Shown in pieces: positions 1-64,000 of a stretch of 64,000 bases of DNA. The notes under the pieces are model-generated. The model did not search any database, was not told the DNA's origin, and saw only the letters and a list, made by a program, of their open reading frames with translations. The first letter of the stretch is position 1, and the number at the start of each line of letters is the position of its first letter. The stretch is from Geothrix sp. 21YS21S-4 (lineage in GTDB: Bacteria; Acidobacteriota; Holophagae; Holophagales; Holophagaceae), in the NCBI RefSeq assembly GCF_030845995.1, contig NZ_CP132719.1:2728001-2792000 (forward strand), given 5' to 3'. Made by a program: the position numbers and the translations under genes.

Positions 1-60
1 GGAAGGCCTCCGAAAAGGGCCCCGGTCTGACCGGAATCCTTGAAAAGGTAAACATGGAAA

Positions 61-90
61 CGACCCGGATACGGTCACGTACCCGGGTCG
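61..90 (-). terminator. Terminator-like hairpin after the first decaheme cytochrome
   Basis: A 12-bp stem (61-72 with 79-90, one mismatch) and 6-nt loop lie 48 bp past the stop of the cytochrome gene ending at 138. Only a short T run follows on the minus strand, so intrinsic termination is likely but not strong. The arm CGACCCGG/CCGGGTCG also occurs after the second decaheme gene (3656-3688). Confidence 0.5.
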
Positions 91-137
91 TCTTCTATGA
101 GGGAAGCTGAGAAGTTCCAGCCTCCCTAAGCTGGTTC

Positions 138-2801
138 CTACTTGTGGACGACCGTGACGTCGTACTGTGAGCCCGAGCCGTGGCAGACGGCGCAAGCTTC
201 GCCTGCGACGTTCAGGGCACTGCGGTTCACCTTGATCTGGCCACCGTTGGTGACCATGTGAGCCTGGGCAGCGCTGCTGTCGTGGCAGGTGACGCAGGCG
301 GCGGTGTAGGGCGTGATCATCTTGTCGGTGGTGTTGATCAGGCCCAGCGCAGCCTTAGCCAGCGCGGTGGTGGTGTTGCCGGAGGTGTTGATCGCTTCCT
401 CGCGGGTGGCGAGGGCGTTGGTGGGAACACTGGCGTAGCCGGTGCTGGTGTGGCAGCTCTGGCAGTTGTTCAGGATGCCGGGGAAGCCGATGTTGGCGCC
501 GTTGATGATGTTGACGGCACTCGGCGTCCGATCGCGCACGATCTTGATGGGGGTCGTGCGGTCCTTGCCGGCGTGGATCCCGTGGATCATGTCCTTCAGG
601 TTGTTGGTGGTCTGGGGGAAGGCCAGCGCGAAGTTGGAACCGGCGACCACGGGGTTGGGGATGGTGATGCCCCAGGAGGAGAGGCTCGCCAGATCCTTCG
701 CGGTGAAGGTGGTGGCGGCCGTGCGATAGGCCTCCAGGCCGGCGTCGGTCATGCCCTTGCCGCTGGTGGTGAGACCGGGGACGTGGCACTGGACGCAGAT
801 CTGGATGTCATAGTTCCGGTTGCCGCCGTGACCTTCGAACCACTCATGGCAGTTCGCGCACTTCTTGTTGTCGATGACGACGCGGCGGGTGGTGTCGCTG
901 CCGACCGTCTTCACCACGGAAATGGCATGGCGAGCAATGGCGGCGGTAGTCGAAGCCGGGGCGGTCGTCTGGGTGAAGTACCCCTGGAGACCCACGGTGC
1001 GCATCTTGGCGCCCACCGGGAAGAGATAGTTGCCACCCACGATGTTCGCGGTGTAGTAGCCGCTGGCGTCAGGGCCCGAGAGCGTGCCGACCGAGGTGGC
1101 CTTCGTGGTGTCCAGCAGGTTGGCGATGGAGACCGTGCGGGGCTGGAAGTTAGCAGCGGAGGGCGCGCCGTTGTCGGTCAGCAAGTTGTTGAAGTCTGCG
1201 GGAGTGGCAACGTTGTCCTGCATCATGGTCCAGGCCAGCTGGAAGCTGGGGCCTCCCGTGAAGCCGGTCAGGGGGTTGGTCAGCCCGGAAGCGGCGGCCA
1301 GGAAGGTCACGGGAGCGGCGGTGGCTCCGTTGACGGACTTCATGATCCGGAACTTCACAGTCACAGGGCCGCCCGAGGTGGTCTGGGTGGCGGTGTTGAG
1401 TTCGTAGGTGAAATTGGCCAGGCCGGTCGCGACCGTCGGATTGTGGGTCGTCACGTTCTGGGTCAGGTGGTAGGTCTTGATCGCCGCGGAATCGTGGCAG
1501 ATGGCGCAGGCCTTGTCGTCCGCCAGGGGCACGTCGGTGCCGGGCATATGGTTCGCGCCGGTGGCGAAGTTCACCGCGTCGTGGCAGGTGCCGCAGGCAA
1601 GACGGCTGGGCTTGAGGTTCCAGTTCTGGGCCTGAGCCACGCCGTCATGGCACTTGGCGCAAAGGCGCTGTCCGCCGTCCAGGATCGAGTAACCGAGGGT
1701 CTCAAACTTGACGTTGGCGTAGTTGTAGCCCGTCTTGGTCAGCTCCGCGCCCATGTGGATGCGGTGGGCGAGAGCGGTCAGATCGCCTGCCGCGCCGCCG
1801 TTGAGCTTGTTGGTGCTGCCGGTGTAGGTGGTGGTGGTGCCGGCAGTCGCTTCGGCGTAGCCGTACTTCCGCTGGTCGGTGTGGCAGACCGCGCAGTAGC
1901 GAACTTCGACCCGACCGCCGCCGTGGAAGGCGAGCTTGTCGTGGCACTCGTTGCAGTTCTGGATGGCGACCACGTCGCGGATGTCCGTGGTAGCGGTCAC
2001 CGCAGCGCCCGTGGAGGGCACGAAGTCGTAGATGGCGTTGACGGGATTCTTCATGTTGACGGCGGTGGCCACCGTGACCGCATCCGACGTATTGCTGCCC
2101 GTGCCGCGGGCGGCGCCGGACATCTGGATCGTCACACGGTGAACCAGGGTCGGGGCGTAGGTAACGTCACCCAGGTCAGCCTTGACGTTGTTCCCGGTGT
2201 AGGTCATCGCGTCGAGGGCGGCCTGAACCTTGGTGATGTCGCGGTAGAAGGTGTACTTGTAGGTGCCGTCGCCGTTGTCCACCAGGGTGCCGGTGTTGTC
2301 GGTGGTGGGACGGGTGGGAGCCGAAGCCGCAGTCGTGGTGGGGACCGTGGTCACGATGTAGCTGACCCACTTGCTGGGGGCCTTCGTGGTGGCGTCTTCC
2401 GGGACGAGCTTGGCGATGGCGAAGCTCAGGTTGGGGTAGCTCGCCACCGTGGCGGTGGAAGCCTTGGCCGTAAAGGCGCCGAGGCCCTTGACGCCCAGGC
2501 CCGTCGTGGGATCCGTGATCCGGAAATTCACCACCGGAGCGGTACCCATGGTGGCGCCCGTGACCGTGACGGTGGGCTTGAGTTCCGCCCACTGGTCAGG
2601 GGTGAGCTGAGCCGCATTCACGACGCTGGGAACGTTGGTTCCATTGGTCCCGTTGGTTCCATTGGTCCCGTTGGTGCCGTTGATTCCGTCCTTCCCGTTC
2701 TGGCCGCTGCTTCCGTTTTTGCCATTGCAGCCCACCAGCGCCAGCGCGATGGCTGCGGTGGCGAGAAGGCTGCAAAGCTGTTTGAGGGGCTTGTGTTGCA
2801 T
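138..2801 (-). CDS. OmcA/MtrC-type decaheme c-type cytochrome, surface lipoprotein (cytochrome 1)
   Basis: An 887-residue exported cytochrome, probably anchored on the outside of the outer membrane to pass electrons to minerals or other external acceptors. Residues 1-24 are a lipoprotein signal with Cys25 in ALVGC. A collagen-like Gly-X-Y stalk (about 27-56, five GTN units) follows. Ten CXXCH heme sites are visible in two groups of five (CNECH to CAICH; CANCH to CAVCH), the decaheme OmcA/MtrC pattern. The start has a GGAGA site 8 nt upstream. It is the last gene of the minus-strand electron-transfer locus, and its own promoter is likely at 2889-2916. It is a paralogue of the 914-aa gene at 3731. 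The substrate is inferred. Confidence 0.92.
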   Translation of the reverse strand: MQHKPLKQLCSLLATAAIALALVGCNGKNGSSGQNGKDGINGTNGTNGTNGTNGTNVPSVVNAAQLTPDQWAELKPTVTVTGATMGTAPVVNFRITDPTTGLGVKGLGAFTAKASTATVASYPNLSFAIAKLVPEDATTKAPSKWVSYIVTTVPTTTAASAPTRPTTDNTGTLVDNGDGTYKYTFYRDITKVQAALDAMTYTGNNVKADLGDVTYAPTLVHRVTIQMSGAARGTGSNTSDAVTVATAVNMKNPVNAIYDFVPSTGAAVTATTDIRDVVAIQNCNECHDKLAFHGGGRVEVRYCAVCHTDQRKYGYAEATAGTTTTYTGSTNKLNGGAAGDLTALAHRIHMGAELTKTGYNYANVKFETLGYSILDGGQRLCAKCHDGVAQAQNWNLKPSRLACGTCHDAVNFATGANHMPGTDVPLADDKACAICHDSAAIKTYHLTQNVTTHNPTVATGLANFTYELNTATQTTSGGPVTVKFRIMKSVNGATAAPVTFLAAASGLTNPLTGFTGGPSFQLAWTMMQDNVATPADFNNLLTDNGAPSAANFQPRTVSIANLLDTTKATSVGTLSGPDASGYYTANIVGGNYLFPVGAKMRTVGLQGYFTQTTAPASTTAAIARHAISVVKTVGSDTTRRVVIDNKKCANCHEWFEGHGGNRNYDIQICVQCHVPGLTTSGKGMTDAGLEAYRTAATTFTAKDLASLSSWGITIPNPVVAGSNFALAFPQTTNNLKDMIHGIHAGKDRTTPIKIVRDRTPSAVNIINGANIGFPGILNNCQSCHTSTGYASVPTNALATREEAINTSGNTTTALAKAALGLINTTDKMITPYTAACVTCHDSSAAQAHMVTNGGQIKVNRSALNVAGEACAVCHGSGSQYDVTVVHK

Positions 2802-2888
2802 GGATTCGTCTCCCGTGAAGGGGTGAAGCTGTGGGGGGTTGGGTGAAGCCGATGGGATAAAGCGATGTCTACGTCAGAAATCACCCAA

Positions 2889-2918
2889 ACTATAGCCCCC
2901 TCTTTGATCACCTCAAAG
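2889..2918 (-). promoter_or_regulatory. Candidate promoter with overlapping inverted repeat before cytochrome 1
   Basis: On the minus strand TTGAGG (2916-2911) and TATAGT (2894-2889) are 16 bp apart, a fair sigma-70 promoter. A perfect inverted repeat CTTTGA-N5-TCAAAG (2902-2918) overlaps the -35 box. It resembles a Crp/Fnr-family site with a spacer one base short of the FNR consensus. The rest of the 390-bp gap 2802-3191 holds only this promoter and the terminator at 3143. Confidence 0.4.
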
Positions 2919-3142
2919 GTGGATATGACGAAACACAACATTCCTGGATGCTCCACAAGAACAGCTACAAAATTGCCTGTCTAAACGAATTGTTTGGAGC
3001 AACATCTTGACCGATAGTTCAATTGATCGTGGTTCCATAGATGCGATTCGGAAGATGAAGGAAGGAACGTCCATCGCGAAGGTTCCCCGGCGCGACAAAG
3101 TTGTGACCTTTTCCACTGCGCGGGACCTCTCTCAGAAAGCAC

Positions 3143-3170
3143 AAAAAAGCCCGGAGGAAGACCTCCGGGC
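3143..3170 (-). terminator. Rho-independent terminator of the helix-hairpin-helix gene
   Basis: A perfect 9-bp stem GCCCGGAGG/CCTCCGGGC (3149-3157 with 3162-3170) with a 4-nt loop is followed on the minus strand by TTTTTTGT. It lies 22 bp after the stop of the gene at 3192. Confidence 0.85.
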
Positions 3171-3191
3171 GGACTGCAGGGCGAGACGAGG

Positions 3192-3578
3192 TCAGGGCTT
3201 CGTGGGTGCCTGGCGGACCACGAGGCGATCCTTGATCGCCAGATAGATTCCTTCTGGAAGAACCTGATTCGTGACCAGGTGGGCCTTGGTCAGGTAGGGT
3301 CGGCCCGTGATGATCTTGTCCACGTAGGCCTCGGGAAGACCCGGGATCGCCTTCAACTGATCCCTCGTGGCGGTGTTGACGTCCACCCGCTTGGCGTCGC
3401 GGGCGGCCTTGGCTTTCGCCTTGGCCTGGATCTTGGCAGCCCGGGCCTTCGCCTTGGCCTGAGCCTCCCGGGAGACCTTGGGTGCGGGCTTGATGTCCGG
3501 ATCCGGCTCCTGGGCGTGGATTCCGCCCCCTCCGCCAAGCAGGACCACCAAAAGGATCGGAACCAGTCCCTTCTTCAC
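3192..3578 (-). CDS. Small exported helix-hairpin-helix (ComEA-like) protein
   Basis: A 128-residue protein with an N-terminal signal peptide (KKGLVPILLVVLL, cleavage near IHAQ). An Ala/Lys-rich linker (about 30-65) is followed by one HhH motif, VDVNTATRDQLKAIPGL then YVDKIITGRPY, as in ComEA and periplasmic DNA-binding proteins. GTG at 3578 is chosen because AGGAG lies 5 nt upstream; the GTG at 3584 has its ribosome site too close. It sits between the two decaheme genes and has its own terminator. A role in binding extracellular or periplasmic DNA follows from the family. Its place in an electron-transfer locus is unexplained. Confidence 0.75.
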   Translation of the reverse strand: MKKGLVPILLVVLLGGGGGIHAQEPDPDIKPAPKVSREAQAKAKARAAKIQAKAKAKAARDAKRVDVNTATRDQLKAIPGLPEAYVDKIITGRPYLTKAHLVTNQVLPEGIYLAIKDRLVVRQAPTKP

Positions 3579-3655
3579 GTTCACTCCTTGCCTCGACGGT
3601 CATTGTCGATTTTGCAGTGAGTGGGCGTCAATCGCTCAGCCCACTTCTGAAAAGC

Positions 3656-3724
3656 AGACGACCCGGCTGCAGAGCACCCGGGTCGTCTGGTACTGCGTCC
3701 GGAAGGCGGCAAGCCGCCTTCCGG
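3656..3724 (-). terminator. Two tandem hairpins after the second decaheme cytochrome
   Basis: The first, seven bases past the stop, is a perfect 12-bp palindrome arm CCGGAAGGCGGC/GCCGCCTTCCGG (3699-3724). The second is AGACGACCCGG/CCGGGTCGTCT (3656-3666 with 3678-3688), followed on the minus strand by GCTTTT. The second arm is nearly the same as the hairpin after cytochrome 1. Confidence 0.6.
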
Positions 3725-3730
3725 AATCCA

Positions 3731-6475
3731 TTACTTGAAGTTCATGTGGACGGTCTTGATGTCCGCGGTCTTGCCGGTGCCGTGGCAGATCATGCACTGC
3801 TCGACCTTGGCCAGGGCCGTGGTGCGAGCCTCGTAGAAGGCACCGCCATTGCCCTTCATGTGGGCGAGGGCGGACTGCGAGTCGTGGCAGGAAGAGCACG
3901 CCGCCGTGATCGGGGTGCTGATCAGGGTCGTACCGACCGCGTCAGTGTAGGGCGTGGTGCTGGCAGTGGCGAAGTTGGTCGCGAAGCCATTACCGTACGC
4001 CGTGTTGGCGGTCACGAAGGGGGAGTAGTAGGTGCCGGGGACGACATCCGTGCCATCGCCCTTCACGTAGTTGATCGTGGCGGGGGTGGTGCCGGTGGCC
4101 ACGGTTGTGGACAGCAGGTTGGGCAGAGCCGCCGCGTTGGTGCTGTTGCTGAAGTCGTACGAGCCGGACACGTGGCAGGCTTCGCAGTTGTTCAGGATGG
4201 CGGGGTAGGTGACTTCCCAGTAGGTGTCGCCCGCGGAGACTTCCCACGAGAACTTGTTCACCCGCTTGCCGGCGGCGTGGATCGCGTGGACCGCATCCTT
4301 GATGTTCACACCCCAACCGCTGTTGACGCGGTTGACGTTGTGGCAGAAGGAACAGGTCGGCGCGTCGTTGCGCTGGCCAGCGTGGTACACCTTGCCGGTG
4401 AAGACGCCGAGGGTGGCGTGGCAGTCGTTGCACTTGTCATTGCTGACGATGGTGCGGCGGGTCGCCTGGGCGGCGAAGCCGGTGGGCAGGGTTCCGCTGA
4501 TGAGCTTGTAAACGTTGGGCGCGGGAACACTCAGGCCGCCCTGTCCGGTTCCCAGCGTGGTCGTCTTGGGAATGTAGGCGTAGCCGGCCACATTGGTCTG
4601 GGTCAGGGGCTGGGTGTTCGTGGCGGCGGCGATGGTGCCGATGCCGTAGGTGTAGCCGATGCCACCCGTCATCATCGTAGCGGTGGTGGGAATCTTCACG
4701 CCGGTCAGGGTGAGCGTGTAGTAGCCGCTCGCATCGGGGCCAGTCATGGTGCCGCCGGTCGTGCCCGTGGCAGCCGTCTTGTTCCAGATGTTGCGGACGT
4801 AGCCGCTCACCGTGGCGTTCCAATCCGCAGGCTTGGCGATGCCGTCCTGAGGAACCGCAAAGGTCAGGTAGACGCTGGGGCCGCCCACGAAATTGGGAAG
4901 CAGTTCCACGCTGGCGTCAGCGGCGGCGGGAGCCGCGTTGAAGGTCGCAGCGGTGCCATCCAGAAGGAAACGGAACACGAACACCGGCTGCTGGCTGGCG
5001 TTCAGGGTCACGCTCTTGAAGTCCCAGGTGGGCTTCACGGCGCCCGGAGGCAGGTTTCCGGTGTAGCCGGCCACATAGGAAGCGTTGGTGTTGGCGTTGC
5101 CGCCGTTCACCAGCCAGGAATTGTTCGCATCCGGCTTGACCACGGGGACGTGCACCAGCTTGATGCCGGCGGAGCCGTGGCAGGAAGCGCAGTTGACGTC
5201 GGAGGTGGCGGCACCACCGGCATGGTTGGCACCCGTCGCCCAGTTGATGGCGTCATGGCAGGCGCCGCAAGCCATGCGGCTGGGCTTCGTGTTCCAGTTG
5301 TCGCCCTGGGGAGTGGCCGCAACGGTGGCGGTGTGGCACATCACGCAGTTGCGGAGATCCTGGGGATAGGTGGTCTCATTGAAGTAGACGTTGGCGTAGT
5401 TGTAGCCCGTCTTGGTCAGCTCTTCGCCGGCGTGCAGCTTGTGGATGAACGCGGGGAAGTCGCCCACGGCCATGCCGCCGATCTTGCGCTGGCCGGCGGT
5501 GGCGTCGTAGCCGGTGCTGGTGGTGGTGGCTTCCGCATAGCCGTACTTGCGCTGGTCGGTGTGGCACACGACGCAGTACTCGGCGTTGATGCGGGCGCCG
5601 CCGTGGAAGGATTCGAACTTGGTGTGGCAGCGGTTGCAGGCGGCGGTGTCGACGACGTTGCGCAGTTCGTCGGTGCCGGCGACCGCGGCCTTGCCGGTGG
5701 CGGGAACGAAGTCATACCACGCGTTGGCGGGGGTCTTGACGGTCACCGCGGTCACGCCGCTGTTGGAACCGTCGGCGGTGTTGGTGCTGGTGCCGCGGGC
5801 GTTGCCGGCGATCTGGATGGTCACGCGGTGGGTGAGGGCGGCCTGGTAAGTGACGTCGCCCAGGTCGGCCTTGGTGTTGGTGCCGGTGTAGGTCTGAGCG
5901 TCAAGGAACGCCTGGACCGCGCTGATGTCGCGGTAGAACGTGTACTTGTAGCTGCCGTCGCCATTGTCCACCAGGGTGCCGGTGTTGTCCGTCGAGGGAC
6001 GGGTGGGCGAAGCGGTGGCGCTCGCGCTCGCGGGCATCGTGGTCACGATGTAGCTGACCCACTTGCTGGGGCTGCCGTTGGTTCCGGGCACCAGCTTCGC
6101 GATGGAGAAGGCCAGATTGTTGTAGCTGGCGGCCAAAGCGGTGCTGCTCTTGCTGGTAAAGCCCAGGCCGACAACGGGGGTGCCGTTGCCGTCGGTGACC
6201 GTGAAGTTCACGACCGGCTTGCCGGTGACGACGGCGGCGCTGGTGATCGTGCTCTTGAAGGTGGTCTGGCCCCACTGGTCGGGGGTCATCTGAGCGGCGT
6301 TGACGGTGATGACGGCGTTGGTGCCATTGGTCCCATTGGTGCCATTGGTCCCGTTGACGCCGTCCTTTCCATTCAGGCCGTTCTGCCCGGACTTGCCGTT
6401 ACAGCCGATCAGCACCAGGGCGACGGCTGCGGTGGCGAGAAGCCCGCAGAGCTGTTTGAGGGGTGGGTGCTTCAT
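3731..6475 (-). CDS. OmcA/MtrC-type decaheme c-type cytochrome, surface lipoprotein (cytochrome 2)
   Basis: A 914-residue paralogue of the cytochrome at 138. Lipoprotein signal with Cys in VLIGC at about residue 25, then a collagen-like stalk with four GTN units (about 27-52). Ten CXXCH sites fall in two pentaheme groups (CNRCH, CVVCH, CVMCH, CGACH, CASCH; CNDCH, CSFCH, CEACH, CSSCH, CMICH). Non-heme beta-rich segments precede each group, as in MtrC-like proteins. An AAGGAGA ribosome site lies 8 nt before the ATG. Role by family: terminal surface reductase receiving electrons across the outer membrane from the barrel/cytochrome genes upstream. Which acceptor it reduces cannot be read from sequence. 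Confidence 0.92.
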   Translation of the reverse strand: MKHPPLKQLCGLLATAAVALVLIGCNGKSGQNGLNGKDGVNGTNGTNGTNGTNAVITVNAAQMTPDQWGQTTFKSTITSAAVVTGKPVVNFTVTDGNGTPVVGLGFTSKSSTALAASYNNLAFSIAKLVPGTNGSPSKWVSYIVTTMPASASATASPTRPSTDNTGTLVDNGDGSYKYTFYRDISAVQAFLDAQTYTGTNTKADLGDVTYQAALTHRVTIQIAGNARGTSTNTADGSNSGVTAVTVKTPANAWYDFVPATGKAAVAGTDELRNVVDTAACNRCHTKFESFHGGARINAEYCVVCHTDQRKYGYAEATTTSTGYDATAGQRKIGGMAVGDFPAFIHKLHAGEELTKTGYNYANVYFNETTYPQDLRNCVMCHTATVAATPQGDNWNTKPSRMACGACHDAINWATGANHAGGAATSDVNCASCHGSAGIKLVHVPVVKPDANNSWLVNGGNANTNASYVAGYTGNLPPGAVKPTWDFKSVTLNASQQPVFVFRFLLDGTAATFNAAPAAADASVELLPNFVGGPSVYLTFAVPQDGIAKPADWNATVSGYVRNIWNKTAATGTTGGTMTGPDASGYYTLTLTGVKIPTTATMMTGGIGYTYGIGTIAAATNTQPLTQTNVAGYAYIPKTTTLGTGQGGLSVPAPNVYKLISGTLPTGFAAQATRRTIVSNDKCNDCHATLGVFTGKVYHAGQRNDAPTCSFCHNVNRVNSGWGVNIKDAVHAIHAAGKRVNKFSWEVSAGDTYWEVTYPAILNNCEACHVSGSYDFSNSTNAAALPNLLSTTVATGTTPATINYVKGDGTDVVPGTYYSPFVTANTAYGNGFATNFATASTTPYTDAVGTTLISTPITAACSSCHDSQSALAHMKGNGGAFYEARTTALAKVEQCMICHGTGKTADIKTVHMNFK

Positions 6476-6545
6476 GTTTCAGTCTCCTTGTTCGGGGGGT
6501 GAAGCTGGGGGGGTTGAGAGGTCGGGGTAAGTTGGGGCCGACGCG

Positions 6546-6581
6546 CCTCCGCCCTCTCCGAAAATCGGGAGAGGGCGGAGG
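6546..6581 (-). terminator. Strong hairpin between the five-heme lipoprotein and cytochrome 2
   Basis: A perfect 14-bp stem (6546-6559 with 6568-6581) and 8-nt loop start 10 bp after the stop of the gene at 6592. There is no clear T run, so it may attenuate readthrough or stabilise RNA ends rather than fully terminate. Confidence 0.5.
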
Positions 6582-6591
6582 GGACGGGGCC

Positions 6592-7227
6592 TCAGGAAAT
6601 GGTGCGGCCGTGGCACATGGTGGCGTTGAAGCAGCCGGGCTGGGTGCCGGCGGGGGCGGGCGTGGCCGGCTTCAGGGTGGAGTTGGCGCCCGTCGCGTGG
6701 CACTTGAAGCACTCGGGGGCATTGCCCGGATCGGTGTTGACGTGGCTGGGCGAGACGAGGGTGGACCCGGTCCAGGGGCGGTCCGGGTGGGGCGCCTTGG
6801 TGTGGCAGCTGCGGCAGGAAACCGTGAGACCGTTGTCGTAGTTGGAGCCGTGGCACTTGGCGCAGTGGGCGAAGCCCGCCATCGCCTTGGGATCCGCGGC
6901 GTTGGGAGCCAGCTGGGCACCCATCCGGCCATGCTGGGCGGGAGCGGACCAGCCCGCGGGATGGTCCACGCCATTGGCGTGGCAGGTGTAGCAGCTCACC
7001 TTGGAGATTCCGCCCGCGGCGTCGGGGTTGGAGGTGGAACCGTGGCAGGAGCGGCACTGGTCGGGCGTCTTGACGTATTCCGCCCAGTGGGTCTGCTGCC
7101 AATTGGCCGGATGCTGGCCGGCGGGATTCTGCGGCGCCGCCTTGCCGGCGCTTCCGCTGCATCCCCAGGAAAGAAGGGCGAGGGCCACCGCGAAACAGGT
7201 TCCCATCCCCAGCTTGGCTTTATTCAT
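6592..7227 (-). CDS. Multiheme c-type cytochrome lipoprotein with a CX5CH site
   Basis: A 211-residue exported protein. Signal peptide with lipobox LLSWGC at about residue 23. Five canonical heme sites are seen: CRSCH, CYTCH, CAKCH, CRSCH, CFKCH. Near the C-terminus the sequence CFNATMCH has five residues between the cysteines, which could hold a sixth, non-canonical heme. Many extra His residues can serve as axial ligands. It lies 30 bp after the preceding five-heme gene and is likely in one transcript with it and the barrel. Role inferred: periplasmic-side or in-barrel electron relay of a porin-cytochrome conduit. No MtrA/DmsE-type decaheme is present, so it is not a standard Mtr set. Confidence 0.85.
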   Translation of the reverse strand: MNKAKLGMGTCFAVALALLSWGCSGSAGKAAPQNPAGQHPANWQQTHWAEYVKTPDQCRSCHGSTSNPDAAGGISKVSCYTCHANGVDHPAGWSAPAQHGRMGAQLAPNAADPKAMAGFAHCAKCHGSNYDNGLTVSCRSCHTKAPHPDRPWTGSTLVSPSHVNTDPGNAPECFKCHATGANSTLKPATPAPAGTQPGCFNATMCHGRTIS

Positions 7228-7257
7228 GTCATTCCCCTTCGAGGCTTGGGCAGGTTC

Positions 7258-7731
7258 CTACCGGTGGCACGCCCGGCACTTGTCGTTGTTGGCGCGGCCG
7301 TGGCAGGTGTAGCAGCTGGAGGGATCCATCTTTCCTTCCATCCGGTGGAGGGTCAGGTAGTCCCCCCGGTGCGGCGTGTCGCGGTCCGGCCGGTCGCTGA
7401 GCCGGATGGAGGGCTTCATGGGCGCCTTCCCGGCATGGCAATCGGTGCAGAAGGACTGGGCGTGGCAGGAGGCGCAGGTGTTGGCGTCCTGCCGGGCCTG
7501 GACGCGGTGGTCCTTCACGAAGGTCGCGGTGTGGTCGAAGGAGGCATACGGCTTTAGGGCGCCCTTGGCCACGTCGGTGCTGTGGCACTCGGTGCACATG
7601 GGACGGCCCGCGGTCAGCTCCTGGGGGTGCGTGGGGGCGAAGCTCGTCTCGGGAGAGATGAGGCTGCAGGCCATCAGGAAGCCGAGGCCCAGGGCCGCGC
7701 CGAAGAGCTTGAAGACGGATTTCCGGGCCAT
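7258..7731 (-). CDS. Five-heme c-type cytochrome lipoprotein
   Basis: A 157-residue protein: lipoprotein signal (LGFLMAC, Cys near residue 22) and five CXXCH sites (CTECH, CASCH, CTDCH, CYTCH, CRACH). Heme sites 2-3 and 4-5 are only four and seven residues apart, implying tight heme stacking. The ATG at 7731 shares a base with the TGA of the barrel gene (TGATG), with GGAGG 7 nt upstream; a GTG one codon earlier is too near this site. Translational coupling to the barrel suggests the two products work together, probably as the trans-outer-membrane part of the electron conduit (inference). Confidence 0.87.
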   Translation of the reverse strand: MARKSVFKLFGAALGLGFLMACSLISPETSFAPTHPQELTAGRPMCTECHSTDVAKGALKPYASFDHTATFVKDHRVQARQDANTCASCHAQSFCTDCHAGKAPMKPSIRLSDRPDRDTPHRGDYLTLHRMEGKMDPSSCYTCHGRANNDKCRACHR

Positions 7732-9110
7732 CACTGACCTCCCTTCCTAGCCATGCCGAATCGGTACTCGGCGCGCAACAGTCCCCGCGTCTCGTGCTTC
7801 GCCAAGGGGGTGCTCCCGTAGCTCACGTCGCCGGAGACCTTCACGTTCGAGGTCGCCTGGTAGCCCAGCGAACCCACCATTTCGTAGACGCTCCGGATGC
7901 CGGCCAGGTACGGATTGTTGCTCTCGTAGCGCTGGAGGATGCCGTCGAAGCTGCCGGTGAACTTGCCCTTGGTCCACATCACCCAGGCGCGGCCCTCCTT
8001 GTGGGACAGGCTGCGGGAAGGCGCCGCGGGATCCACGAAGATCGCGTTCCCGGCGTTGACCCAGTGACCTCCGACGCCAATCAGGAGCGTCTTCTCGTTC
8101 AGGCTCCAGCGGATCTCGCCGCCCGTACGGTTGGCGTCGCCGAAGGTGTCGCGGTGCATGTGGCGGTAATCGGCCAGCATCTGCATCACGTCGCTCGCCG
8201 TCCAGGTGACGCTGCCGCCCCAGCCCTTGAAGGTGTCGTTCTCGTCCTGCCGGAAGAGCGAGGGAAGGTTCGTGCCCGCGAAGTAGGCGAAGAAGTTCCG
8301 CTCAGCGTAGTTCCCCGAAACGCTGACCTGGCTGCCCAGCTTCACGGTGGCGGTGTAGTCGTGCTCCGCGATGCGGGAGGGATCCTGCCCGGTGACGAGC
8401 GGCGCGTGGCTGGCCACGTCGAACACCGTCTTGCCGCGCAGCTGGAAGAGGGAGGTGGGGGCGATCAGGACGTCGACGCCCACCTGCTTGCGGGTGTAGT
8501 CCGTGGCGGAGGGGATATCCAGATCCTTGGCCGCCTTGGTGCCGTCCTGAAGGTAGGAGAGGCCGATCTCGCCGAACTGCGAGGCGCGCCAGGCCAGGCG
8601 GCTCCCGAAGATGAAGTCGCGCTGGTACTCGTAGTCGCTCTGGGTCCGGGGATCCACCGTCTTGTAGTAGACGGGGCGGCCGCCGAAGGCCGAGATGGAG
8701 AAGCCGCCGCGCAGGTCGGTGCGGGCGCTGACGCCGTCCACCTGCTCGAAGCCGGTGGTCTGGTTGGCGGTGAAGCGCCCCGCCTTGATCTCGGCGTTCG
8801 CCTGGTCGAAGCGGTACTGGAGGTAGCCGTAGCTGAGGTAGCCCGCACCCTTCGAGCCGTCATAGGAGCTGGCATCGGAGAGGTCGGTGCGCCCCCATCC
8901 GAAGAGGTGCAGGGACAACTTGTCGGTCCCCAGCTTGGTGGCGTCGATCCCCAGGTACTGCGTGGCCGGCGTGTAGGTGGCCTTGTCGAAACCCGGAGTC
9001 TCCTGCTTCCACATCTGGGCCATGGTGGTGCCGTAGACACTCACCTCCTGGCCCCAGGCCGCGGCGGACATCAAGGTGGCGAGCAGGGCCACATGGGTGC
9101 GTCGTTTCAT
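7731..9110 (-). CDS. Outer-membrane beta-barrel protein, putative porin of a porin-cytochrome conduit
   Basis: A 459-residue protein with signal peptide (KRRTHVALLATLMSAAAWG, cleavage before QEVSVYG). The mature part has the alternating hydrophobic/polar, Tyr/Trp/Gly-rich pattern of a large beta-barrel and ends in a terminal strand (LLRAEYRFG). It has no cysteine or heme motif, unlike MtrB with its CXXC. The start at 9110 has GAGG about 7 nt upstream; a frame-open ATG at 9122 lacks a ribosome site. First gene of the minus-strand cytochrome locus and overlapping the next cytochrome. A sheath for heme proteins across the outer membrane is inferred from this context; a plain substrate porin remains possible. 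Confidence 0.75.
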   Translation of the reverse strand: MKRRTHVALLATLMSAAAWGQEVSVYGTTMAQMWKQETPGFDKATYTPATQYLGIDATKLGTDKLSLHLFGWGRTDLSDASSYDGSKGAGYLSYGYLQYRFDQANAEIKAGRFTANQTTGFEQVDGVSARTDLRGGFSISAFGGRPVYYKTVDPRTQSDYEYQRDFIFGSRLAWRASQFGEIGLSYLQDGTKAAKDLDIPSATDYTRKQVGVDVLIAPTSLFQLRGKTVFDVASHAPLVTGQDPSRIAEHDYTATVKLGSQVSVSGNYAERNFFAYFAGTNLPSLFRQDENDTFKGWGGSVTWTASDVMQMLADYRHMHRDTFGDANRTGGEIRWSLNEKTLLIGVGGHWVNAGNAIFVDPAAPSRSLSHKEGRAWVMWTKGKFTGSFDGILQRYESNNPYLAGIRSVYEMVGSLGYQATSNVKVSGDVSYGSTPLAKHETRGLLRAEYRFGMARKGGQ

Positions 9111-9643
9111 GATTCGCCTCATGGTTCGAAGGGGGCGGTGTGATGGCCGTTCTGTGACGAATGTTCTCTGCCCTGTGACATTCAGGCCCCTCATTCGGAC
9201 TTCGTGCGGCGGCGGGGGCTTCTCGGGGTCTGACCATCGCACCGGGACTAAGCCGATGCTCGTGTCAGGAACGACACTAGGCCCGAACTCAGCCCACCTC
9301 AAGAGAGCAAATGTCTTTTCCTGTATTACCAAATAATAGTATAGATCGACCCGAAAACATCTTTGTGACATTTTCGTTGCATTTCTAAAAATTGAAAATA
9401 GATCAATTAAAAAATGACTCCTTGTCAAAAAACCGTCATAAAAACCATCTGTTGTCAAAGACAAAAAAATCAAAAAACACAAACTTGTGACCGGCGCCAC
9501 TGAAACCAGAGGCTGCTCGAAGGTTTTTGGCCGTTTTTTTACCATTGTGACAAAGGACACAGCCCGCGCGCCGCTACCGGCGTGTGATCCCAGACACGGA
9601 GGACGCCGGGGACACTGGTCGCCTGACATGCGTGGAGGTCTTC
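9111..9643. promoter_or_regulatory. Divergent control region between cytochrome and IOR operons
   Basis: A 533-bp gap, AT-rich in its middle (about 9310-9490). TGTGAC occurs five times on the plus strand (9153, 9174, 9364, 9486, 9546). The copy at 9546-9561 forms TGTGA-CAAAGG-ACACA, one mismatch from the CRP consensus, 83 bp before iorA. A possible minus-strand -10, TATACT (9343-9338), has the 9364 half-site centred about 40 bp before the presumed transcription start, where class II activators bind. No reading frame here looks real. Confidence 0.45.
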
Positions 9644-11287
9644 ATGGCTCACAGCACCCTCGCGCTGGGGGTGGAGGCGGTGGGATGCGCCGCCTTCGAT
9701 GCCGGCATCAAGGGCGCGTTCGGCTATCCGGGCACGCCGTCCACGGAAGGGTTCGAATTCGTCGAGGCGATGATCCGCGCCCAGCCCGAAGGCCGGGTGT
9801 CCCAGTGGGCCTCCAACGAGAAGGTCGCCTACGACCTGGCGCTGGGGATGAGCTACGCGGGTTTCCGCAGCCTGGTGACCATGAAGCACGTCGGGCTGAA
9901 CGTGGCCATGGACGCCTACGCCAATTCGGCCCTCACAGGCGTCCGGGGCGGGCTGGTGCTCCTGGTGGCGGACGATCCGGGGATGCACAGCAGCCAGAAC
10001 GAGCAGGACAGCCGCCGCCTGGCCGAATTCGCCTGGCTCCCTTGCCTCGAACCGAGCACGGTCCAGGAGTGCTACGACCTCACCTTCCGCGCCTTCGAGC
10101 TGTCGGAAGCCCTCCAGTTGCCCGTGATGCTGCGGGTGGTGACCCGCCTGGCCCATTGCCGGGCGCCCCTCGCCCGGCGGGAGACCTTGGCTCCCATGGG
10201 ACTGGGGCTCGTGCCCAAGGGCGCCATCCAGGACTGGGTGCTCATCCCCTCCAACGCCCGTCGCCGCTACGTGGACCTGCTGGCCAAGCAGCCCCGCCTG
10301 AAGGAGGAAGTGGCCTCCCTGAACCATGTGGTTCCGGGCGCCTCCCGCCGCGGCGTGGCCGCCGCGGGCATGGGTCGGGCCTATTTCCTTCAACTGCTCC
10401 TGGAACATCCGGAACTTGCCGCCCTGCCCCGCCTGGAAGTGGCCGCCTATCCCCTGGATCCCGCCCTCGAACAGGCCTTTCTCGCCCAGGTGGACGAGGT
10501 CGTGGTCTTCGAGGAGGACTATCCGGTCCTGGAAGAGCACTTCCTCCTGCGGGGCGCCCAGGTTCACGGCCGGTTGGACGGTTCCCTCCCGCGGACCGGC
10601 GAGCTGTCCCCGCGCCTCCTGAAGGACGCTCTGGGCCTGGCCTCGCCCCAAGGCAAGGCCGCTGCGGGCTTGGATCTTCCCGTGCGCGCCCCGCGGTTCT
10701 GCGACGGCTGCGGGCACGTGGACGCCTACGAGGCCCTCCAGCAGGCCCTGGCCAACCTGGGCGTGCCCGAGACCCGCGTCTTCGGCGACATCGGGTGCTA
10801 CACCCTGGCCGCCCAGGAGCCCATGGGCGCCATCCACGCTGTGGTCGAGATGGGCGCCAGCATCAGCATGGCCGTGGGCGCCGCCCTGGCGGGGCAGACG
10901 CCCTCCGTGGCGGTCATCGGCGATTCCACCTTCGGCCACAGCGGACTGCCCGCCCTCCTGACGGCGGCGGACGCCGGCGCCAACGTTACGGTGATGATCC
11001 TCGACAACCGCGTGGTGGGGATGACCGGCCAACAGCCCAGCCAGGCCCTGGACCAGGTGGAGCGCCTGGTGAAGGGCCTCGGCATCTCCGAGGACCACGT
11101 CCGGGTGCTCCTGCCCGTCCCCAAGCAGCACGACGCCAACGTCCTGGCCATGGAAGCCGCCCTGCGCCATCCCGGGCCGTCGGTGGTGGTGTTCCGGCGG
11201 GAATGCATCCAGTCCATCCGCCGGGGCGTCCTGAAGGAGCACGACCGGCAGGAACGCGAGCGCTGCACCACGGAGGCCTGCTCATGA
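9644..11287 (+). CDS. iorA: Indolepyruvate:ferredoxin oxidoreductase, alpha subunit lacking the ferredoxin domain
   Basis: A 547-residue TPP enzyme that oxidatively decarboxylates arylpyruvates to arylacetyl-CoA, with IorB. N-terminal pyrimidine-binding domain (AFGYPGTPSTEGFEF) and C-terminal TPP domain with FCDGCGH (about 350) and the GDS...DNR Mg/TPP motif (GDSTFGHSG, ILDNRVVGMTG). The usual C-terminal ferredoxin module with two CXXCXXCXXXC clusters is absent: the protein stops soon after RRECIQSIRRG. ATG at 9644 is preceded by GGAGG at 5 nt; the longer open frame from 9584 lacks one. Overlaps iorB by ATGA. The electron acceptor is therefore unclear. Confidence 0.88.
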   Translation: MAHSTLALGVEAVGCAAFDAGIKGAFGYPGTPSTEGFEFVEAMIRAQPEGRVSQWASNEKVAYDLALGMSYAGFRSLVTMKHVGLNVAMDAYANSALTGVRGGLVLLVADDPGMHSSQNEQDSRRLAEFAWLPCLEPSTVQECYDLTFRAFELSEALQLPVMLRVVTRLAHCRAPLARRETLAPMGLGLVPKGAIQDWVLIPSNARRRYVDLLAKQPRLKEEVASLNHVVPGASRRGVAAAGMGRAYFLQLLLEHPELAALPRLEVAAYPLDPALEQAFLAQVDEVVVFEEDYPVLEEHFLLRGAQVHGRLDGSLPRTGELSPRLLKDALGLASPQGKAAAGLDLPVRAPRFCDGCGHVDAYEALQQALANLGVPETRVFGDIGCYTLAAQEPMGAIHAVVEMGASISMAVGAALAGQTPSVAVIGDSTFGHSGLPALLTAADAGANVTVMILDNRVVGMTGQQPSQALDQVERLVKGLGISEDHVRVLLPVPKQHDANVLAMEAALRHPGPSVVVFRRECIQSIRRGVLKEHDRQERERCTTEACS

Positions 11288-11883
11288 ACGCTTCCCGAAT
11301 CCACGGCATCGTCCTTTCCGGCGTGGGGGGCCAGGGGGTGCTCTCCCTCGCCCAGATCCTGCTGGAGGCCCTGCGCCGCAGCGGACTCCACGCCCTCCAG
11401 TCCGAGATCCACGGCATGAGCCAGCGGGGCGGCAGCGTCCACGCCCAGGTCTGCTACGCCGACACGCCGCTCAGCTCGCCGATCATCGACGAGGGCTGCG
11501 CGGACCTGCTCATCGCCCTGGAGCCCCTGGAGGCGCTGCGCTACGTGGCCATGCTGCGCGTCGACGGCCACCTCGTGGTCTCGGAAGAGCCCGAAGTGAA
11601 CATGGAGGGCTACCCGCCTCTGGACGACGTGTACGCCGCCCTCAAGGCCGTTCCGGGCGCCCATCTCCTGGATACCGAGGACCTGGCGCGGCGGCTCAAC
11701 CATCGCCAGGCCGGGGGCATGGCCCTGCTGGGGATGGCCTCGCGGTTCCTGCCCGTGGAGGAAGAGGTCTGGCGCGAGGTCATCGCCCAGCGCTTCGAGT
11801 CCAAGGGCCCCCGCGTCGCCGAAAAGAACCTCGAAGCCTTCGCCGCCGGCCGCGGCTTCATCCAGGAACCGGTGGGAGCCTGA
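11284..11883 (+). CDS. iorB: Indolepyruvate oxidoreductase, beta (gamma-type) subunit
   Basis: A 199-residue subunit of the 2-oxoacid:acceptor oxidoreductase gamma family, with SGVGGQGVLSLAQILLEA at the N-terminus and the family motif EIHGMSQRGGSVHAQV. It binds CoA and completes the active site with IorA in the cytoplasm. The ATG overlaps the iorA stop (ATGA), and the acyl-CoA synthetase ATG follows its own stop after one base, so all three are one operon. It has no Fe-S motif either, so neither subunit carries a visible cluster. Confidence 0.92.
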   Translation: MNASRIHGIVLSGVGGQGVLSLAQILLEALRRSGLHALQSEIHGMSQRGGSVHAQVCYADTPLSSPIIDEGCADLLIALEPLEALRYVAMLRVDGHLVVSEEPEVNMEGYPPLDDVYAALKAVPGAHLLDTEDLARRLNHRQAGGMALLGMASRFLPVEEEVWREVIAQRFESKGPRVAEKNLEAFAAGRGFIQEPVGA

Positions 11884-11884
11884 C

Positions 11885-14023
11885 ATGACCGAAACGACGG
11901 GATTCCTCCACGAGGAGCGGGCCTACGGCCTGCTCGCCGCCGCGGGCCTGCGGGTGCCCCGCCACGGGTTCCTCGAAGGGGGATCGCTGCCCTTCGCGCC
12001 CGGCGAACCCATCGTGCTGAAGGGAATCGCCGACCAGCTCTGGCACAAGTCGGACAAGGGCGCCGTCCACTTCGGGGCCTTCGACGCCGACGCGCTCCGG
12101 GCGGAAGCCGCGGCCATGCGCCAGCGCGTGGCGGGCCACCCCTGGATCGGCGGCCTCGTGTGCGAGAAGGTCGCCTTCAAGCGCCTCTCCGGACTGCCCA
12201 CGGAAGCCCTCGTCTCCCTCAAGCGCGATCCCGAAGCCGGCTGGCTGGCGGTCTGCGGGATCGGCGGCCTCCAGGCCGATGCCTGGGCGGCCCTGGCGCC
12301 GCCCCTGATCTGGCCCCTCGCCCTGTGCACGCCCGAGCAGGCCCTCGCGGACCTGCGGGAGCACTGGCTAGGCCGCACATGGCTGGGCCGCCAGCGCGGG
12401 ACGGAAGCGCTCACGGACGAGACGAAGCTGCTCGCCTTCCTCCGAGGCCTCTGGAAAGCAGCGGAAGGCCTCGGTCGCGAGGGCGTCACCCTGCTGGAGC
12501 TGAATCCCGTGGTCCTGGACGCCGACGGCCTGCCCACGGCCCTGGACGGCGTGGGCACCCTCGACGCGGCGCCTTCCGAACCTCCCGCCGCGCCGGACCC
12601 GGCCTGGTACCGCGCCCTGGTGGCGCCCCGCGACCTCGTGATCGCCGGGGTCTCCAGCCGCGAAGGGACCGTGGGCCGCATCATCCTGGAAAACGTCCGG
12701 CGGTCCTCCCTCCCCGAGGGCGCCCTCCGTCTCATCAAGCCCGGCGCGCCGGAGTTCCTGGGGCTGCCCTGCCTGGGCTCCGTCGCCGATCTGGCCGCGG
12801 CGCCCACGGATCAGCTCATCGTGTCTCTGCCCGCGGTCCAGACGCTGGAGATGGTCGAGCAGCTGTGCCGCCAGGGCGGCGGCGCCACCGTCGTCTACGT
12901 GGTGGCCGGGGGCCTGGGCGACGGGGCCGACACCGAGGGCCTGGGCAAGCGGCTGGTGGCCTGCCTGGAGGCGCACCGTCGCGCCGGCAAGTGGACGCCC
13001 GCGCTGGTGGGCCCCAACGGCCTGGGCCTCTACAGTCCGGACCTGGACCTCAACACCCTCTTCATTCCCGACGAGAAGCTGCCCCTCCGGCCGCGGCCCG
13101 GCCACGCGGCGCTGGTGAGCCAGAGCGGCGCCTTCCTCATCACCCGCCTGAGCCGTCGCCCGGAGCTGGGCCTCCGCGCCGCCGTGGCGGTGGGAAACCA
13201 GATGGATCTGCGCTGTTCGGATTTCCTGGACGGCTTCGGCTCGGATCCCGCCGTGAAGGTCGTGGGGGCCTACCTGGAAGGCTTCGCCCCCGGCGACCTG
13301 AAGGCCACGGCCCAAGCCACCGCCCGCCTGCGGGCCGCGGGCCGCCGCGTGCTCCTGTACAAGGGCGGGCGCAGTCAGGAGGGCATGGCCGCCGCAAGCA
13401 GCCACACGGGCGCCCTGGCTGGGGACCACGCGCTCCAGGCCAGCGTGCTGCGCCGCGCGGGAGCCATGCTCGCCGAGCGCATCGAAGCCTTCGACGCGGC
13501 TCTCTCCTGGTTGGGCGCCTATGCCGAGGGCACGCCGCGCCGCGTGGCCATCATGACCAACGCCGGATTCGAGTCCGTGGCCTCCGCGGACCTGCTGGAC
13601 GGCCCGTTCCGGGGCTCCCGCCTGACGGAAGCCGAGACCTCGGCCCTGGCGGAAACCATCGAGCGCCATGGCCTGACGGGTCTGGTGAGCGCCCGCCTCC
13701 CCCTGGACCTCACGCCCATGGCCGACGAGGCCGCCTACCTGGCGGGCGCCCGGCTGCTGCTGGCCTCCGAGGCCGATGCCGTGGTGGTGGGCCTGGTGCC
13801 CCTCACCCGGCGCCTGGGGACTGCCGACCCGGCGGCCTTCGGCCCCTTCGCCGCGGATCTGGCCAAGGCGGCCCGGGAGAGCGGCAAGTGGCTGGGCGTC
13901 GCGGTGGAGGGGGGCGCCATCTACGACGCCTACCGCCAGGGCCTGCGCGAGGCCGGCCTGCCCGTGTTCCTGACCATGGAAGAAGCGCTGGAGGGCCTGC
14001 GCGTCATCGCCGCGGAGTTGTGA
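11885..14023 (+). CDS. ADP-forming acyl-CoA synthetase (fused beta-alpha)
   Basis: A 712-residue enzyme converting acyl-CoA + ADP + Pi to acid + ATP + CoA. Order: N-terminal ATP-grasp (beta) domain about 1-225, CoA-binding Rossmann domain about 240-370 (IAGVSSREGTVGRIILENV), then the succinyl-CoA-synthetase-like ligase part to the end. SHTGALAGDHA near residue 504 holds the expected phosphohistidine. Beta precedes alpha, a less common order among fused ACDs. Directly behind iorB, so arylacetyl-CoA (indoleacetyl- or phenylacetyl-CoA) is the likely substrate: substrate-level ATP from aromatic amino acids. Specificity is inferred from context. Confidence 0.9.
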   Translation: MTETTGFLHEERAYGLLAAAGLRVPRHGFLEGGSLPFAPGEPIVLKGIADQLWHKSDKGAVHFGAFDADALRAEAAAMRQRVAGHPWIGGLVCEKVAFKRLSGLPTEALVSLKRDPEAGWLAVCGIGGLQADAWAALAPPLIWPLALCTPEQALADLREHWLGRTWLGRQRGTEALTDETKLLAFLRGLWKAAEGLGREGVTLLELNPVVLDADGLPTALDGVGTLDAAPSEPPAAPDPAWYRALVAPRDLVIAGVSSREGTVGRIILENVRRSSLPEGALRLIKPGAPEFLGLPCLGSVADLAAAPTDQLIVSLPAVQTLEMVEQLCRQGGGATVVYVVAGGLGDGADTEGLGKRLVACLEAHRRAGKWTPALVGPNGLGLYSPDLDLNTLFIPDEKLPLRPRPGHAALVSQSGAFLITRLSRRPELGLRAAVAVGNQMDLRCSDFLDGFGSDPAVKVVGAYLEGFAPGDLKATAQATARLRAAGRRVLLYKGGRSQEGMAAASSHTGALAGDHALQASVLRRAGAMLAERIEAFDAALSWLGAYAEGTPRRVAIMTNAGFESVASADLLDGPFRGSRLTEAETSALAETIERHGLTGLVSARLPLDLTPMADEAAYLAGARLLLASEADAVVVGLVPLTRRLGTADPAAFGPFAADLAKAARESGKWLGVAVEGGAIYDAYRQGLREAGLPVFLTMEEALEGLRVIAAEL

Positions 14024-14086
14024 TTCCGCGCATGGCCCGCGCCGCCATTTGGAGTCAGACTCTATTTCGGACCACTTAGGACCGAA

Positions 14087-14854
14087 ATGTCCCGCATCCT
14101 CCCCCCCTGGCGCACCCTCCTCCCCGTCGAGCACGGGAGCTGGTTCATGCTCGGGTTCCCGCTCGTCCTGGGCCTCCTGCTGCGGCCCAGCTGGGGCGGA
14201 GGCTGCCTGGGGCTGGGGGCCCTCGCGGCGTTCCTCGCCCGCACGCCCCTTCGAAAGGTGCTCCGCGGACCCAGGGATCCGGCGCAGCTCCGGGCGCTCC
14301 TGCTCGAAGGAAGCCTCGCTGGCATCCTCGGAATGGCCGCGCTCTCAATTTCAGGCCCAAGATTCCTGATTCCCCTCGCCTGTGCGACGCCGCTCGTCCT
14401 GGTGGCGCTTCGGGCGGATCTCCAGCGCGCCGCCCGTTCTCTGCCGGTCGAGCTGGCCGCCCAGGCCGCCTTCGCCGCCCTCGCCGCCGCACTGGTGGTG
14501 GCCGGCGGCGCCTCCTCGGCGGAGACCTTCCGGATCTGGCTGCTCGTCGCGCTGACGGGGGGCGCCAACCTGGCCCACGTCCGCCACCTTCTCGGCCGCG
14601 CCCATGGTTTGCCGCCGAAGGAACTGGGGCGCCGGCGCCTGCCGGTCCATCTCCTTCACGCGGGGTTGCTCGCGGCTTCGGCCCTCTTCGTGGCGCCCTC
14701 CGGATGGGCGGGGTTGATGTGGACCGGCTGGACGGGGGTTCTCTACCTCCGCGCGATCGTCGCCTCCGCGCCGCCGCCGGCCCGCGTCCTGGGCTGGCGG
14801 GAGGGCGGGCTCAGCGCCGTGGGCGTGCTGCTGCTGTGGGGCGCCCTGCTCTGA
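14087..14854 (+). CDS. YwiC-like integral membrane protein
   Basis: A 255-residue polytopic protein with about seven hydrophobic segments. The N-terminal LLPVEHGSWFMLGFPLVLGL carries the PxEHG(S/A)W signature of the YwiC-like family; a basic loop with RTPLRKVLRGP follows. Function is not established; in Bacillus ywiC lies beside nitrate-respiration and fnr genes, and here it is near MoeA and Crp/Fnr genes. ATG at 14087 has AGGA upstream. It is likely transcribed separately from acd (63-bp gap). No catalytic role can be assigned. Confidence 0.75.
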   Translation: MSRILPPWRTLLPVEHGSWFMLGFPLVLGLLLRPSWGGGCLGLGALAAFLARTPLRKVLRGPRDPAQLRALLLEGSLAGILGMAALSISGPRFLIPLACATPLVLVALRADLQRAARSLPVELAAQAAFAALAAALVVAGGASSAETFRIWLLVALTGGANLAHVRHLLGRAHGLPPKELGRRRLPVHLLHAGLLAASALFVAPSGWAGLMWTGWTGVLYLRAIVASAPPPARVLGWREGGLSAVGVLLLWGALL

Positions 14855-14865
14855 TTTCGATCACA
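14850..14865 (+). promoter_or_regulatory. CRP-like site before the Rrf2 gene
   Basis: TCTGA-TTTCGA-TCACA differs from TGTGA-N6-TCACA at one position. It overlaps the last codons of the YwiC gene and lies about 60 bp before the Rrf2 start, a suitable place for control by the Crp/Fnr protein encoded at 16580. Pattern match only. Confidence 0.35.
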
Positions 14866-14925
14866 TCTGAGGGCTGCACTCCGGAATACGACCCTGGGGC
14901 CTTCAAATCGGAAGTAATATTCCGA

Positions 14926-15372
14926 ATGCTGTTCTCCACCGCCACCGGTTACGCCCTGCGCGCCCTCGCCGCCCTTCCCGAGGACGGGAGCTTCTGCTTG
15001 GCGAAGGATCTGGCGGCCAGCCTGGAGCTGCCGGGGCCCTACCTGGCGAAGATCCTCCAGGGGCTGGTGCAGGCGGAGATCCTGGAATCCGTCCGGGGCC
15101 CCAAGGGCGGCTTCCGCCTGACCCGGGCGGCCCACCGGATCACCGTGGGCCAGGTGGTGGCCGCCTTGGAAGGCCCCAATTCCATGGAAGGCTGCATCAT
15201 GGGCTTTCCCACCTGCGGCGGCGACCATCCCTGCCCCCTGCACGACGCCTGGGCCGCGGTGAAGGCCCAGGTCGCGGCCTCCATGACCGAGGCCACCATC
15301 CGGGACCTCCAGTTAATGGACCTGCGCCACCAGAAGGAATCCAAGGGCCGCCAGCCCGGCATGCGGCCCTGA
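14926..15372 (+). CDS. Rrf2-family transcriptional regulator with Fe-S cysteine triad
   Basis: A 148-residue winged-helix regulator. HTH about 10-60 (FCLAKDLAASLELPGPYLAKILQ) and Rrf2 signature VRGPKGGFRL. Three cysteines spaced C-x6-C-x5-C (CIMGFPTC then GDHPCPLHDAW) match the cluster-ligating loop of NsrR/IscR-type sensors, so it probably senses NO, oxygen or Fe-S status through a 2Fe-2S or 4Fe-4S cluster. The ATG at 14926 begins at the conserved Rrf2 N-terminus (MLFSTATGYALRAL); the frame is open further upstream, inside the YwiC gene. Targets are unknown; molybdopterin and respiratory genes next to it are plausible. Confidence 0.88.
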   Translation: MLFSTATGYALRALAALPEDGSFCLAKDLAASLELPGPYLAKILQGLVQAEILESVRGPKGGFRLTRAAHRITVGQVVAALEGPNSMEGCIMGFPTCGGDHPCPLHDAWAAVKAQVAASMTEATIRDLQLMDLRHQKESKGRQPGMRP

Positions 15373-15433
15373 GCCGAAATCCGGATTTCGCGCTCCTTTT
15401 CTCTCGTCACCTCCTCGCGGGTATCCTTCGCCC

Positions 15434-16573
15434 ATGTCCCTGAGCTGCGACACCGGCGACCTGCTTCCCCTGGACGAAGCCCTGGCCCGCCTGTGGGAGG
15501 CCCTCCCGGCGCCCGCGTTTCCGGAACTGCGGGCGGATCGCGACGACCCCGCCCTCGATCTGGCCACCATGGACGGCGCGGCGCTGCGGGCGGCCGAGGG
15601 AAGCACGCCCCGCCGGCTGACGGGCACCCTGTTCGCGGGCGACGATCCGACCATCTGTCCCGTGGTTCCGGGCTCGGCCGTCCGCATCATGACCGGCGCC
15701 GCCCTTCCGCCCGGCGCGGATGCCGTGGTGCCAGTGGAGCAGCTCACGGAAGAAGGTGGCTTCCTTCGCCCCCTGGTGGATCCGGCCCCGGGGGACCACA
15801 TCCGGCGCCGGGGCAGCCAGGCCCTCGCTGGCGAAGTGATCCTTCCCATGGGGAGCCCAGTGACCGCGGTGCGGACGGGCCTCGAAGCCTGGGTCGGCCA
15901 GCCTTACGCGGCGCTCCGACGGATCCGCGTGGCGGTGGCGTCCACGGGCGATGAACTGACCGCCGACCCGCGACCCCACCAGATCCGGGACGCCAACGGC
16001 CCCATGCTGGCCGCCCTGGCCCATGGGTTGGGCGCCGAGGTCGAACGGTGGCCCGCCCTTCCGGACGATCCGCTCGCGCTGGCGACGGCCCTCCAGAATC
16101 CCAAGGGGATCCGCATCCTGATCACCTCCGGCGGGGTGAGCATGGGCGCGCGCGACCATCTCCCGGCGGTCCTGCGGGACCTGGGCGCCGACGTCCTCTT
16201 CCATCGGATCCGCCTGCGGCCGGGAAAGCCCATGCTGGCCGCCCTTCTGGGAGACCTGCTCGTCCTGGGGCTGCCGGGCAATCCCGGGTCCGCCTACCTC
16301 AACGCCCGCCTATTCCTCCCGCTGGCCCTGGCCCGCCTGGCGGGCCGCAGGCGTCCCGACCCCTGGCGGCGGGGACGCCTGGCCGCGGCGGTGTCCAACG
16401 CGGGGATCCGGCCCCTGCTCCAGCCCTGCCGCCGGGAAGGGGACAACCTTCACCCTCTCCCGAGCAAGGGCTCCGCCGACCTCATCACGCTGGCGCAGGC
16501 CGATGCCTGCGCGTGGATCGAGCCGGGCGGCCTCGCGGCCAGCGAGGAGACCCGCTGGATCTCGATCCTGTAG
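15434..16573 (+). CDS. moeA: Molybdopterin molybdenumtransferase MoeA
   Basis: A 379-residue cytoplasmic enzyme that inserts molybdate into adenylylated molybdopterin. Motifs: TMDGAALRA (in place of the common SAMDGYA), RIMTGAALPPGADAV, VASTGDEL, ITSGGVSMGARD, RLRPGKPMLAAL and LGLPGNPGSA. Slightly shorter than E. coli MoeA (411 aa). No clear ribosome site precedes the ATG. Convergent with, and only 6 bp from, the Crp/Fnr gene. Implies the cell makes molybdo- or tungstoenzymes, which fits anaerobic respiration. Confidence 0.92.
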   Translation: MSLSCDTGDLLPLDEALARLWEALPAPAFPELRADRDDPALDLATMDGAALRAAEGSTPRRLTGTLFAGDDPTICPVVPGSAVRIMTGAALPPGADAVVPVEQLTEEGGFLRPLVDPAPGDHIRRRGSQALAGEVILPMGSPVTAVRTGLEAWVGQPYAALRRIRVAVASTGDELTADPRPHQIRDANGPMLAALAHGLGAEVERWPALPDDPLALATALQNPKGIRILITSGGVSMGARDHLPAVLRDLGADVLFHRIRLRPGKPMLAALLGDLLVLGLPGNPGSAYLNARLFLPLALARLAGRRRPDPWRRGRLAAAVSNAGIRPLLQPCRREGDNLHPLPSKGSADLITLAQADACAWIEPGGLAASEETRWISIL

Positions 16574-16579
16574 CGGCGC

Positions 16580-17254
16580 TCAGCCCTTGGCGTAGCGCTG
16601 CAGCTTGCCCAGATCGAGGATCCGCACCACGGGGAAGGTGCTCTGGATCAGGCCCAGGTCCGTCAGCAGGCGCAGGGCGCGGCTGAAGGCCTCGCGGCTG
16701 GCGCCGATGCACTGGGCCAGGTCCTCCTGGGTCTCCTGGAACTCCACGATGGAGCGCATGGGGTTCGACTCGTGGGCCTCCAGCAGCAGCTGGGCCACGC
16801 GCTCGGGGACGCTGTGCAGGCTGAGGGTCTCCACCAGGGTGACGAGGTGGCGGACCTTGGCGGCGAAGTGCTGGATCAGCATCTCGGCCACTTCGGGATG
16901 GCGGTGGACGATCTGGCGGAGCGGCGCCGCGGGGATCAGCCAGCACTCCGTCTCGCCATGGGATTCGGCGCTGGAGGCGATGGAGGCGCTGTCGAAGACC
17001 GGCACCTCGCCCACGCAATCCCCCACCTTGAGGAACTGGAGGACCTGCACCCGCCCGCGGCCATCGGTGCGGAAGACCTTGAGGCCGCCCTTCACCACCA
17101 CGTAGACGCCGGGGACCTGGTCGCCCTGGGTATAGACCCGGGCGCCGTCGGGGAAGCGCCGCAGCTCGGCGATGCTGGCCAGTTCCTCCGCGGCGTTCAT
17201 CGGCAGGCCCGCCAGGAACTCGATCCGTCTCAGGTTAAGGACAGCTTGCGGCAT
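16580..17254 (-). CDS. Crp/Fnr-family transcriptional regulator
   Basis: A 224-residue regulator: cNMP-binding-type beta-roll 1-125, long dimer helix about 125-150, winged HTH 165-224. The N-terminus lacks the four cysteines of FNR, so it does not carry an FNR-type cluster, and the CRP cAMP-pocket motif (RxSAE) is not evident; the effector is unknown and a DNR-like heme/NO mode is possible. The recognition helix reads SREAFSRAL. Its Arg-Glu pair matches CRP (RETVGR), while the Ser matches FNR (VETISR). GGTGGAG lies 5 nt before the ATG. A CRP-type palindrome at 17303-17318 upstream suggests autoregulation. Confidence 0.9.
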   Translation of the reverse strand: MPQAVLNLRRIEFLAGLPMNAAEELASIAELRRFPDGARVYTQGDQVPGVYVVVKGGLKVFRTDGRGRVQVLQFLKVGDCVGEVPVFDSASIASSAESHGETECWLIPAAPLRQIVHRHPEVAEMLIQHFAAKVRHLVTLVETLSLHSVPERVAQLLLEAHESNPMRSIVEFQETQEDLAQCIGASREAFSRALRLLTDLGLIQSTFPVVRILDLGKLQRYAKG

Positions 17255-17302
17255 GGGGCTCCACCAGGCATTGATTCAGTTATCGCACACTTTCATCGTG
17301 AG

Positions 17303-17318
17303 TGTGATCCCGGTCACG
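17303..17318 (-). promoter_or_regulatory. CRP-type palindrome before the Crp/Fnr gene
   Basis: TGTGA-TCCCGG-TCACG matches TGTGA-N6-TCACA with one mismatch, 49 bp before the ATG of the minus-strand Crp/Fnr gene. The best CRP-like site I see in the window. Confidence 0.55.
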
Positions 17319-17390
17319 CATCCCAAGACCGGGCGACAGAATCTTACCGCGAGGCTTGGAATTTCTTACGTCGAAATTCGCATAGAACAA

Positions 17391-17419
17391 GACCCCGGCG
17401 GCATCTGCCTACCGGGGTC
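17391..17419 (-). terminator. Terminator-like hairpin after efp
   Basis: GACCCCGG/CCGGGGTC (17391-17398 with 17412-17419) lies 31 bp past the efp stop, followed on the minus strand by TTGTTCT. The T run is poor. Confidence 0.5.
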
Positions 17420-17450
17420 CGGAATGGATTCATTTCAGGGGATGGCGAGG

Positions 17451-18017
17451 TTACTTGACCCGCTCCATGAAGGTCCGGTCCACGGTGTTCACCCGGATCC
17501 GCTCGCCGCTCTCCATGTAGGGGGGCACGCCCACGGTGATGCCGTTCTCCAGCTTGGCGGGCTTGTAGGAGCCCGTGGCGTTGGCGTTCTTCATCACGGG
17601 ATCCGTCTCCAGGATCTCCAGGACGACGTTCCCCGGCACGGTGATGGACAGGGGCGTGCCCTCGTAGAACTCGATCTCGCACTGCATGTTGGGCTGGAGG
17701 AACACCAGGTCGTCGCCCAGGACGTCCTTGTTGATCTCCATCTGCTCGTAGGTCTCGTTGTTCATGAACACGAGATGGTCGCCGTCCTCGTACAGGTACT
17801 CCAGCATGTGCTGCTCGAGGCTGGCCTTGTCCACCTTGTCCGCGCTGCCGAAGCGGTTCTCGCGGTTGATCCCGTCCTTCAGGCGCTTCATCTTCACCAC
17901 CACCCGGGCCGGGAGGTTGCCGGGGGTCTGGTGCTCGACGCTGATGACGCGGCACAGCTCGCCTTCGAAGTTGACGATCATCCCGGCGCGAACCTGGGTG
18001 GCGTTGATGAAGGGCAT
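17451..18017 (-). CDS. efp: Translation elongation factor P
   Basis: A 188-residue, full-length three-domain EF-P that helps ribosomes through polyproline stretches. KOW-like domain I (1-65), then two OB-type domains ending in GERIRVNTVD. In the domain I loop, where E. coli has the beta-lysylated Lys34 (PGKGQA), this protein reads HQTPGNLPARV: residue 34 is Asn and the loop is shorter. It therefore cannot be modified as in E. coli EpmA or with rhamnose as on Arg32-type EF-P. GGAG lies 6 nt before the ATG. Monocistronic, beside a tRNA. Confidence 0.95.
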   Translation of the reverse strand: MPFINATQVRAGMIVNFEGELCRVISVEHQTPGNLPARVVVKMKRLKDGINRENRFGSADKVDKASLEQHMLEYLYEDGDHLVFMNNETYEQMEINKDVLGDDLVFLQPNMQCEIEFYEGTPLSITVPGNVVLEILETDPVMKNANATGSYKPAKLENGITVGVPPYMESGERIRVNTVDRTFMERVK

Positions 18018-18081
18018 GGGGAACTCCCGGAGGGATGTGGTCTGGCAGAAGAAAGGCCCCGATCGCGATCAGGGCCTTGGG

Positions 18082-18156
18082 TGGTGGGCGTACCAGGATT
18101 CGAACCTGGGACTTCTACCGTGTGAAGGTAGCACTCTACCGCTGAGTTATACGCCC
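18082..18156 (-). tRNA. tRNA-Val (anticodon CAC)
   Basis: 75 nt with encoded CCA. The acceptor stem GGGCGTA/TACGCCC, D-arm with AGCGGTAGA, anticodon stem CTACC/GGTAG around loop TTCACAC, and T-loop GTTCGAATC all fit a cloverleaf. Anticodon CAC reads the Val codon GTG. Confidence 0.95.
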
Positions 18157-18202
18157 GCGGTCGATCAGGATACCCCATGCCTCCCGCCATTCCAAGCCGG
18201 AA

Positions 18203-19417
18203 TCAGAGCGTGGACGCCTTCCGGAGCGCGGCGGCGAAGCGCGAGGCCTCATCCGCCCTCATTCCGCAGAGCCCCACCCGCAGCCCCTCGGGCAGGGGCA
18301 CGGTGAACACGCCTTCCGTTTTGAGCCGGGCGCAGACGGCTTCGGGGTTCGAAACGGAAGCCAGGACGAAGAACCCGCCTTCCCACCGGAGCGGCGCCAG
18401 CCCCTCCGCCGCCAGGGCCCCATCAAGGGCATCCGCCCGCATCGCCAGGATGTCCGACCAGTGGCGATGCTCGGCGGCCAGCCGCGCCTGGGCCTTGCCC
18501 TCCCGCGCCAGCCGCACGACCAGCGCCTGGGGCGCCCGGGCGCAGTTGGACCAGGTGCCCCGGCAGGACTGGGTGAGGGCCGCCTGGAGCGCGGGATCCC
18601 CGCACCACGGGAACGCCAGCGCTCCGCCCCGGGCCCCGTAGAGCGTCAACGATTTGGAAAGGGACATCGCGGCGCCCACCAGAACCTGGCCTTCCCCGCC
18701 CAGCGCGGCGTAGTCCTTCAGGGCCTCGGCCACCGCTCCGGGATCCCGCGCGTAGTCCAGGTAGGCGAAGTCCAGGAGGAGCGTCACCGGCACCGCCGCA
18801 GCGGCCTCGCGGAGCAGGTCCCCCAGCGCGGTGCGGTCCTCGCGGGAGAGGCTCCGGCCCGTGGGGTTGTGGCAGGGGTCGTTCAGCCAGACCAGGATCC
18901 GGCCCTGGGTCCGCGCCAGTTCCGTCAGGGCCGTCCGCCAGGCCTCCGCGTCCAGCGGCACTCCCGCCGCAGGCCAGGGCGCGGTCCTCACCCCCACGCC
19001 GTTCTCCGAAGCGAGGGTGGCGTAGGGCCCCCAGTGGGGCGCCGTGGTCAGCACGCGCTGGCCCGGCTCCAGGAAATTGCGGAGGGACAGCGCCAGCGCG
19101 CCGCTGCCGCCGGGCGTGGCGCAGGCGGCGCCGGGTCCCTCCAATAGGGGCCAGTGCCGCTGGACAAGGGCCTTCAGAAAGGCCGGATCGCCGGCGATGG
19201 GCGCGTAGGGAGCGACTTCGGATTCCGTCAGTTCGCGCCACAGGGCCATCACGGAATCAAGGACCACCAGGCGGCCCGCATCGTCGAGAAGGGCGCCCAC
19301 GGTGGCGTTGAGCACGGATCCGCCCCCCGCCCTGCGGGCCATGGCCTCGGCGTTCAGGGCGAAGATCGGATCGTCCGCCGGAAACGCGCGCCGGGTGGGG
19401 AGGAGCTGGGAGGTCAT
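18203..19417 (-). CDS. PLP-dependent aromatic/aspartate-type aminotransferase
   Basis: A 404-residue fold-type I aminotransferase. Motifs: ATPGGSGALALSLRNFL (PLP phosphate site), WLNDPCHNPTGRSLS, LLLDFAYLDYARD (Asp and Tyr on the ring), and AMSLSKSLTLYGARGGAL with the Schiff-base lysine, followed by CRGTWSNC. The style matches the AspC/TyrB subfamily. Substrate is inferred to be aromatic amino acids because IorAB needs arylpyruvates; aspartate is an alternative. No strong ribosome site. It is divergent from the YeiH gene with 22 bp or less between starts. Confidence 0.85.
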   Translation of the reverse strand: MTSQLLPTRRAFPADDPIFALNAEAMARRAGGGSVLNATVGALLDDAGRLVVLDSVMALWRELTESEVAPYAPIAGDPAFLKALVQRHWPLLEGPGAACATPGGSGALALSLRNFLEPGQRVLTTAPHWGPYATLASENGVGVRTAPWPAAGVPLDAEAWRTALTELARTQGRILVWLNDPCHNPTGRSLSREDRTALGDLLREAAAAVPVTLLLDFAYLDYARDPGAVAEALKDYAALGGEGQVLVGAAMSLSKSLTLYGARGGALAFPWCGDPALQAALTQSCRGTWSNCARAPQALVVRLAREGKAQARLAAEHRHWSDILAMRADALDGALAAEGLAPLRWEGGFFVLASVSNPEAVCARLKTEGVFTVPLPEGLRVGLCGMRADEASRFAAALRKASTL

Positions 19418-19439
19418 GGGATCAGGGTACCCTCACCCC

Positions 19440-20411
19440 ATGGCCTCTTCCGCGCCCTTCCCGGGACTCGCTGGACCCGCGCTCGCCGCGGGGGCGCTCC
19501 TCTCTCTCCTGCCGTTCACGCCCGCAGCAGCAGCCCTGGTGGGGGGCGCGGTCCTGGCGCTCACCCTCGGCAATCCCGCCCCCGCTTTCACCCGCACTTG
19601 GACCCAGCGCCTGCTGCCCCTGGCCGTCATGGGCCTGGGCGCGGACATGAACCTGCGGGCCGTGGCGAAGGCGGGCCTCCACGGGTTGGGCTACACCGCT
19701 CTCAGCCTCGCGCTGGTGCTGGCTTTGGGCCTGTGGTTGGCGCGGACCCTGAAGGTGGATCGGGAGGCGGGGCTGCTCATCTCCGTGGGCACGGCCATCT
19801 GCGGGGGAAGCGCCATCGCCGCCGTGGCGCCCGTGCTCCGCGCCCGGGATCAGGCCATCTCCATCTCGCTCGCCACCGTGTTCCTGCTGAACGCGGCGGC
19901 GCTGGTGATCTTCCCGCCCCTGGGCCGGGCGGCGGGACTGAGCCAGGACGCCTTCGGCCTGTGGTCGGCCCTGGCCATCCACGACACCAGCTCTGTGGTG
20001 GGCGCGGGCCTGGCCTACGGGCCCCGCGCCCTGGAGGTGGCCACCACCGTGAAACTGGCCCGGGCGCTGTGGATCGTGCCGCTCACGTTCGGGATCGGCT
20101 GGGCCGTCGCCCGGAGCAGCCTGGTCTCCGCGGGCTCGCCGGCGGTGAAGAAGCCCTGGTTCATCGCCGGTTTCCTGCTGATGGCGGCGCTGGTCACCTT
20201 CGTCCCGGCCCTCCACATGCCGGGGCACTACGTCGCCGCCGCCGCCCGCCGCGCGCTGGTCCTCACCCTCTTCCTCATCGGCGCCGGCCTCAGCCGCGAA
20301 GCGCTGCGCAGCGTCGGCGCGCGCCCCTTCCTCCAGGGCCTGCTGCTGTGGCTGATCGTGGGTTCGCTGGGACTGGGCGCCGTGAAGCTGGGCTGGCTCA
20401 CGGTCGGGTGA
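19440..20411 (+). CDS. YeiH/YadS-family putative sulfate exporter
   Basis: A 323-residue membrane protein with about ten transmembrane helices. Family marks: LLPLAVMGLGADMNLRAV, SVGTAICGGSAIAAVAPV, and AIHDTSSVVGAGLAYG. Related proteins export sulfate from taurine or sulfonate breakdown, but the family is mostly uncharacterised. The start is uncertain: the ATG at 19440 gives the expected short N-terminus, while the in-frame ATG at 19416 has GGGAGG very close (2 nt) and would overlap the divergent aminotransferase start. Confidence 0.85.
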   Translation: MASSAPFPGLAGPALAAGALLSLLPFTPAAAALVGGAVLALTLGNPAPAFTRTWTQRLLPLAVMGLGADMNLRAVAKAGLHGLGYTALSLALVLALGLWLARTLKVDREAGLLISVGTAICGGSAIAAVAPVLRARDQAISISLATVFLLNAAALVIFPPLGRAAGLSQDAFGLWSALAIHDTSSVVGAGLAYGPRALEVATTVKLARALWIVPLTFGIGWAVARSSLVSAGSPAVKKPWFIAGFLLMAALVTFVPALHMPGHYVAAAARRALVLTLFLIGAGLSREALRSVGARPFLQGLLLWLIVGSLGLGAVKLGWLTVG

Positions 20412-20470
20412 GCGCAACGCGCGGTTCCCTCCGGCCCGCGCTTTCCGAATAATGGGCGTCCGAGGTTCCC

Positions 20471-21052
20471 ATGATCCGCCCCTTCCAAGGCATGGTTCCC
20501 CAGATCGGCGACCGGGTGTTCATCCCGGACGGCACCCTCGTCCTGGGCGACGTGACCATCGGCGACGACGCCAGCATCTGGTTCAACTGCGCGATCCGCG
20601 GCGACGTGAACTGGATCCGCATCGGCGCGCGAACCAACATCCAGGACGCCTGCGCGCTCCACGTCACCAACGGAAAGTGGCCCCTCCTGATCGAGGAGGA
20701 GGTGAGCATCGCCCACAACGTGATGCTCCACGGCTGCACCATCCGCAAGAACGCGCTCATCGGGATGAGCACCACCATCATGGACGGCGCCGAGATCGGC
20801 GAGGGGTGCCTCGTGGCCGCAGGGAGCCTCGTGCGGGAGGGCTTCCAGGCCCCGCCCCACAGCCTGGTCGCAGGCTGGCCGGCCACCGTGAAGGGGCCGC
20901 TCAACGACAAGCAGCGGGAACTGGTGGCCAGCATCTGGACCCGCTACGTCCGCTACAAGGAAGCCTACTTCGCCGACGGGTGGCCCGTGGCCGCGACGCC
21001 CGTCATCGAGAATTCAAAGCCTGGTTTTACCAAGGGCCATCCCTACCCTTGA
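20471..21052 (+). CDS. Gamma-carbonic-anhydrase-like hexapeptide protein (YrdA/PaaY type)
   Basis: A 193-residue left-handed beta-helix protein: imperfect hexapeptide repeats from VFIPDG through GEGCLVAAGS, then a C-terminal helix. Likely zinc ligands are in CALHVTNG and SIAHNVMLHGC. GAGG lies 5 nt before the ATG. Members hydrate CO2, hydrolyse CoA thioesters (PaaY) or have no known activity, so the reaction stays open. A thioesterase role would suit the arylacetyl-CoA pathway but nothing here proves it. Confidence 0.85.
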   Translation: MIRPFQGMVPQIGDRVFIPDGTLVLGDVTIGDDASIWFNCAIRGDVNWIRIGARTNIQDACALHVTNGKWPLLIEEEVSIAHNVMLHGCTIRKNALIGMSTTIMDGAEIGEGCLVAAGSLVREGFQAPPHSLVAGWPATVKGPLNDKQRELVASIWTRYVRYKEAYFADGWPVAATPVIENSKPGFTKGHPYP

Positions 21053-21110
21053 GGGTTTCAAGCCAAAGTTCCTTCCACCGACTTCTTGCCCTGGGCTAGA
21101 CTTCCGAATC

Positions 21111-22190
21111 ATGTCCCCACTTCTGCTCCTCCGCGTCCACGCCGATCTGCGTCTGGGACTGGGCCATGTGGCCCGCGCCCTGGCCCTCCAGGACGCCTGG
21201 CGCGCCCTCGGCGGCCACGCCTGCATCGCCGTTTCCGGCGACGCGCGCGCCCGTCGCGTGGGCGGCGGCACCCACCCCTTCCTCGACCAGCCCCTGCCCT
21301 GCGACGCCGTCGATCTCGGGGAGGATCCCCACGCCCCGCTCCCCGCGGATCTCAAGGCCCGCGCGGACGTCGTCCTGGTGGACCAGTGGGACACGACGGC
21401 GGCCTTCCTGGAGGCGCTGCGTCCGTTGAAGGTGGCGGTGATGGAGGACGACACCGACGCCCACGAGACCGCCGACCTCCTGTTCCAGCCCTACCTGGAA
21501 GGCGTGAACTGGCCGGACCATCCGGTGAAGGTGGTGGACGGCCGGAAGGTGCGGCCCTTCGAGACGACCTCCGGGACCTGCCGCGTCCTGCGCGGCTCCA
21601 GCTTCATCGTGGTGGACAAGGCGGCCCTGGACCTGCGTCCCAAGCGGATGCCTCTCCAGCCCCTGGCCGTCCACAAGCTGCTGGTCACCTTCGGCGGAAG
21701 CGACGGTCCCAACCTCGCCCAGAAGGCCTTCGACAGCCTGGCCCGGCTGGTGGCGGAGGACCGCTGGCGGGGCACCTGCACGCTCCTGGCGCCGAACGGG
21801 ATCCAGGGAGAGCCCTTCGCCGGCTGCACCGTGGCCCGGGGCCTGCCGGACCTCACGCGCCGGATTCCCGACTTCGACGCGCTGTGGTGCTCGGCGGGCG
21901 TCACCCTGGCGGAGGCCCTGTGCCTGGGCGTTCCCGTCGCGGCCTGGGGCCAGAACGAGCGGCAGCACGGCATCCTGGCCGATCTCGCCCTCGCCAACGG
22001 GTGCTTCAATCTGGGGCTGGGCCCCGAGGCGGATCTCGCCATCGTGGGCGGGGCGCTGGCGCAGTGGCTGGGTCCCGAGGGCCAGGACAACCGGCAGGAA
22101 CAGGTGCGGGACGGCATGGCGCTGGTGGATGGCCGGGCCGCCGCGCGCATCGCCCAGGAGCTGTGGCAGCTCGCCGAGCGCTTCGCCTAG
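21111..22190 (+). CDS. PseG-like nucleotide-sugar hydrolase / GT-B-fold protein
   Basis: A 359-residue protein. The N-terminus LLLLRVHADLRLGLGHVARA matches the R-D-G-H glycine loop of PseG (UDP-diacetamido-trideoxy-altrose hydrolase), and the C-terminal half has the MurG/GT28-like motif LWCSAGVTLAEALCLGVPVAA. PseG makes pseudaminic-acid precursors, but no other pse genes are near, so the substrate is unknown. No clear ribosome site before the ATG. It is alone between a carbonic-anhydrase-like gene and the L13 operon. Confidence 0.65.
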   Translation: MSPLLLLRVHADLRLGLGHVARALALQDAWRALGGHACIAVSGDARARRVGGGTHPFLDQPLPCDAVDLGEDPHAPLPADLKARADVVLVDQWDTTAAFLEALRPLKVAVMEDDTDAHETADLLFQPYLEGVNWPDHPVKVVDGRKVRPFETTSGTCRVLRGSSFIVVDKAALDLRPKRMPLQPLAVHKLLVTFGGSDGPNLAQKAFDSLARLVAEDRWRGTCTLLAPNGIQGEPFAGCTVARGLPDLTRRIPDFDALWCSAGVTLAEALCLGVPVAAWGQNERQHGILADLALANGCFNLGLGPEADLAIVGGALAQWLGPEGQDNRQEQVRDGMALVDGRAAARIAQELWQLAERFA

Positions 22191-22298
22191 AAATCCGGCT
22201 TGACCCTGCGGGTCTCCAACGATAAGCTTTCCCTTCTGTGGACTCGCTGCCCGTAGGGTGGCGCTCTCCGCAGCCCGATCCAGATTCCGGAGCAGGCC

Positions 22299-22733
22299 AT
22301 GAGCACTTACTTCCCGAAAGCCAATGATCTCAAGCGTCAGTGGTTCCTGGTGGACGCCACCGGGATTCCCGTCGGCCGCCTGAGCACCACCGTCGCGGAC
22401 GTCCTCTCCGGCAAGAACAAGCCGACCTGGACGCCCTTCCTCGACACCGGCGACCACGTCATCGTCATCAACGCCGAGAAGGCGGTGCTGACCGGGAAGA
22501 AGGGCGTGCAGAAGTTCTACCGCCGCACCACCACCCAGCCCGGCTCCATGAAGGAAGTCAAGGCCGAGGTGATGAAGGCGACCTACCCCGAGCGCATCAT
22601 CGAGAGCGCGGTCAAGGGCATGCTGCCCAAGGGCCCCCTCGGCCGGGCGATGTACCGCAAGCTCAAGGTCTACGCGGGCCCCGAGCACGAGCAGTCCGCC
22701 CAGCAGCCCCAGATCCTGACCATCCAGAAGTAG
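22299..22733 (+). CDS. rplM: 50S ribosomal protein L13
   Basis: 144 residues, usual length. Typical L13 sequence: [40 protein letters not shown] and [24 protein letters not shown] precedes the ATG. Operon with rpsI (13-bp gap), the standard bacterial pair. The 108-bp leader may hold an autoregulatory RNA element, but I could not identify one. Confidence 0.98.
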
Positions 22734-22746
22734 AGGCGAGGACTCC

Positions 22747-23139
22747 ATGGCCATTTCCCAGAACTACGGAACCGGTCGCCGCAAGAGCGCGGCCGCCCGC
22801 GCCTTCCTCCGCCCCGGCACCGGCAAGATCACCGTCAACGGCCGCAGCCTCGAGAACTATTTCCCGAACGCCGTGCTCCGCATGATGGTCCACCAGCCCC
22901 TGGTGCTGGCCGACCTCGACGGCAAGTTCGACATGGTCATCAGCGTCGTCGGCGGCGGCCCCGCCGGCCAGGCCTCGGCCATCCGGATGGGCATCTCCCG
23001 CGCCCTCCTCGGCTACAACGAGCAGCTCAAGTCCCTCCTGCGCGGCGCCGGTCTTCTGACCCGCGACCCCCGCATGAAGGAACGCAAGAAGCCCGGTCGC
23101 AAGGCCGCCCGTCGCCGCTTCCAGTTCAGCAAGCGCTAG
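22747..23139 (+). CDS. rpsI: 30S ribosomal protein S9
   Basis: 130 residues, usual length. N-terminal [20 protein letters not shown] and the basic C-terminal tail [14 protein letters not shown], which reaches the P-site tRNA in the ribosome, are present. Follows rplM; terminated at 23150-23177. Confidence 0.98.
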
Positions 23140-23149
23140 TTCGTCTCTG

Positions 23150-23177
23150 GAAGGGGGAGCCTCACGGTTCCCCCTTC
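23150..23177 (+). terminator. Terminator after rpsI
   Basis: GAAGGGGGAGCC/GGTTCCCCCTTC, a 12-bp stem with one G-U pair and a 4-nt loop, followed by TGCTTTC, ten bases after the rpsI stop. Confidence 0.65.
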
Positions 23178-23293
23178 TGCTTTCCCGGTCCGTTTCCACG
23201 GACGATTCGGGCGAAGGGAACCAACCCGACGCCTTCCATCCCACCCGCGGCGCTCCTTCTGCGAATCGCGCCGCTTGACCCAGGGAGGCCAGC

Positions 23294-24046
23294 ATGGCTG
23301 CCATCCAGATGAAGGAACTTCTCGAAGCCGGTGCCCATTTCGGGCACCAGACCAAGCGTTGGAATCCCAAGATGAAGAAGTACATCTTCGGGGCGCGCAA
23401 CAGCATCTACATCATCGACCTCCAGAAGACCCTGCGCCTCTGGAACACCGCCGCCAACTTCCTGACCAAGGCCGCCGGCGAAGGGAAGAACTTCCTGTTC
23501 GTGGCCACCAAGCCCCAGGCCCAGGAGTTGATCGCCGAGCAGGCCGCCCGCTGCGGCGCGTTCTACGTCAACAACCGCTGGCTGGGCGGAATGCTGACCA
23601 ACTTCGCCACCATCAAGAAGAGCCTGGAGAAGTTCCGCGAGATCGAGGCCACCCTGGCCGATCCCGCCCGCACCGCCATGCTCTCCAAGAAGGAACTGCT
23701 GACCCTCAACCGCACCCGCCTGAAGCTGGAGGCCTCCTTCCACGGCATCCGCGACATGCGCTCGCTGCCCGAGGTCATCTTCGTCATCGATCCGCACCGC
23801 GAGGACATCGCCGTCACCGAGGCCAAGAAGCTCGGCATCAAGGTCGTGGGCATCGTGGACACCAACTGCGATCCCGACATGGTGGACTACGTGATCCCCG
23901 CCAATGACGACGCGATCCGCTCCATCCTGCTCTTCTCCGAGCGCGTGGCCGACTCCATCCTCGAGGGCCGCCAGTCCTTCCGCGACAAGGGCGACACCGA
24001 CGAGATGAAGAAGATGATGGCCGAGAAGATGGAAGTCGAAGCCTAA
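23294..24046 (+). CDS. rpsB: 30S ribosomal protein S2
   Basis: 250 residues, full length. Starts with the usual [20 protein letters not shown] (the annotated start is MAAIQ) and has [14 protein letters not shown] and [16 protein letters not shown] precedes the ATG. First gene of rpsB-tsf-pyrH. The 116-bp leader (23178-23293) may host S2 autoregulation, but no known motif was recognised. Confidence 0.98.
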
Positions 24047-24078
24047 AGCCCGCCCTACGGAGCGTTCACGGACACAGC

Positions 24079-24124
24079 GGAGGTCGCGGAGAAGAACCTG
24101 CTTTCTCTCTGCGACCTCCCTTTT
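24079..24124 (+). terminator. Hairpin with T run between rpsB and tsf
   Basis: GGAGGTCGC (24079-24087) pairs with GCGACCTCC (24111-24119), with extra GAGA/TCTC pairing inside, then CTTTTCC. It lies inside an operon and could attenuate tsf relative to rpsB. Confidence 0.55.
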
Positions 24125-24175
24125 CCTGCCCCTCCGCGAGTGCGTTTCCGTTGCCCGAACTGATGAGGAGATGAC

Positions 24176-24826
24176 ATGGCATTCACCGCCAACGACGTGA
24201 AGACCCTGCGCGAGAAGACCGGCCTCGGCATGATGGACTGCAAGAAGGCCCTGGAAGAGAACAGCGGCGACATGGAGCAGGCCATCGAGTGGCTGCGGAA
24301 GAAGGGCCTGGCGGCTTCCGCCAAGAAGGCCGACCGCATCGCCGCCGAAGGCATCGTCGAGGCCTACATCCACCCCGGCGGCCGCGTGGGCGTGCTGGTC
24401 GAGGTGAACGCCGAGACCGACTTCGTGGCCCGCAACGAGGCCTTCCAGCGCCTGGTGAAGGAGATCGCGATGCACATCGCGGCGGCCGACCCCGCGCCCC
24501 GCTTCGTCACCAAGGAAGAGGTCACCCAGGACTTCCTCGACACCGAGAAGCGCATCGCCACCGAGCAGGCCCTGGCCACCGGCAAGCCCCAGAACATCGT
24601 CGAGAAGATCGTCGAGGGCAAGATGAACAGCATCTTCAAGGAGGTCTGCCTCCTGGAGCAGCCCTTCATCATGAACCCCGACCTCACCATCCAGCAGTAC
24701 CTCTCCCAGAGGACCGCGGAGATCGGCGAGAAGCTCAGCATCCGCCGCTTCACGAAGTACATCATGGGCGAGGGCCTGGAGAAGCGGAGCGAGAACTTCG
24801 CCGCCGAAGTCGCCGCCGCCAAGTAG
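24176..24826 (+). CDS. tsf: Elongation factor Ts
   Basis: 216 residues: shorter than E. coli EF-Ts (283) and near the short Thermus/cyanobacterial form. N-terminal UBA-like domain [20 protein letters not shown] and the core TDFVARNE, where Asp-Phe contact EF-Tu to release GDP. The C-terminal coiled-coil subdomain is reduced. GAGGAG lies before the ATG. Separated from rpsB by 129 bp with a hairpin and from pyrH by a strong terminator. Confidence 0.97.
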
Positions 24827-25618
<792 letters not shown>

Positions 25619-25665
25619 GCCCCAGTCGGCAGGGGCTGTCCCGGGAAATTCCGTCACACTGGGAC

Positions 25666-27003
25666 ATGGACCTCCTCCGCAGCCTGCCCGACACCACCCT
25701 CCTGACGGAATTGGACGCCCTGGAGCCCTTCCGGCACGACGAATCGCACCTGGTGGGCCACGTCCCGCTGGGCGTGGTCCGCCCCCGCAGCGCCGCGGCC
25801 CTGCGGGAGCTGGTGCGTCTCGCCAAGGCCGAGGGTTTCGGCCTGGTGCCCCGGGGCGCGGGCACGGGCAAGGCCGGGGGCTGCGTGCCCACGGCGCGCA
25901 CCGTGGTGGTGGATTTCTCCGCCTGGCCCGGCGACCTGAACGTCTCGTCCCAGGACCTCGCGCTCACCGCCCCAGCCAGCGCCCTCCTGCGCGACGTGAA
26001 GGCCGCCGCGATCGCCGAAGGCCTGTTCTACCCGCCGGATCCCAATTCCTGGGAGAGCTGCGCCCTGGGCGGGACCCTCGCCACCAACGCCGGCGGTCCC
26101 AACGCCTGCAAGTACGGCATGACGCGCCACTGGGTGCTGTCCGTGGACGCCCTGCTGGAGGACGGCGGGATCCACACCTTCGGGATCAGCAGCGTGAAGT
26201 CCAACGCCGGGCCGGCCCTGGGCCAGCTCCTGATCGGCAGCGAGGGCATCTTCGGGCTGATCGTCGGCGCCACGCTGCGGCTGACGCCCCTGCCGCGGGA
26301 ATACGCCACCCTCCTCCTGCCCGTGGCGCGGTGGGAGGACCTGCTGGACCTGCCCGGCCGCCTGTGCGGCGCCGGCTACCTGCCCAGCGCCTTCGAGTTC
26401 TTCGATCCCGCCGTCCTGGCCGAACTCCGGGCCCATGGCCCCGAGGAGGCCCGGCGCCTGCCGGGCGAGGCCCTGGCCATCCTGGAGTTCGACGAGCGCG
26501 GCTGCACCTCCGAGCCCTTTCTGGAGGGTCTGCTGGACCTGCTGGGACCCGTCGCGGACGGCCTGGAGATCGCCTCGGACGAGCGCCAGCGGAAGGGCAT
26601 CTGGGCGGTGCGCCGCATGACCAGCGCCTTCCTCAAGGAGCGCCATCCGAAGAAGGTGAGCGAGGACATCGTCGTGCCCCGCAGCCGCCTGCGCGAATTC
26701 TTCGCGGGTCTGGACCGCCTGGGCTTCCCCAGCGTCAGCTACGGCCACCTGGGCGACGGCAACCTGCACGTGAACCTGCTGGCCGCCGGGGAGACCGACC
26801 CCGCGCTGCTGGAGCGGCAGCTCATGGACCTCTTCCGCCTGGCCACGAGCCTGGGCGGAACCCTCAGCGGCGAACACGGCATCGGCCTCGCCAAGCGCGA
26901 CGCCTTCCTCGCCCTGAGCGATCCCGCGCACATCCAGACCCTGCGCGCCCTGAAGCGGGCGATGGATCCGGCGGGGATCTTCAACCCGGGCAAGGTGATC
27001 TAG
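25666..27003 (+). CDS. FAD-linked oxidase, GlcD / D-lactate dehydrogenase type
   Basis: A 445-residue flavoprotein of the VAO family that oxidises a 2-hydroxyacid. FAD-binding-4 domain about 20-210 with PRGAGTGKAGGCVP and the segment GGTLATNAGGPNACKYGMTR; FAD-oxidase C domain with SYGHLGDGNLHVN (metal/substrate His) and the ending LKRAMDPAGIFNPGK. There is no C-terminal Fe-S domain and no glcE/glcF nearby, so it is a stand-alone dehydrogenase. Candidate substrates are D-lactate, glycolate or D-2-hydroxyglutarate; the sequence does not decide. The frame is open upstream into pyrH; ATG at 25666 fits the family N-terminus. Confidence 0.87.
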   Translation: MDLLRSLPDTTLLTELDALEPFRHDESHLVGHVPLGVVRPRSAAALRELVRLAKAEGFGLVPRGAGTGKAGGCVPTARTVVVDFSAWPGDLNVSSQDLALTAPASALLRDVKAAAIAEGLFYPPDPNSWESCALGGTLATNAGGPNACKYGMTRHWVLSVDALLEDGGIHTFGISSVKSNAGPALGQLLIGSEGIFGLIVGATLRLTPLPREYATLLLPVARWEDLLDLPGRLCGAGYLPSAFEFFDPAVLAELRAHGPEEARRLPGEALAILEFDERGCTSEPFLEGLLDLLGPVADGLEIASDERQRKGIWAVRRMTSAFLKERHPKKVSEDIVVPRSRLREFFAGLDRLGFPSVSYGHLGDGNLHVNLLAAGETDPALLERQLMDLFRLATSLGGTLSGEHGIGLAKRDAFLALSDPAHIQTLRALKRAMDPAGIFNPGKVI

Positions 27004-27028
27004 ATTCCGAGGCGCGGCGCCCACGGCG

Positions 27029-28720
<1,692 letters not shown>

Positions 28721-29203
28721 ATTGATCCAGGTTGGCACAGGAAGGAGGTGGGAAGGTTTATTTAAATATCAATTTGATTAAATTTATGAAATGGCTCGAA
28801 TCGTGCTGCTACTTTGCTTGGCCGAGGAGTTCTACCGCACGGGGAACGCTGCCACTTGATTCGCCATCGGACGCGGCGAACGGAAAATTACGCAATCGAT
28901 GTTCACGTCCTCTGTATCAAAGATGACCGAATATCCAAAAAGCCAATCCCACAGGGATTGTAGTGCTTCTGTGAATCGAGGCCATTCATCGAAAGATGGG
29001 GTGGAATTTACATCTTTGGATTCTCCAAGGGAACCCCTTTTCTGGAGATTAATTGGTTATTTCACAGCCGGTGCTTTGATGCAGCAATCTCGAAAATGCC
29101 AATCACATCAAGCCCTATTCCTCGGTCGAGCCGCGGAGGAAGAACCCCCAATCCCCACCTCATCCTCAACCATCCTCATCGAGCCATCATTTGGGAGAAA
29201 TTC
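28721..29203. other. AT-rich intergenic region
   Basis: 483 bp without a convincing gene. The part 28755-28800 is very AT-rich (TTTATTTAAATATCAA) and suits a promoter for the minus-strand activator. Short open frames here have no ribosome site and odd composition. No riboswitch or clear sigma-54 promoter recognised. Confidence 0.5.
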
Positions 29204-29392
29204 ATGACCCCTTCACAAAACCCCGAATTGCCTCCTCCGGCACCGCAAAATCCGACGCCCAGCCCTCTCAATCCACCACCCAGTCCAACTCCGCCTGCGG
29301 GCGATCCGCCCCGCCCCTTGGAGACGATGTCCTCGCTCATCTCCGCCTCCCCTTCCGACCTCGAACCGAAGCCCGAAGGCCCCATGAAATGA
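29204..29392 (+). CDS. Short proline-rich protein (doubtful)
   Basis: A 62-residue open frame, very rich in Pro, Ser and Asn (PSPLNPPPSPTPPAGDPP), with GGGAGA 5 nt before the ATG. No signal peptide or domain. It directly precedes the BON gene. It could be a small low-complexity protein or a chance frame; nothing in it points to a function. Confidence 0.35.
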   Translation: MTPSQNPELPPPAPQNPTPSPLNPPPSPTPPAGDPPRPLETMSSLISASPSDLEPKPEGPMK

Positions 29393-29552
29393 GGGGAAGC
29401 CCTTCCCCAAAAAGACCCGCTGCATTTCGGCTCAGTCACGAAGCCGCGAAACCCTTCCGTGGGTGCCGCGGGCCGAATCCCTTTCAATGGCGCCTAACCC
29501 CCCAAAGCCTCTCTCTAACCCGCCCCGACCTGGGGCAGAAAGCCACCTTCCC

Positions 29553-30311
29553 ATGCGCCATTTCAAGCTGAATCCCCACGCCGCCCTCATGGCTTCCGTT
29601 TCGCTGATCCTCGCCGGAGGGAGCGCCCTCCACGCGTCCGATCTGGACGATCGAATCGAGCGTTCCGCCAGGTCCAGCTACAACTTCACCACCTACCTCA
29701 AGAACGACGCCATCAAGATCGCCTCCTCCGATGGCGTGGTCACCCTCAGCGGCACCGTCTCCCAGGAATCCCACAAGTACCTGGCGCAGGAAACCGTGGC
29801 AGGCCTTCCAGGGGTCAAGAGCGTGAACAACAGCCTGATGGTGAGCGGCGACCAGCCCCGGGAGCATTCGGACGGCTGGATCACCACGAAGGTGAAGACG
29901 ATCCTCGCGTTCCACAGGAACGTGAGCGCCACGGCCACCGAAGTGAACACCCAGAACGGCGTGGTCACGCTCACCGGCAAAGCCGACTCGGAATCCCAGA
30001 AGCAGTTGACCAGCGAATACGCCAAGGACGTGGACGGCGTGACGGAGGTCCGCAACAAGCTCGTCGTGGCAAAACCGGCGCACCGCAGCCTCGGCGAGAA
30101 AGTGGACGACACCTCCATCACCGCCCAGGTGAAAACCACCCTGCTGTTCCACAAGTCCACCCACATGCTCGCGACGAAAGTGGCGACCAAGGATGGCGTG
30201 GTGACCCTCCACGGGGAAGCCAGGAATGGAGCGGAACGGGACCTGGTGACCAAGCTCGCCGAGGACGTCCACGGCGTGAAGCACGTGAACAACCGGATGT
30301 CCGTGAAGTAG
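29553..30311 (+). CDS. Periplasmic protein with three BON domains
   Basis: 252 residues: signal peptide (ALMASVSLILAGGSALHA) and three successive BON domains (about 35-100, 110-178, 188-252), each with the motif DGVVTLSG or GVVTLTG and a closing GVKSVNN-like strand. OsmY-like BON proteins bind envelope lipids and rise under osmotic stress. ATG at 29553 begins the signal; an earlier in-frame ATG at 29463 would add a proline-rich tail with no signal. First clear gene of the plus-strand envelope set. Confidence 0.85.
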   Translation: MRHFKLNPHAALMASVSLILAGGSALHASDLDDRIERSARSSYNFTTYLKNDAIKIASSDGVVTLSGTVSQESHKYLAQETVAGLPGVKSVNNSLMVSGDQPREHSDGWITTKVKTILAFHRNVSATATEVNTQNGVVTLTGKADSESQKQLTSEYAKDVDGVTEVRNKLVVAKPAHRSLGEKVDDTSITAQVKTTLLFHKSTHMLATKVATKDGVVTLHGEARNGAERDLVTKLAEDVHGVKHVNNRMSVK

Positions 30312-30377
30312 TCCGCTACCCGAGGATCGGCTTCCCCCACGGAGAAGTCGGTCCTCCATCTTCCAGAGGAGGTCGCC

Positions 30378-30524
30378 ATGTGGACCATCGCCGTCATTTT
30401 GATCGTCCTCTGGGTACTGGGACTGCTGAGCGCCTATACCCTCGGCGGCTTCATCCACGTCCTGCTGGCCTTCGCCATCCTCGTCATCCTTTTCCAGGTC
30501 ATTCAGGGACGGAAAACCATCTAG
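30378..30524 (+). CDS. Lmo0937-family tiny membrane protein
   Basis: 48 residues with two hydrophobic helices: MWTIAVILIVLWVLGLLSAY and FIHVLLAFAILVILFQV, joined by TLGG, ending QGRKTI. This is the lmo0937 / DUF5670 pattern. AGGAGG lies 6 nt before the ATG, which makes expression very likely despite its size. Function unknown; relatives sit in stress and envelope gene sets, as here. Confidence 0.85.
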   Translation: MWTIAVILIVLWVLGLLSAYTLGGFIHVLLAFAILVILFQVIQGRKTI

Positions 30525-30573
30525 GAACGGCCGCGAGTCGCTGAGCCTGAACCATCCCTTTTCGGAGTCGGAC

Positions 30574-31068
30574 ATGAACAAGCACCACGAACTCCTGGAC
30601 CCTCCCATGGTCGACGGAAACCACAGCGAAGAGCTGGTGGCGCTGCTGAACCAATCCCTGGCGGACACGCTGGATCTGGCCTACCAGACCAAGCAGGCCC
30701 ACTGGAATGTGAAAGGGCCGAATTTCTACGGGCTCCACCTGCTGTTCGACCAGCTCTACATCCAGCTGGCCACCTTCGTGGACGACTTCGCCGAGCGGGC
30801 CGTCACGCTGGGAGGCCAGGCCTTCGGCACCATCCGCGCCGCCGGGGCCGCTTCCCGCCTCGATGAATATCCCCTGGACGCCCGGAAGGGCGCGGTCCAT
30901 GTGAAGGCCCTGGTGGATCGCTACGCGGATTACACGACCCGCGTCCGCGCCGCCATCGAAAAGGCCGAGAAACTGGGCGATCCGGATACGGCGGACCTCT
31001 ACACCGCCGTGAGCCGCGCCATGGACAAGGCGCTGTGGATGTTGACCTCCCATCAGGAGGGAGATTGA
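30574..31068 (+). CDS. dps: Dps-type ferritin-like DNA-protection protein
   Basis: 164 residues, four-helix Dps fold, dodecameric in the family; oxidises Fe(II) with peroxide and stores iron, sometimes coating DNA. Ferroxidase signature: AHWNVKGPNFYGLHLLFDQL and VDDFAERAVTLGG, giving the inter-subunit His, Asp and Glu ligands. Located between small membrane-protein genes of the envelope-stress set; relevant for a metal-reducing cell that meets high Fe(II). Confidence 0.93.
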   Translation: MNKHHELLDPPMVDGNHSEELVALLNQSLADTLDLAYQTKQAHWNVKGPNFYGLHLLFDQLYIQLATFVDDFAERAVTLGGQAFGTIRAAGAASRLDEYPLDARKGAVHVKALVDRYADYTTRVRAAIEKAEKLGDPDTADLYTAVSRAMDKALWMLTSHQEGD

Positions 31069-31089
31069 TCCCCCCTTCCGGAGCCCCCG

Positions 31090-31479
31090 ATGCCGCTCGC
31101 CCTTGAGATCACCCTCATCCTCGTGCTGCTGGCCGTGGCCGCCGTCCTCATCCCGCTGCTCCTCCAGTTCCACAAGACGGCGCGCGGGATCGACGCCTTC
31201 CTCGTCACGCTGCAGAAGGAACTGGCGCACGTCGCCGAGGACATCCACGCCTCGCGCGTCCGTATGGATCACCTGGCAGGCTCCATTCAAACCTCCCTCA
31301 CCGAACTCGCCTCTTTCTCCAAATCCATGGGAGAGGCGGGATCCCTGGTGAGGGAACTCCAGTTCCAATTCCGAGACGGCCTCGAATCGGCCTCGCGCCG
31401 CTTCGGCGGGGCCATCGGAGGAGTCGGCGCCCTGCTGGCTCTCTTCAAGAGCAAGCACTCCCCTCCCGAACCTCGCTAG
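31090..31479 (+). CDS. DUF948-like membrane-anchored protein
   Basis: 129 residues: one N-terminal transmembrane helix (LEITLILVLLAVAAVLIPLL) then a long amphipathic helix with heptad pattern (about 30-110), and a short Pro tail. DUF948 proteins often pair with YtxH proteins, as here (the next gene). Function unknown; probably a membrane-linked coiled coil in envelope stress. Confidence 0.7.
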   Translation: MPLALEITLILVLLAVAAVLIPLLLQFHKTARGIDAFLVTLQKELAHVAEDIHASRVRMDHLAGSIQTSLTELASFSKSMGEAGSLVRELQFQFRDGLESASRRFGGAIGGVGALLALFKSKHSPPEPR

Positions 31480-31489
31480 GAGCATGATC

Positions 31490-31765
31490 ATGCCCGAATC
31501 AAAACCCTACTCGATAAGCCCCGCCATCCTGGCGTTCTTTGCCGGAGCCGCGGTGGGCGCGGTGGTGGTGGCCCTCACCACGCCCCGAACCGGTCCCGAA
31601 TTCCGCGGGGATCTGAAAGATCTCACCCGGCGCGCAAAGCGCAAGGCCGCCCAACTGGCTGACCACGCCAGCGAAGCCTGGAACGAGGTGGCGGGCCGCA
31701 CGGCCCAGGCCGGCAGCGACCTGAAGCAGGGCGCGGCGGACGCGGCCAAGGATCTGAAGGGCTGA
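31490..31765 (+). CDS. YtxH-domain protein
   Basis: 91 residues: an N-terminal helix rich in Gly/Ala (ILAFFAGAAVGAVVVALTTP) with the YtxH pattern G-x-x-x-G then APK/TPR-type turn, followed by a charged helix (RAKRKAAQLADHASEAWNEV). The second ATG at 31490 has AGGAG at 7 nt; the first at 31484 is too close. Stress-linked family of unknown mechanism. Confidence 0.8.
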   Translation: MPESKPYSISPAILAFFAGAAVGAVVVALTTPRTGPEFRGDLKDLTRRAKRKAAQLADHASEAWNEVAGRTAQAGSDLKQGAADAAKDLKG

Positions 31766-31866
31766 CCTCTTCGGCGCCTTCCTCTTTCCGAACAGCACGT
31801 TCTACCCACCGACACCGGGATCCGGGGCGTCGATGGTTCCTCCATCCACCCCTTGAAAGGTCCCCC

Positions 31867-33327
31867 ATGAACATCTGGAAAACCCTCCCCCTCGCCACGG
31901 CCCTTCTCGCGGCCCAGGCGCAATCCCCTTCTGCGATCCCCATGCCGACCCAGGATCCGGCTCACATGGCTCAGGCTCAACCCACGACGGTCCCCCTCTA
32001 TCGCGTGGTCGTCGTCCAGGGCTCCGCGAAGGCCATCAACTACCGGAATCTGAAGAGCTCCACGGAGATCGATCTGCTGGGCACCGTGCTCGTGTCGAAC
32101 GCCTCCGGTGAGGCGAAGGTGAAGAGCAAGGACGGGGGCATCCAGATCACGGCCAAGGTCAAGAACCTTCCCCCCGCCTCCAGCTTCGGCGGAGAGTTCC
32201 TCACCTATGTGATGTGGGGCATTTCCCCCGAAGGCCGCGCCACCAACCTGGGCGAAGTCCTCCTCAAGCACGGCAAGGGCAAGGTCCAGGTCACGGAGAA
32301 GCTGCAGTCCTTCGGCCTCATCGTGACGGCCGAACCCTATTTCGCCGTCAGCCAGCCCAGCGACGTGGTGGTGATGGAAAACGCGATCCGGAAGGATTCC
32401 CGCGAACAGTTCGAGTTCATCGACGCCAAGTACGAGCTTCTGAAGCGGGGCCAATACACCCTGAACCTCGAGCCCTTTCCCCCCATGGTGATGGATGAGA
32501 AGACGCCGTTCGGGGTCTACCAGGCCCGCAATGCGGTGCGCATCGCGCAGGCGGCGGGCGCGGCCCTCTACGCCTCGGACGCCTTCGGAAAGGCCCAGGG
32601 CTACCTGGTTCAGGCGGAGTCCATGGACGGAAGCCGCGACACGAGGGCGATGGCCGCGCGGGAAGCCGTCCAGCGCGCCGAGGACGCCCGGCTGATCGCG
32701 GTCCAGAAGCAGGATGCCGCGCGTGTGGCCATGGAGAAGAAGCTGAACCAGGACAAGCTCGACGAAGCGAACCGGACCGCCGCCGCGGCCGCCGCCGCCG
32801 GAGATGCCGCCCGCCAGCAGGCGCAGCGGTCCCAGGCCGAGAACGCCGGGCTGAAGGCGGAGAACGAGGGCCTCCAGTCCCGGAACGAGGATCTCCGGAC
32901 CCGGCTGATGGCCGAGCTCAACGCCGTGCTTCAGACCCGCGCCACCGCCCGCGGCCTCATCGTGAGCATGTCCGGCGTCCTGTTCCAGAACGGCAAGGCG
33001 ACCCTCCTGCCGGAAGCCCGCGAGAAGCTCGCGAAGATCGCCGGCATCCTCTCCACCCACAAGGGCCTGAAGATCGAGGCCGAGGGCTTCACCGACAGCA
33101 ACGGCAGCGATGCGCTCAATCAGGCGCTGTCGGAAAAGCGCGCGCAGAATGCCCGGGACTACCTGGTGGAACAGGGCGTCCGAGCCGACGCCATCTCTTC
33201 CAAGGGATTCGGCAAGGGCAATCCCATCGCCACCAATGACACGGCCGCCGGCCGGCAGGAGAACCGGCGGGTGGAACTGGTCCTTTCCGGGGAAGGCCTC
33301 ACGGCTTCCAAGGCCGTCGGGCTCTAG
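31867..33327 (+). CDS. OmpA-family peptidoglycan-binding protein with coiled-coil
   Basis: 486 residues. Signal peptide 1-19; an N-terminal beta-rich region of unknown fold (40-200); a DUF4398-like helical region (FGVYQARNAVRIAQAAGA to 280); an Ala/Gln/Glu-rich coiled coil (280-350); and a C-terminal OmpA domain (360-475) with GVLFQNGKATLL, EGFTDSNGSDALNQALSEKRAQ and NRRVELVL. The OmpA part binds peptidoglycan meso-DAP. Likely an outer-membrane/periplasm tether in the stress set. Confidence 0.87.
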   Translation: MNIWKTLPLATALLAAQAQSPSAIPMPTQDPAHMAQAQPTTVPLYRVVVVQGSAKAINYRNLKSSTEIDLLGTVLVSNASGEAKVKSKDGGIQITAKVKNLPPASSFGGEFLTYVMWGISPEGRATNLGEVLLKHGKGKVQVTEKLQSFGLIVTAEPYFAVSQPSDVVVMENAIRKDSREQFEFIDAKYELLKRGQYTLNLEPFPPMVMDEKTPFGVYQARNAVRIAQAAGAALYASDAFGKAQGYLVQAESMDGSRDTRAMAAREAVQRAEDARLIAVQKQDAARVAMEKKLNQDKLDEANRTAAAAAAAGDAARQQAQRSQAENAGLKAENEGLQSRNEDLRTRLMAELNAVLQTRATARGLIVSMSGVLFQNGKATLLPEAREKLAKIAGILSTHKGLKIEAEGFTDSNGSDALNQALSEKRAQNARDYLVEQGVRADAISSKGFGKGNPIATNDTAAGRQENRRVELVLSGEGLTASKAVGL

Positions 33328-33343
33328 CAACGGCACGGTTCAC

Positions 33344-33377
33344 GGGGGGCGTGGAATCCGACGATTTCACGCCCCCC
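33344..33377 (+). terminator. Hairpin after the OmpA gene
   Basis: GGGGGGCGTG/CACGCCCCCC, a perfect 10-bp stem with a 14-nt loop, 16 bp after the stop. No T run, so termination is uncertain. Confidence 0.45.
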
Positions 33378-33418
33378 GCTCCGCGTCCGGTCATCGGGCC
33401 CACGCTAGGAGGGAACCC

Positions 33419-33634
33419 ATGCTGAGCTGGAACGGCGGCGCCTTCGAAACCGCGCTGCTGGTCGGCGGCCTGAGCGCCTCGGCCGTCGCTCTCTTCCGGA
33501 CCCACAGCCTCGCGCAAAGGCCCCGTGAAGCCCGGCCTGCTTCCCTTCCCTCCTTCCTCCTTCCCGGTTGCACAGGGGATGAGATCGCCCGCGCTTCGGA
33601 GGGCCAGCTTGGCGCCCGCGGGAAGGCCCCGTGA
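33419..33634 (+). CDS. Small hypothetical protein
   Basis: 71 residues with AGGAGGG 5 nt before the ATG, the best ribosome site in this stretch. A weak hydrophobic segment (FETALLVGGLSASAVALF) is followed by an Arg/Pro/Gly-rich tail of composition like a chance frame. No family recognised. Possibly a small membrane protein; possibly a decayed gene. Confidence 0.4.
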   Translation: MLSWNGGAFETALLVGGLSASAVALFRTHSLAQRPREARPASLPSFLLPGCTGDEIARASEGQLGARGKAP

Positions 33635-33692
33635 AAGAAGCAGCGGCTCCTCAAGCGCCCTCGCATTCCCCCCCTTTCCGCCTGGAGGCCCC

Positions 33693-34244
33693 GTGCAGAA
33701 ATCCGAAGAAGTGGCAGCGAAGTTCCTCGGCAGGTCCTATCAGGAACTGGATGACCGCGCGAAGAAGGTGGCGCGTCACGTGGCGGACCGCAGCCCCATC
33801 GCGAGAAATGTGGACGAGGAATGCGATGCGGCCACCACCCTGGGCCAGCGGGCGGCGGATGCCGTGGCGACCTTCGGCGGATCCTGGACCTTCGTCGGGT
33901 TCTTTGCGGGGTCGATGGTGCTGTGGGTGGGGATCAACGCCTTCCTCCTGTCGAAGGCCGGCAGAACCTTCGATCCCTATCCCTACATCCTGCTCAACCT
34001 CTTCCTCTCCATGCTGGCGGCGGTCCAGGCCCCGATCATCCTGATGTCGCAGAACCGGCACTCCGAGCGCGACCGGGTGAGAGCCGAGCACGACTACGAA
34101 GTCAATCTGAAGGCGGAAGTGGACATCATGCTGCTTCACAAGAAGCTCGATCTGCTGCGCGAAAAGCAGTGGGAGGAGTTGATCGAACTCCAGCGGGAAC
34201 AGCTGAAACAATTGGCGGGCCTAGTCGGCACGCGGCCTGAATGA
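33693..34244 (+). CDS. DUF1003 membrane protein
   Basis: 183 residues from a GTG start with GGAGG 4 nt upstream (the open frame extends to 33525 but lacks such a site). Helical N-terminus, then the DUF1003 core: FGGSWTFVGFFAGSMVLWVG and FDPYPYILLNLFLSMLAAVQ (two transmembrane helices), then APIILMSQNRHSERDRVRAE, and a charged coiled-coil tail (KKLDLLREKQWEELIELQRE). Function unknown; relatives are linked to cyclic-nucleotide or ion-related stress. Confidence 0.85.
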   Translation: MQKSEEVAAKFLGRSYQELDDRAKKVARHVADRSPIARNVDEECDAATTLGQRAADAVATFGGSWTFVGFFAGSMVLWVGINAFLLSKAGRTFDPYPYILLNLFLSMLAAVQAPIILMSQNRHSERDRVRAEHDYEVNLKAEVDIMLLHKKLDLLREKQWEELIELQREQLKQLAGLVGTRPE

Positions 34245-34348
34245 GGAGGCGCGCTTCCCCGAACCGCCCCTTTGGACCGCGTATCGCTTCCCACCGCCCC
34301 ATGGGAAACTCGGCCCCGAAGCGTGTCACAGGGAAGGGGGGCCGAGAG

Positions 34349-35755
34349 GTGGATTCATGCCGTTCCCGGGAAGCGCCCCTTTCGGATCGGAGCCGGTTCC
34401 CCCTCCGGTGGATCCTCGCCCTCTCCCTTTGCCTCCTGGGTTCCGCCTGCGCGCGGCTGCCCAACCTGAACTACCTGAAGACGCCCCTCGCGCCCTCCCC
34501 CGCAGGCTCAGGCCCGACGCCCTCTCCCGGAAAGGAAGCCCCCTCCGCCCTGGCCCGGCGCCTCCGCCCCTCCCGCGTCGACGCCAAGGTCCTGGCGAGC
34601 CTGGAAGAGGCGGCCACGGGCCGACCCCTCATCGAGGGCAACAAGGTCACGCTCCTCTTCGACGGCCCCAGCACCTTGGCGGCCATGAGCGCGGCGGTGT
34701 CCGCGGCCCGGGAGACGATCAACCTGGAGACCTACCTGTTCGACCAGGACGAAGTGGGGATGAAGTTCGCGGACCTGCTGATCGCCAAGCAACGGCAGGG
34801 CGTGCACGTCAACATCATCTACGACTGCGTGGGCACGCTGGGGACGCCCCAGGCCTTCTTCGACCGCATGCAGGAGGCGGGCATCCAGCTGCTTCCCTTC
34901 CATCCCGTGAGCCCCCTGCGCCGGCTCGGCCGATGGCGGCTCAACAACCGGGATCACCGCAAGATCCTGGTGGTGGACGGCAAGGTGGCGTTCACGGGCG
35001 GCGTGAACATCGCCGCGACCTATTCCCGCAGCTCCCTGTTCCGGTCGCGCTCGAAGAACGCCCGCGCGCCCGGCTGGCGGGACACGCACATCCAAATCGA
35101 GGGCCCGGCGGTGGCGGCCCTCCAGTGGATGTTCCTGGACAACTGGGCCAGCCAGCGGGAAGGCGAGTTGCCCGACGCGGACTACTTCCCTTCCCTGCCC
35201 GCGGTAGGCGACAAGGCCGTGCGGGTGCTGGGCAGCCAGCCCCGCAGCAACCCCGAGATCTTCAAGGCCTACTTCCTGGCGATCCAGAGCGCGAAGGCCT
35301 CCATCCACCTCACCTCCGCCTACTTCGTGCCGGACGCCCAGATCATGCGCGCCCTGCTCGACGCCGCCGCGCGCGGGGTGGACGTCAAGGTGATCCTGCC
35401 CAGCGTCTCCGACAATTGGCTCACCCCGCGGGGAACGCACTCGTTCTACGACCAGATGCTCCGGGGCGGGATCCGGATCTTCGAGCTGAAGAAGGCGGTG
35501 CTGCACGCCAAGACCGCCGTGATCGACGGGACCTGGTCCACGGTGGGCTCCACCAACCTCGACATGCGGAGCTTCCTTCACAACAAGGAAGTCAACGTGG
35601 TGGTGATGGGGAACGGCTTCGGCCGGGAGATGGAGACCGCCTTCCTCGACGACCTCCAGGATTCCAACGAAGTCACGCTGGAGGCCTGGGAGCGGCGGCC
35701 GTGGGGGCCGCGCGTCGGCGAGTGGTTCGCGCGCCTCCTCGCCTATTGGCTGTGA
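34349..35755 (+). CDS. Phospholipase D / cardiolipin synthase-like lipoprotein
   Basis: 468 residues. Lipoprotein signal (LALSLCLLGSAC) then a PLD superfamily enzyme with two HKD motifs: HRKILVVDGKVAFTGGVN and HAKTAVIDGTWSTVGSTNLD. Such enzymes join or hydrolyse phosphatidyl groups; the length and layout fit cardiolipin synthase, but an exported lipid-anchored form is unusual, since known ones are inner-membrane. GTG at 34349 with a G-rich site upstream is chosen; an ATG at 34241 would give an atypically long N-region. Last gene of the envelope set. Confidence 0.85.
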   Translation: MDSCRSREAPLSDRSRFPLRWILALSLCLLGSACARLPNLNYLKTPLAPSPAGSGPTPSPGKEAPSALARRLRPSRVDAKVLASLEEAATGRPLIEGNKVTLLFDGPSTLAAMSAAVSAARETINLETYLFDQDEVGMKFADLLIAKQRQGVHVNIIYDCVGTLGTPQAFFDRMQEAGIQLLPFHPVSPLRRLGRWRLNNRDHRKILVVDGKVAFTGGVNIAATYSRSSLFRSRSKNARAPGWRDTHIQIEGPAVAALQWMFLDNWASQREGELPDADYFPSLPAVGDKAVRVLGSQPRSNPEIFKAYFLAIQSAKASIHLTSAYFVPDAQIMRALLDAAARGVDVKVILPSVSDNWLTPRGTHSFYDQMLRGGIRIFELKKAVLHAKTAVIDGTWSTVGSTNLDMRSFLHNKEVNVVVMGNGFGREMETAFLDDLQDSNEVTLEAWERRPWGPRVGEWFARLLAYWL

Positions 35756-35955
35756 CGCGGCGACTCCGCCCCACAGAGAATGCGCCCTTCCAAGTTGAAG
35801 GGACCTCTGCGTCATATTGATCGGCCGTCGCGCCGCGGGCGGTGGGCGCAAACGCGCAATCCACATTCTTTCAATCAATTGAAAACATGGTACGGAATCC
35901 GCTCATGATCTCCGGGGCTTTCGGCGTTGCTGCCCCGCATCGATTGGAGAGAGAC

Positions 35956-36885
35956 ATGCGACATTCCCTCATCGCGCCGCTGGTGCTCCTGGGCACCGCG
36001 GTTTCCGCCCCCGCGCAGGTGAGCATCGGCGTGGGCATCGGGCTTCCCGGCGTGAACATCGGGATCAACTTCCCCATGTTCCCGGATCTCGTCCGCGTGC
36101 CCGGCTATCCCGTCTATTACGCCCCGGGCGCGGACGCGAACTACTTTTTCTACGACGGGATGTACTGGGTCTACCAGGGGGACGATTGGTACGCGAGCTC
36201 CTGGTACAACGGGCCCTGGGGGCGGGTCGCGCCGGAGGCGGTCCCCCTGTTCATCCTGCGGATCCCGGTGAGCTACTACCGCCGTCCCCCCGCCTTCTTC
36301 GGAAGCTGGCAGCGGGACGCCCCTCCGCATTGGGGCGAGCATTGGGGCCGCGGGTGGGAGGAGCGGCGCCGGGGTTGGAACACCTGGGACCGCCGTTCGG
36401 CGCCCGCCCCCGCCCGGCTCCCGACCTACCAGCGGAACTACGCGGGGGAGCGCTATCCCGGAGTTCAGCAGCAACGCGAATTGCGCGAGCGGAATTACCG
36501 CTACCAGCCCAGGGAAGGGATCGTGCGAGAGCACTACCGCGAGCAGCGGGCGCAACCCGCTGCACCGTCCCCTGATCGCGGGCCGCAGAGAGGTCAATCG
36601 CCCCGGGATTCCCGGCCCGCGGATCCGCAGCCCCAGCGCCCGAGGCCGGAAGAGCCGGCGCGACCGCGCCCCACGCCCCAATCCCCACCTCAATCCCAGC
36701 CCCAGCCCGGGGGTCGGGAAGCTCCCCGTCCGCAGCCTCCCCAGGGGCGGGAGCGGGAAGCTCCCGGGCGGACAGGTCCGGGTGAGGCCCGGCCGAGCCC
36801 GGGGCGCGATCAGGGGCGGGATCAGGGCCGCGGTCCGGAACGGCCCCGGGAGAACCGCGGCGAAAAGCCCAGGGAAGACCGGTAG
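35956..36885 (+). CDS. Secreted protein with aromatic domain and Pro/Arg/Gln-rich tail
   Basis: 309 residues: signal peptide (IAPLVLLGTAVSAPAQ), a glycine-rich strand segment (SIGVGIGLPGVNIGINFPMF), then a Tyr/Trp-rich domain (YFFYDGMYWVYQGDDWYASS ... GPWGRV ... IPVSYYRRPP) of a family seen in proteobacteria and acidobacteria without known function. The last 140 residues are disordered, rich in Pro, Arg, Gln, Gly with RDQGRDQGRG-type repeats. GGAGAG lies before the ATG. Probably an envelope or surface protein; the tail could bind nucleic acid or polyanions (inference). Confidence 0.75.
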   Translation: MRHSLIAPLVLLGTAVSAPAQVSIGVGIGLPGVNIGINFPMFPDLVRVPGYPVYYAPGADANYFFYDGMYWVYQGDDWYASSWYNGPWGRVAPEAVPLFILRIPVSYYRRPPAFFGSWQRDAPPHWGEHWGRGWEERRRGWNTWDRRSAPAPARLPTYQRNYAGERYPGVQQQRELRERNYRYQPREGIVREHYREQRAQPAAPSPDRGPQRGQSPRDSRPADPQPQRPRPEEPARPRPTPQSPPQSQPQPGGREAPRPQPPQGREREAPGRTGPGEARPSPGRDQGRDQGRGPERPRENRGEKPREDR

Positions 36886-36886
36886 A

Positions 36887-37540
36887 TTGAGCGGCCAGGG
36901 AGCGTCTTCCGGGGCCCCTCGCGTGGCCGTGATCGTGGCCCATCCCGACGACGAGATTCTGTGGGCCGGCGGGCTCCTTCTCGATCATCCGGAATGGTCC
37001 ACCTTCATCGCCGTGCTGTGCCGGCGGGACGATGCCGACCGCGCGCCCCGCTTCTTCCACGTCCTGGAGCGGCTGGGCACGCGGGGGGCCATGGGCGACC
37101 TGGACGACGGCCCCGCCCAGCGCCCCCTTCCCAATGGGACCGTGATGAAAGCCGTGCTCTCGCTGCTGCCCGAGCGGGAGTACGACCTCGTCCTCACCCA
37201 CTCGCCGCGCGGGGAGTACACGCGCCACCGGCGGCACGAGGAGACCTTCCGCGCGGTGTGGTCCCTGTGGAACCGGGGCGTCCTCCAGACCAAGACGCTG
37301 TGGGCGTTCGCCTATGGCGATGGCCACCTCGTGCACCTTCCGCGGGCCGAGGAGGACGCGACGCTGCGCCTGACCCTGTCCGAGGAGATCTGGAGCGCGA
37401 AGCGCCGTCTCATCACCGAGGTCTACGGCTTCGGCGAGGCGAGCTGGGAAGCCCGCACCACTCCCCGCGAGGAAGCCTTCCACTGCTTCGATACGCCCCA
37501 GGCCGCGGCGATCTGGTCAGAAGAGGGACGCTCCGCATGA
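36887..37540 (+). CDS. PIG-L (LmbE-like) de-N-acetylase
   Basis: About 217 residues, Zn-dependent deacetylase of GlcNAc-type sugars. Zinc motif VAHPDDEILWAGG and the distal HRRHEE. No ATG fits: TTG at 36887, two bases after the preceding stop, is the likely start, though a GTG at about 36932 is possible. Its TGA overlaps the ATG of the next gene (ATGA). In operon with a GT4 glycosyltransferase and a glycosidase, so it probably modifies a cell-surface or storage glycan. It is not close to bacillithiol BshB in sequence. Confidence 0.82.
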   Translation: MSGQGASSGAPRVAVIVAHPDDEILWAGGLLLDHPEWSTFIAVLCRRDDADRAPRFFHVLERLGTRGAMGDLDDGPAQRPLPNGTVMKAVLSLLPEREYDLVLTHSPRGEYTRHRRHEETFRAVWSLWNRGVLQTKTLWAFAYGDGHLVHLPRAEEDATLRLTLSEEIWSAKRRLITEVYGFGEASWEARTTPREEAFHCFDTPQAAAIWSEEGRSA

Positions 37541-38679
37541 AGGTCCTGGTGCTGTACGACTACCCTCCTTCGCCGGGGGGCCTGGCCACCCAGGGGGACC
37601 TGCTGTATCGCGGCCTCCTGGAGCTGGGCGTGGAAGCGCGGGCGGCCCATCTGAAATCCGACCTGGAAAAGGAGTGGTACTACCGCTGGTTCAAGCCGGA
37701 CGTGGTGGTGGGCGTGGGCTTCTGGGGGGATTTCCCCGACATCGTCCACCATCCGCAGCGCTTCGGGATGCTGCCCGTGCCCTGGCTCCTGGCCGACGGC
37801 TACGTGGCGAACTACCGCCACGACCTCAACGAGATGCCGCTGATCCTGGTGACGGCGGACTGGGTGCGGGAGACCTACGTCCGCGACGGCATCCGGGGCG
37901 ACCACATGGTGACCCTCCCCGTGGGGTGCGATACGGACGCCTTCATTCCGCGGGAGCCCGGCGACCCCAAGGTGCATGCCGTGCGGCAGATCCTCGGCGT
38001 CCGTCCCGACCAGCTCATGATCCTCACCGTCGGCGGGGACGCGGCCTCCAAGGGCGCCCGGGAAGTCATGGAGGCCCTCGCCCGCCTTTCCGGCGAGGTC
38101 CCCGACTGGCGCTACGTCTGCAAGGTCTGGCCTCAGCCGCGGACCGCGATCCAGAACGCCCTGGACGAAGCGCTGGCCGCCCAGCTCGGGATGGCGGACC
38201 GGGTGAGTTTCCCCACCCACCGCGTGTCCCGAAACCTCATGCCCTTCCTCATCTCCGCCTGCGACGTGTACGCCGCGCCCTCCCGCCTGGAGGGATTCGG
38301 GATGCCTCAGGTGGAAGCGGGCGCCTGCGGGAAGCCGGTGATCGGAATCCGGGCCATGGCCATGCTGGACACGCTGGTCCACGGGGAGACCGCCTTCCTG
38401 GCCAGCGTGGCCCAGGAAAACCGCCTCGCCGAGACCGTCCTCGGCCCGGAGTCGGGCTTCGAGCCGGGCCACCGCATCATCTTCGACCGGCCCCGGGTGG
38501 CGGACTACCGCGCCGACGTGGGAGACCTCGCGTCCCACCTGCGGACCCTCCTCAACGACGCGCCCCTCCGCAGGCGGATGGGAGAGGCCGGCCGGCGGCG
38601 GGTGGTGGAACGCTTCGACTACCGGCGGGTGGCCCGGCGGTTCGTGGAGATCCTGTCCGAAAAGCTGTGGGGCGCCTGA
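37537..38679 (+). CDS. Family 4 glycosyltransferase
   Basis: 380 residues, GT-B fold. N-terminal KVLVLYDYPPSPGGLATQGD and the C-terminal retaining GT4 signature SRLEGFGMPQVEAGACGKPV, with the donor site Glu pair (E-x7-E: EGFGMPQVEAG). Overlaps the PIG-L stop (ATGA), and its own TGA shares a base with the next ATG (TGATG), so three products are translationally coupled. Acceptor and donor are unknown. Confidence 0.88.
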   Translation: MKVLVLYDYPPSPGGLATQGDLLYRGLLELGVEARAAHLKSDLEKEWYYRWFKPDVVVGVGFWGDFPDIVHHPQRFGMLPVPWLLADGYVANYRHDLNEMPLILVTADWVRETYVRDGIRGDHMVTLPVGCDTDAFIPREPGDPKVHAVRQILGVRPDQLMILTVGGDAASKGAREVMEALARLSGEVPDWRYVCKVWPQPRTAIQNALDEALAAQLGMADRVSFPTHRVSRNLMPFLISACDVYAAPSRLEGFGMPQVEAGACGKPVIGIRAMAMLDTLVHGETAFLASVAQENRLAETVLGPESGFEPGHRIIFDRPRVADYRADVGDLASHLRTLLNDAPLRRRMGEAGRRRVVERFDYRRVARRFVEILSEKLWGA

Positions 38680-39827
38680 TGGAACCCCGGCTCGGCGCCG
38701 CCATCCAGGATGCGCAGCGGGGGGCGGTCGCAGTCCTGATCCACAACGCCCACGGCCCCTTCGACGGCCTTCCCCGCACGGCCGGATGGGGCTACCCCGA
38801 GCCCTACACCCGCGACCTGCTCATTTCCTCGCTGGGCATCCTGGCCTCGGGGAACGCGGAACTCCTCGCGTCCCTCAAGCGCGTGATGGCGACGCTGGCC
38901 CGGAACCAGAGCCGCCGGGGACACATTCCGTCCCTGGTCCACGATCCCGAGGACCGCGGCGCGAGCGACACGACCCCGCTGTTCCTCCTGGTGGCGGGCA
39001 TCCTTCGGAACGTCCTCGGCCGGCCCCGCTACCTGGAAGGCCCCGTCCGCAGGGCCGCGCGCTGGATGGAATACCAGGCCGCCGACGACCGGGTGATGGT
39101 CTCCCAGCAGCCCACCAGCGACTGGCGGGACGAACAGTGGGTCCTGGGGCACGGCCTCTTCGTGAACACCCTCGTCTACGCGTACCTCAAATGCCTGGGG
39201 CAGTCCGAGCGGGCGGAGGCCCTCCAGGGGGCCCTCAACGGCCCCGCGGACGGCGTGGACCGGAACCACCCGGTGGAAGGCCTCGCCGTCCGTGGGCGGC
39301 CCACCTACGCCATGTGGTCCTACAAGGTGCTGGGGGATCCGCGCTGCGACGTGCTGGGCAACAGCCTCGCCATCCTCACGGGCCTGGCCCCGCCCTCGCG
39401 GGCGACCCGGATGGTGGCCTGGATCGAAGACGAATGCGACGCCCTGCGCTCCCGGGGGGAGCTGGCCTTGGACCTTCCCCCCTGCCTGTTCCCCTTCATC
39501 CAACCCACGGACGAGGACTGGCGTCCGCGGTACGCGCAGTACAACCTTCCGGGCCGCTATCACAACGGCGGCGTCTGGCCCTTCGTGTGCGGGTTCTATG
39601 TGGCGGCCCTGGTGGCCGCGGGCCGGCCCCGCCTGGCGCGAAGGAAGCTGGAGGCCCTCACCGACCTGGTGCGGCCCGCGCGGGAGGTCCGGGTCGCCTA
39701 CGGCTTCAACGAATGGTTCCAGGCCCAGGACGGCGCTCCCTCCGGGCAGGACTGGCAGACGTGGTCCGCCTCCATGTACCTGTATGCGGCCGCCTGCGTC
39801 GAGCGGGGCCGGGCGCTCTATTTCTGA
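38679..39827 (+). CDS. Six-hairpin glycosidase (GH100 invertase / amylo-1,6-glucosidase-like)
   Basis: 382 residues with (alpha/alpha)6-barrel features: WGYPEPYTRDLLISSLGILA at the N-terminus, RGHIPSLVHDPEDRG, DWRDEQWVLGHGLFVNTLVY, and the late GRYHNGGVWPFVCGFYVAAL that resembles the HNGG(S)WP motif of neutral invertases and debranching enzymes. No signal peptide, so cytoplasmic. The upstream frame is open into the GT gene, but the coupled ATG is clear. Sucrose, trehalose-like or glycogen-type substrates are all possible. Confidence 0.7.
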   Translation: MEPRLGAAIQDAQRGAVAVLIHNAHGPFDGLPRTAGWGYPEPYTRDLLISSLGILASGNAELLASLKRVMATLARNQSRRGHIPSLVHDPEDRGASDTTPLFLLVAGILRNVLGRPRYLEGPVRRAARWMEYQAADDRVMVSQQPTSDWRDEQWVLGHGLFVNTLVYAYLKCLGQSERAEALQGALNGPADGVDRNHPVEGLAVRGRPTYAMWSYKVLGDPRCDVLGNSLAILTGLAPPSRATRMVAWIEDECDALRSRGELALDLPPCLFPFIQPTDEDWRPRYAQYNLPGRYHNGGVWPFVCGFYVAALVAAGRPRLARRKLEALTDLVRPAREVRVAYGFNEWFQAQDGAPSGQDWQTWSASMYLYAAACVERGRALYF

Positions 39828-39917
39828 AATGCGGAGGGAACTGGAACCGCGAGGCGACGGGTGGACCTAGACTGTTGCCAGGGAACGTACGGAACTCGCG
39901 CGCCGCAGGAGGAACGG

Positions 39918-41000
39918 ATGGTTCAGCCCCGAAGCGTCATCACGGGGACGGGAAGCTGCATTCCCCCGCGGAAGATCCCGAACGACGCGTTCCTGGAGCA
40001 TCGGTTTTTCGAGGATCGCGACCGGCCCTATTCCCCAGCGGAGACCGCGCGGATCGTCTCCAAATTCCGCGACATCACCGAGATCTCCGAACGCCGCTAC
40101 GTCGCGGACGATCTGGTGGCCTCGGACCTCGCCTTCGAGGCGGGAAAGCGGGCGCTGGACTCCGCCGGCATCGATCCCGAGACGCTGGACTACGTCATCG
40201 TGGCGCACAACTTCGGGGATATCCGGGCGGACGACCGGCGGTCCGACCTCGTCCCCACGCTGGCCGCGAGGGTCAAGGCGAAGCTGCGCATCGCCAACCC
40301 GTCCTGCGTCGCCTACGACCTCCCCTTCGGCTGCCCCGGCTGGCTCCAGGCCGTGATCCAGGCCGACTACTACCTGCGCTCCGGCGACGCGAAGCGGGCG
40401 CTGGTGATCGGCACCGAGACCCTCTCCCGCGTGTCGGATCCCTTCGACCGCGACAGCCTGATCTACGCGGACGGCGCGGGCGCCGCGGTGCTGGAAGCCC
40501 AAGCGCATTCCGCGCCCGTGGGCATCCTGTCGCACGCCGTGCGGTCCGACACCCTGGAGCACGCGGACCTGCTGTGGATGGACCGCTCCTTCAATCCCGG
40601 TCCCGGCCACGATCAGCTCTACCTCAAGATGAAGGGCCGGAAGCTCTACGAATACGCCCTCGCCACCGTTCCCGGCGTCGTGCGCGAGTGCCTGGAGCGG
40701 GCGGGCCTCGGCCTGGCGGACGTGGACAAGGTGCTGATCCACCAGGCCAACGGAAAGATGGACGAGGCCATCCTCAAGCGGCTGTTCAAGCTCTACGGGA
40801 TCTCCGAGATTCCCGACGGAATCATGCCCATGACCGTCTCCTGGCTGGGCAACAGCTCCGTCGCCACGGTGCCCACCCTGCTCGATCTGGTGATGCGGGG
40901 CGAGCTGGACGGCCATGCCCTCGCGAGTGGAGACGACGTCGTGTTCGCCTCCGTGGGCGCCGGAATGAACATCAACGCCGTCGCCTACCGCTGTCCCTGA
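39918..41000 (+). CDS. fabH: 3-oxoacyl-ACP synthase III-type condensing enzyme
   Basis: 360 residues, thiolase fold. Catalytic Cys in NPSCVAYDLPFGCPGW, His in LIHQANGKM and Asn in WLGNSSVATVPTL. AGGAGG lies 6 nt before the ATG. The protein starts fatty-acid elongation from acyl-CoA and malonyl-ACP, but no other fab genes are near, so it may serve a special lipid or secondary pathway. The gene end overlaps the convergent histidine kinase by 16 bp. Confidence 0.82.
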   Translation: MVQPRSVITGTGSCIPPRKIPNDAFLEHRFFEDRDRPYSPAETARIVSKFRDITEISERRYVADDLVASDLAFEAGKRALDSAGIDPETLDYVIVAHNFGDIRADDRRSDLVPTLAARVKAKLRIANPSCVAYDLPFGCPGWLQAVIQADYYLRSGDAKRALVIGTETLSRVSDPFDRDSLIYADGAGAAVLEAQAHSAPVGILSHAVRSDTLEHADLLWMDRSFNPGPGHDQLYLKMKGRKLYEYALATVPGVVRECLERAGLGLADVDKVLIHQANGKMDEAILKRLFKLYGISEIPDGIMPMTVSWLGNSSVATVPTLLDLVMRGELDGHALASGDDVVFASVGAGMNINAVAYRCP

Positions 41001-42688
41001 TCCGCGCCCGGAACGTCCTCGGGGATCAGCTCGCGCATGAGCTTCGTGATCTCCCGGATGGAAAAGGGCTTTTCGATTCCCCGGGCCCATGGGTCCTGGC
41101 GGAGACTCTTCGCGATTTTCGGTTCCAGGTTCCCCGTGGCGAGAAGGACCGGCTTGGTGGGATGGAGGCGCCTGAGTTCCGCGAGCGTCTCAAGGCCCGT
41201 CATCCCCGGCATGTTGTGGTCCAGGATGACCAGGTCGAAGTCCACCTCCATCGAAAGGTAGCGGAGGGCGTCCAGCCCATCCACCGCCACCATGACCTTG
41301 TGGCCGAGTACCCGGAACATGGGAGGGATGGTGGATTGCATCAGCTCGTCGTCATCCACGAACAGGATGGTGAGGGAGCGGCCGATCGGAGTGTCGGTGG
41401 CCTTCTCGGGCGGGACGGCAGCTTTCGGATCGAGCAGCTCCGGCAAGATGAGCGAGACGGTGGTGCCCTGGCCGAAGCGGCTTTCGATCACCATCTCTCC
41501 GCCCATGGCCCGCGCCGTTTCCAGAGCCATGGACAGGCCCTGGCCGGTTCCCAGGCCGATGGGCTTGGTCGTGAAAAAGGGTTCGTGGGCGCGCACCCGG
41601 ACCTCGGGCAGCATCCCGCACCCCGTGTCCTCCACCGAGAGTTCGACCAGCGAACCGGGCAGCCTTTGGATCCGCAGGGACAACCGCCCGCCCGCCGACA
41701 TGGCGTCCGTGCTGTTCGCGCACAGGTTCATCAGGGCGGTGGAGAGCCGCGCCGGCTGCGCGAGGACGAACGGATGGGACTCGCAGGCCTCCATCGTGAA
41801 CTGGATGGAATGCGAGGACGTCCGCTCCAGCAGGCTGATCTGGTTGCTCACCAGGGTGTGTAAATCGACGGGCTCGGGATCCTTGGGGTCCTTCCGGGAG
41901 AACCGCGTGAGCCCGCTCACCAGCTCCTTTCCCCGCACGGCGGCCTTTTCGATGAGGGCGAGGGAACCCGCGAATTCCCCCTGGACCCCAACGTTCAACT
42001 TGAGGGTTTCCGTGACGGCGTAGATCGCGCCCAGGATGTTGTTGATGTCGTGGGCCACCCCCGCCGCCAGCCTTCCCAGGCTGTCGAGCTGCTGGGCGTG
42101 CTGGATCTCCATCTCGTAGCGCTGGCGATCCACTTCCGCCTGATGCTGCTCGGTGATGTCCACGAAGGCCAGGCGGCATTCCTCCCGCTGGGATGGCCAC
42201 GAGGCCTCGATCCGGATCCACTTGACCATCGCGTTTCTCGGCCGGAGGGGAAGTTCGCACACACCGGGAGGGTTGCCTGCGAAGTGCCCATCGAGGAAGG
42301 CGAAGAAGTCCGCCCGATTCCGGGGGGCCATCCATTCGGGAAAGGAGCTTCCCACCAGGCTCGACCTCGACGTCTCGAGCAGGGTGGCCGCCGTCAGGTT
42401 CGCCCGCCAGATTTCGCCCTTCCGATCGATGACGAGGTAGCCCACCGGCGCGTGGTCGTAGAGGTCGGTGTAGGCCTCCAGCAGCGCTTCGATCTCCTCC
42501 CCGGAGCGCTTGAGCTCCCCGTTCTGCATTTCCAGTTCGATCTGATGGACCTGAAGCTCGTGGAGAAGCCGCAGGGCTTCCGACTTGCTGACGTTCGCGA
42601 GGGGAACCTCCTCCTTCCGCGCCAGCGTCAACTCCGCGGAGCGTCGAAGCTCGTTCGGATCCTGGGGCAAGGATCGGTGTGGACCCAT
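40985..42688 (-). CDS. Hybrid histidine kinase: PAS, HisKA, HATPase, receiver
   Basis: 567 residues, no transmembrane segment. N-terminal coiled coil, PAS domain (about 65-190; YDHAPVGYLVIDRKGEIWRA), HisKA with H-box LAAGVAHDINNILGAI, HATPase (NLCANSTDAM, DTGCGM, GTGQGLSMAL) and a C-terminal receiver with ILFVDDDEL and phospho-Asp in LVILDHNMPGMTG. ATG at 42688 has GGAGG 4 nt upstream; the in-frame ATG at 42715 has its site too near. Downstream of the CheB-CheR-PAS gene on the same strand, so they may share a signal path. The signal is unknown. Confidence 0.92.
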   Translation of the reverse strand: MGPHRSLPQDPNELRRSAELTLARKEEVPLANVSKSEALRLLHELQVHQIELEMQNGELKRSGEEIEALLEAYTDLYDHAPVGYLVIDRKGEIWRANLTAATLLETSRSSLVGSSFPEWMAPRNRADFFAFLDGHFAGNPPGVCELPLRPRNAMVKWIRIEASWPSQREECRLAFVDITEQHQAEVDRQRYEMEIQHAQQLDSLGRLAAGVAHDINNILGAIYAVTETLKLNVGVQGEFAGSLALIEKAAVRGKELVSGLTRFSRKDPKDPEPVDLHTLVSNQISLLERTSSHSIQFTMEACESHPFVLAQPARLSTALMNLCANSTDAMSAGGRLSLRIQRLPGSLVELSVEDTGCGMLPEVRVRAHEPFFTTKPIGLGTGQGLSMALETARAMGGEMVIESRFGQGTTVSLILPELLDPKAAVPPEKATDTPIGRSLTILFVDDDELMQSTIPPMFRVLGHKVMVAVDGLDALRYLSMEVDFDLVILDHNMPGMTGLETLAELRRLHPTKPVLLATGNLEPKIAKSLRQDPWARGIEKPFSIREITKLMRELIPEDVPGADQGQR

Positions 42689-42830
42689 GAATCCTCCGCT
42701 TGACGCCGTCGGCATCCCTCCCGATCAAGCACCTTCCGCGCCAGCCCCATAAATTTAATGAATCAATTATTTATAAAATTATATATCCCCATTTATTTCT
42801 AAATTTCCATCAAAGTGATGCCGGGTTCTC
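42689..42830. other. Short AT-rich gap
   Basis: 142 bp, with a stretch at 42749-42800 of almost pure A/T. Likely promoter region of the minus-strand histidine kinase. No terminator is evident after the CheB-CheR gene. Confidence 0.4.
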
Positions 42831-45422
42831 TTATTTTGATGGAGCTGGAAGGGCTTTTTTCTGATCTTTCACCTGGCCTCGAAGCTCCGCTTCCAGGGCC
42901 TTGGCGCGCGAGATGTCCGTGAAGGAGACCACCACCCCGGCGCTGGCGCTCTGGGGCGTGCGATAGGGGAGGATGCGCACCGAATGCCAGGTCTTCCCGC
43001 CGCGGGAGCGGAGTTCCTTCTCGCAGGAGGCCCGCGTCCGAAGGACCTCGAGCGCATCCCCCGCCAGATCCGGGTAGTCGAGGTCGTTCACGATGTCGGT
43101 GATCGGCCGGCCCACGTCGCCCGGGATGAGCTTGAACAGCCGGGTGGCCCCCGTGGTGAACCGCCGGACGTTCAGCTGCTCGTCCAAAAAGAGGGTCGCC
43201 ACGTCGGTGGCGTCCAGCAGGTTTTGCATGTCGTTGTTGGTGGTGGAGAGTTCGTCCACCTTGGCCTGCTGCTCCGCATTCACCGTCTGCAGCTCCTCGT
43301 TCAGGGACTGCAATTCCTCGTTGGTGGACTGCAGCTCTTCGTTGGCGGCTTTCAGTTCCTCCTGGGAGCTCTGCATCTCCTCGCGGAGGATCTGCAGGTC
43401 CTCCATGCGGCCCTTCAGCTCCAATTCCAAATCGACCACCCGGGACTCCGTCGCGGATGCCGCCTTGCGGCGAGGGCGGGACTCGGAGGCCAGGGCGGCG
43501 GCCTGGTCGCTGAAGACGATCATCACCATCCCCTGCAGGGCGTCGGGGCTTTCGAGTTCCTGGACGGTGACGTCGACGATCTGGGTGCCGCCGTCGGTCT
43601 CCACCTTGAGGCCCCGGAGCAGAACGGGCCCCTTCCCTCCCACCGCCTTCTGGAAGGCCAGGGGGAGTTCCGCCCGCAGGCCTTCGCGGGCCATGGCGAA
43701 GACGTTCCAGTTGGCCTTGCCCATGGCCGGTTCCAGGTACTTCCCCGTCCGCCCGCTGACGTAGAGGATGTCGCCGGAAGCGGAGGCCAGGACGGAGGCC
43801 GGGGCGAACCGCTGCAGGAGGACCTGGTCGGCCAGAGCCTGGAGGTTGATCGAGGGCGTGGACATGGCGGACTTTCGGAGGGACTCCCTCAGGAGGGGGA
43901 CATGGAGGGGAAAGAGCGCTCGCTCGGGAAAGAAGCTTGCGGCCTGCCGCCGGAACAGTCTGGATTTTCCGGGATGCGGCGTGAAGAGGTCGGAGGCGTT
44001 CCCGATGCTCTCCGCGCTCCCGAGCAGCAGATGCCCGCCGGGGTTGAGGCTGTAGTGGAAGAGCGGCATCAGCCGCTTCTGGAGCTCGGGGGCGAGGTAG
44101 ATGAGCAGGTTCCTGCAGGCGAGCAGGTCCAGGTGGATGAAGGGGGGATCCTGGATGACGTCCTGGACCGCGAAGACGATCATCTCGCGGATTTCCCGGC
44201 GGATCCTGAATCCGCTTCCCTCGGCCCGGAACCACGCGCTCAGGCGCTCGGGCGAAAGCTCGGCCACGGCCCGGGCGGAGAAAAAGCCCCTGCGGGCCTT
44301 GCCGACCGCCTCCGGATCCAGATCCGTGGCGAAGATCTGGAGCGAGTAGGAGCCCTCCGGCTGGGCCTGATGCAGGGCCTCCCGGAAGGTCATGGCCAGG
44401 GTGTAGGCCTCCTCCCCCGTGGAGCAGGCCGCCACCCACGCCCGGAGGGGGCCGCCGCCGGGCCGGGACGCGAACAGGGCCGGGAAGACCTCTTCCCTGA
44501 GCTCCCGCCACGCCTCGGGATCCCGGAAGAAGCTCGTCACCCCGATGAGCAGCTCCTGGAACAGGAACTTCACCTCCTGCGGGTTCTCCGCCAGATGGCG
44601 CAGGTAGGCCGAAAGGGAGCCCAGGCCGTGGATCCCGATCCGCCGCTCGATCCGCCGGTAGACCGTGCTTTTCTTGTAGAGGGAGAAGTCGTGGCCCGTG
44701 CGGTCCCGGAGCAGGATGCAGATCTTGGCGAACGCGCTGCGATCGTGATCCGTGAGGCGCGGCTCGACGAGGCTCCGACCCAGGGCCTTCTGGACCAGTT
44801 CCACGATTTCCGAAGCCAAGGCCGCAGGGGGCGCCACCCGATCCGCGACGCCCTCCTCGATGGCGCTCTGCGGCATGCTGTCGAAGCGCGCGGAGGCGGG
44901 GCTTTCCACCAGGACCAAGCCGCCCCTCTCCCGGATCGCCCGGACGCCCTGGGCTCCGTCCGAGCCCATCCCCGAGAAGATGATTCCCACGGCGCCCTCG
45001 CGCCGGTCCTCGGCCAGGGCTTTGAAGAAGAAGTCGATGGGCAGCCTGCGGCCCGGAGGGTCGGCCGGCGGGAACAGGAAGAGCGTGCCCCGCAGGATCG
45101 ACATGTCCTTGTTGGGGGGAATGACGTAGACGTGATCGGGCCTGAGCTTCAGTTTGTCGGTCGCCCGGACCACCTTCATCAACGTGGCGCGCTGGAGGAG
45201 TTCCACCAGCATGCCCGGACGGTTGGGATCCAGGTGCTGCACCACCACGAACGCCATCCCGGAATTCGGAGGCAGATGCTTCAGGAACTCATCCAGCGCT
45301 TCCAGCCCGCCCGCCGAAGCCCCGATCCCCACGATGGGAAAGGCGATCGCCTGCGGCCCCGGACCCGCACCCTCCGCCCCGGAGGGCGGAGATGGCCGTC
45401 TCGATCGGAGCCCTTCCGCCAT
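42831..45422 (-). CDS. CheB-CheR-PAS fusion signalling protein
   Basis: 863 residues. CheB methylesterase domain first (about 20-205: VGIGASAGGLEALDEFL with catalytic Ser, VVQHLDPN His, FSGMGSDGAQG Asp), then CheR methyltransferase (about 215-480: TSFFRDPEAW, VAACSTGEEAYTLAM, IFATDLD), a PAS-like segment, a long coiled coil (SQEELKAANEELQSTNEELQ) and a terminal PAS domain (LLDATDVATLFLDEQLNVRR). No kinase domain follows. Start ATG at 45422 has GGGAG nearby; the frame is open to 45602 into unrelated DNA. Role likely in sensory adaptation, with the adjacent kinase as partner. Confidence 0.92.
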   Translation of the reverse strand: MAEGLRSRRPSPPSGAEGAGPGPQAIAFPIVGIGASAGGLEALDEFLKHLPPNSGMAFVVVQHLDPNRPGMLVELLQRATLMKVVRATDKLKLRPDHVYVIPPNKDMSILRGTLFLFPPADPPGRRLPIDFFFKALAEDRREGAVGIIFSGMGSDGAQGVRAIRERGGLVLVESPASARFDSMPQSAIEEGVADRVAPPAALASEIVELVQKALGRSLVEPRLTDHDRSAFAKICILLRDRTGHDFSLYKKSTVYRRIERRIGIHGLGSLSAYLRHLAENPQEVKFLFQELLIGVTSFFRDPEAWRELREEVFPALFASRPGGGPLRAWVAACSTGEEAYTLAMTFREALHQAQPEGSYSLQIFATDLDPEAVGKARRGFFSARAVAELSPERLSAWFRAEGSGFRIRREIREMIVFAVQDVIQDPPFIHLDLLACRNLLIYLAPELQKRLMPLFHYSLNPGGHLLLGSAESIGNASDLFTPHPGKSRLFRRQAASFFPERALFPLHVPLLRESLRKSAMSTPSINLQALADQVLLQRFAPASVLASASGDILYVSGRTGKYLEPAMGKANWNVFAMAREGLRAELPLAFQKAVGGKGPVLLRGLKVETDGGTQIVDVTVQELESPDALQGMVMIVFSDQAAALASESRPRRKAASATESRVVDLELELKGRMEDLQILREEMQSSQEELKAANEELQSTNEELQSLNEELQTVNAEQQAKVDELSTTNNDMQNLLDATDVATLFLDEQLNVRRFTTGATRLFKLIPGDVGRPITDIVNDLDYPDLAGDALEVLRTRASCEKELRSRGGKTWHSVRILPYRTPQSASAGVVVSFTDISRAKALEAELRGQVKDQKKALPAPSK

Positions 45423-45535
45423 CGCACTCCCATCTCCGCCCATCCGAGGGCCCATGACTGGAGTGTGGGACCTTCGGATGGACAGCGGAGGCGGGATTTC
45501 CCAATCACTTCTCCGGCCTTCCAGAAGCTTTGCCC

Positions 45536-45925
45536 ACCTGAGGTCACCCAGATCACCGCGCTGTCGGTAGTCCCACCCGACACGGAAGCGGCGAACGTCC
45601 AAACCTCGCCGGGTTTCAATACAGCGGTATTCGGGCTAACGATCACGCCCGAGATGACCGCCTTCACCGTCACCTGCGTGCTGCTCGTCGTGGTCTGATC
45701 CGCCAGGCTCGCGGCCGTCACCGTGAACGTTCCCGCCATGGTCGCGGTGAACACGCCGTTCGCGTCGATGCTCCCCCCGTCGCTCACCGACCACTTCACC
45801 CCCAGCTCCGCCACTCCGCTCACCGTCGAAGTGAACTGCAACGTGGCCCCCGCATTCACCGATGCATTGGCCGGCGAAGGCGTGCTCACTCCGATTGGGT
45901 TGACATTGACCGTCGCCGAACCCGC
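45536..45925 (-). pseudogene. Remnant of an Rhs tip cassette (cassette E)
   Basis: 130 codons match Ig-like repeats 6(end), 7 and most of 8 of the full tip-carrier gene at 51879 (VNPIGVSTPSPANASVNAG ... VKAVISGVIVSPNTAVLKPG), then the similarity stops and the frame runs into unrelated sequence before the CheB-CheR gene. No start, Rhs end or tip remains. It marks the downstream border of the Rhs island and shows a past cassette. Confidence 0.85.
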
Positions 45926-45926
45926 C

Positions 45927-46199
45927 TTAATGGAGCGATTTAGCTCTAAATTTATTAATAAGCAAGTGAAGGATCCCCACAACGCCTAGATTGAATCCAA
46001 ACGGAATAACAGTAAGCCATATGAAGTCAGTAGGGAACACTACTCGCCACGGGATGTAGCTCCAAGGAAGTCCGAGGACGAATATCAATTTATCGAAGCT
46101 CCCATGCCCTCCCCCAAATCCTCCTTGCCCAAAATAGATAACCATTGCACCTGCAAAAAGCACACAACAGGCGATGTAAGCAAATTTGATCATGCGCAT
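45927..46199 (-). CDS. Small membrane protein, putative immunity protein D
   Basis: 90 residues with about three hydrophobic helices (KFAYIACCVLFAGAMVIYF; LIFVLGLPWSYIPW; FIWLTVIPFGFNLGVVGILH). GAAGAGG lies about 7 nt before the ATG. It starts 30 bp after the stop of cassette D, the normal place of an Rhs immunity gene, and its last codons abut the remnant E. AT-rich. A membrane-located protector would suit a lipid-targeting toxin; this is inference, no family recognised. Confidence 0.6.
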   Translation of the reverse strand: MRMIKFAYIACCVLFAGAMVIYFGQGGFGGGHGSFDKLIFVLGLPWSYIPWRVVFPTDFIWLTVIPFGFNLGVVGILHLLINKFRAKSLH

Positions 46200-46229
46200 A
46201 AGGGATCCTCTTCCAATCAATCTAATGGG

Positions 46230-47789
46230 CTAATCGTTCTTTTTCTTTTTCTGATTTTCCTCTGCCTGCTTTTTTCGTTTAGCTTCTGCAGCACCTATCA
46301 CTCTGTAAATCTGATTCGCGATCTTGAGCTTGTCCTCTGCCGTTTTGGCTCGATTGAACTGACCAACAAGCCCTTTGAGCTGATCCCAAGTCACTGCACC
46401 GCCCTTACCACCCCCAATAATCCCCAAGGCTTCACCGAGCTTCTTAAAGGTACCTTCAGCCATTCGATCTGCCTTTGCTGGGTTAGTAGCAGTTTTGTCT
46501 GGAGTGGTACCATCCGACAGATGGCCGTATTTGGCACCATACCCCTCATGAGAGAAACTGTCTTGGTAGGCATGTAGAAAATCTCCCAAGCTTCCCTCCG
46601 TTTTCTCATTACGAAATGACTGCTCAAGCTCTTCACGCCGCTCTGTGGTAGTGAAATGCCAATCTGCGCGAATCGTTTCTCCGCCCCAAACTGTCTTTGG
46701 ATCCCTCGTACCTTCATCTACTGCTTGATTAGCCCGCCCAATTGCCTCGGCGCGTTGTTGTGAGAATCCTGCGGCCCGGGCCAGTACAGTAGTTAGAACC
46801 AAATGAACATCCATTTGGTACATCCCATTCATGTCGATATTCAAAATCGGGTTGTTAGACACGTAGGAATAAATATTCCACTTCTGCGTGAACTCAAAAT
46901 GCTGATCCAATCCCGGGTCGGGACTCAGGAACCTGCCATACCAAGGTGCGTAGAACCTCGCCTGCATATAGATGAGCCCGCTCGGATCCGTCTGCTCGTG
47001 GTTGGTGAAACCCTTCCCGAACTTCGCCGCGCTAGTCGCATCTGTCAAAGACTCGCCGAATGGCAGGAATTTCTGCTCGGATTCTACCACTCCGCTTCCA
47101 TTGACAATGAATCGTGGACTCCCGAGATGATCGGTCAGGGTGTAGTGAGCGCCCTGGGCATCCACCTCCGCGATCTCCCGCGTGCCCACGTACACCACAT
47201 CCCGCGTCCACCTCACCACCCAGCCTTTTACTCGAATGGAGGCTAGCCCATTCTTGGCTGAGTCCTGGAGGCTGGTGGCGGTGATCGTGTAGTTTCCTGA
47301 TTCCGCGGGCGCCGTGAACGTGCCATCCGCGGCGATGCTTCCGCCGGAGGCTGTCCACTTCACCCCGCTGTCCGTGATCCCAAGACCCGACACCGACGCC
47401 GCGAACTTCAGAACTTCCCCGGGTTTCAATACCGCCGTATTCGGCGTCACGGTCACACTCGATATCACAGCCTTCACCGTCACCTGCGTGCTGCTGGTCT
47501 TGGTCTGATCCGCTACGCTCGCGGCCGTCACGATGAACGTTCCCGCCATGGTCGCGGTGAACACCCCGTTCGCGTCGATGCTCCCCCCGCCGCTCACCGA
47601 CCACTTCACCCCCGACTCCGCCGCCCCGCTCACCGTCGAAGTGAACCGCAACGTATCCCCCGCATTCACGGATGCATTGGCCGGCGATGGCGTGCTCACT
47701 CCGATTGGGCTGACATTGACCGTCGCGGAACCCGCCTTGCTCCCGTCCTGCGTACTGGTCGCAGTTACCGTGTAGATTCCTTCCACCAA
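46230..47789 (-). CDS. Displaced Rhs tip cassette D: Ig-like repeats, Rhs end, toxin tip
   Basis: 519 codons. Residues 1-188 repeat the end of Ig-like repeat 6, repeat 7 and repeat 8 of the full gene at 51879; 189-323 are the Rhs end (HLGSPRF, YMQARFYAPWYGRFLSPDPG); 324-519 form a distinct tip. No signal peptide or ribosome site: the first Met is simply the first in the frame, so it is probably silent or fed by recombination. The tip has VLTTVLARAAGFS, DWHF and LGDFLHAYQDSFSHEG, resembling DUF6765 or zinc-dependent phospholipase C-like metal enzymes, and ends in a Lys-rich tail. Toxicity is inferred. Confidence 0.75.
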   Translation of the reverse strand: MVEGIYTVTATSTQDGSKAGSATVNVSPIGVSTPSPANASVNAGDTLRFTSTVSGAAESGVKWSVSGGGSIDANGVFTATMAGTFIVTAASVADQTKTSSTQVTVKAVISSVTVTPNTAVLKPGEVLKFAASVSGLGITDSGVKWTASGGSIAADGTFTAPAESGNYTITATSLQDSAKNGLASIRVKGWVVRWTRDVVYVGTREIAEVDAQGAHYTLTDHLGSPRFIVNGSGVVESEQKFLPFGESLTDATSAAKFGKGFTNHEQTDPSGLIYMQARFYAPWYGRFLSPDPGLDQHFEFTQKWNIYSYVSNNPILNIDMNGMYQMDVHLVLTTVLARAAGFSQQRAEAIGRANQAVDEGTRDPKTVWGGETIRADWHFTTTERREELEQSFRNEKTEGSLGDFLHAYQDSFSHEGYGAKYGHLSDGTTPDKTATNPAKADRMAEGTFKKLGEALGIIGGGKGGAVTWDQLKGLVGQFNRAKTAEDKLKIANQIYRVIGAAEAKRKKQAEENQKKKKND

Positions 47790-47851
47790 AGGCCGTGGCT
47801 ACTAGGCTTGAGTTAGTTGGAGCGGGAAGGGTCAGATGTCAAGCAAGGCAC

Positions 47852-48202
47852 TCAGTAGCGAGAGATCAAAGCTGCCCATATTGATCCAGAAATGATCGGT
47901 GGGGAAAAATGCAATATATTCATATATTTTGGCAATATGGGCCGAATCCAGATGGAGATAAGTCCTTTTACTACAACAACCGCTCCCAAATAGAGAATAA
48001 AGGACCTTTCATTTTTGAATAAGAGTCCGCCAATCAACAAAATCGCAAGCCACCCCAGCGTATCAATCAAAATAATAGCGAAAAACTTCCCCCATTTTAG
48101 ATGTTGTGGGCTTGCTCGGCATTGCTTTATGAACAAAAAATACATCACAAACAAAGCAAGCCCGTATAATTGAAGCAAAATAAATAGGGTCTCGCTGTTC
48201 AT
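47852..48202 (-). CDS. Membrane protein, putative immunity protein C
   Basis: 116 residues with three hydrophobic helices (LFILLQLYGLALFVMYFLFI; FFAIILIDTLGWLAILLIGG; FILYLGAVVVVKGLISIWI). Its ATG overlaps the stop of tip C (ATGA), so it is coupled to it. Very AT-rich against the surrounding Rhs DNA. No known family; immunity role inferred from position. Confidence 0.6.
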   Translation of the reverse strand: MNSETLFILLQLYGLALFVMYFLFIKQCRASPQHLKWGKFFAIILIDTLGWLAILLIGGLLFKNERSFILYLGAVVVVKGLISIWIRPILPKYMNILHFSPPIISGSIWAALISRY

Positions 48203-48528
48203 TGCTTTTCCTTTTTGACATCAACGATGGTTAATCCGACTTTGAGCCCTGCAAAGATCTTTACTGTAGCTAATGTGAATCCTCCCTGGTCTCGACTCAC
48301 AACCTTTGCTTCTGCCCCGACACTAACCTGTCCACCAATTTCACCACTCAACAAGATGACTTTATAGTCCCCCACGCTCGAGATCACCGCCTTCACCATC
48401 ACCTGCGTGCTGCCGGTCTTCGTTTGATCCGCCACGCTCGCGGCCGTCACCGTGAACGTTCCCGCCATGGTCGCGGCGAACAGCCTGTTCGCGTCGATGC
48501 TTCCCCCGCCGCTCACCGACCACTTCAT
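48199..48528 (-). pseudogene. Rhs cassette C remnant: Ig-like repeat fused to a short tip
   Basis: 109 codons: about 50 match repeat 7 and the first residues of repeat 8 (VKAVISSV), then the frame passes directly into a 57-residue AT-rich tail (GEIGGQVSVGAEAKVVSRDQ) unlike the other tips. The Rhs end is missing, so a deletion or recombination joined the stalk to the end of a tip. Still coupled to a putative immunity gene. Probably inactive as toxin. Confidence 0.65.
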
Positions 48529-48542
48529 GTTCTCGCCTCAGC

Positions 48543-48576
48543 CCCACAAAACAAAGCCCACCATCACGGCGGGCTT
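48543..48576 (-). terminator. Terminator after the DUF2283 gene
   Basis: AAGCCCGCC/GGTGGGCTT on the minus strand (one G-U pair, 5-nt loop), then TGTTTTG. It lies 61 bp past the stop at 48637 and separates cassettes B and C. Confidence 0.65.
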
Positions 48577-48636
48577 GCAGGCTGGCTACTGGAGTTGTTC
48601 AGGCAAGGGATAACCTGATTTGCAAATCCTGTTCAG

Positions 48637-48837
48637 TTATACAAACTCAATTCCGACCACCACACCATCTACGTTTAGATCAAGCGCAATCTCAACACCT
48701 GATGCCGTAGGGAAGACCTCCGTTCGGTCCACAACATTCTGTGTATCTGAAAATGTGAGATAGAGGGATCCCTCCACATTGCCTGCCGCGCGATCTCGGT
48801 TTGCAAGTTTCAATAGATCATTAATATTTATCTTCAT
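48637..48837 (-). CDS. DUF2283-family small protein, putative immunity/antitoxin B
   Basis: 66 residues with the DUF2283 pattern: LYLTFSDTQNVVDRTEVF and the closing EIALDLNVDGVVVGIEF. DUF2283 proteins are known partners of DUF4258 proteins in toxin-antitoxin pairs, and here the gene starts one base after a DUF4258 gene, with AGGAAA upstream. It is therefore the likely neutraliser of tip B. Confidence 0.78.
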   Translation of the reverse strand: MKININDLLKLANRDRAAGNVEGSLYLTFSDTQNVVDRTEVFPTASGVEIALDLNVDGVVVGIEFV

Positions 48838-48838
48838 C

Positions 48839-49366
48839 TTATTTCCTCACGAATCTTTCGGTTCCGTCTGCCAATTTGACTGCATCGTTGAATTTTGACC
48901 TGACCATGGTGGTTACAACATTCCCACCGGCTTGCTTACTTGTTGCGACTTGTAGAACCTTACCATTCGCTGTTTGCACCACATGCGTAAAGGTATTGTT
49001 CAGCTTATCGAAATAGGTGGTCCCCTTCTCAACCGCCGTAGTTACTGCCTCCTGAGAAACACCTCTTTCAGCCATTCTCTCAAGAGCATGAGCACTAAAG
49101 CTAAGGGGTGATTGTGGATTCTCCACTTGTTGGGCGACAGCCTGAACTTCCTGCTGGACCACTGGAGCAGCTTGCGACCCCTTTGAGAACAGGTCTTTGG
49201 CTCCCTGCCAGGCGGCTGCCCCAGTTGAAGTCAACCATCCGAGGGCAGCACGCCCACCTCCCGCTATGGCTGCACCCAACGGTGATGTCGCCACCCCTCC
49301 AGTAACAAGGGCTGCTGTAGCCATTCCCCCAGCCACGGTGCGCTGCTGCTGCTCCTGAGCAACCAT
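48839..49366 (-). CDS. Rhs tip B with DUF4258 putative RNase domain, cut from its core by an IS
   Basis: 175 codons from the first Met; the frame stays open upstream (TQSEIPAARAERM) to the IS200-type element. Residues 1-85 are a Gly/Ala-rich linker typical of Rhs tips. Residues 85-175 form a DUF4258 domain: FSAHALERMAERGVSQEAV, then GTTYFDKLNNTFTHVV and VLQVATSK. DUF4258 is regarded as an RNase-type (BECR-like) toxin. The Rhs core that once preceded it ends at 50047 on the other side of the insertion, so the tip can no longer be delivered; internal translation would act as a plain toxin-antitoxin unit with the next gene. Confidence 0.72.
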   Translation of the reverse strand: MVAQEQQQRTVAGGMATAALVTGGVATSPLGAAIAGGGRAALGWLTSTGAAAWQGAKDLFSKGSQAAPVVQQEVQAVAQQVENPQSPLSFSAHALERMAERGVSQEAVTTAVEKGTTYFDKLNNTFTHVVQTANGKVLQVATSKQAGGNVVTTMVRSKFNDAVKLADGTERFVRK

Positions 49367-49404
49367 CCGCTCTGCCCGAGCCGCTGGAATTTCAGACTGA
49401 GTAA

Positions 49405-50046
49405 ATATCCCCCGGCAGAGCCGGGGGCTTTATCAAGTGAGCCGCTCAAAGCGGCTAAGAGGGGTCGCTAACGCGGCCCCATTTCATCGGTGCCACCTCA
49501 TGGTGGCCACCCCTACCAAGGCAACATCTGCTCCAAGCGCTGGTCCTCCCTTTCTTGTCGACGGATGTATTCCCGCACTGTTGCTTCGTCGCGCCCCACG
49601 GTCGATACGAAATATCCTCGGGCCCAGAAATGCTGCCCAACAAAGTTCCGCTTCCTCTCTCCGTAGACTCGAGCCAGGTGAATGGCGCTCTTCCCCTTGA
49701 TGAATCCGATCACCTGCGATACCGAATACTTCGGTGGAATTGAAATCAGCATATGGACATGGTCACCCATCAGGTGCCCCTCAATGATTCGGCTTTCCTT
49801 CTGCTCTGCCAGCTTCTTCAGGACTTCTCCAAGGTGCGGCCTCAACTTCTCGTAGATCGTCTTCCTCCGACACTTCGGCACAAAGACCACGTGGTACTTA
49901 CACTCCCATCTGGAGTGGCTTAGACTTTCTTCTGAGTCCATCTCAGTTCTCCTCATGTGTGCTTGGCGGCTCACATGAAGATTTCTGCGGTGGACTCCTG
50001 TATATGTCAAACATCTACTGCCTCCCCGGCACAGCCGGGGGCTTTC
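49405..50046 (-). mobile_element. IS200/IS605-family insertion sequence
   Basis: About 640 bp containing one Y1 transposase and bounded by two near-identical hairpins in the same orientation: 49409-49427 (CCCCCGGC/GCCGGGGG) and 50024-50041 (CCCCGGC/GCCGGGG), each next to CTTT. No inverted terminal repeats or target duplication, as expected for this family. A further hairpin AGCCGCT/AGCGGCT lies at 49439-49455. It interrupts Rhs cassette B just after the Rhs end. Exact ends are uncertain by a few bases. Confidence 0.85.
49513..49941 (-). CDS. tnpA: IS200/IS605-type Y1 transposase TnpA
   Basis: 142 residues, the normal TnpA length. HUH motif in HLMGDHVHMLISIPP, catalytic Tyr in FWARGYFVSTVGRDEATVRE. 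Single-strand transposition with hairpin ends. ATG at 49941 has GAGGAG 7 nt upstream. Appears intact, so the element may still move; no tnpB is present. Confidence 0.93.
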   Translation of the reverse strand: MDSEESLSHSRWECKYHVVFVPKCRRKTIYEKLRPHLGEVLKKLAEQKESRIIEGHLMGDHVHMLISIPPKYSVSQVIGFIKGKSAIHLARVYGERKRNFVGQHFWARGYFVSTVGRDEATVREYIRRQEREDQRLEQMLPW

Positions 50047-51228
50047 CTATGAGTTGGTAAGGCTAAGAACACGCATCTGAGGCATATCAGCGATGGGATA
50101 GTCTTCCATCCCATTAGGGTCGATGTGCGTTACAGAGTTATTACGCACATACGAGTAAATATTCCAGCTCTGCGTCTCTTCAAAGTGCTGATCCCGCGCC
50201 GGGTCGGGACTCAGGAACCTGCCATACCAAGGCGCGTAGAATCTCGCCTGCATATAGATGAGCCCGCTTAGATCCGTTTGCTCATGGTTCGTGAAACCCT
50301 TGCCGAACTTTGCCGCGCTAATAGCATCTGTCAAAGATTCACCGAAGGGCAGGAATTTCTGCTCGGATTCTACCTGACCTTGTCCATTCACGATAAATCG
50401 GGGGCTCCCCAAGTGATCCGTCAGCGTGTAATGGGCGCCCTGGGCATCCACCTCCGCGATCTCCCGCGGGCCCACGTACACCACGTCTCGCGTCCACCTC
50501 ACCACCCAGCCTTTTACTCGAATGGAGGCTAGCCCACTCTTGGCTGAGTCCTGGAGGCTGGTGGCGGTGATCGTGTAGTTTCCTGATTCCGCCGGCGCCG
50601 TGAACGTGCCATCCGCGGCGATGCTTCCGCCGGAGGCGGTCCACTTCACCCCGCTATCCGTAATCCCAAGACCCGACACCGACGCCGCGAACTTCAGAAC
50701 TTCCCCGGGTTTCAATACCGCCGTATTCGGCGTCACGGTCACGCTCGATATCACAGCCTTCACCGTCACCTGCGTGCTGCTGGTCTTGGTCTGATCTGCC
50801 CGGCTCGCGGCCGTCACGGTGAACGTTCCCGCCATGGTCGCGGTGAACACCCCGTTCGCGTCGATGCTTCCCCCGCCGCTCACCGACCACTTCACCCCCA
50901 ACTCCGCCGCCCCGCTCACCGTCGAAGTGAACCGCAACGTATCCCCCGCATTCACCGATGCATTGGCCGGCGAAGGCGTGCTCACTCCGATTGGGCTGAC
51001 ATTAACGGTCGCGGAGCCGGTCTTGCTCCCATCCTGTGTACTGGTCGCAGTTACCGTGTAGAGTCCTTCCACCAAAGGGGCAATGTAGATTCCGCTCCCA
51101 TTGATGCTTCCTCCGCTGGCGCTCCAGCTCACCGCCCCGCTGGGAGCGCCCACACCTGAGACCGTCGCCGCAAACGTCGTCGATTCCCCCGCCTTCAGGC
51201 TGATGGTCGACGGGCTCAGCCTTACCTC
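50047..51228 (-). pseudogene. Displaced Rhs cassette B core, interrupted by the IS
   Basis: From about 51228 the sequence follows Ig-like repeats 6, 7 and 8 of the full gene, then the Rhs end up to YVRNNSVTHIDPNGM, and stops inside the IS edge after MRVLSLTNS. The first Met (51153) is internal to repeat 6 with no ribosome site or signal peptide. Roughly nine of ten bases match the full gene in the compared Rhs-end part. Its tip is the DUF4258 protein beyond the IS. Confidence 0.8.
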
Positions 51229-51273
51229 CTGATGAAGATTAGGAGGTGCATGAAGGAGAAGAAAAGGACCCTA

Positions 51274-51882
51274 TTATTGCGGCATCTTGATGCTAATAGA
51301 GTCTTCACATCCATCAGAAGAATGCGATTCATCTAAGGGCTCTCTCTCATCAAAACGGGGGTCCTTTTCGACCATTTTCTCCAACTCCTGGACGCACCGT
51401 ATGAGTCGATCTACTTGTTTTGTTGTGAGCGATTTTTTCTCAAACTCGGTTCTTTCCCCAAATTTATCTGAGATTCGATGTGCTAGCCCCTTCTCTATGA
51501 AAAGTAATTTGATACGATCCGAGTCTGAAATATCCTTGGTCCCTTTAGTATATATAAATATGACATCAGTTATTACCTTCGACCAATGCCCTGTAGAGAC
51601 CCAGCTATCCCCGTGGAAGGATAGAGGTCGTCCCTTCACCCGAGCAGTATCCACACAGGCAAGGCGAGCAAGAGTTTGTAATGCTTCTCTGTGTGTGATG
51701 TGCCCTTTTCTCCATGAAATATAGACACAATCAGATACGTTTTCTATTTTATCTATTTTTATCTTACTGAAATCCAATTTAATAGTCGCAGAATTTATCT
51801 CTAAGAGAAGAGGTGGGGCTAGGGAAGGTGGTTTAGGAATAGGCTGAATCATTGCAGCAACCATCAAGAATGAGTGAATCAT
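51274..51882 (-). CDS. Putative immunity protein A
   Basis: 202 residues, no family recognised. A short hydrophobic N-terminus (MIHSFLMVAAMIQPIP) could be a weak signal peptide, then an alpha/beta sequence with DSWVSTGHWSKVITDVIFIY. Its ATG overlaps the stop of the tip-A carrier (ATGA), so it is translated with it. AT-rich against the GC-rich stalk and core, suggesting transfer with the tip. Immunity role inferred from position. Confidence 0.65.
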   Translation of the reverse strand: MIHSFLMVAAMIQPIPKPPSLAPPLLLEINSATIKLDFSKIKIDKIENVSDCVYISWRKGHITHREALQTLARLACVDTARVKGRPLSFHGDSWVSTGHWSKVITDVIFIYTKGTKDISDSDRIKLLFIEKGLAHRISDKFGERTEFEKKSLTTKQVDRLIRCVQELEKMVEKDPRFDEREPLDESHSSDGCEDSISIKMPQ

Positions 51883-54800
51883 TTTCTCTCCTCCTTCTCC
51901 TTCGCCTCTTCAGCTTTCTCAATTTCTCGCCTCTCTCGCTCTTGTTGGACGCGAGTATCGAACTCTGATTTGATTGCTTTCGTAGCAGTTACAGCACTCT
52001 TAACCGCATCAGAATTCAGACCGTCTTTTTCACTTTGCTGTTCAGCGTTGTGATGATCCAAGGCATCCCCTAAATGTATCAATCCACCCCATACCTGGAA
52101 TTCTTCATGCTGTGGACTCGTCATATCTTGAACAAGATGGGTCACTTTACCCAGTTCTGCCATGGCACCTTTGTGATCGCCATCGGCTTCCTTTTGAACG
52201 GCTGAAGCCATGGCCTTTTCCTTATATGCCATCGCGGCCTTTTGCGCCTCTTCAGGTGTCTGTTTAGGCGACCTCATCCCATGCTGGTATGAATTCTTCT
52301 GCGACTGGGCTCCATGTAAGAGCGTAGTTCTTCCCCCGTCTACCCTCAAACTTGATCTATTAATCAATTTTAGATCTTTACCAGAAAAGACCTGCCGATT
52401 AATCAACTCATGCGTGGGAGTGGACCATTGTCCCGTAAAATCAACATTAGATACTGGCCCATTACGCACATAGCTATAAATATTCCAACTCTGCGTCTCT
52501 TCAAAGTGCTGATCCCGCGCCGGATCGGGACTCAGGAACCTGCCATACCAAGGAGCGTAAAACCGGGCTTGCATGTAGATGAGCCCGCTGGGATCAGTCT
52601 GCTCGTGGTTGGTAAAGCCTTTGGCGAACTTTGCCGCGCTAGTCGCATCTGTCAAAGACTCGCCGAAGGGCAGGAATTTCTGCTCGGATTCTACCTGACC
52701 TTGTCCATTCACGATGAACCGGGGGCTCCCCAGATGATCGGTCAGGGTGTAGTGAGCACCCTGGGTATCCACCTCCGCGATCTCCCGCGTTCCCACGTAC
52801 ACCACGTCCCGGGTCCACTTTACGACCCATCCCTTCACACGAATGGAGGCGAGCCCACTCTTGGCTGAGTCCTGGAGGCTGGTGGCGATGACCGTATAGT
52901 TTCCCGACTCGGCCGGCGCCGTGAACGTGCCATCCGCAGCGATGCTTCCGCCTGAGGCGGTCCACTTCACGCCGCTATCCGTGATCCCGAGACCCGACAC
53001 CGAAGCTGCGAACTTCAAACTCTCGCCGGGTTTCAACACAGCCGTATTCGGCGTCACATTCACGCTCGAGATCACAGCCTTCACCGTCACCTGCGTGCTG
53101 CTCGTCTTGGTCTGATCCGCTACGCTCGCGGCCGTCACGGTGAACGTTCCCGCCATGGTCGCGGTGAACACCCCGTTCGCGTCGATGCTCCCCCCGCCGC
53201 TCACCGACCACTTCACCCCCGACTCCGCCGCCCCGCTCACCGTCGAAGTGAACCGCAACGTATCCCCCGCATTCACCGATGCATTGGCCGGCGAAGGCGT
53301 GCTCACTCCGATTGGGCTGACATTGACCGTCGCCGAACCTGTCTTGCTGCCGTCCTGAGTGCTCCGGGCCGTGACGGTGTACTGACCTTCCACGAGCGGC
53401 GCCGTATAGGCCCCACTCCCATTGATGCTCCCTCCGCTGACGCTCCAGCTCACCGCCCCGCTGGGACCGCCCACACCCGAGACCGTCGCCGCAAACGTCG
53501 TCGATTCCCCCGCCTTCAGGCTGATGGTCGACGGACTCACACTCACCCCGTTGACCACCGAATTCACCGTCACGTTCGTGCTGGCCTTGGCATTTGAATC
53601 CGCCAGGCTCTCCGCCGTCACCGTGAACGTCCCCGCCGCCGTCGCCGTGAACAGCCCCGAGGCGCTGATGCTTCCGCCTCCGCTCACGGACCACTTCACG
53701 CCCATCTCCACGGCATTGCTCACCACCGCCGCGAATTGCAGGGTGCTTCCCGCATTCACGGAGCCGTTCGTCGGCGTCGGGGTGCTCACGGAGATGGCCC
53801 CCACATTCACCGTGGCCGAACCCGTCTTGCTGCCGTCCTGGACGCTGGTGGCGATGACGCTATAGCTCCCCCCCGCGATGGGTGCCGTGTAGACCCCGCT
53901 GCCGCTGATGCTTCCGCCCGTGGCGTTCCAGGTGACGGCCCCGTTGGGGCCACCCAACCCCGAGACCGTCGCCCCAAACGTCGTCGATTCCCCCGCCTTC
54001 AGGCTGATGGTCGACGGGCTCACGCTCACTCCGCTGACGACTGAATTCACCGTCACGCTCGTGCTGGCGCTCTTGCTGGGATCCACGACGCTGGCCGCCG
54101 TCACCATGAAGGTTCCCGCCGCGGTGGCCGTGAACACGCCGTTCCCATCGATGCTTCCTCCCCCGCTCACGGACCAGTTGATGCCCGCATTCATCGCCCC
54201 GTACACCGTCGCCGCGAACCGGAGGGTGCCCCCCGCGTTCACGGCGCCGTTCGTGGGCGTCGGGGTGCTCACCGAAATGGGTCCCACGGTCACCGTGGCG
54301 GAACCCGCCTTGCTCCCGTTCTGGACGCTGGTGGCCGTCACCGTGTAGCTGCCCGCCGCGATCGGCGCCGTGTAGGCTCCGCTCCCGCTGATGCTCCCCC
54401 CATTGGCGCTCCAGCTCACGCTCTGGCTGGGACCTCCCACCCCCGAGACGGAGGCCGCGAACCCCGTGGATTCCCCGGCCCTCAGGGCGATCGTGGAGGG
54501 ACTGACGCTCACGCCCGTCACCACCGAATTCACGGTCACGGTGGTGCTGGCCACCTTGCTGGCATCCGCGGCGGACGTGGCCGTGACGGTGAACGTGCCC
54601 GCCGTGGTCGCGGTGAACAGGCCGCTCCCGCTGATGCTTCCGCCTCCGCTCACCCACCAGTTCACGCCCGTGTTCACGGCGCCGCTCACGCTGGCCGAGA
54701 ACTGGACGCTGCTTCCCGCGTTCACGGACGGCCCCTGGGGGCTGATCGATGAGATTGAGGCGGGCGTGACGGTGATGGTCCGGGTCGCCGTCGCCGTGCC

Positions 54801-55181
54801 CGTCTTGTTCTGGTAGGTCAGGCACTCCCCGTCCACGTTCCAGGTTTTGCACATCTGGTAGCTGTAGGCCACCGTCAGCGTCACCGTGTAGGTTCCCGGC
54901 GCCGAGAACGTGTGGGTCGTCGACGCCGCGGAACTCGTCCAGCCATCGGTGCAGGACCACCCGTAGCTGTTGACCGCGTAGTTCAGCTTCCCCCCCGCTC
55001 CGCTGGTCGCCGAAAATCCCACCGTCTGGCCCATCCCCGCCGTGATCGAACTCGCCGGCGACGCGATGGTCGCTTCCACGGGATCCGCGGACAGCAGCCC
55101 GCCCGCCAGAACCAGCAATCCCAGGAGCGCCTTCCGAAACGCCCGTCCCTTCATGAGCCCATTTCCCATTTCGGTTCCCAT
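51879..55181 (-). CDS. Rhs tip carrier A: signal peptide, PKD, eight Ig-like repeats, Rhs end, toxin tip
   Basis: 1100 residues. Signal (RKALLGLLVLAGGLLSADPVEA); PKD-like domain 40-140; eight Ig-like (BIG2-type) repeats of about 80 residues, 141-783, in two alternating forms; Rhs hyperconserved end 784-917 (HYTLTDHLGSPRF, IYMQARFYAPWYGRFLSPDP); tip 918-1100. The tip has HELINRQVF and HLVQDMTSPQHEEF, a His-rich metal pattern like zinc-dependent phospholipase C/nuclease P1 folds, then a charged helix. Starts 3 bp after the Rhs-repeat gene, with GGAG before the ATG. The Rhs end is normally part of the large Rhs protein; here it is moved to a separate secreted stalk. Toxicity is inferred. Confidence 0.8.
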   Translation of the reverse strand: MGTEMGNGLMKGRAFRKALLGLLVLAGGLLSADPVEATIASPASSITAGMGQTVGFSATSGAGGKLNYAVNSYGWSCTDGWTSSAASTTHTFSAPGTYTVTLTVAYSYQMCKTWNVDGECLTYQNKTGTATATRTITVTPASISSISPQGPSVNAGSSVQFSASVSGAVNTGVNWWVSGGGSISGSGLFTATTAGTFTVTATSAADASKVASTTVTVNSVVTGVSVSPSTIALRAGESTGFAASVSGVGGPSQSVSWSANGGSISGSGAYTAPIAAGSYTVTATSVQNGSKAGSATVTVGPISVSTPTPTNGAVNAGGTLRFAATVYGAMNAGINWSVSGGGSIDGNGVFTATAAGTFMVTAASVVDPSKSASTSVTVNSVVSGVSVSPSTISLKAGESTTFGATVSGLGGPNGAVTWNATGGSISGSGVYTAPIAGGSYSVIATSVQDGSKTGSATVNVGAISVSTPTPTNGSVNAGSTLQFAAVVSNAVEMGVKWSVSGGGSISASGLFTATAAGTFTVTAESLADSNAKASTNVTVNSVVNGVSVSPSTISLKAGESTTFAATVSGVGGPSGAVSWSVSGGSINGSGAYTAPLVEGQYTVTARSTQDGSKTGSATVNVSPIGVSTPSPANASVNAGDTLRFTSTVSGAAESGVKWSVSGGGSIDANGVFTATMAGTFTVTAASVADQTKTSSTQVTVKAVISSVNVTPNTAVLKPGESLKFAASVSGLGITDSGVKWTASGGSIAADGTFTAPAESGNYTVIATSLQDSAKSGLASIRVKGWVVKWTRDVVYVGTREIAEVDTQGAHYTLTDHLGSPRFIVNGQGQVESEQKFLPFGESLTDATSAAKFAKGFTNHEQTDPSGLIYMQARFYAPWYGRFLSPDPARDQHFEETQSWNIYSYVRNGPVSNVDFTGQWSTPTHELINRQVFSGKDLKLINRSSLRVDGGRTTLLHGAQSQKNSYQHGMRSPKQTPEEAQKAAMAYKEKAMASAVQKEADGDHKGAMAELGKVTHLVQDMTSPQHEEFQVWGGLIHLGDALDHHNAEQQSEKDGLNSDAVKSAVTATKAIKSEFDTRVQQERERREIEKAEEAKEKEERK
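52833..54761 (-). repeat. Tandem Ig-like repeat array, four A/B pairs
   Basis: Eight units of about 240 bp, alternating type A (VSTPTPTNGSVNAG ... VSGGGSI) and type B (VSVSPSTISLKAGEST ... GGSISGSG), so the true period is about 480 bp. The last two or three units recur in cassettes B, C, D and E, where they form the 5' border of each. Confidence 0.88.
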
Positions 55182-55184
55182 GGC

Positions 55185-58100
55185 CTACTCCAGCCCCAGC
55201 TCGTACTCGGACACCAGCTGCCGAGCCTCGTTGTAGATGCGGTACTGCTTTCGAAGAAGGTTGGAGGGGGCCACGGTGCCCTGATACACCTCCACGACCG
55301 TCCGCAGGCCCTGATCGTCGTAGCGGTAGACTTCCACCACGTTCCGCGCGGCGTCCCCCATGCTTACGACCCGACCCAGCCCGTCATAGGCCATGGTCAG
55401 GAGGCTGCCGATGGCATCGGAGGTGCTGCCCGGAATGCGCTGGATGCGAAGCAGGTTCCCCTGGGCGTCATATCCGCTCACGCCCACCCCCGTGGACACG
55501 CCGCCGAGGGACGCGGGAATCCGGTTGGTCGCCCCCAGGGCGGCTTTCTCAGAGGCATTCAGGTCGTAGGAAAGGGCGCGCTGATCCGGCAAGGGGAGCA
55601 GCTGGGGCGAGGCCGGCGGCTCGGAACCCGGACTCCAATTCTGGACCTTCCAGGAATGCAGGCTCGTCCGGTTGCCGTAGGCGTCATAGCCGTAGGTCTG
55701 CATCAGGCCCAGGGCCGGGGAGGGTCCGGTGGGATGGTCCTTCACGAAGGCGCTCTGAAGCCGCCCCAGCTCGTCGGAGCGATAGAAATCCGTTCCGTCC
55801 GATTTCAGGCGGCCCGCCCCGTCATAGGCATAGGACCAGCTCGCCACCGCTCCAGCGGAAGCGAAATGCTGCAGCGAGGCCAGCCGGGTCTGGTCCAACC
55901 CATATCCCAGGAAGGTACTGGGTCCGCCCACCACCGACAGGCCACGAAGGCCCCAATGGATGGAATCGTACGCCAGGGTCGTCGCCCCCAGCCCAGGGAA
56001 GGAGGTGCCGTTGGGAAGTCCCTTGGCCCGGTCGTACTGGAACGTCTGTGTATTTCCATCCCCATAGGTACGGGAAGCGAGGAAGCCGTAATCGGGGTCG
56101 TACCCAAGCCTCTGGCTGAAAACAGGCAAATCGGGAACCGTTACCTTGAGAAGGGAGAGACGCCCATTCACGCCGGCGTACTCCAGTTCCCGCGTTCCTC
56201 CTCCAGCGCTCGCGAACGTGAGCTTTCCGCGGCTGGGCGTGCCGTCATTGGGACCATGGTCGTAGGTATAAGCCAGGCTCACGGCACCGGCCGAAGAGGT
56301 CAGGGCGCGGAGGTTCCCCACCGAATCGTATTGGGCTGAAACCTGCTTGGGGTCTCCGGATTCGAAACCGTAGGTGGTTTTCCAGGGCTTGCCGGAAACA
56401 TCGAAATCCTCGTACCGGGTGGAGCCGCTTTCCGGTTGATCAAGCTGGGTCAGCCGACCGAGGGCGTCATAGGACCATCCTCTGGCTCCCTGTTCGATGG
56501 TCTGCGACTCGCTATAGGACTGGACCTGGGCGATGCGGCCCGCGGCGTCGTACCCATAGGTGGTCAGCTGGCCCTTGGGGTCGACCACCTGGACCAGGCG
56601 TCCCACGGCGTCATAGCGATAGGTGGTCTGAAGGTCGGTCTGAGCGGTTCCCACCTCCGCGGATTTCAGGGTCTGGAGCACCTGAAGGCCCTGGCTCCAC
56701 CCTCCGTACTGGCGGGTGGTCGTCACGCCGTTGGGATCGACCGTCCGCACCACGCGTCCGCGCCAATCATAATCCGTTCTCGCCCCGACATAGGCTGCCG
56801 CCTGCGTCTGGTAGGTGGGAGGTTCCCCACAGACGGGGCAAGCCCCGGTCTCCCCCGGATCGGGAACCGAAGGGTCCGTGGTGGGAATTTGGGGTGCGGG
56901 ATGGTTATGGCCGCAGGTGCGAACGAGCACGGTGGCTTCGGAGACAAGGTTGGCCTTGGCCGTATCCGCCACGCTTCCATGGTCGGACCAGACCGTCGTT
57001 CCCGTGACGCGCCCCTTCTGGTCCCGGGCATAAAGGCGATAGGAGTCGCTCCCGCTTCCTTCCTTGCGCTTCTCCATGGCCAATTCGCCCCAGGCGTTGT
57101 AATGGAACTCGGAGGTCTGGACGCCCCGTGTGGCGACCACCTGGGTGGGGGAAGGATGGTCGTAGTTCGTGGCCAGTTCGGTGCCCACGCGGTGGGAGAC
57201 GAGCCGGCCGGAAGCATCCCAGCCGTAGTCCGAACGCACGCCGTCCGGACTGGTCTGGGAGGTGACTCGACCCAATCCGTCCCGGGTCTCCTGCATGTCC
57301 CACTGGACGCCCGCGGGCTTGATCGAGGAGAGAAAGCCGAGGGAATCGCTGTACGTATAGGAGGCTCCCACCCCGCCGGACAGGCGCATGGCCCCGGAAG
57401 GATCCTTCACGATCGCGCTTTGCAGCAACGGCTGATCGGCAGGCACGTGGGTGCTCTCCCCCACGTACGTGAATTCGGTCGCCAGCTGGGCTCCCCCCTC
57501 CGTGCCCGTCGTCACGCTCTTGGGCAGCGCGGTCCCGAAAACGAAGGTCCGCTTCACCGGGGGGGCGGAATACGACGCAGCTCCCACCACCCAGGGCGTC
57601 GAATCGACGATGGACGTGTGCTCATCCGTGATCTGGATGCCGCTCCACATGCTCGCATCGAAGGCCCCCACCAGATCCGTGGTGGTCTGGTGTCGGAGGT
57701 CGGAATAGGTCACGGGATTCTGGGCGCCCAAAGCCAGGCTGTAGAAATCCGCCGCCAGATCGGGTTTCTGAGGCGCGCGGTACCGTTCCTCCACCTTCTT
57801 CGTCCACAGGAAAGCGGAGGCGTCCCAGTTGCGGCTCTCCTGAAGGTGAAGGGTTCCCGATTCCTGGTCCCAGCTTCGGGTCCGGGTGGGATACACCTCG
57901 CTGCCGATGGAGGCGAAACTGCCCGCGGGATTCCCGAGCCTCCGGGTATCCCAGCGGTCATAGATGGTGAGGACGGGCGCCGAACTCTGGGCGGCCGAAA
58001 GCTCCATTTCGGATGCAGAGGGGGTGTCAGGATATTCGCGGGTCTGGGTGATCTTGTGGGTCAGATGGGCGAGCGTCTGCATGGAGGCTTCGCCAAGGGG

Positions 58101-59822
58101 TGTAGGTTCCACAAAGTAATTCACCACGGTCGACACGGGGGAGGGCATTCCTCCGGACGCAGTCACGGTAACGGCATCATAGAATTTCGTGCTCACCCAT
58201 CCGTAATCGTTGGGAACGGGAACGGGCGTCACGCGGGCATGAGTGGTGCTCCTGAAAAGCCCCGTGGCACGGTCCTCTTCGCCGATGGTGGTGACGCCCC
58301 AAACATGGGCATTCCAGCGACTGAGATCGGGAACGTAACCCGCCCACGAATTGGGCGAGGAGTTGGGACGATAGGGATAGTGGTTCCAACCCAGCGAGAT
58401 GAACTTGCCCGTGGAGAACTCGACGGTACTGAGAATGGGCCAGATTCCGGGGATGTTCCCGTCGAAGCGGGCCGCTTGATATTGGAATTGGACGGATTCG
58501 GAACTGGAAAGGTCGACGAGCTTGACCGGAAAACACGAGGTGGAGTACAGACCCCACTCCGGAAGATGGGAAATCATGGGCCAAGTGGCCGAGATAGGAT
58601 AAAGAGCGGAGGTCGTCTCGGTCACCAGGTCCGCTGAAAAGTAGGTCAGGGAATAGGAAGGGGCCGGAGAGGCGCCTCCATAGGTGATCTGGACAGTGTG
58701 GCCCTTGGTGGCAGTGAGCCCTCCCACCGCTGGCTGAGCTGAGGAAAGCGCCACCTGACCTGTGAACTTGAAGGCCACAAAGGCTCCGGTGGGCTGTCCG
58801 GAGCGGAACCAGCGGGCCGTATAGTCCAATCCGTTGGGAACCGTATTCTGAGTGGCAATACCGATGTAACTGATGCCGTAGTCGAATTCGATGACATCCG
58901 AATATTTGTTTATGATCCGAGAAAGCACATACTGGCTGCTCCTGAGCCACTGCTTCCATTTACCGTCGGGGAGGTTTGCCACACGAGGGAGGGGAATGAA
59001 GCGGGAGGCCTCGACACCCCCCGACATGGCGTATTCGTAGGCGACGTCTCCCTGGATGACCAGGACACAGGTCGGGAAGGTCCAGAGTTTGCTCTCCATG
59101 CCGGGATCCGGAATGTTCAATTCCGGCGCCACTCCGGCTTTCCGGAGGCCGATGATCAGTTCATCGTTGGACCCCACTTGAATGAAGTCGGCGCGGGGCT
59201 GGCTGGCGATGGGGCTTGTGAAAAAGGGCAACGAAGCCACTTCCCACCCCTGGGCGCCACCCCTGCCGAACTGCGCCAGAAGGGCAGCGGGATTGCTTGC
59301 GCCGGCGGGAACGACGCCTGCTCCCAGCACGCCGCCCCTCCCGGTGGGGAGCGTGTAGGTACTCAAAGCCGACCCATTTCGGGTATCAGGGGCAAGGACC
59401 TCAAGCGTCCCCGGAGAAAAACTGCTCTGGCCCCCGGAGGCGTAGCCCGTCGTCAGCGTTTCCTGCTGAATTTGGAGCATCGCCTGCACTTCCGAAAACC
59501 CTGATGGCCCCATCAGCAGATAGGGGGGTTCTCCCAACAGGGCGTTCGGATCGATGAATTCGGTTCGACTCCACCCCAACGCGGAAGAACGGATGTACAC
59601 GGCGGGAGCGAACTGCGCGCCCCTGGCGCCGATGCCCGGTCCCAGCGGAAGCCGCATGTTCACCGCGCCGGTGGCATCCTCCACTTCAAGCGCCCCATGG
59701 ATGGTGCGAGGGCCAATGGAAGGGTCGTATTTCACCTGCTCAAAGTGCGTCTGGTAGGTCTGACCGGCCAGAAAGACGGACGACAAGCTCAGGAGAGCTC
59801 GGAGCAGAAAGAGTCTCGACAT
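55185..59822 (-). CDS. Large secreted Rhs-repeat protein without the Rhs end or tip
   Basis: 1545 residues. Signal peptide (SRLFLLRALLSLSSVFLAG); an N-terminal region (to about 850) with no clear domain; then YD/Rhs repeats (for example YDAVGRLVQVVDPKGQLTTY, YDAAGRIAQVQSY) to residue 1520. It ends at RIYNEARQLVSEYELGLE, exactly where ordinary Rhs proteins continue into VVYVG..EIAEV..DHLGSPR; that part is in the next gene. About residues 964-1003 carry TCGHNH ... CPVCGEPP, a zinc-ribbon-like insert. ATG at 59822 begins a good signal peptide; an ATG at 59846 is possible. Forms the shell (inferred). Confidence 0.88.
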   Translation of the reverse strand: MSRLFLLRALLSLSSVFLAGQTYQTHFEQVKYDPSIGPRTIHGALEVEDATGAVNMRLPLGPGIGARGAQFAPAVYIRSSALGWSRTEFIDPNALLGEPPYLLMGPSGFSEVQAMLQIQQETLTTGYASGGQSSFSPGTLEVLAPDTRNGSALSTYTLPTGRGGVLGAGVVPAGASNPAALLAQFGRGGAQGWEVASLPFFTSPIASQPRADFIQVGSNDELIIGLRKAGVAPELNIPDPGMESKLWTFPTCVLVIQGDVAYEYAMSGGVEASRFIPLPRVANLPDGKWKQWLRSSQYVLSRIINKYSDVIEFDYGISYIGIATQNTVPNGLDYTARWFRSGQPTGAFVAFKFTGQVALSSAQPAVGGLTATKGHTVQITYGGASPAPSYSLTYFSADLVTETTSALYPISATWPMISHLPEWGLYSTSCFPVKLVDLSSSESVQFQYQAARFDGNIPGIWPILSTVEFSTGKFISLGWNHYPYRPNSSPNSWAGYVPDLSRWNAHVWGVTTIGEEDRATGLFRSTTHARVTPVPVPNDYGWVSTKFYDAVTVTASGGMPSPVSTVVNYFVEPTPLGEASMQTLAHLTHKITQTREYPDTPSASEMELSAAQSSAPVLTIYDRWDTRRLGNPAGSFASIGSEVYPTRTRSWDQESGTLHLQESRNWDASAFLWTKKVEERYRAPQKPDLAADFYSLALGAQNPVTYSDLRHQTTTDLVGAFDASMWSGIQITDEHTSIVDSTPWVVGAASYSAPPVKRTFVFGTALPKSVTTGTEGGAQLATEFTYVGESTHVPADQPLLQSAIVKDPSGAMRLSGGVGASYTYSDSLGFLSSIKPAGVQWDMQETRDGLGRVTSQTSPDGVRSDYGWDASGRLVSHRVGTELATNYDHPSPTQVVATRGVQTSEFHYNAWGELAMEKRKEGSGSDSYRLYARDQKGRVTGTTVWSDHGSVADTAKANLVSEATVLVRTCGHNHPAPQIPTTDPSVPDPGETGACPVCGEPPTYQTQAAAYVGARTDYDWRGRVVRTVDPNGVTTTRQYGGWSQGLQVLQTLKSAEVGTAQTDLQTTYRYDAVGRLVQVVDPKGQLTTYGYDAAGRIAQVQSYSESQTIEQGARGWSYDALGRLTQLDQPESGSTRYEDFDVSGKPWKTTYGFESGDPKQVSAQYDSVGNLRALTSSAGAVSLAYTYDHGPNDGTPSRGKLTFASAGGGTRELEYAGVNGRLSLLKVTVPDLPVFSQRLGYDPDYGFLASRTYGDGNTQTFQYDRAKGLPNGTSFPGLGATTLAYDSIHWGLRGLSVVGGPSTFLGYGLDQTRLASLQHFASAGAVASWSYAYDGAGRLKSDGTDFYRSDELGRLQSAFVKDHPTGPSPALGLMQTYGYDAYGNRTSLHSWKVQNWSPGSEPPASPQLLPLPDQRALSYDLNASEKAALGATNRIPASLGGVSTGVGVSGYDAQGNLLRIQRIPGSTSDAIGSLLTMAYDGLGRVVSMGDAARNVVEVYRYDDQGLRTVVEVYQGTVAPSNLLRKQYRIYNEARQLVSEYELGLE

Positions 59823-60112
59823 AAAAATCCCAGAGGAAAGATCCATTCTTCAGGATGGGCTCTCGGCGATTCAACAGTCGTTTTTGGAACCATCTCTGGA
59901 ACGAGTCTTTGTGCCACCGGGACGGCATGACCCGCATCCCATGGAAACGCTTTGAAATCAAAATTCGATAAAGAATATTTCGATCTAGTACAAAAATCGC
60001 TCTTCACATTCCCAAAGAAAAACACAAGAGGGAGCTCAAGCGGAGATTTGACAATCTGCTGCGATTCACCCCCATGACTGGCGAACCCCAGCTACGGTGC
60101 GGAAGCCCTCCG
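59823..60112. promoter_or_regulatory. AT-rich gap before the Rhs island
   Basis: 290 bp between divergently placed ends: the likely promoter of the Rhs operon, with an A/T-rich part at 59950-60020. No site could be assigned with confidence. Confidence 0.35.
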
Positions 60113-61303
60113 CTAGCTCGTTCCCAAGGCCCCATCCATCGCCAGGCAGGCCTTCCAGCGGGCGAAGCGGGCGGGATCGGCGAGGAGGTGGGGGTGGAGG
60201 CCCCAACGGCCGTCGGCGAAGATGCCGGCGGAGCGGCCGCCGCCGTGGCGGGCGTCGGCGAGGTGCAGGGCCTGGGACAGGGGGAAGCCCTCGGCGGTGG
60301 CGGGCGGGGCGTGGTGCTCGCGCACGGGGCGGCAGAAGGCGGGGGGCAGGCCCCACAGCCGGAGGAGGTGGGCGCCCACCTGGGTGTGGTCCACGCCGTA
60401 GGTCTCCTGCTCCAGGACGGCCAGGGGCATGCGGCTGGACTGGGCCCGCTCCAGCAGGCTGCGGTAGCCGTTCGACGGATCCAGGGCCAGGACCACGAGC
60501 CCGATGTCGTGCAGCAGGCCCACGGAGAAGGCCAGGTCCGCCAGGCGGGTCTCGCCTTCCAGGGCCGCGAGCTGGCGCGTTCCCGCGGCCACCTCGAAGG
60601 AGTGCAGCCACAGCTTCTCCAGGTCCAGGCCCTGGGGCTTCGCCTCGCTGCCCGACACGAGGCCGCGGAAGAGAACCAGCGCGCGGAGCGAATCCATGCC
60701 CAGGAGGGCCACCGCCTGCCCCAGCTCGGAGACGGGCCGGTTGGACGCGCTGTGGACGGAATTGGCCGACCGCAGCACCTGGGCGGCCACGGCCACATCC
60801 TTCCGGATCAGGCGCGCGACCTCGCCCATCCCCGCGTCCTCCCGCTCCAGGAGCGCCACCAGTTCGGTGTAGAGGGTCGGCAGGCTGGGGATCTTGCTGA
60901 GCCCGCTCACGAAGGCGCCGATGGCACCTTGGCGCTCGGAATCGTCCTCGGCGTCGAGGCTCTCGACCACCTTCACCAGGAACTCGGCGTCCAGGGGCTT
61001 GATGAACAGGCGGTGGAGGTCGCCCTCGGCCTTCTCGATCCATTCGGCCATGGGATGGTCCGCCAGGGCGATTCGCACGGCCGCGGGCTGCATCTCGCGC
61101 ACCCGGTGGATGAGGTCGGCGCCATCCATGTCCGGCAGGCCCAGGCCCGTGATCACCAGGTCCACCGGATCCCGCGCCAGGATCTTCAGCGCGTCGTCGC
61201 CGGTGGCCGCCAGCAGCACTTCCCAGCTCCGGTGCGCCTGCCAGAAGGCCCGCCGCGTCTCCTGGAGCAGGATCTCGCTGTCATCCACCATCAAAATCCG
61301 CAT
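60113..61303 (-). CDS. HDOD protein with degenerate receiver domain
   Basis: 396 residues. N-terminal receiver-like domain (1-118): acidic pair MVDDSE and conserved Lys in FIKPLD are present, but the phospho-acceptor is Gly53 (LVITGLGLPDMDG), so it probably cannot be phosphorylated in the normal way. C-terminal HDOD domain (130-335) with SKIPSLPTLYTEL, LIRKDVAVAAQVLRSANSV, VGLLHDIG and HTQVGAHLLRLWGLP. HDOD proteins act in signalling and c-di-GMP-linked control. GGGAG precedes the ATG. The open frame extends far upstream by chance. Confidence 0.88.
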   Translation of the reverse strand: MRILMVDDSEILLQETRRAFWQAHRSWEVLLAATGDDALKILARDPVDLVITGLGLPDMDGADLIHRVREMQPAAVRIALADHPMAEWIEKAEGDLHRLFIKPLDAEFLVKVVESLDAEDDSERQGAIGAFVSGLSKIPSLPTLYTELVALLEREDAGMGEVARLIRKDVAVAAQVLRSANSVHSASNRPVSELGQAVALLGMDSLRALVLFRGLVSGSEAKPQGLDLEKLWLHSFEVAAGTRQLAALEGETRLADLAFSVGLLHDIGLVVLALDPSNGYRSLLERAQSSRMPLAVLEQETYGVDHTQVGAHLLRLWGLPPAFCRPVREHHAPPATAEGFPLSQALHLADARHGGGRSAGIFADGRWGLHPHLLADPARFARWKACLAMDGALGTS

Positions 61304-61414
61304 TCGCACTCCCCGGGGTCGGTCCTCCCTCATCGGCCGGGCCCGGCCGAAATAGAAGCTACGCCGGAAAATGGGGATTCGCGGGAGAATCGAACCTCCG
61401 CTCCGGGAGCCGCC

Positions 61415-62074
61415 ATGTCCACCGCCCAGCCCTTGATTCTCGGCCACCGCGGCCTGTCGTCGCAGCACCTGGAGAACAGCCTGGAGGCCTTCCGGGCCGC
61501 CCTGGCGGCGGGCATGGACGGGTTCGAGCTGGACGTCCAGCCCACCCGCGACGGGGTGTGCGCCGTCCTCCACGACGGGGACCTGTGCCGCACGGCCCAG
61601 GGGTCGGGCTTCCTCCGCCAGATGACCGCCGCCGAACTGCCCCTTCTGCGGAACGGCGAGCCCGTGCCCCGCCTCGCGGACGTGGTGGACCTGCCGGCGA
61701 AGCTCATCAACGTGGAACTGAAGGGCGAACCCGGCTGGCAGCAGGCCCTGGCCGCCGTGGAGGCCGCCGACGCCCTGGACCGGGTGCTGTTCAGCAGCTT
61801 CGAACACAGCGAGGTGCTCCAGCTGTGGGCCGCCTGCCCCGCCGCCCGCTGCGGCTTCCTGTGGGAGACGGACGAGGCCCTGGATCTGACCGCGGAGGAA
61901 CTGGCCGACCTGCCGGAAGCCCTGTGGCTCCATCCCCCCCTCCAGGCCGTGAAAGCCGCGCCGGCCCTGTGGGAGCCCTACGCCACACGCCTCGCGCTGT
62001 GGGGCATGAAGACCCCCGCGGAAGCGGCGGACCTCCCCTTCGCTCCGGCGGTGCTGATCGCGGACGGAATCTAG
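61415..62074 (+). CDS. Glycerophosphodiester phosphodiesterase
   Basis: 219 residues, TIM-barrel GDPD, releasing glycerol-3-phosphate from glycerophosphodiesters. Motifs LILGHRGLSSQHLENSLEAF, FELDVQPTRDGVCAVLHD (metal Glu/Asp and catalytic His) and INVELKGEP. No signal peptide, so a cytoplasmic UgpQ-like enzyme. The gene end overlaps the convergent transporter by 4 bp. Confidence 0.9.
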   Translation: MSTAQPLILGHRGLSSQHLENSLEAFRAALAAGMDGFELDVQPTRDGVCAVLHDGDLCRTAQGSGFLRQMTAAELPLLRNGEPVPRLADVVDLPAKLINVELKGEPGWQQALAAVEAADALDRVLFSSFEHSEVLQLWAACPAARCGFLWETDEALDLTAEELADLPEALWLHPPLQAVKAAPALWEPYATRLALWGMKTPAEAADLPFAPAVLIADGI

Positions 62075-63357
62075 CGGAGCTTCTTCCGCAGGCCCCCCAG
62101 CCCCCACGCGGCGGCGGCCCACAGCGCGGAAGCGCCCATCGCCGCGGCGCCCAGGGGAAGGGCCATCAGCCGCAGGGCCGCGGGTGCCCACACGCCCAGC
62201 AGGTCGCCGCCCCGGTAGACGAAGGTGTCGATGAACGGCTTCGACTTGTAGCGCTCCTCGGGGCCCAGCGGAATGTAGAGGATCTCGCGGGCGGGGCGGT
62301 CCACGGCGTAATGCAGGCCGCGGCGCAGCACCTGGAACAGGGCCATCACGCCGAAGACGGGCCACGCCCACAGGGCGCCGAAGCCAGCGAGGGTGAGGAC
62401 CGGCAGGATGGACAGGATCACCGGGATGCCCAGCGCGGTGATCAGGCGGCCCGTGAGGAAGATCTGCGTCACCAGGGTCAGGGCGTTCACCCAGAAGTCG
62501 ATCCGGGCGAAAGCCGCGGTCCGCGCGGCGGTGCCCGCGAACGTGCGCTCCACGATGGCGCCCTGCTCCAGGTAGAGGAAGGTGCTGGTGATGGTGAACA
62601 GCAGCATGTAGGCGCAGATGAGCTGGAGGTAGCGCGACGTGGCGATCAGGCGCAGCCCCTCCAGCAGGCCCGGACCGGGCTCCCGCTCGCCGTGGGCGGA
62701 GTCCCCCAGGCGGAAGATTCCCGCCAGGCGGTTCACGCACTGCACCGCCAGCTCCAGCGAGACGGCCGACAGCAGCAGCAGGGACAGGGGATCCACCTTC
62801 AGCCGGAACGCGCCGAACGCCATCCCCTTGGTCAGCGCCCCGGTGAGGGCCGCACCCGCCAGCGCGCCCAGCGTCCCGCCCGTGGCGATGAACCCGAACA
62901 GCCGCCGGCCCTGGATCTCGGACCACACGTCCGACATCAGCCCCCAGAACACGGACACCACGAACAGGTTGAGCACGCTGAGCCAGATGTAGAACGCGTA
63001 GCCCAGCGCGGCGCCGCCGTGGCCCGGAAGCAGGCGGAAGGCCAGGAAGAAGCCCAGCATGTGCAGGGCGAAGAAGCGGTAGACGCGCGGGATGAAGCGG
63101 CGCCGCGGCAGCCGCGACACCAGCGCCGCGAAGGCCGGGTTCGCCAGGGCCATGGCGAGCAACGTGCCCGTCATCAGCCACGGCAGCTTGTCCGCGCCGC
63201 GGGCGATGCCCATGGCCTCGCGCACGGGCCGCAGCAGGTAGAGCCCGAACAGCAGGAGAAAGAAGTACAGGGCCGACCACAGCAGCGCCGGAGCCTCGCC
63301 TTCCTCCACGAGAACGAGACGGCCGAGCAGGCGGCGAAGCAGGCGGATGGGCGTCAT
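62071..63357 (-). CDS. NTP/NDP-carrier-like (TlcC/MFS) membrane transporter
   Basis: 428 residues with about 11-12 transmembrane helices. LLFGLYLLRPVREAMGIARG resembles the N-terminal signature of ATP/ADP-translocase-like proteins (LRP.RD/E), and GLMSDVWSEIQGRRLFGFIA and VDRPAREILYIPL are typical for this bacterial branch. In free-living bacteria these are not energy parasitism carriers; the substrate is unknown. The preceding region has a TATATAT box at about 63399. Confidence 0.75.
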   Translation of the reverse strand: MTPIRLLRRLLGRLVLVEEGEAPALLWSALYFFLLLFGLYLLRPVREAMGIARGADKLPWLMTGTLLAMALANPAFAALVSRLPRRRFIPRVYRFFALHMLGFFLAFRLLPGHGGAALGYAFYIWLSVLNLFVVSVFWGLMSDVWSEIQGRRLFGFIATGGTLGALAGAALTGALTKGMAFGAFRLKVDPLSLLLLSAVSLELAVQCVNRLAGIFRLGDSAHGEREPGPGLLEGLRLIATSRYLQLICAYMLLFTITSTFLYLEQGAIVERTFAGTAARTAAFARIDFWVNALTLVTQIFLTGRLITALGIPVILSILPVLTLAGFGALWAWPVFGVMALFQVLRRGLHYAVDRPAREILYIPLGPEERYKSKPFIDTFVYRGGDLLGVWAPAALRLMALPLGAAAMGASALWAAAAWGLGGLRKKLR

Positions 63358-63448
63358 GGGGCGTCCCGAAAGATGTTGCGTGTGCGAACGGAAGGAGTAT
63401 ATATCGATTCACGAGGTATCAACCCCCATCCATCCGCCGGAGGTTCTC

Positions 63449-64000
63449 ATGACCGTCTCCCGCCGCGAGTTCATCCAGTGGTCCGCCGGGGCCGCCGCCC
63501 TGGCCGCCACCGGCCTCGACCTGTCTGCCGCGCCCGCCAAGGCCGCCGGCAAGCCCAAGCGGATCCTCATCCTCGGCGGCACGGGCTTCCTCGGCCCCGC
63601 CACCATCGAGATCGCCCAGGCCCGGGGCCACCAGGTGGCGATGTTCAACCGCGGAAAGACGCGCCCCGACCTGTTCCCCGGCGTGGAGAAGCTGCACGGC
63701 GACCGCGATCCCAAGAAGGACGAGGGGCTGAAGGCGTTGGAGACGGGCACCTGGGACGCGGTCATCGACAACAGCGGCTATTACCCGCGCCTGGTCGGGG
63801 CCTCCGCCGCCCTGCTGGCGCCCCGGATCAAGCAGTACCTCTACATCTCCAGCATCAGCGCCTACAAGGAGCCCAGCCCCGAGGGCGGAACCGAGGACGC
63901 GCCGCTCGCCACCATGGCCGATCCCACGGTGGAGACCATGGGCAAGACCTACGAGAACTACGGGGCCCTGAAGGCCCTGTGCGAGCAGGCCGCGCAGAAG
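63449..64000 (+). CDS. Tat-exported NAD(P)-binding epimerase/dehydratase-like protein (truncated by window end)
   Basis: The first 184 residues are present. Twin-arginine signal SRREFIQWSAGAAALAATGL, then an extended-SDR-type Rossmann fold: RILILGGTGFLGPATIEIA, RGHQVAMFNRGKTRP, AVIDNSGYYPRLV, and YLYISSISAYKE. GGAGG lies 5 nt before the ATG. An NAD-binding fold exported folded by Tat implies a periplasmic sugar-nucleotide or other oxidoreductase with a bound cofactor. The active-site YxxxK may be YGALK at the window end. Confidence 0.88.
   Translation, partial: MTVSRREFIQWSAGAAALAATGLDLSAAPAKAAGKPKRILILGGTGFLGPATIEIAQARGHQVAMFNRGKTRPDLFPGVEKLHGDRDPKKDEGLKALETGTWDAVIDNSGYYPRLVGASAALLAPRIKQYLYISSISAYKEPSPEGGTEDAPLATMADPTVETMGKTYENYGALKALCEQAAQK

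What the first reader, a model, noticed from the sequence alone, without database searches (positions are those of the whole stretch)
51879..59822. Split Rhs: shell and tip are separate secreted proteins joined by an Ig-repeat stalk
The 1545-aa Rhs-repeat protein ends at ARQLVSEYELGLE, and the segment that normally follows in one chain (VVYVG..EIAEV, DHLGSPRF, RFLSPDP) is in the next gene, behind its own signal peptide, a PKD domain and eight Ig-like repeats. Seen directly: both proteins, both signal peptides, 3-bp spacing. Known: Rhs proteins form a closed shell in which the conserved end is the plug before the toxin. Inference: the shell may be completed in trans, with the Ig stalk anchoring or displaying the tip. 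I do not know a described system with this layout.
Basis: partly seen in the sequence, partly recalled or inferred. Interest (0 to 1): 0.85.

Follow-up and report, generated by a model that had tools for sequence, protein, structure and literature searches.

The report
Two-protein Rhs toxin shell, Ig-stalked
In Geothrix and related soil and sediment bacteria, a toxin-carrying Rhs protein that is normally one long chain is made as two separately exported proteins, a hollow shell and a toxin-bearing cap on an immunoglobulin-like stalk, which most likely fit together after export and let the bacterium exchange toxins without touching the shell gene.

Summary
The window gene at 59822-55185(-) has Rhs repeats but no Rhs-associated core domain. 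That domain lies in the next gene, 55181-51879(-), behind a signal peptide, a PKD domain and eight Ig domains. I found the same cut, at the same residue, in seven further genomes, eight loci in all, from Geothrix and at least one other genus of the family. In uncut relatives the cut falls exactly where a linker of about 8 residues joins shell to tip. In two relatives, one in this same genome, a PKD-Ig stalk sits at that point inside one unbroken chain. Trees of the shell and of the tip separately sort cut from uncut forms. An AlphaFold2 model of a cut pair, tethered by reading through its TAG, superposes shell and tip together on solved Rhs shells about as well as an uncut control. The best reading is a two-chain Rhs shell closed in trans by a stalked, toxin-bearing cap. 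Downstream orphan cassettes carry stalk, tip and other toxins. Two-chain Rhs shells are known (TcB-TcC); I found no description of this cut site, second signal peptide and stalk. Physical assembly and export across the outer membrane are untested.

The parts
55185..59822 (-). Rhs shell ('core') gene: signal peptide plus Rhs/YD repeats, 1545 aa, ends 5 aa after YNEARQLVSEY, no Rhs-associated core domain
55188..55191 (-). GGAG ribosome-binding-site-like motif at the end of the shell gene, 6 nt before the carrier ATG; GGAG-TAG kept in all five Geothrix loci
   Evidence: read from sequence
51879..55181 (-). Carrier gene, 1100 aa: signal peptide, PKD, eight Ig domains, Rhs tip, toxin
55086..55181 (-). 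Carrier signal peptide (about residues 1-32, ..LLSA/DPVEA; no lipobox)
   Evidence: by eye; ADPxEATI conserved in relatives
54768..55085 (-). PKD domain (Pfam core 50-105)
52827..54767 (-). Stalk of eight Ig-like domains (483-bp double repeat, four copies)
52431..52826 (-). Rhs tip: Rhs-associated core domain incl. DHLGSPRF, RFLSPDP and the Asp residues D886 and D914 expected of the C-terminal autoprotease
   Evidence: motif as in PMC8765631
51882..52430 (-). Variable C-terminal toxin candidate (183 aa), weak match to zinc-dependent phospholipase C (E 0.009, below cut-off)
51274..51882 (-). Candidate immunity gene (202 aa), ATGA overlap with the carrier stop; no family match
50047..51226 (-). 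Orphan cassette 1: 1.09 kb of stalk and tip, 89% identical to the carrier DNA, without start region; toxin end interrupted
49513..50010 (-). IS200-like Y1 transposase between the tip of orphan cassette 1 and its probable toxin
48637..49366 (-). Probable toxin end (DUF4258, 49366-48839) and small following gene (48837-48637) of orphan cassette 1
47852..48528 (-). Remnant cassette: 155 bp of stalk (92%) joined to another C-terminal end, plus a small membrane-protein-like gene
46230..47789 (-). Orphan cassette 2: stalk, tip and a different toxin end (DUF6765-like)
45927..46220 (-). Small membrane-protein-like gene after orphan cassette 2, candidate immunity
45534..45928 (-). Remnant stalk fragment (88%) ending the array

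Best explanation
This is a secreted polymorphic Rhs toxin whose shell is built from two chains. Shown by sequence: the two genes, two signal peptides, close gene spacing, a conserved cut site, co-inheritance and swappable toxin cassettes. Inferred: both chains leave the cytoplasm by Sec and fold together. The tip of the carrier takes the place it has in uncut Rhs proteins, as the last strands and the autoprotease plug that close the shell, so that the toxin end lies inside. The cut falls in a surface linker, so the PKD-Ig stalk projects outward from that point with a free N-terminus and may bind a target, the producer's surface or its matrix. The autoprotease then frees the toxin inside the shell. 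Splitting puts everything that varies (stalk, tip, toxin) on the second gene, so new toxins arrive by recombination with downstream orphan cassettes that share stalk and tip DNA, leaving the shell gene untouched.
For: (1) Same cut in eight loci: window, G. rubra, Geothrix sp. GS30, G. limicola, G. terrae, UBA692, G079 and G080. Shell proteins there are only 32-48% identical over 640 aa except one closer pair, so the split is old. (2) The cut removes nothing but the short linker of uncut relatives. (3) Two relatives, one in this genome (L010), carry PKD-Ig at the same point in one chain. (4) Shell tree and tip tree both separate split from fused forms, supports 92/93 and 98/97. In the eight split pairs shell and tip distances correlate, r 0.57, P 0.002. 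(5) Gaps of 2-3 bp, or overlap, in seven of eight loci (52 bp in G079), with GGAG at the end of the shell gene in Geothrix. (6) The tethered AF2 model of the G. terrae pair superposes from residue 1 to 1160 on Rhs chain 8qja at 2.8 A over 544 residues (Z 21.6). The uncut control gives 523 residues at 2.8 A (Z 23.4). In both, the first half of the tip is confident and the second half is not. (7) Tip matches the plug end of TccC2, TccC3 and YenC2. (8) Toxin ends differ among loci, and orphan cassettes share 0.9-1.1 kb with the carrier at 89%.
Against: No physical complex was shown. The model was tethered by read-through and its alignment contained 11 uncut relatives, so it shows that the tip fits, not that free chains meet; only range end points were returned, and the autoprotease half has pLDDT 24-40. 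The correlation of distances also reflects species history and rests on eight pairs. Signal peptides were judged by eye. How large proteins cross the outer membrane of a Gram-negative cell is unknown. Bacterial killing and immunity were not tested.
Confidence: 0.68

Rival explanations
1. The carrier works alone: an Ig-stalked surface toxin whose tip has become a free autoprotease domain, while the shell protein is a separate, perhaps empty, secreted protein.
For: The carrier has its own signal peptide and a complete domain set. In G079 a second intact carrier stands beside only a truncated shell copy.
Against: Gene order and close spacing are kept in all eight loci. Shell and tip are inherited together. 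The tip is the most conserved part (64-85% identity against 32-48% for most shells), and the model places it on the shell. G079 still has one intact shell that could serve both carriers.
Confidence: 0.17
2. Tip and shell do pair, but between neighbouring molecules: the stalk links shells into chains or sheets, a domain-swapped surface assembly.
For: In the one-chain form (L010) a rod of PKD and several Ig domains separates shell and tip, which could favour pairing with a neighbour.
Against: In the split form nothing ties the stalk N-terminus to any shell, so chain formation would need another contact. Not tested.
Confidence: 0.08
3. The TAG is read through at some rate, giving a fused chain as well as two short ones.
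For: In four loci the stop and start are in one frame, 3 bp apart; the stop is TAG in all five Geothrix loci.
Against: G. rubra is out of frame and the G079 and G080 layouts differ. A fused product would hold an internal signal peptide. TAG is explained by common descent and as the neighbour of the GGAG site.
Confidence: 0.04
4. A broken gene or assembly error.
For: In-frame stop in a large gene.
Against: A signal peptide follows the stop, and eight loci of several genomes, one of them this closed genome, agree.
Confidence: 0.01

Closest known systems
TcB-TcC subcomplex of ABC (Tc) toxins, e.g. YenB with YenC proteins
   Same: A hollow Rhs shell formed by two gene products, the second ending in the Rhs-associated core domain and a variable toxin; one TcB can serve several TcC (PMC11067744)
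   Different: There the second chain brings several hundred residues of Rhs repeats; here it brings only the tip of about 130 aa. Here each chain has a Sec-type signal, the second has a PKD-Ig stalk, and no SpvB or propeller domain was found
Single-chain Rhs effectors (RhsA, Tse5, Tse15; T6SS)
   Same: Rhs shell closed by a C-terminal aspartyl autoprotease domain with the PxxxxDPxG motif, toxin inside (PMC8765631); fold match of the models
   Different: One chain with PAAR or VgrG delivery; here two chains with signal peptides and no PAAR
Bacterial teneurin-like proteins and Sec-secreted YD-repeat toxins such as WapA
   Same: Exported Rhs shell with adhesion domains and polymorphic toxin end (PMC13018210)
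   Different: One chain, adhesion domains at the N-terminus; here the stalk sits between shell and tip and the chain is cut there
Orphan rhs/CDI toxin cassettes
   Same: Promoterless downstream modules that share sequence with the main gene up to the toxin and carry other toxin and candidate immunity genes
   Different: Shared sequence includes 0.5-0.8 kb of Ig stalk, and the recipient is a stand-alone carrier gene

Membership tests
Polymorphic Rhs toxin | Rhs/YD repeats | tested here: met
   PF05593 E 4e-36 and TIGR01643 in the shell protein
Polymorphic Rhs toxin | Rhs-associated core domain in the same chain as the repeats | tested here: not met
   TIGR03696 lies in the next gene; same in eight loci. 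The locus as a whole has both parts
Polymorphic Rhs toxin | Variable toxin end after a conserved tip, with orphan cassettes | tested here: met
Polymorphic Rhs toxin | Autoprotease Asp pair and PxxxxDPxG site | tested here: met
   D886 and D914 invariant in three split carriers; in the window the site reads PVSNVDFTG, with F for P, so cleavage there is less certain
Polymorphic Rhs toxin | Toxic end neutralised by a cognate immunity protein | not testable with these tools
   Candidate immunity gene 51882-51274 only by position
TcB-TcC (ABC toxin) | TcB with SpvB and beta-propeller domains | tested here: not met
   No such Pfam or NCBIfam match in the shell protein
TcB-TcC (ABC toxin) | TcA partner | not tested
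   TcA was not searched for in the genome
TcB-TcC (ABC toxin) | Shell assembled from two chains | tested here: inconclusive
   Tethered model agrees; no free two-chain model or experiment
T6SS Rhs effector | PAAR or VgrG domain, no signal peptide | tested here: not met
   No PAAR or VgrG match; N-terminal signal peptides by eye

The most novel reading that the evidence does not exclude
Rhs shells can be cut into separately exported parts that self-assemble outside the inner membrane, with Ig stalks at the joints, and this arose more than once: the eight-locus family here, a three-gene Rhs in the same genome (L076) and an Rhs cut after an Ig region in G044 (L090). One shell may then be loaded with several carriers, as the two carriers in G079 suggest.
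Probability: 0.3. Interest if true: 0.8.

Novelty: new variant of a known kind. Interest (0 to 1): 0.64.

Why it matters
It gives a natural split of the Rhs shell at its closing joint, so the open question of how an Rhs shell is closed around an unfolded toxin can be tested by adding the cap to the shell. It also shows how a toxin reservoir can be exchanged without touching the delivery shell, and suggests one way in which Rhs toxins with signal peptides get adhesive stalks.

Tried and rejected
Assembly or sequencing error: rejected by eight loci and a closed genome. Read-through of TAG as the rule: rejected, because G. rubra is out of frame and the g23 layouts differ. Loss of shell residues at the cut: none, the cores end at the linker. 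Mirror-tree of the N-terminal 600 aa of the shell with the tip: weak (r 0.29, P 0.09). G016 (L051) looked like a split carrier by length but holds its own YD repeats. Other mid-length tip frames that I fetched from class relatives (G042, G046, G050) were mostly ordinary single chains. Literature searches for a split Rhs found none, within an open-access library only. A free two-chain structure prediction was not possible; the tethered read-through construct was used instead. Three carrier rows that misaligned onto the shell were left out of the modelled alignment. Plain Foldseek gave high rmsd over the whole 1195-residue model because it tries to align through the stalk; VIA-align was used for the comparison.

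Full report
What is there. The window lies in a closed 3.08-Mb genome of the genus Geothrix, as judged by its nearest named relatives (the genome itself is unnamed). On the minus strand, 59822-55185 encodes a 1545-aa protein with a signal peptide and Rhs repeats, ending ARQLVSEYELGLE-TAG. After GCC comes the ATG of an 1100-aa protein, 55181-51879. Profile searches give RHS_repeat and YD repeats for the first protein only. For the second they give PKD, Big_2/I-set Ig domains and Rhs_assc_core at residues 838-918. Sequence comparison with solved structures matches the first to the shell of T6SS Rhs proteins and the tip of the second to the plug end of TccC2, TccC3, YenC2 and teneurins. The stalk has eight Ig domains in four 161-residue pairs.

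It is conserved. Searching relatives and reading the neighbouring frames gave eight loci with the same order: shell gene without tip, then a carrier with signal peptide, PKD or Ig stalk, tip and toxin. They are the window, Geothrix rubra, Geothrix sp. GS30, G. limicola, G. terrae, UBA692, and two genomes of another genus of the family (G079, G080). UBA692 is a Holophagaceae genome whose genus I could not settle. All eight shell proteins end 3 to 7 residues after the motif YN(D/E)xRQ(L/M)xSx(Y/W). In uncut relatives the same motif is followed, about 8 residues later, by the W.RDI.YLG strand that opens the tip. The cut therefore takes nothing away but the linker. Two uncut proteins, one of them in this very genome (L010, 2383 aa) and one in a metagenome bin (L059, 2435 aa), carry a PKD-Ig or Ig stalk inserted at that point in one chain. 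Three states exist: direct, stalk inserted, and stalk inserted and cut.

Spacing. The gap is 3 bp in the window, GS30, limicola and terrae, 2 bp in rubra, an overlap or near contact in UBA692 and G080 (depending on the start codon chosen), and 52 bp in G079. In the five Geothrix loci the shell ends GAG-TAG, and a GGAG lies 5-6 nt before the carrier start, which suggests translational coupling (inference). The in-frame relation is not kept, so read-through is not required.

Shell and tip are inherited together. A tree of the last 640 residues of the shell separates the 8 split from 12 uncut forms with support 92/93. A tree of the 134-residue tip separates the same 8 from 13 uncut forms with 98/97. 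Within the split pairs, shell and tip distances correlate (r 0.57, P 0.002), while the N-terminal 600 residues of the shell do so weakly (r 0.29, P 0.09). With eight pairs and shared species history this is support, not proof.

Structure. Free two-chain prediction was not possible. I used the G. terrae pair, whose genes are in one frame, and read TAG as Gln: 600 residues of shell, signal peptide, PKD and Ig stalk, and the tip (1195 residues; 20-row alignment). AlphaFold2 gave mean pLDDT 73 and pTM 0.56. The first half of the tip had pLDDT of about 85, the second half 24-38. VIA-align 2 superposed residues 1 to 1160 on single Rhs chains: 8qja Z 21.6, 2.8 A, 544 residues; YenC2 (4igl) Z 17.3, 3.4 A, 513 residues; TcdB2-TccC3 about Z 16, 600 residues. 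An uncut relative (L061) with the same length of shell and the same rows gave Z 23.4, 2.8 A, 523 residues on 8qja, with the same drop of confidence in the second half of the tip. So in this setting the cut tip fits the shell about as well as an uncut one does. The tether and the 11 uncut rows in the alignment mean that this shows fit, not free assembly; only end points of the aligned ranges are known, and plain Foldseek, which tries to align through the stalk, gave high rmsd.

Toxin exchange. The carrier's last 183 residues match zinc-dependent phospholipase C weakly. Other split carriers end in Peptidase_M91-like, DUF6883, HNH-like (weak) or ParB-like ends, or in nothing recognised. Downstream of the window's candidate immunity gene lie promoterless cassettes that start inside the Ig stalk: 50140-51226 and 46860-47786 share 1.09 and 0.93 kb with the carrier at 89%, and two remnants share 155 and 398 bp. 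One is interrupted by an IS200 transposase. In G079, two carriers with the same stalk and tip lie near one intact shell gene and one truncated shell copy.

Mechanism. Shown: gene layout, conservation, domain content, co-inheritance, exchangeable ends. [quoted passage not shown] Inferred: both chains are exported by Sec, the tip closes the shell in trans, the toxin lies inside, and the stalk points outward from the cut linker.

Compared with the known. Two-chain Rhs shells exist: TcB and TcC form one, and one TcB can serve several TcC (PMC11067744). There the second chain also brings many Rhs repeats. Here it brings the closing tip alone, has its own signal peptide and a PKD-Ig stalk, and no Tc-specific domains were found. 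I found no description of this layout, within an open-access library. I rate it a new variant of a known kind.

Noticed in passing
L076 6412-12339, 12352-15708 and on to L009 16388 (own genome C1 about 572.4-590.4 kb): A second, unrelated Rhs in the same genome is spread over three consecutive genes (1975, 1118 and 2890 aa). The second and third start with signal peptides, the third with a long PKD/Ig-like stalk before its last YD repeats and tip. The middle protein has no relative in 76 other genomes of the family.
   Followed up: partly
L090 4157-9094 and 9091-10989 (G044): Another Rhs cut in two with a 4-bp overlap: gene 1 has YD repeats followed by a run of Ig/BACON-like domains, gene 2 has its own signal peptide, further YD repeats and the tip.
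   Followed up: partly
L097 6603-8690 and 16956-19100 (G079): Two carriers with the same N-terminal stalk and tip but different toxin ends, in inverted orientation; the second lies next to a truncated shell fragment, with transposases around.
   Followed up: partly
window 49513-50010: IS200-like Y1 transposase gene inside an orphan cassette, between tip and a DUF4258 toxin end; hairpin-like CCCCCGGCT(G/C)TGCCGGGG sequences flank it.
   Followed up: no
L010 10736-12646 and 12955-13971: The single-chain stalked paralogue of this genome also has downstream orphan cassettes holding stalk plus tip or tip alone.
   Followed up: no
L092 (G039): At least six tip-plus-toxin frames in about 20 kb in a different family of the class, with almost identical tips and an unrelated-looking N-terminal part but no YD repeats in the same frames.
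   Followed up: no
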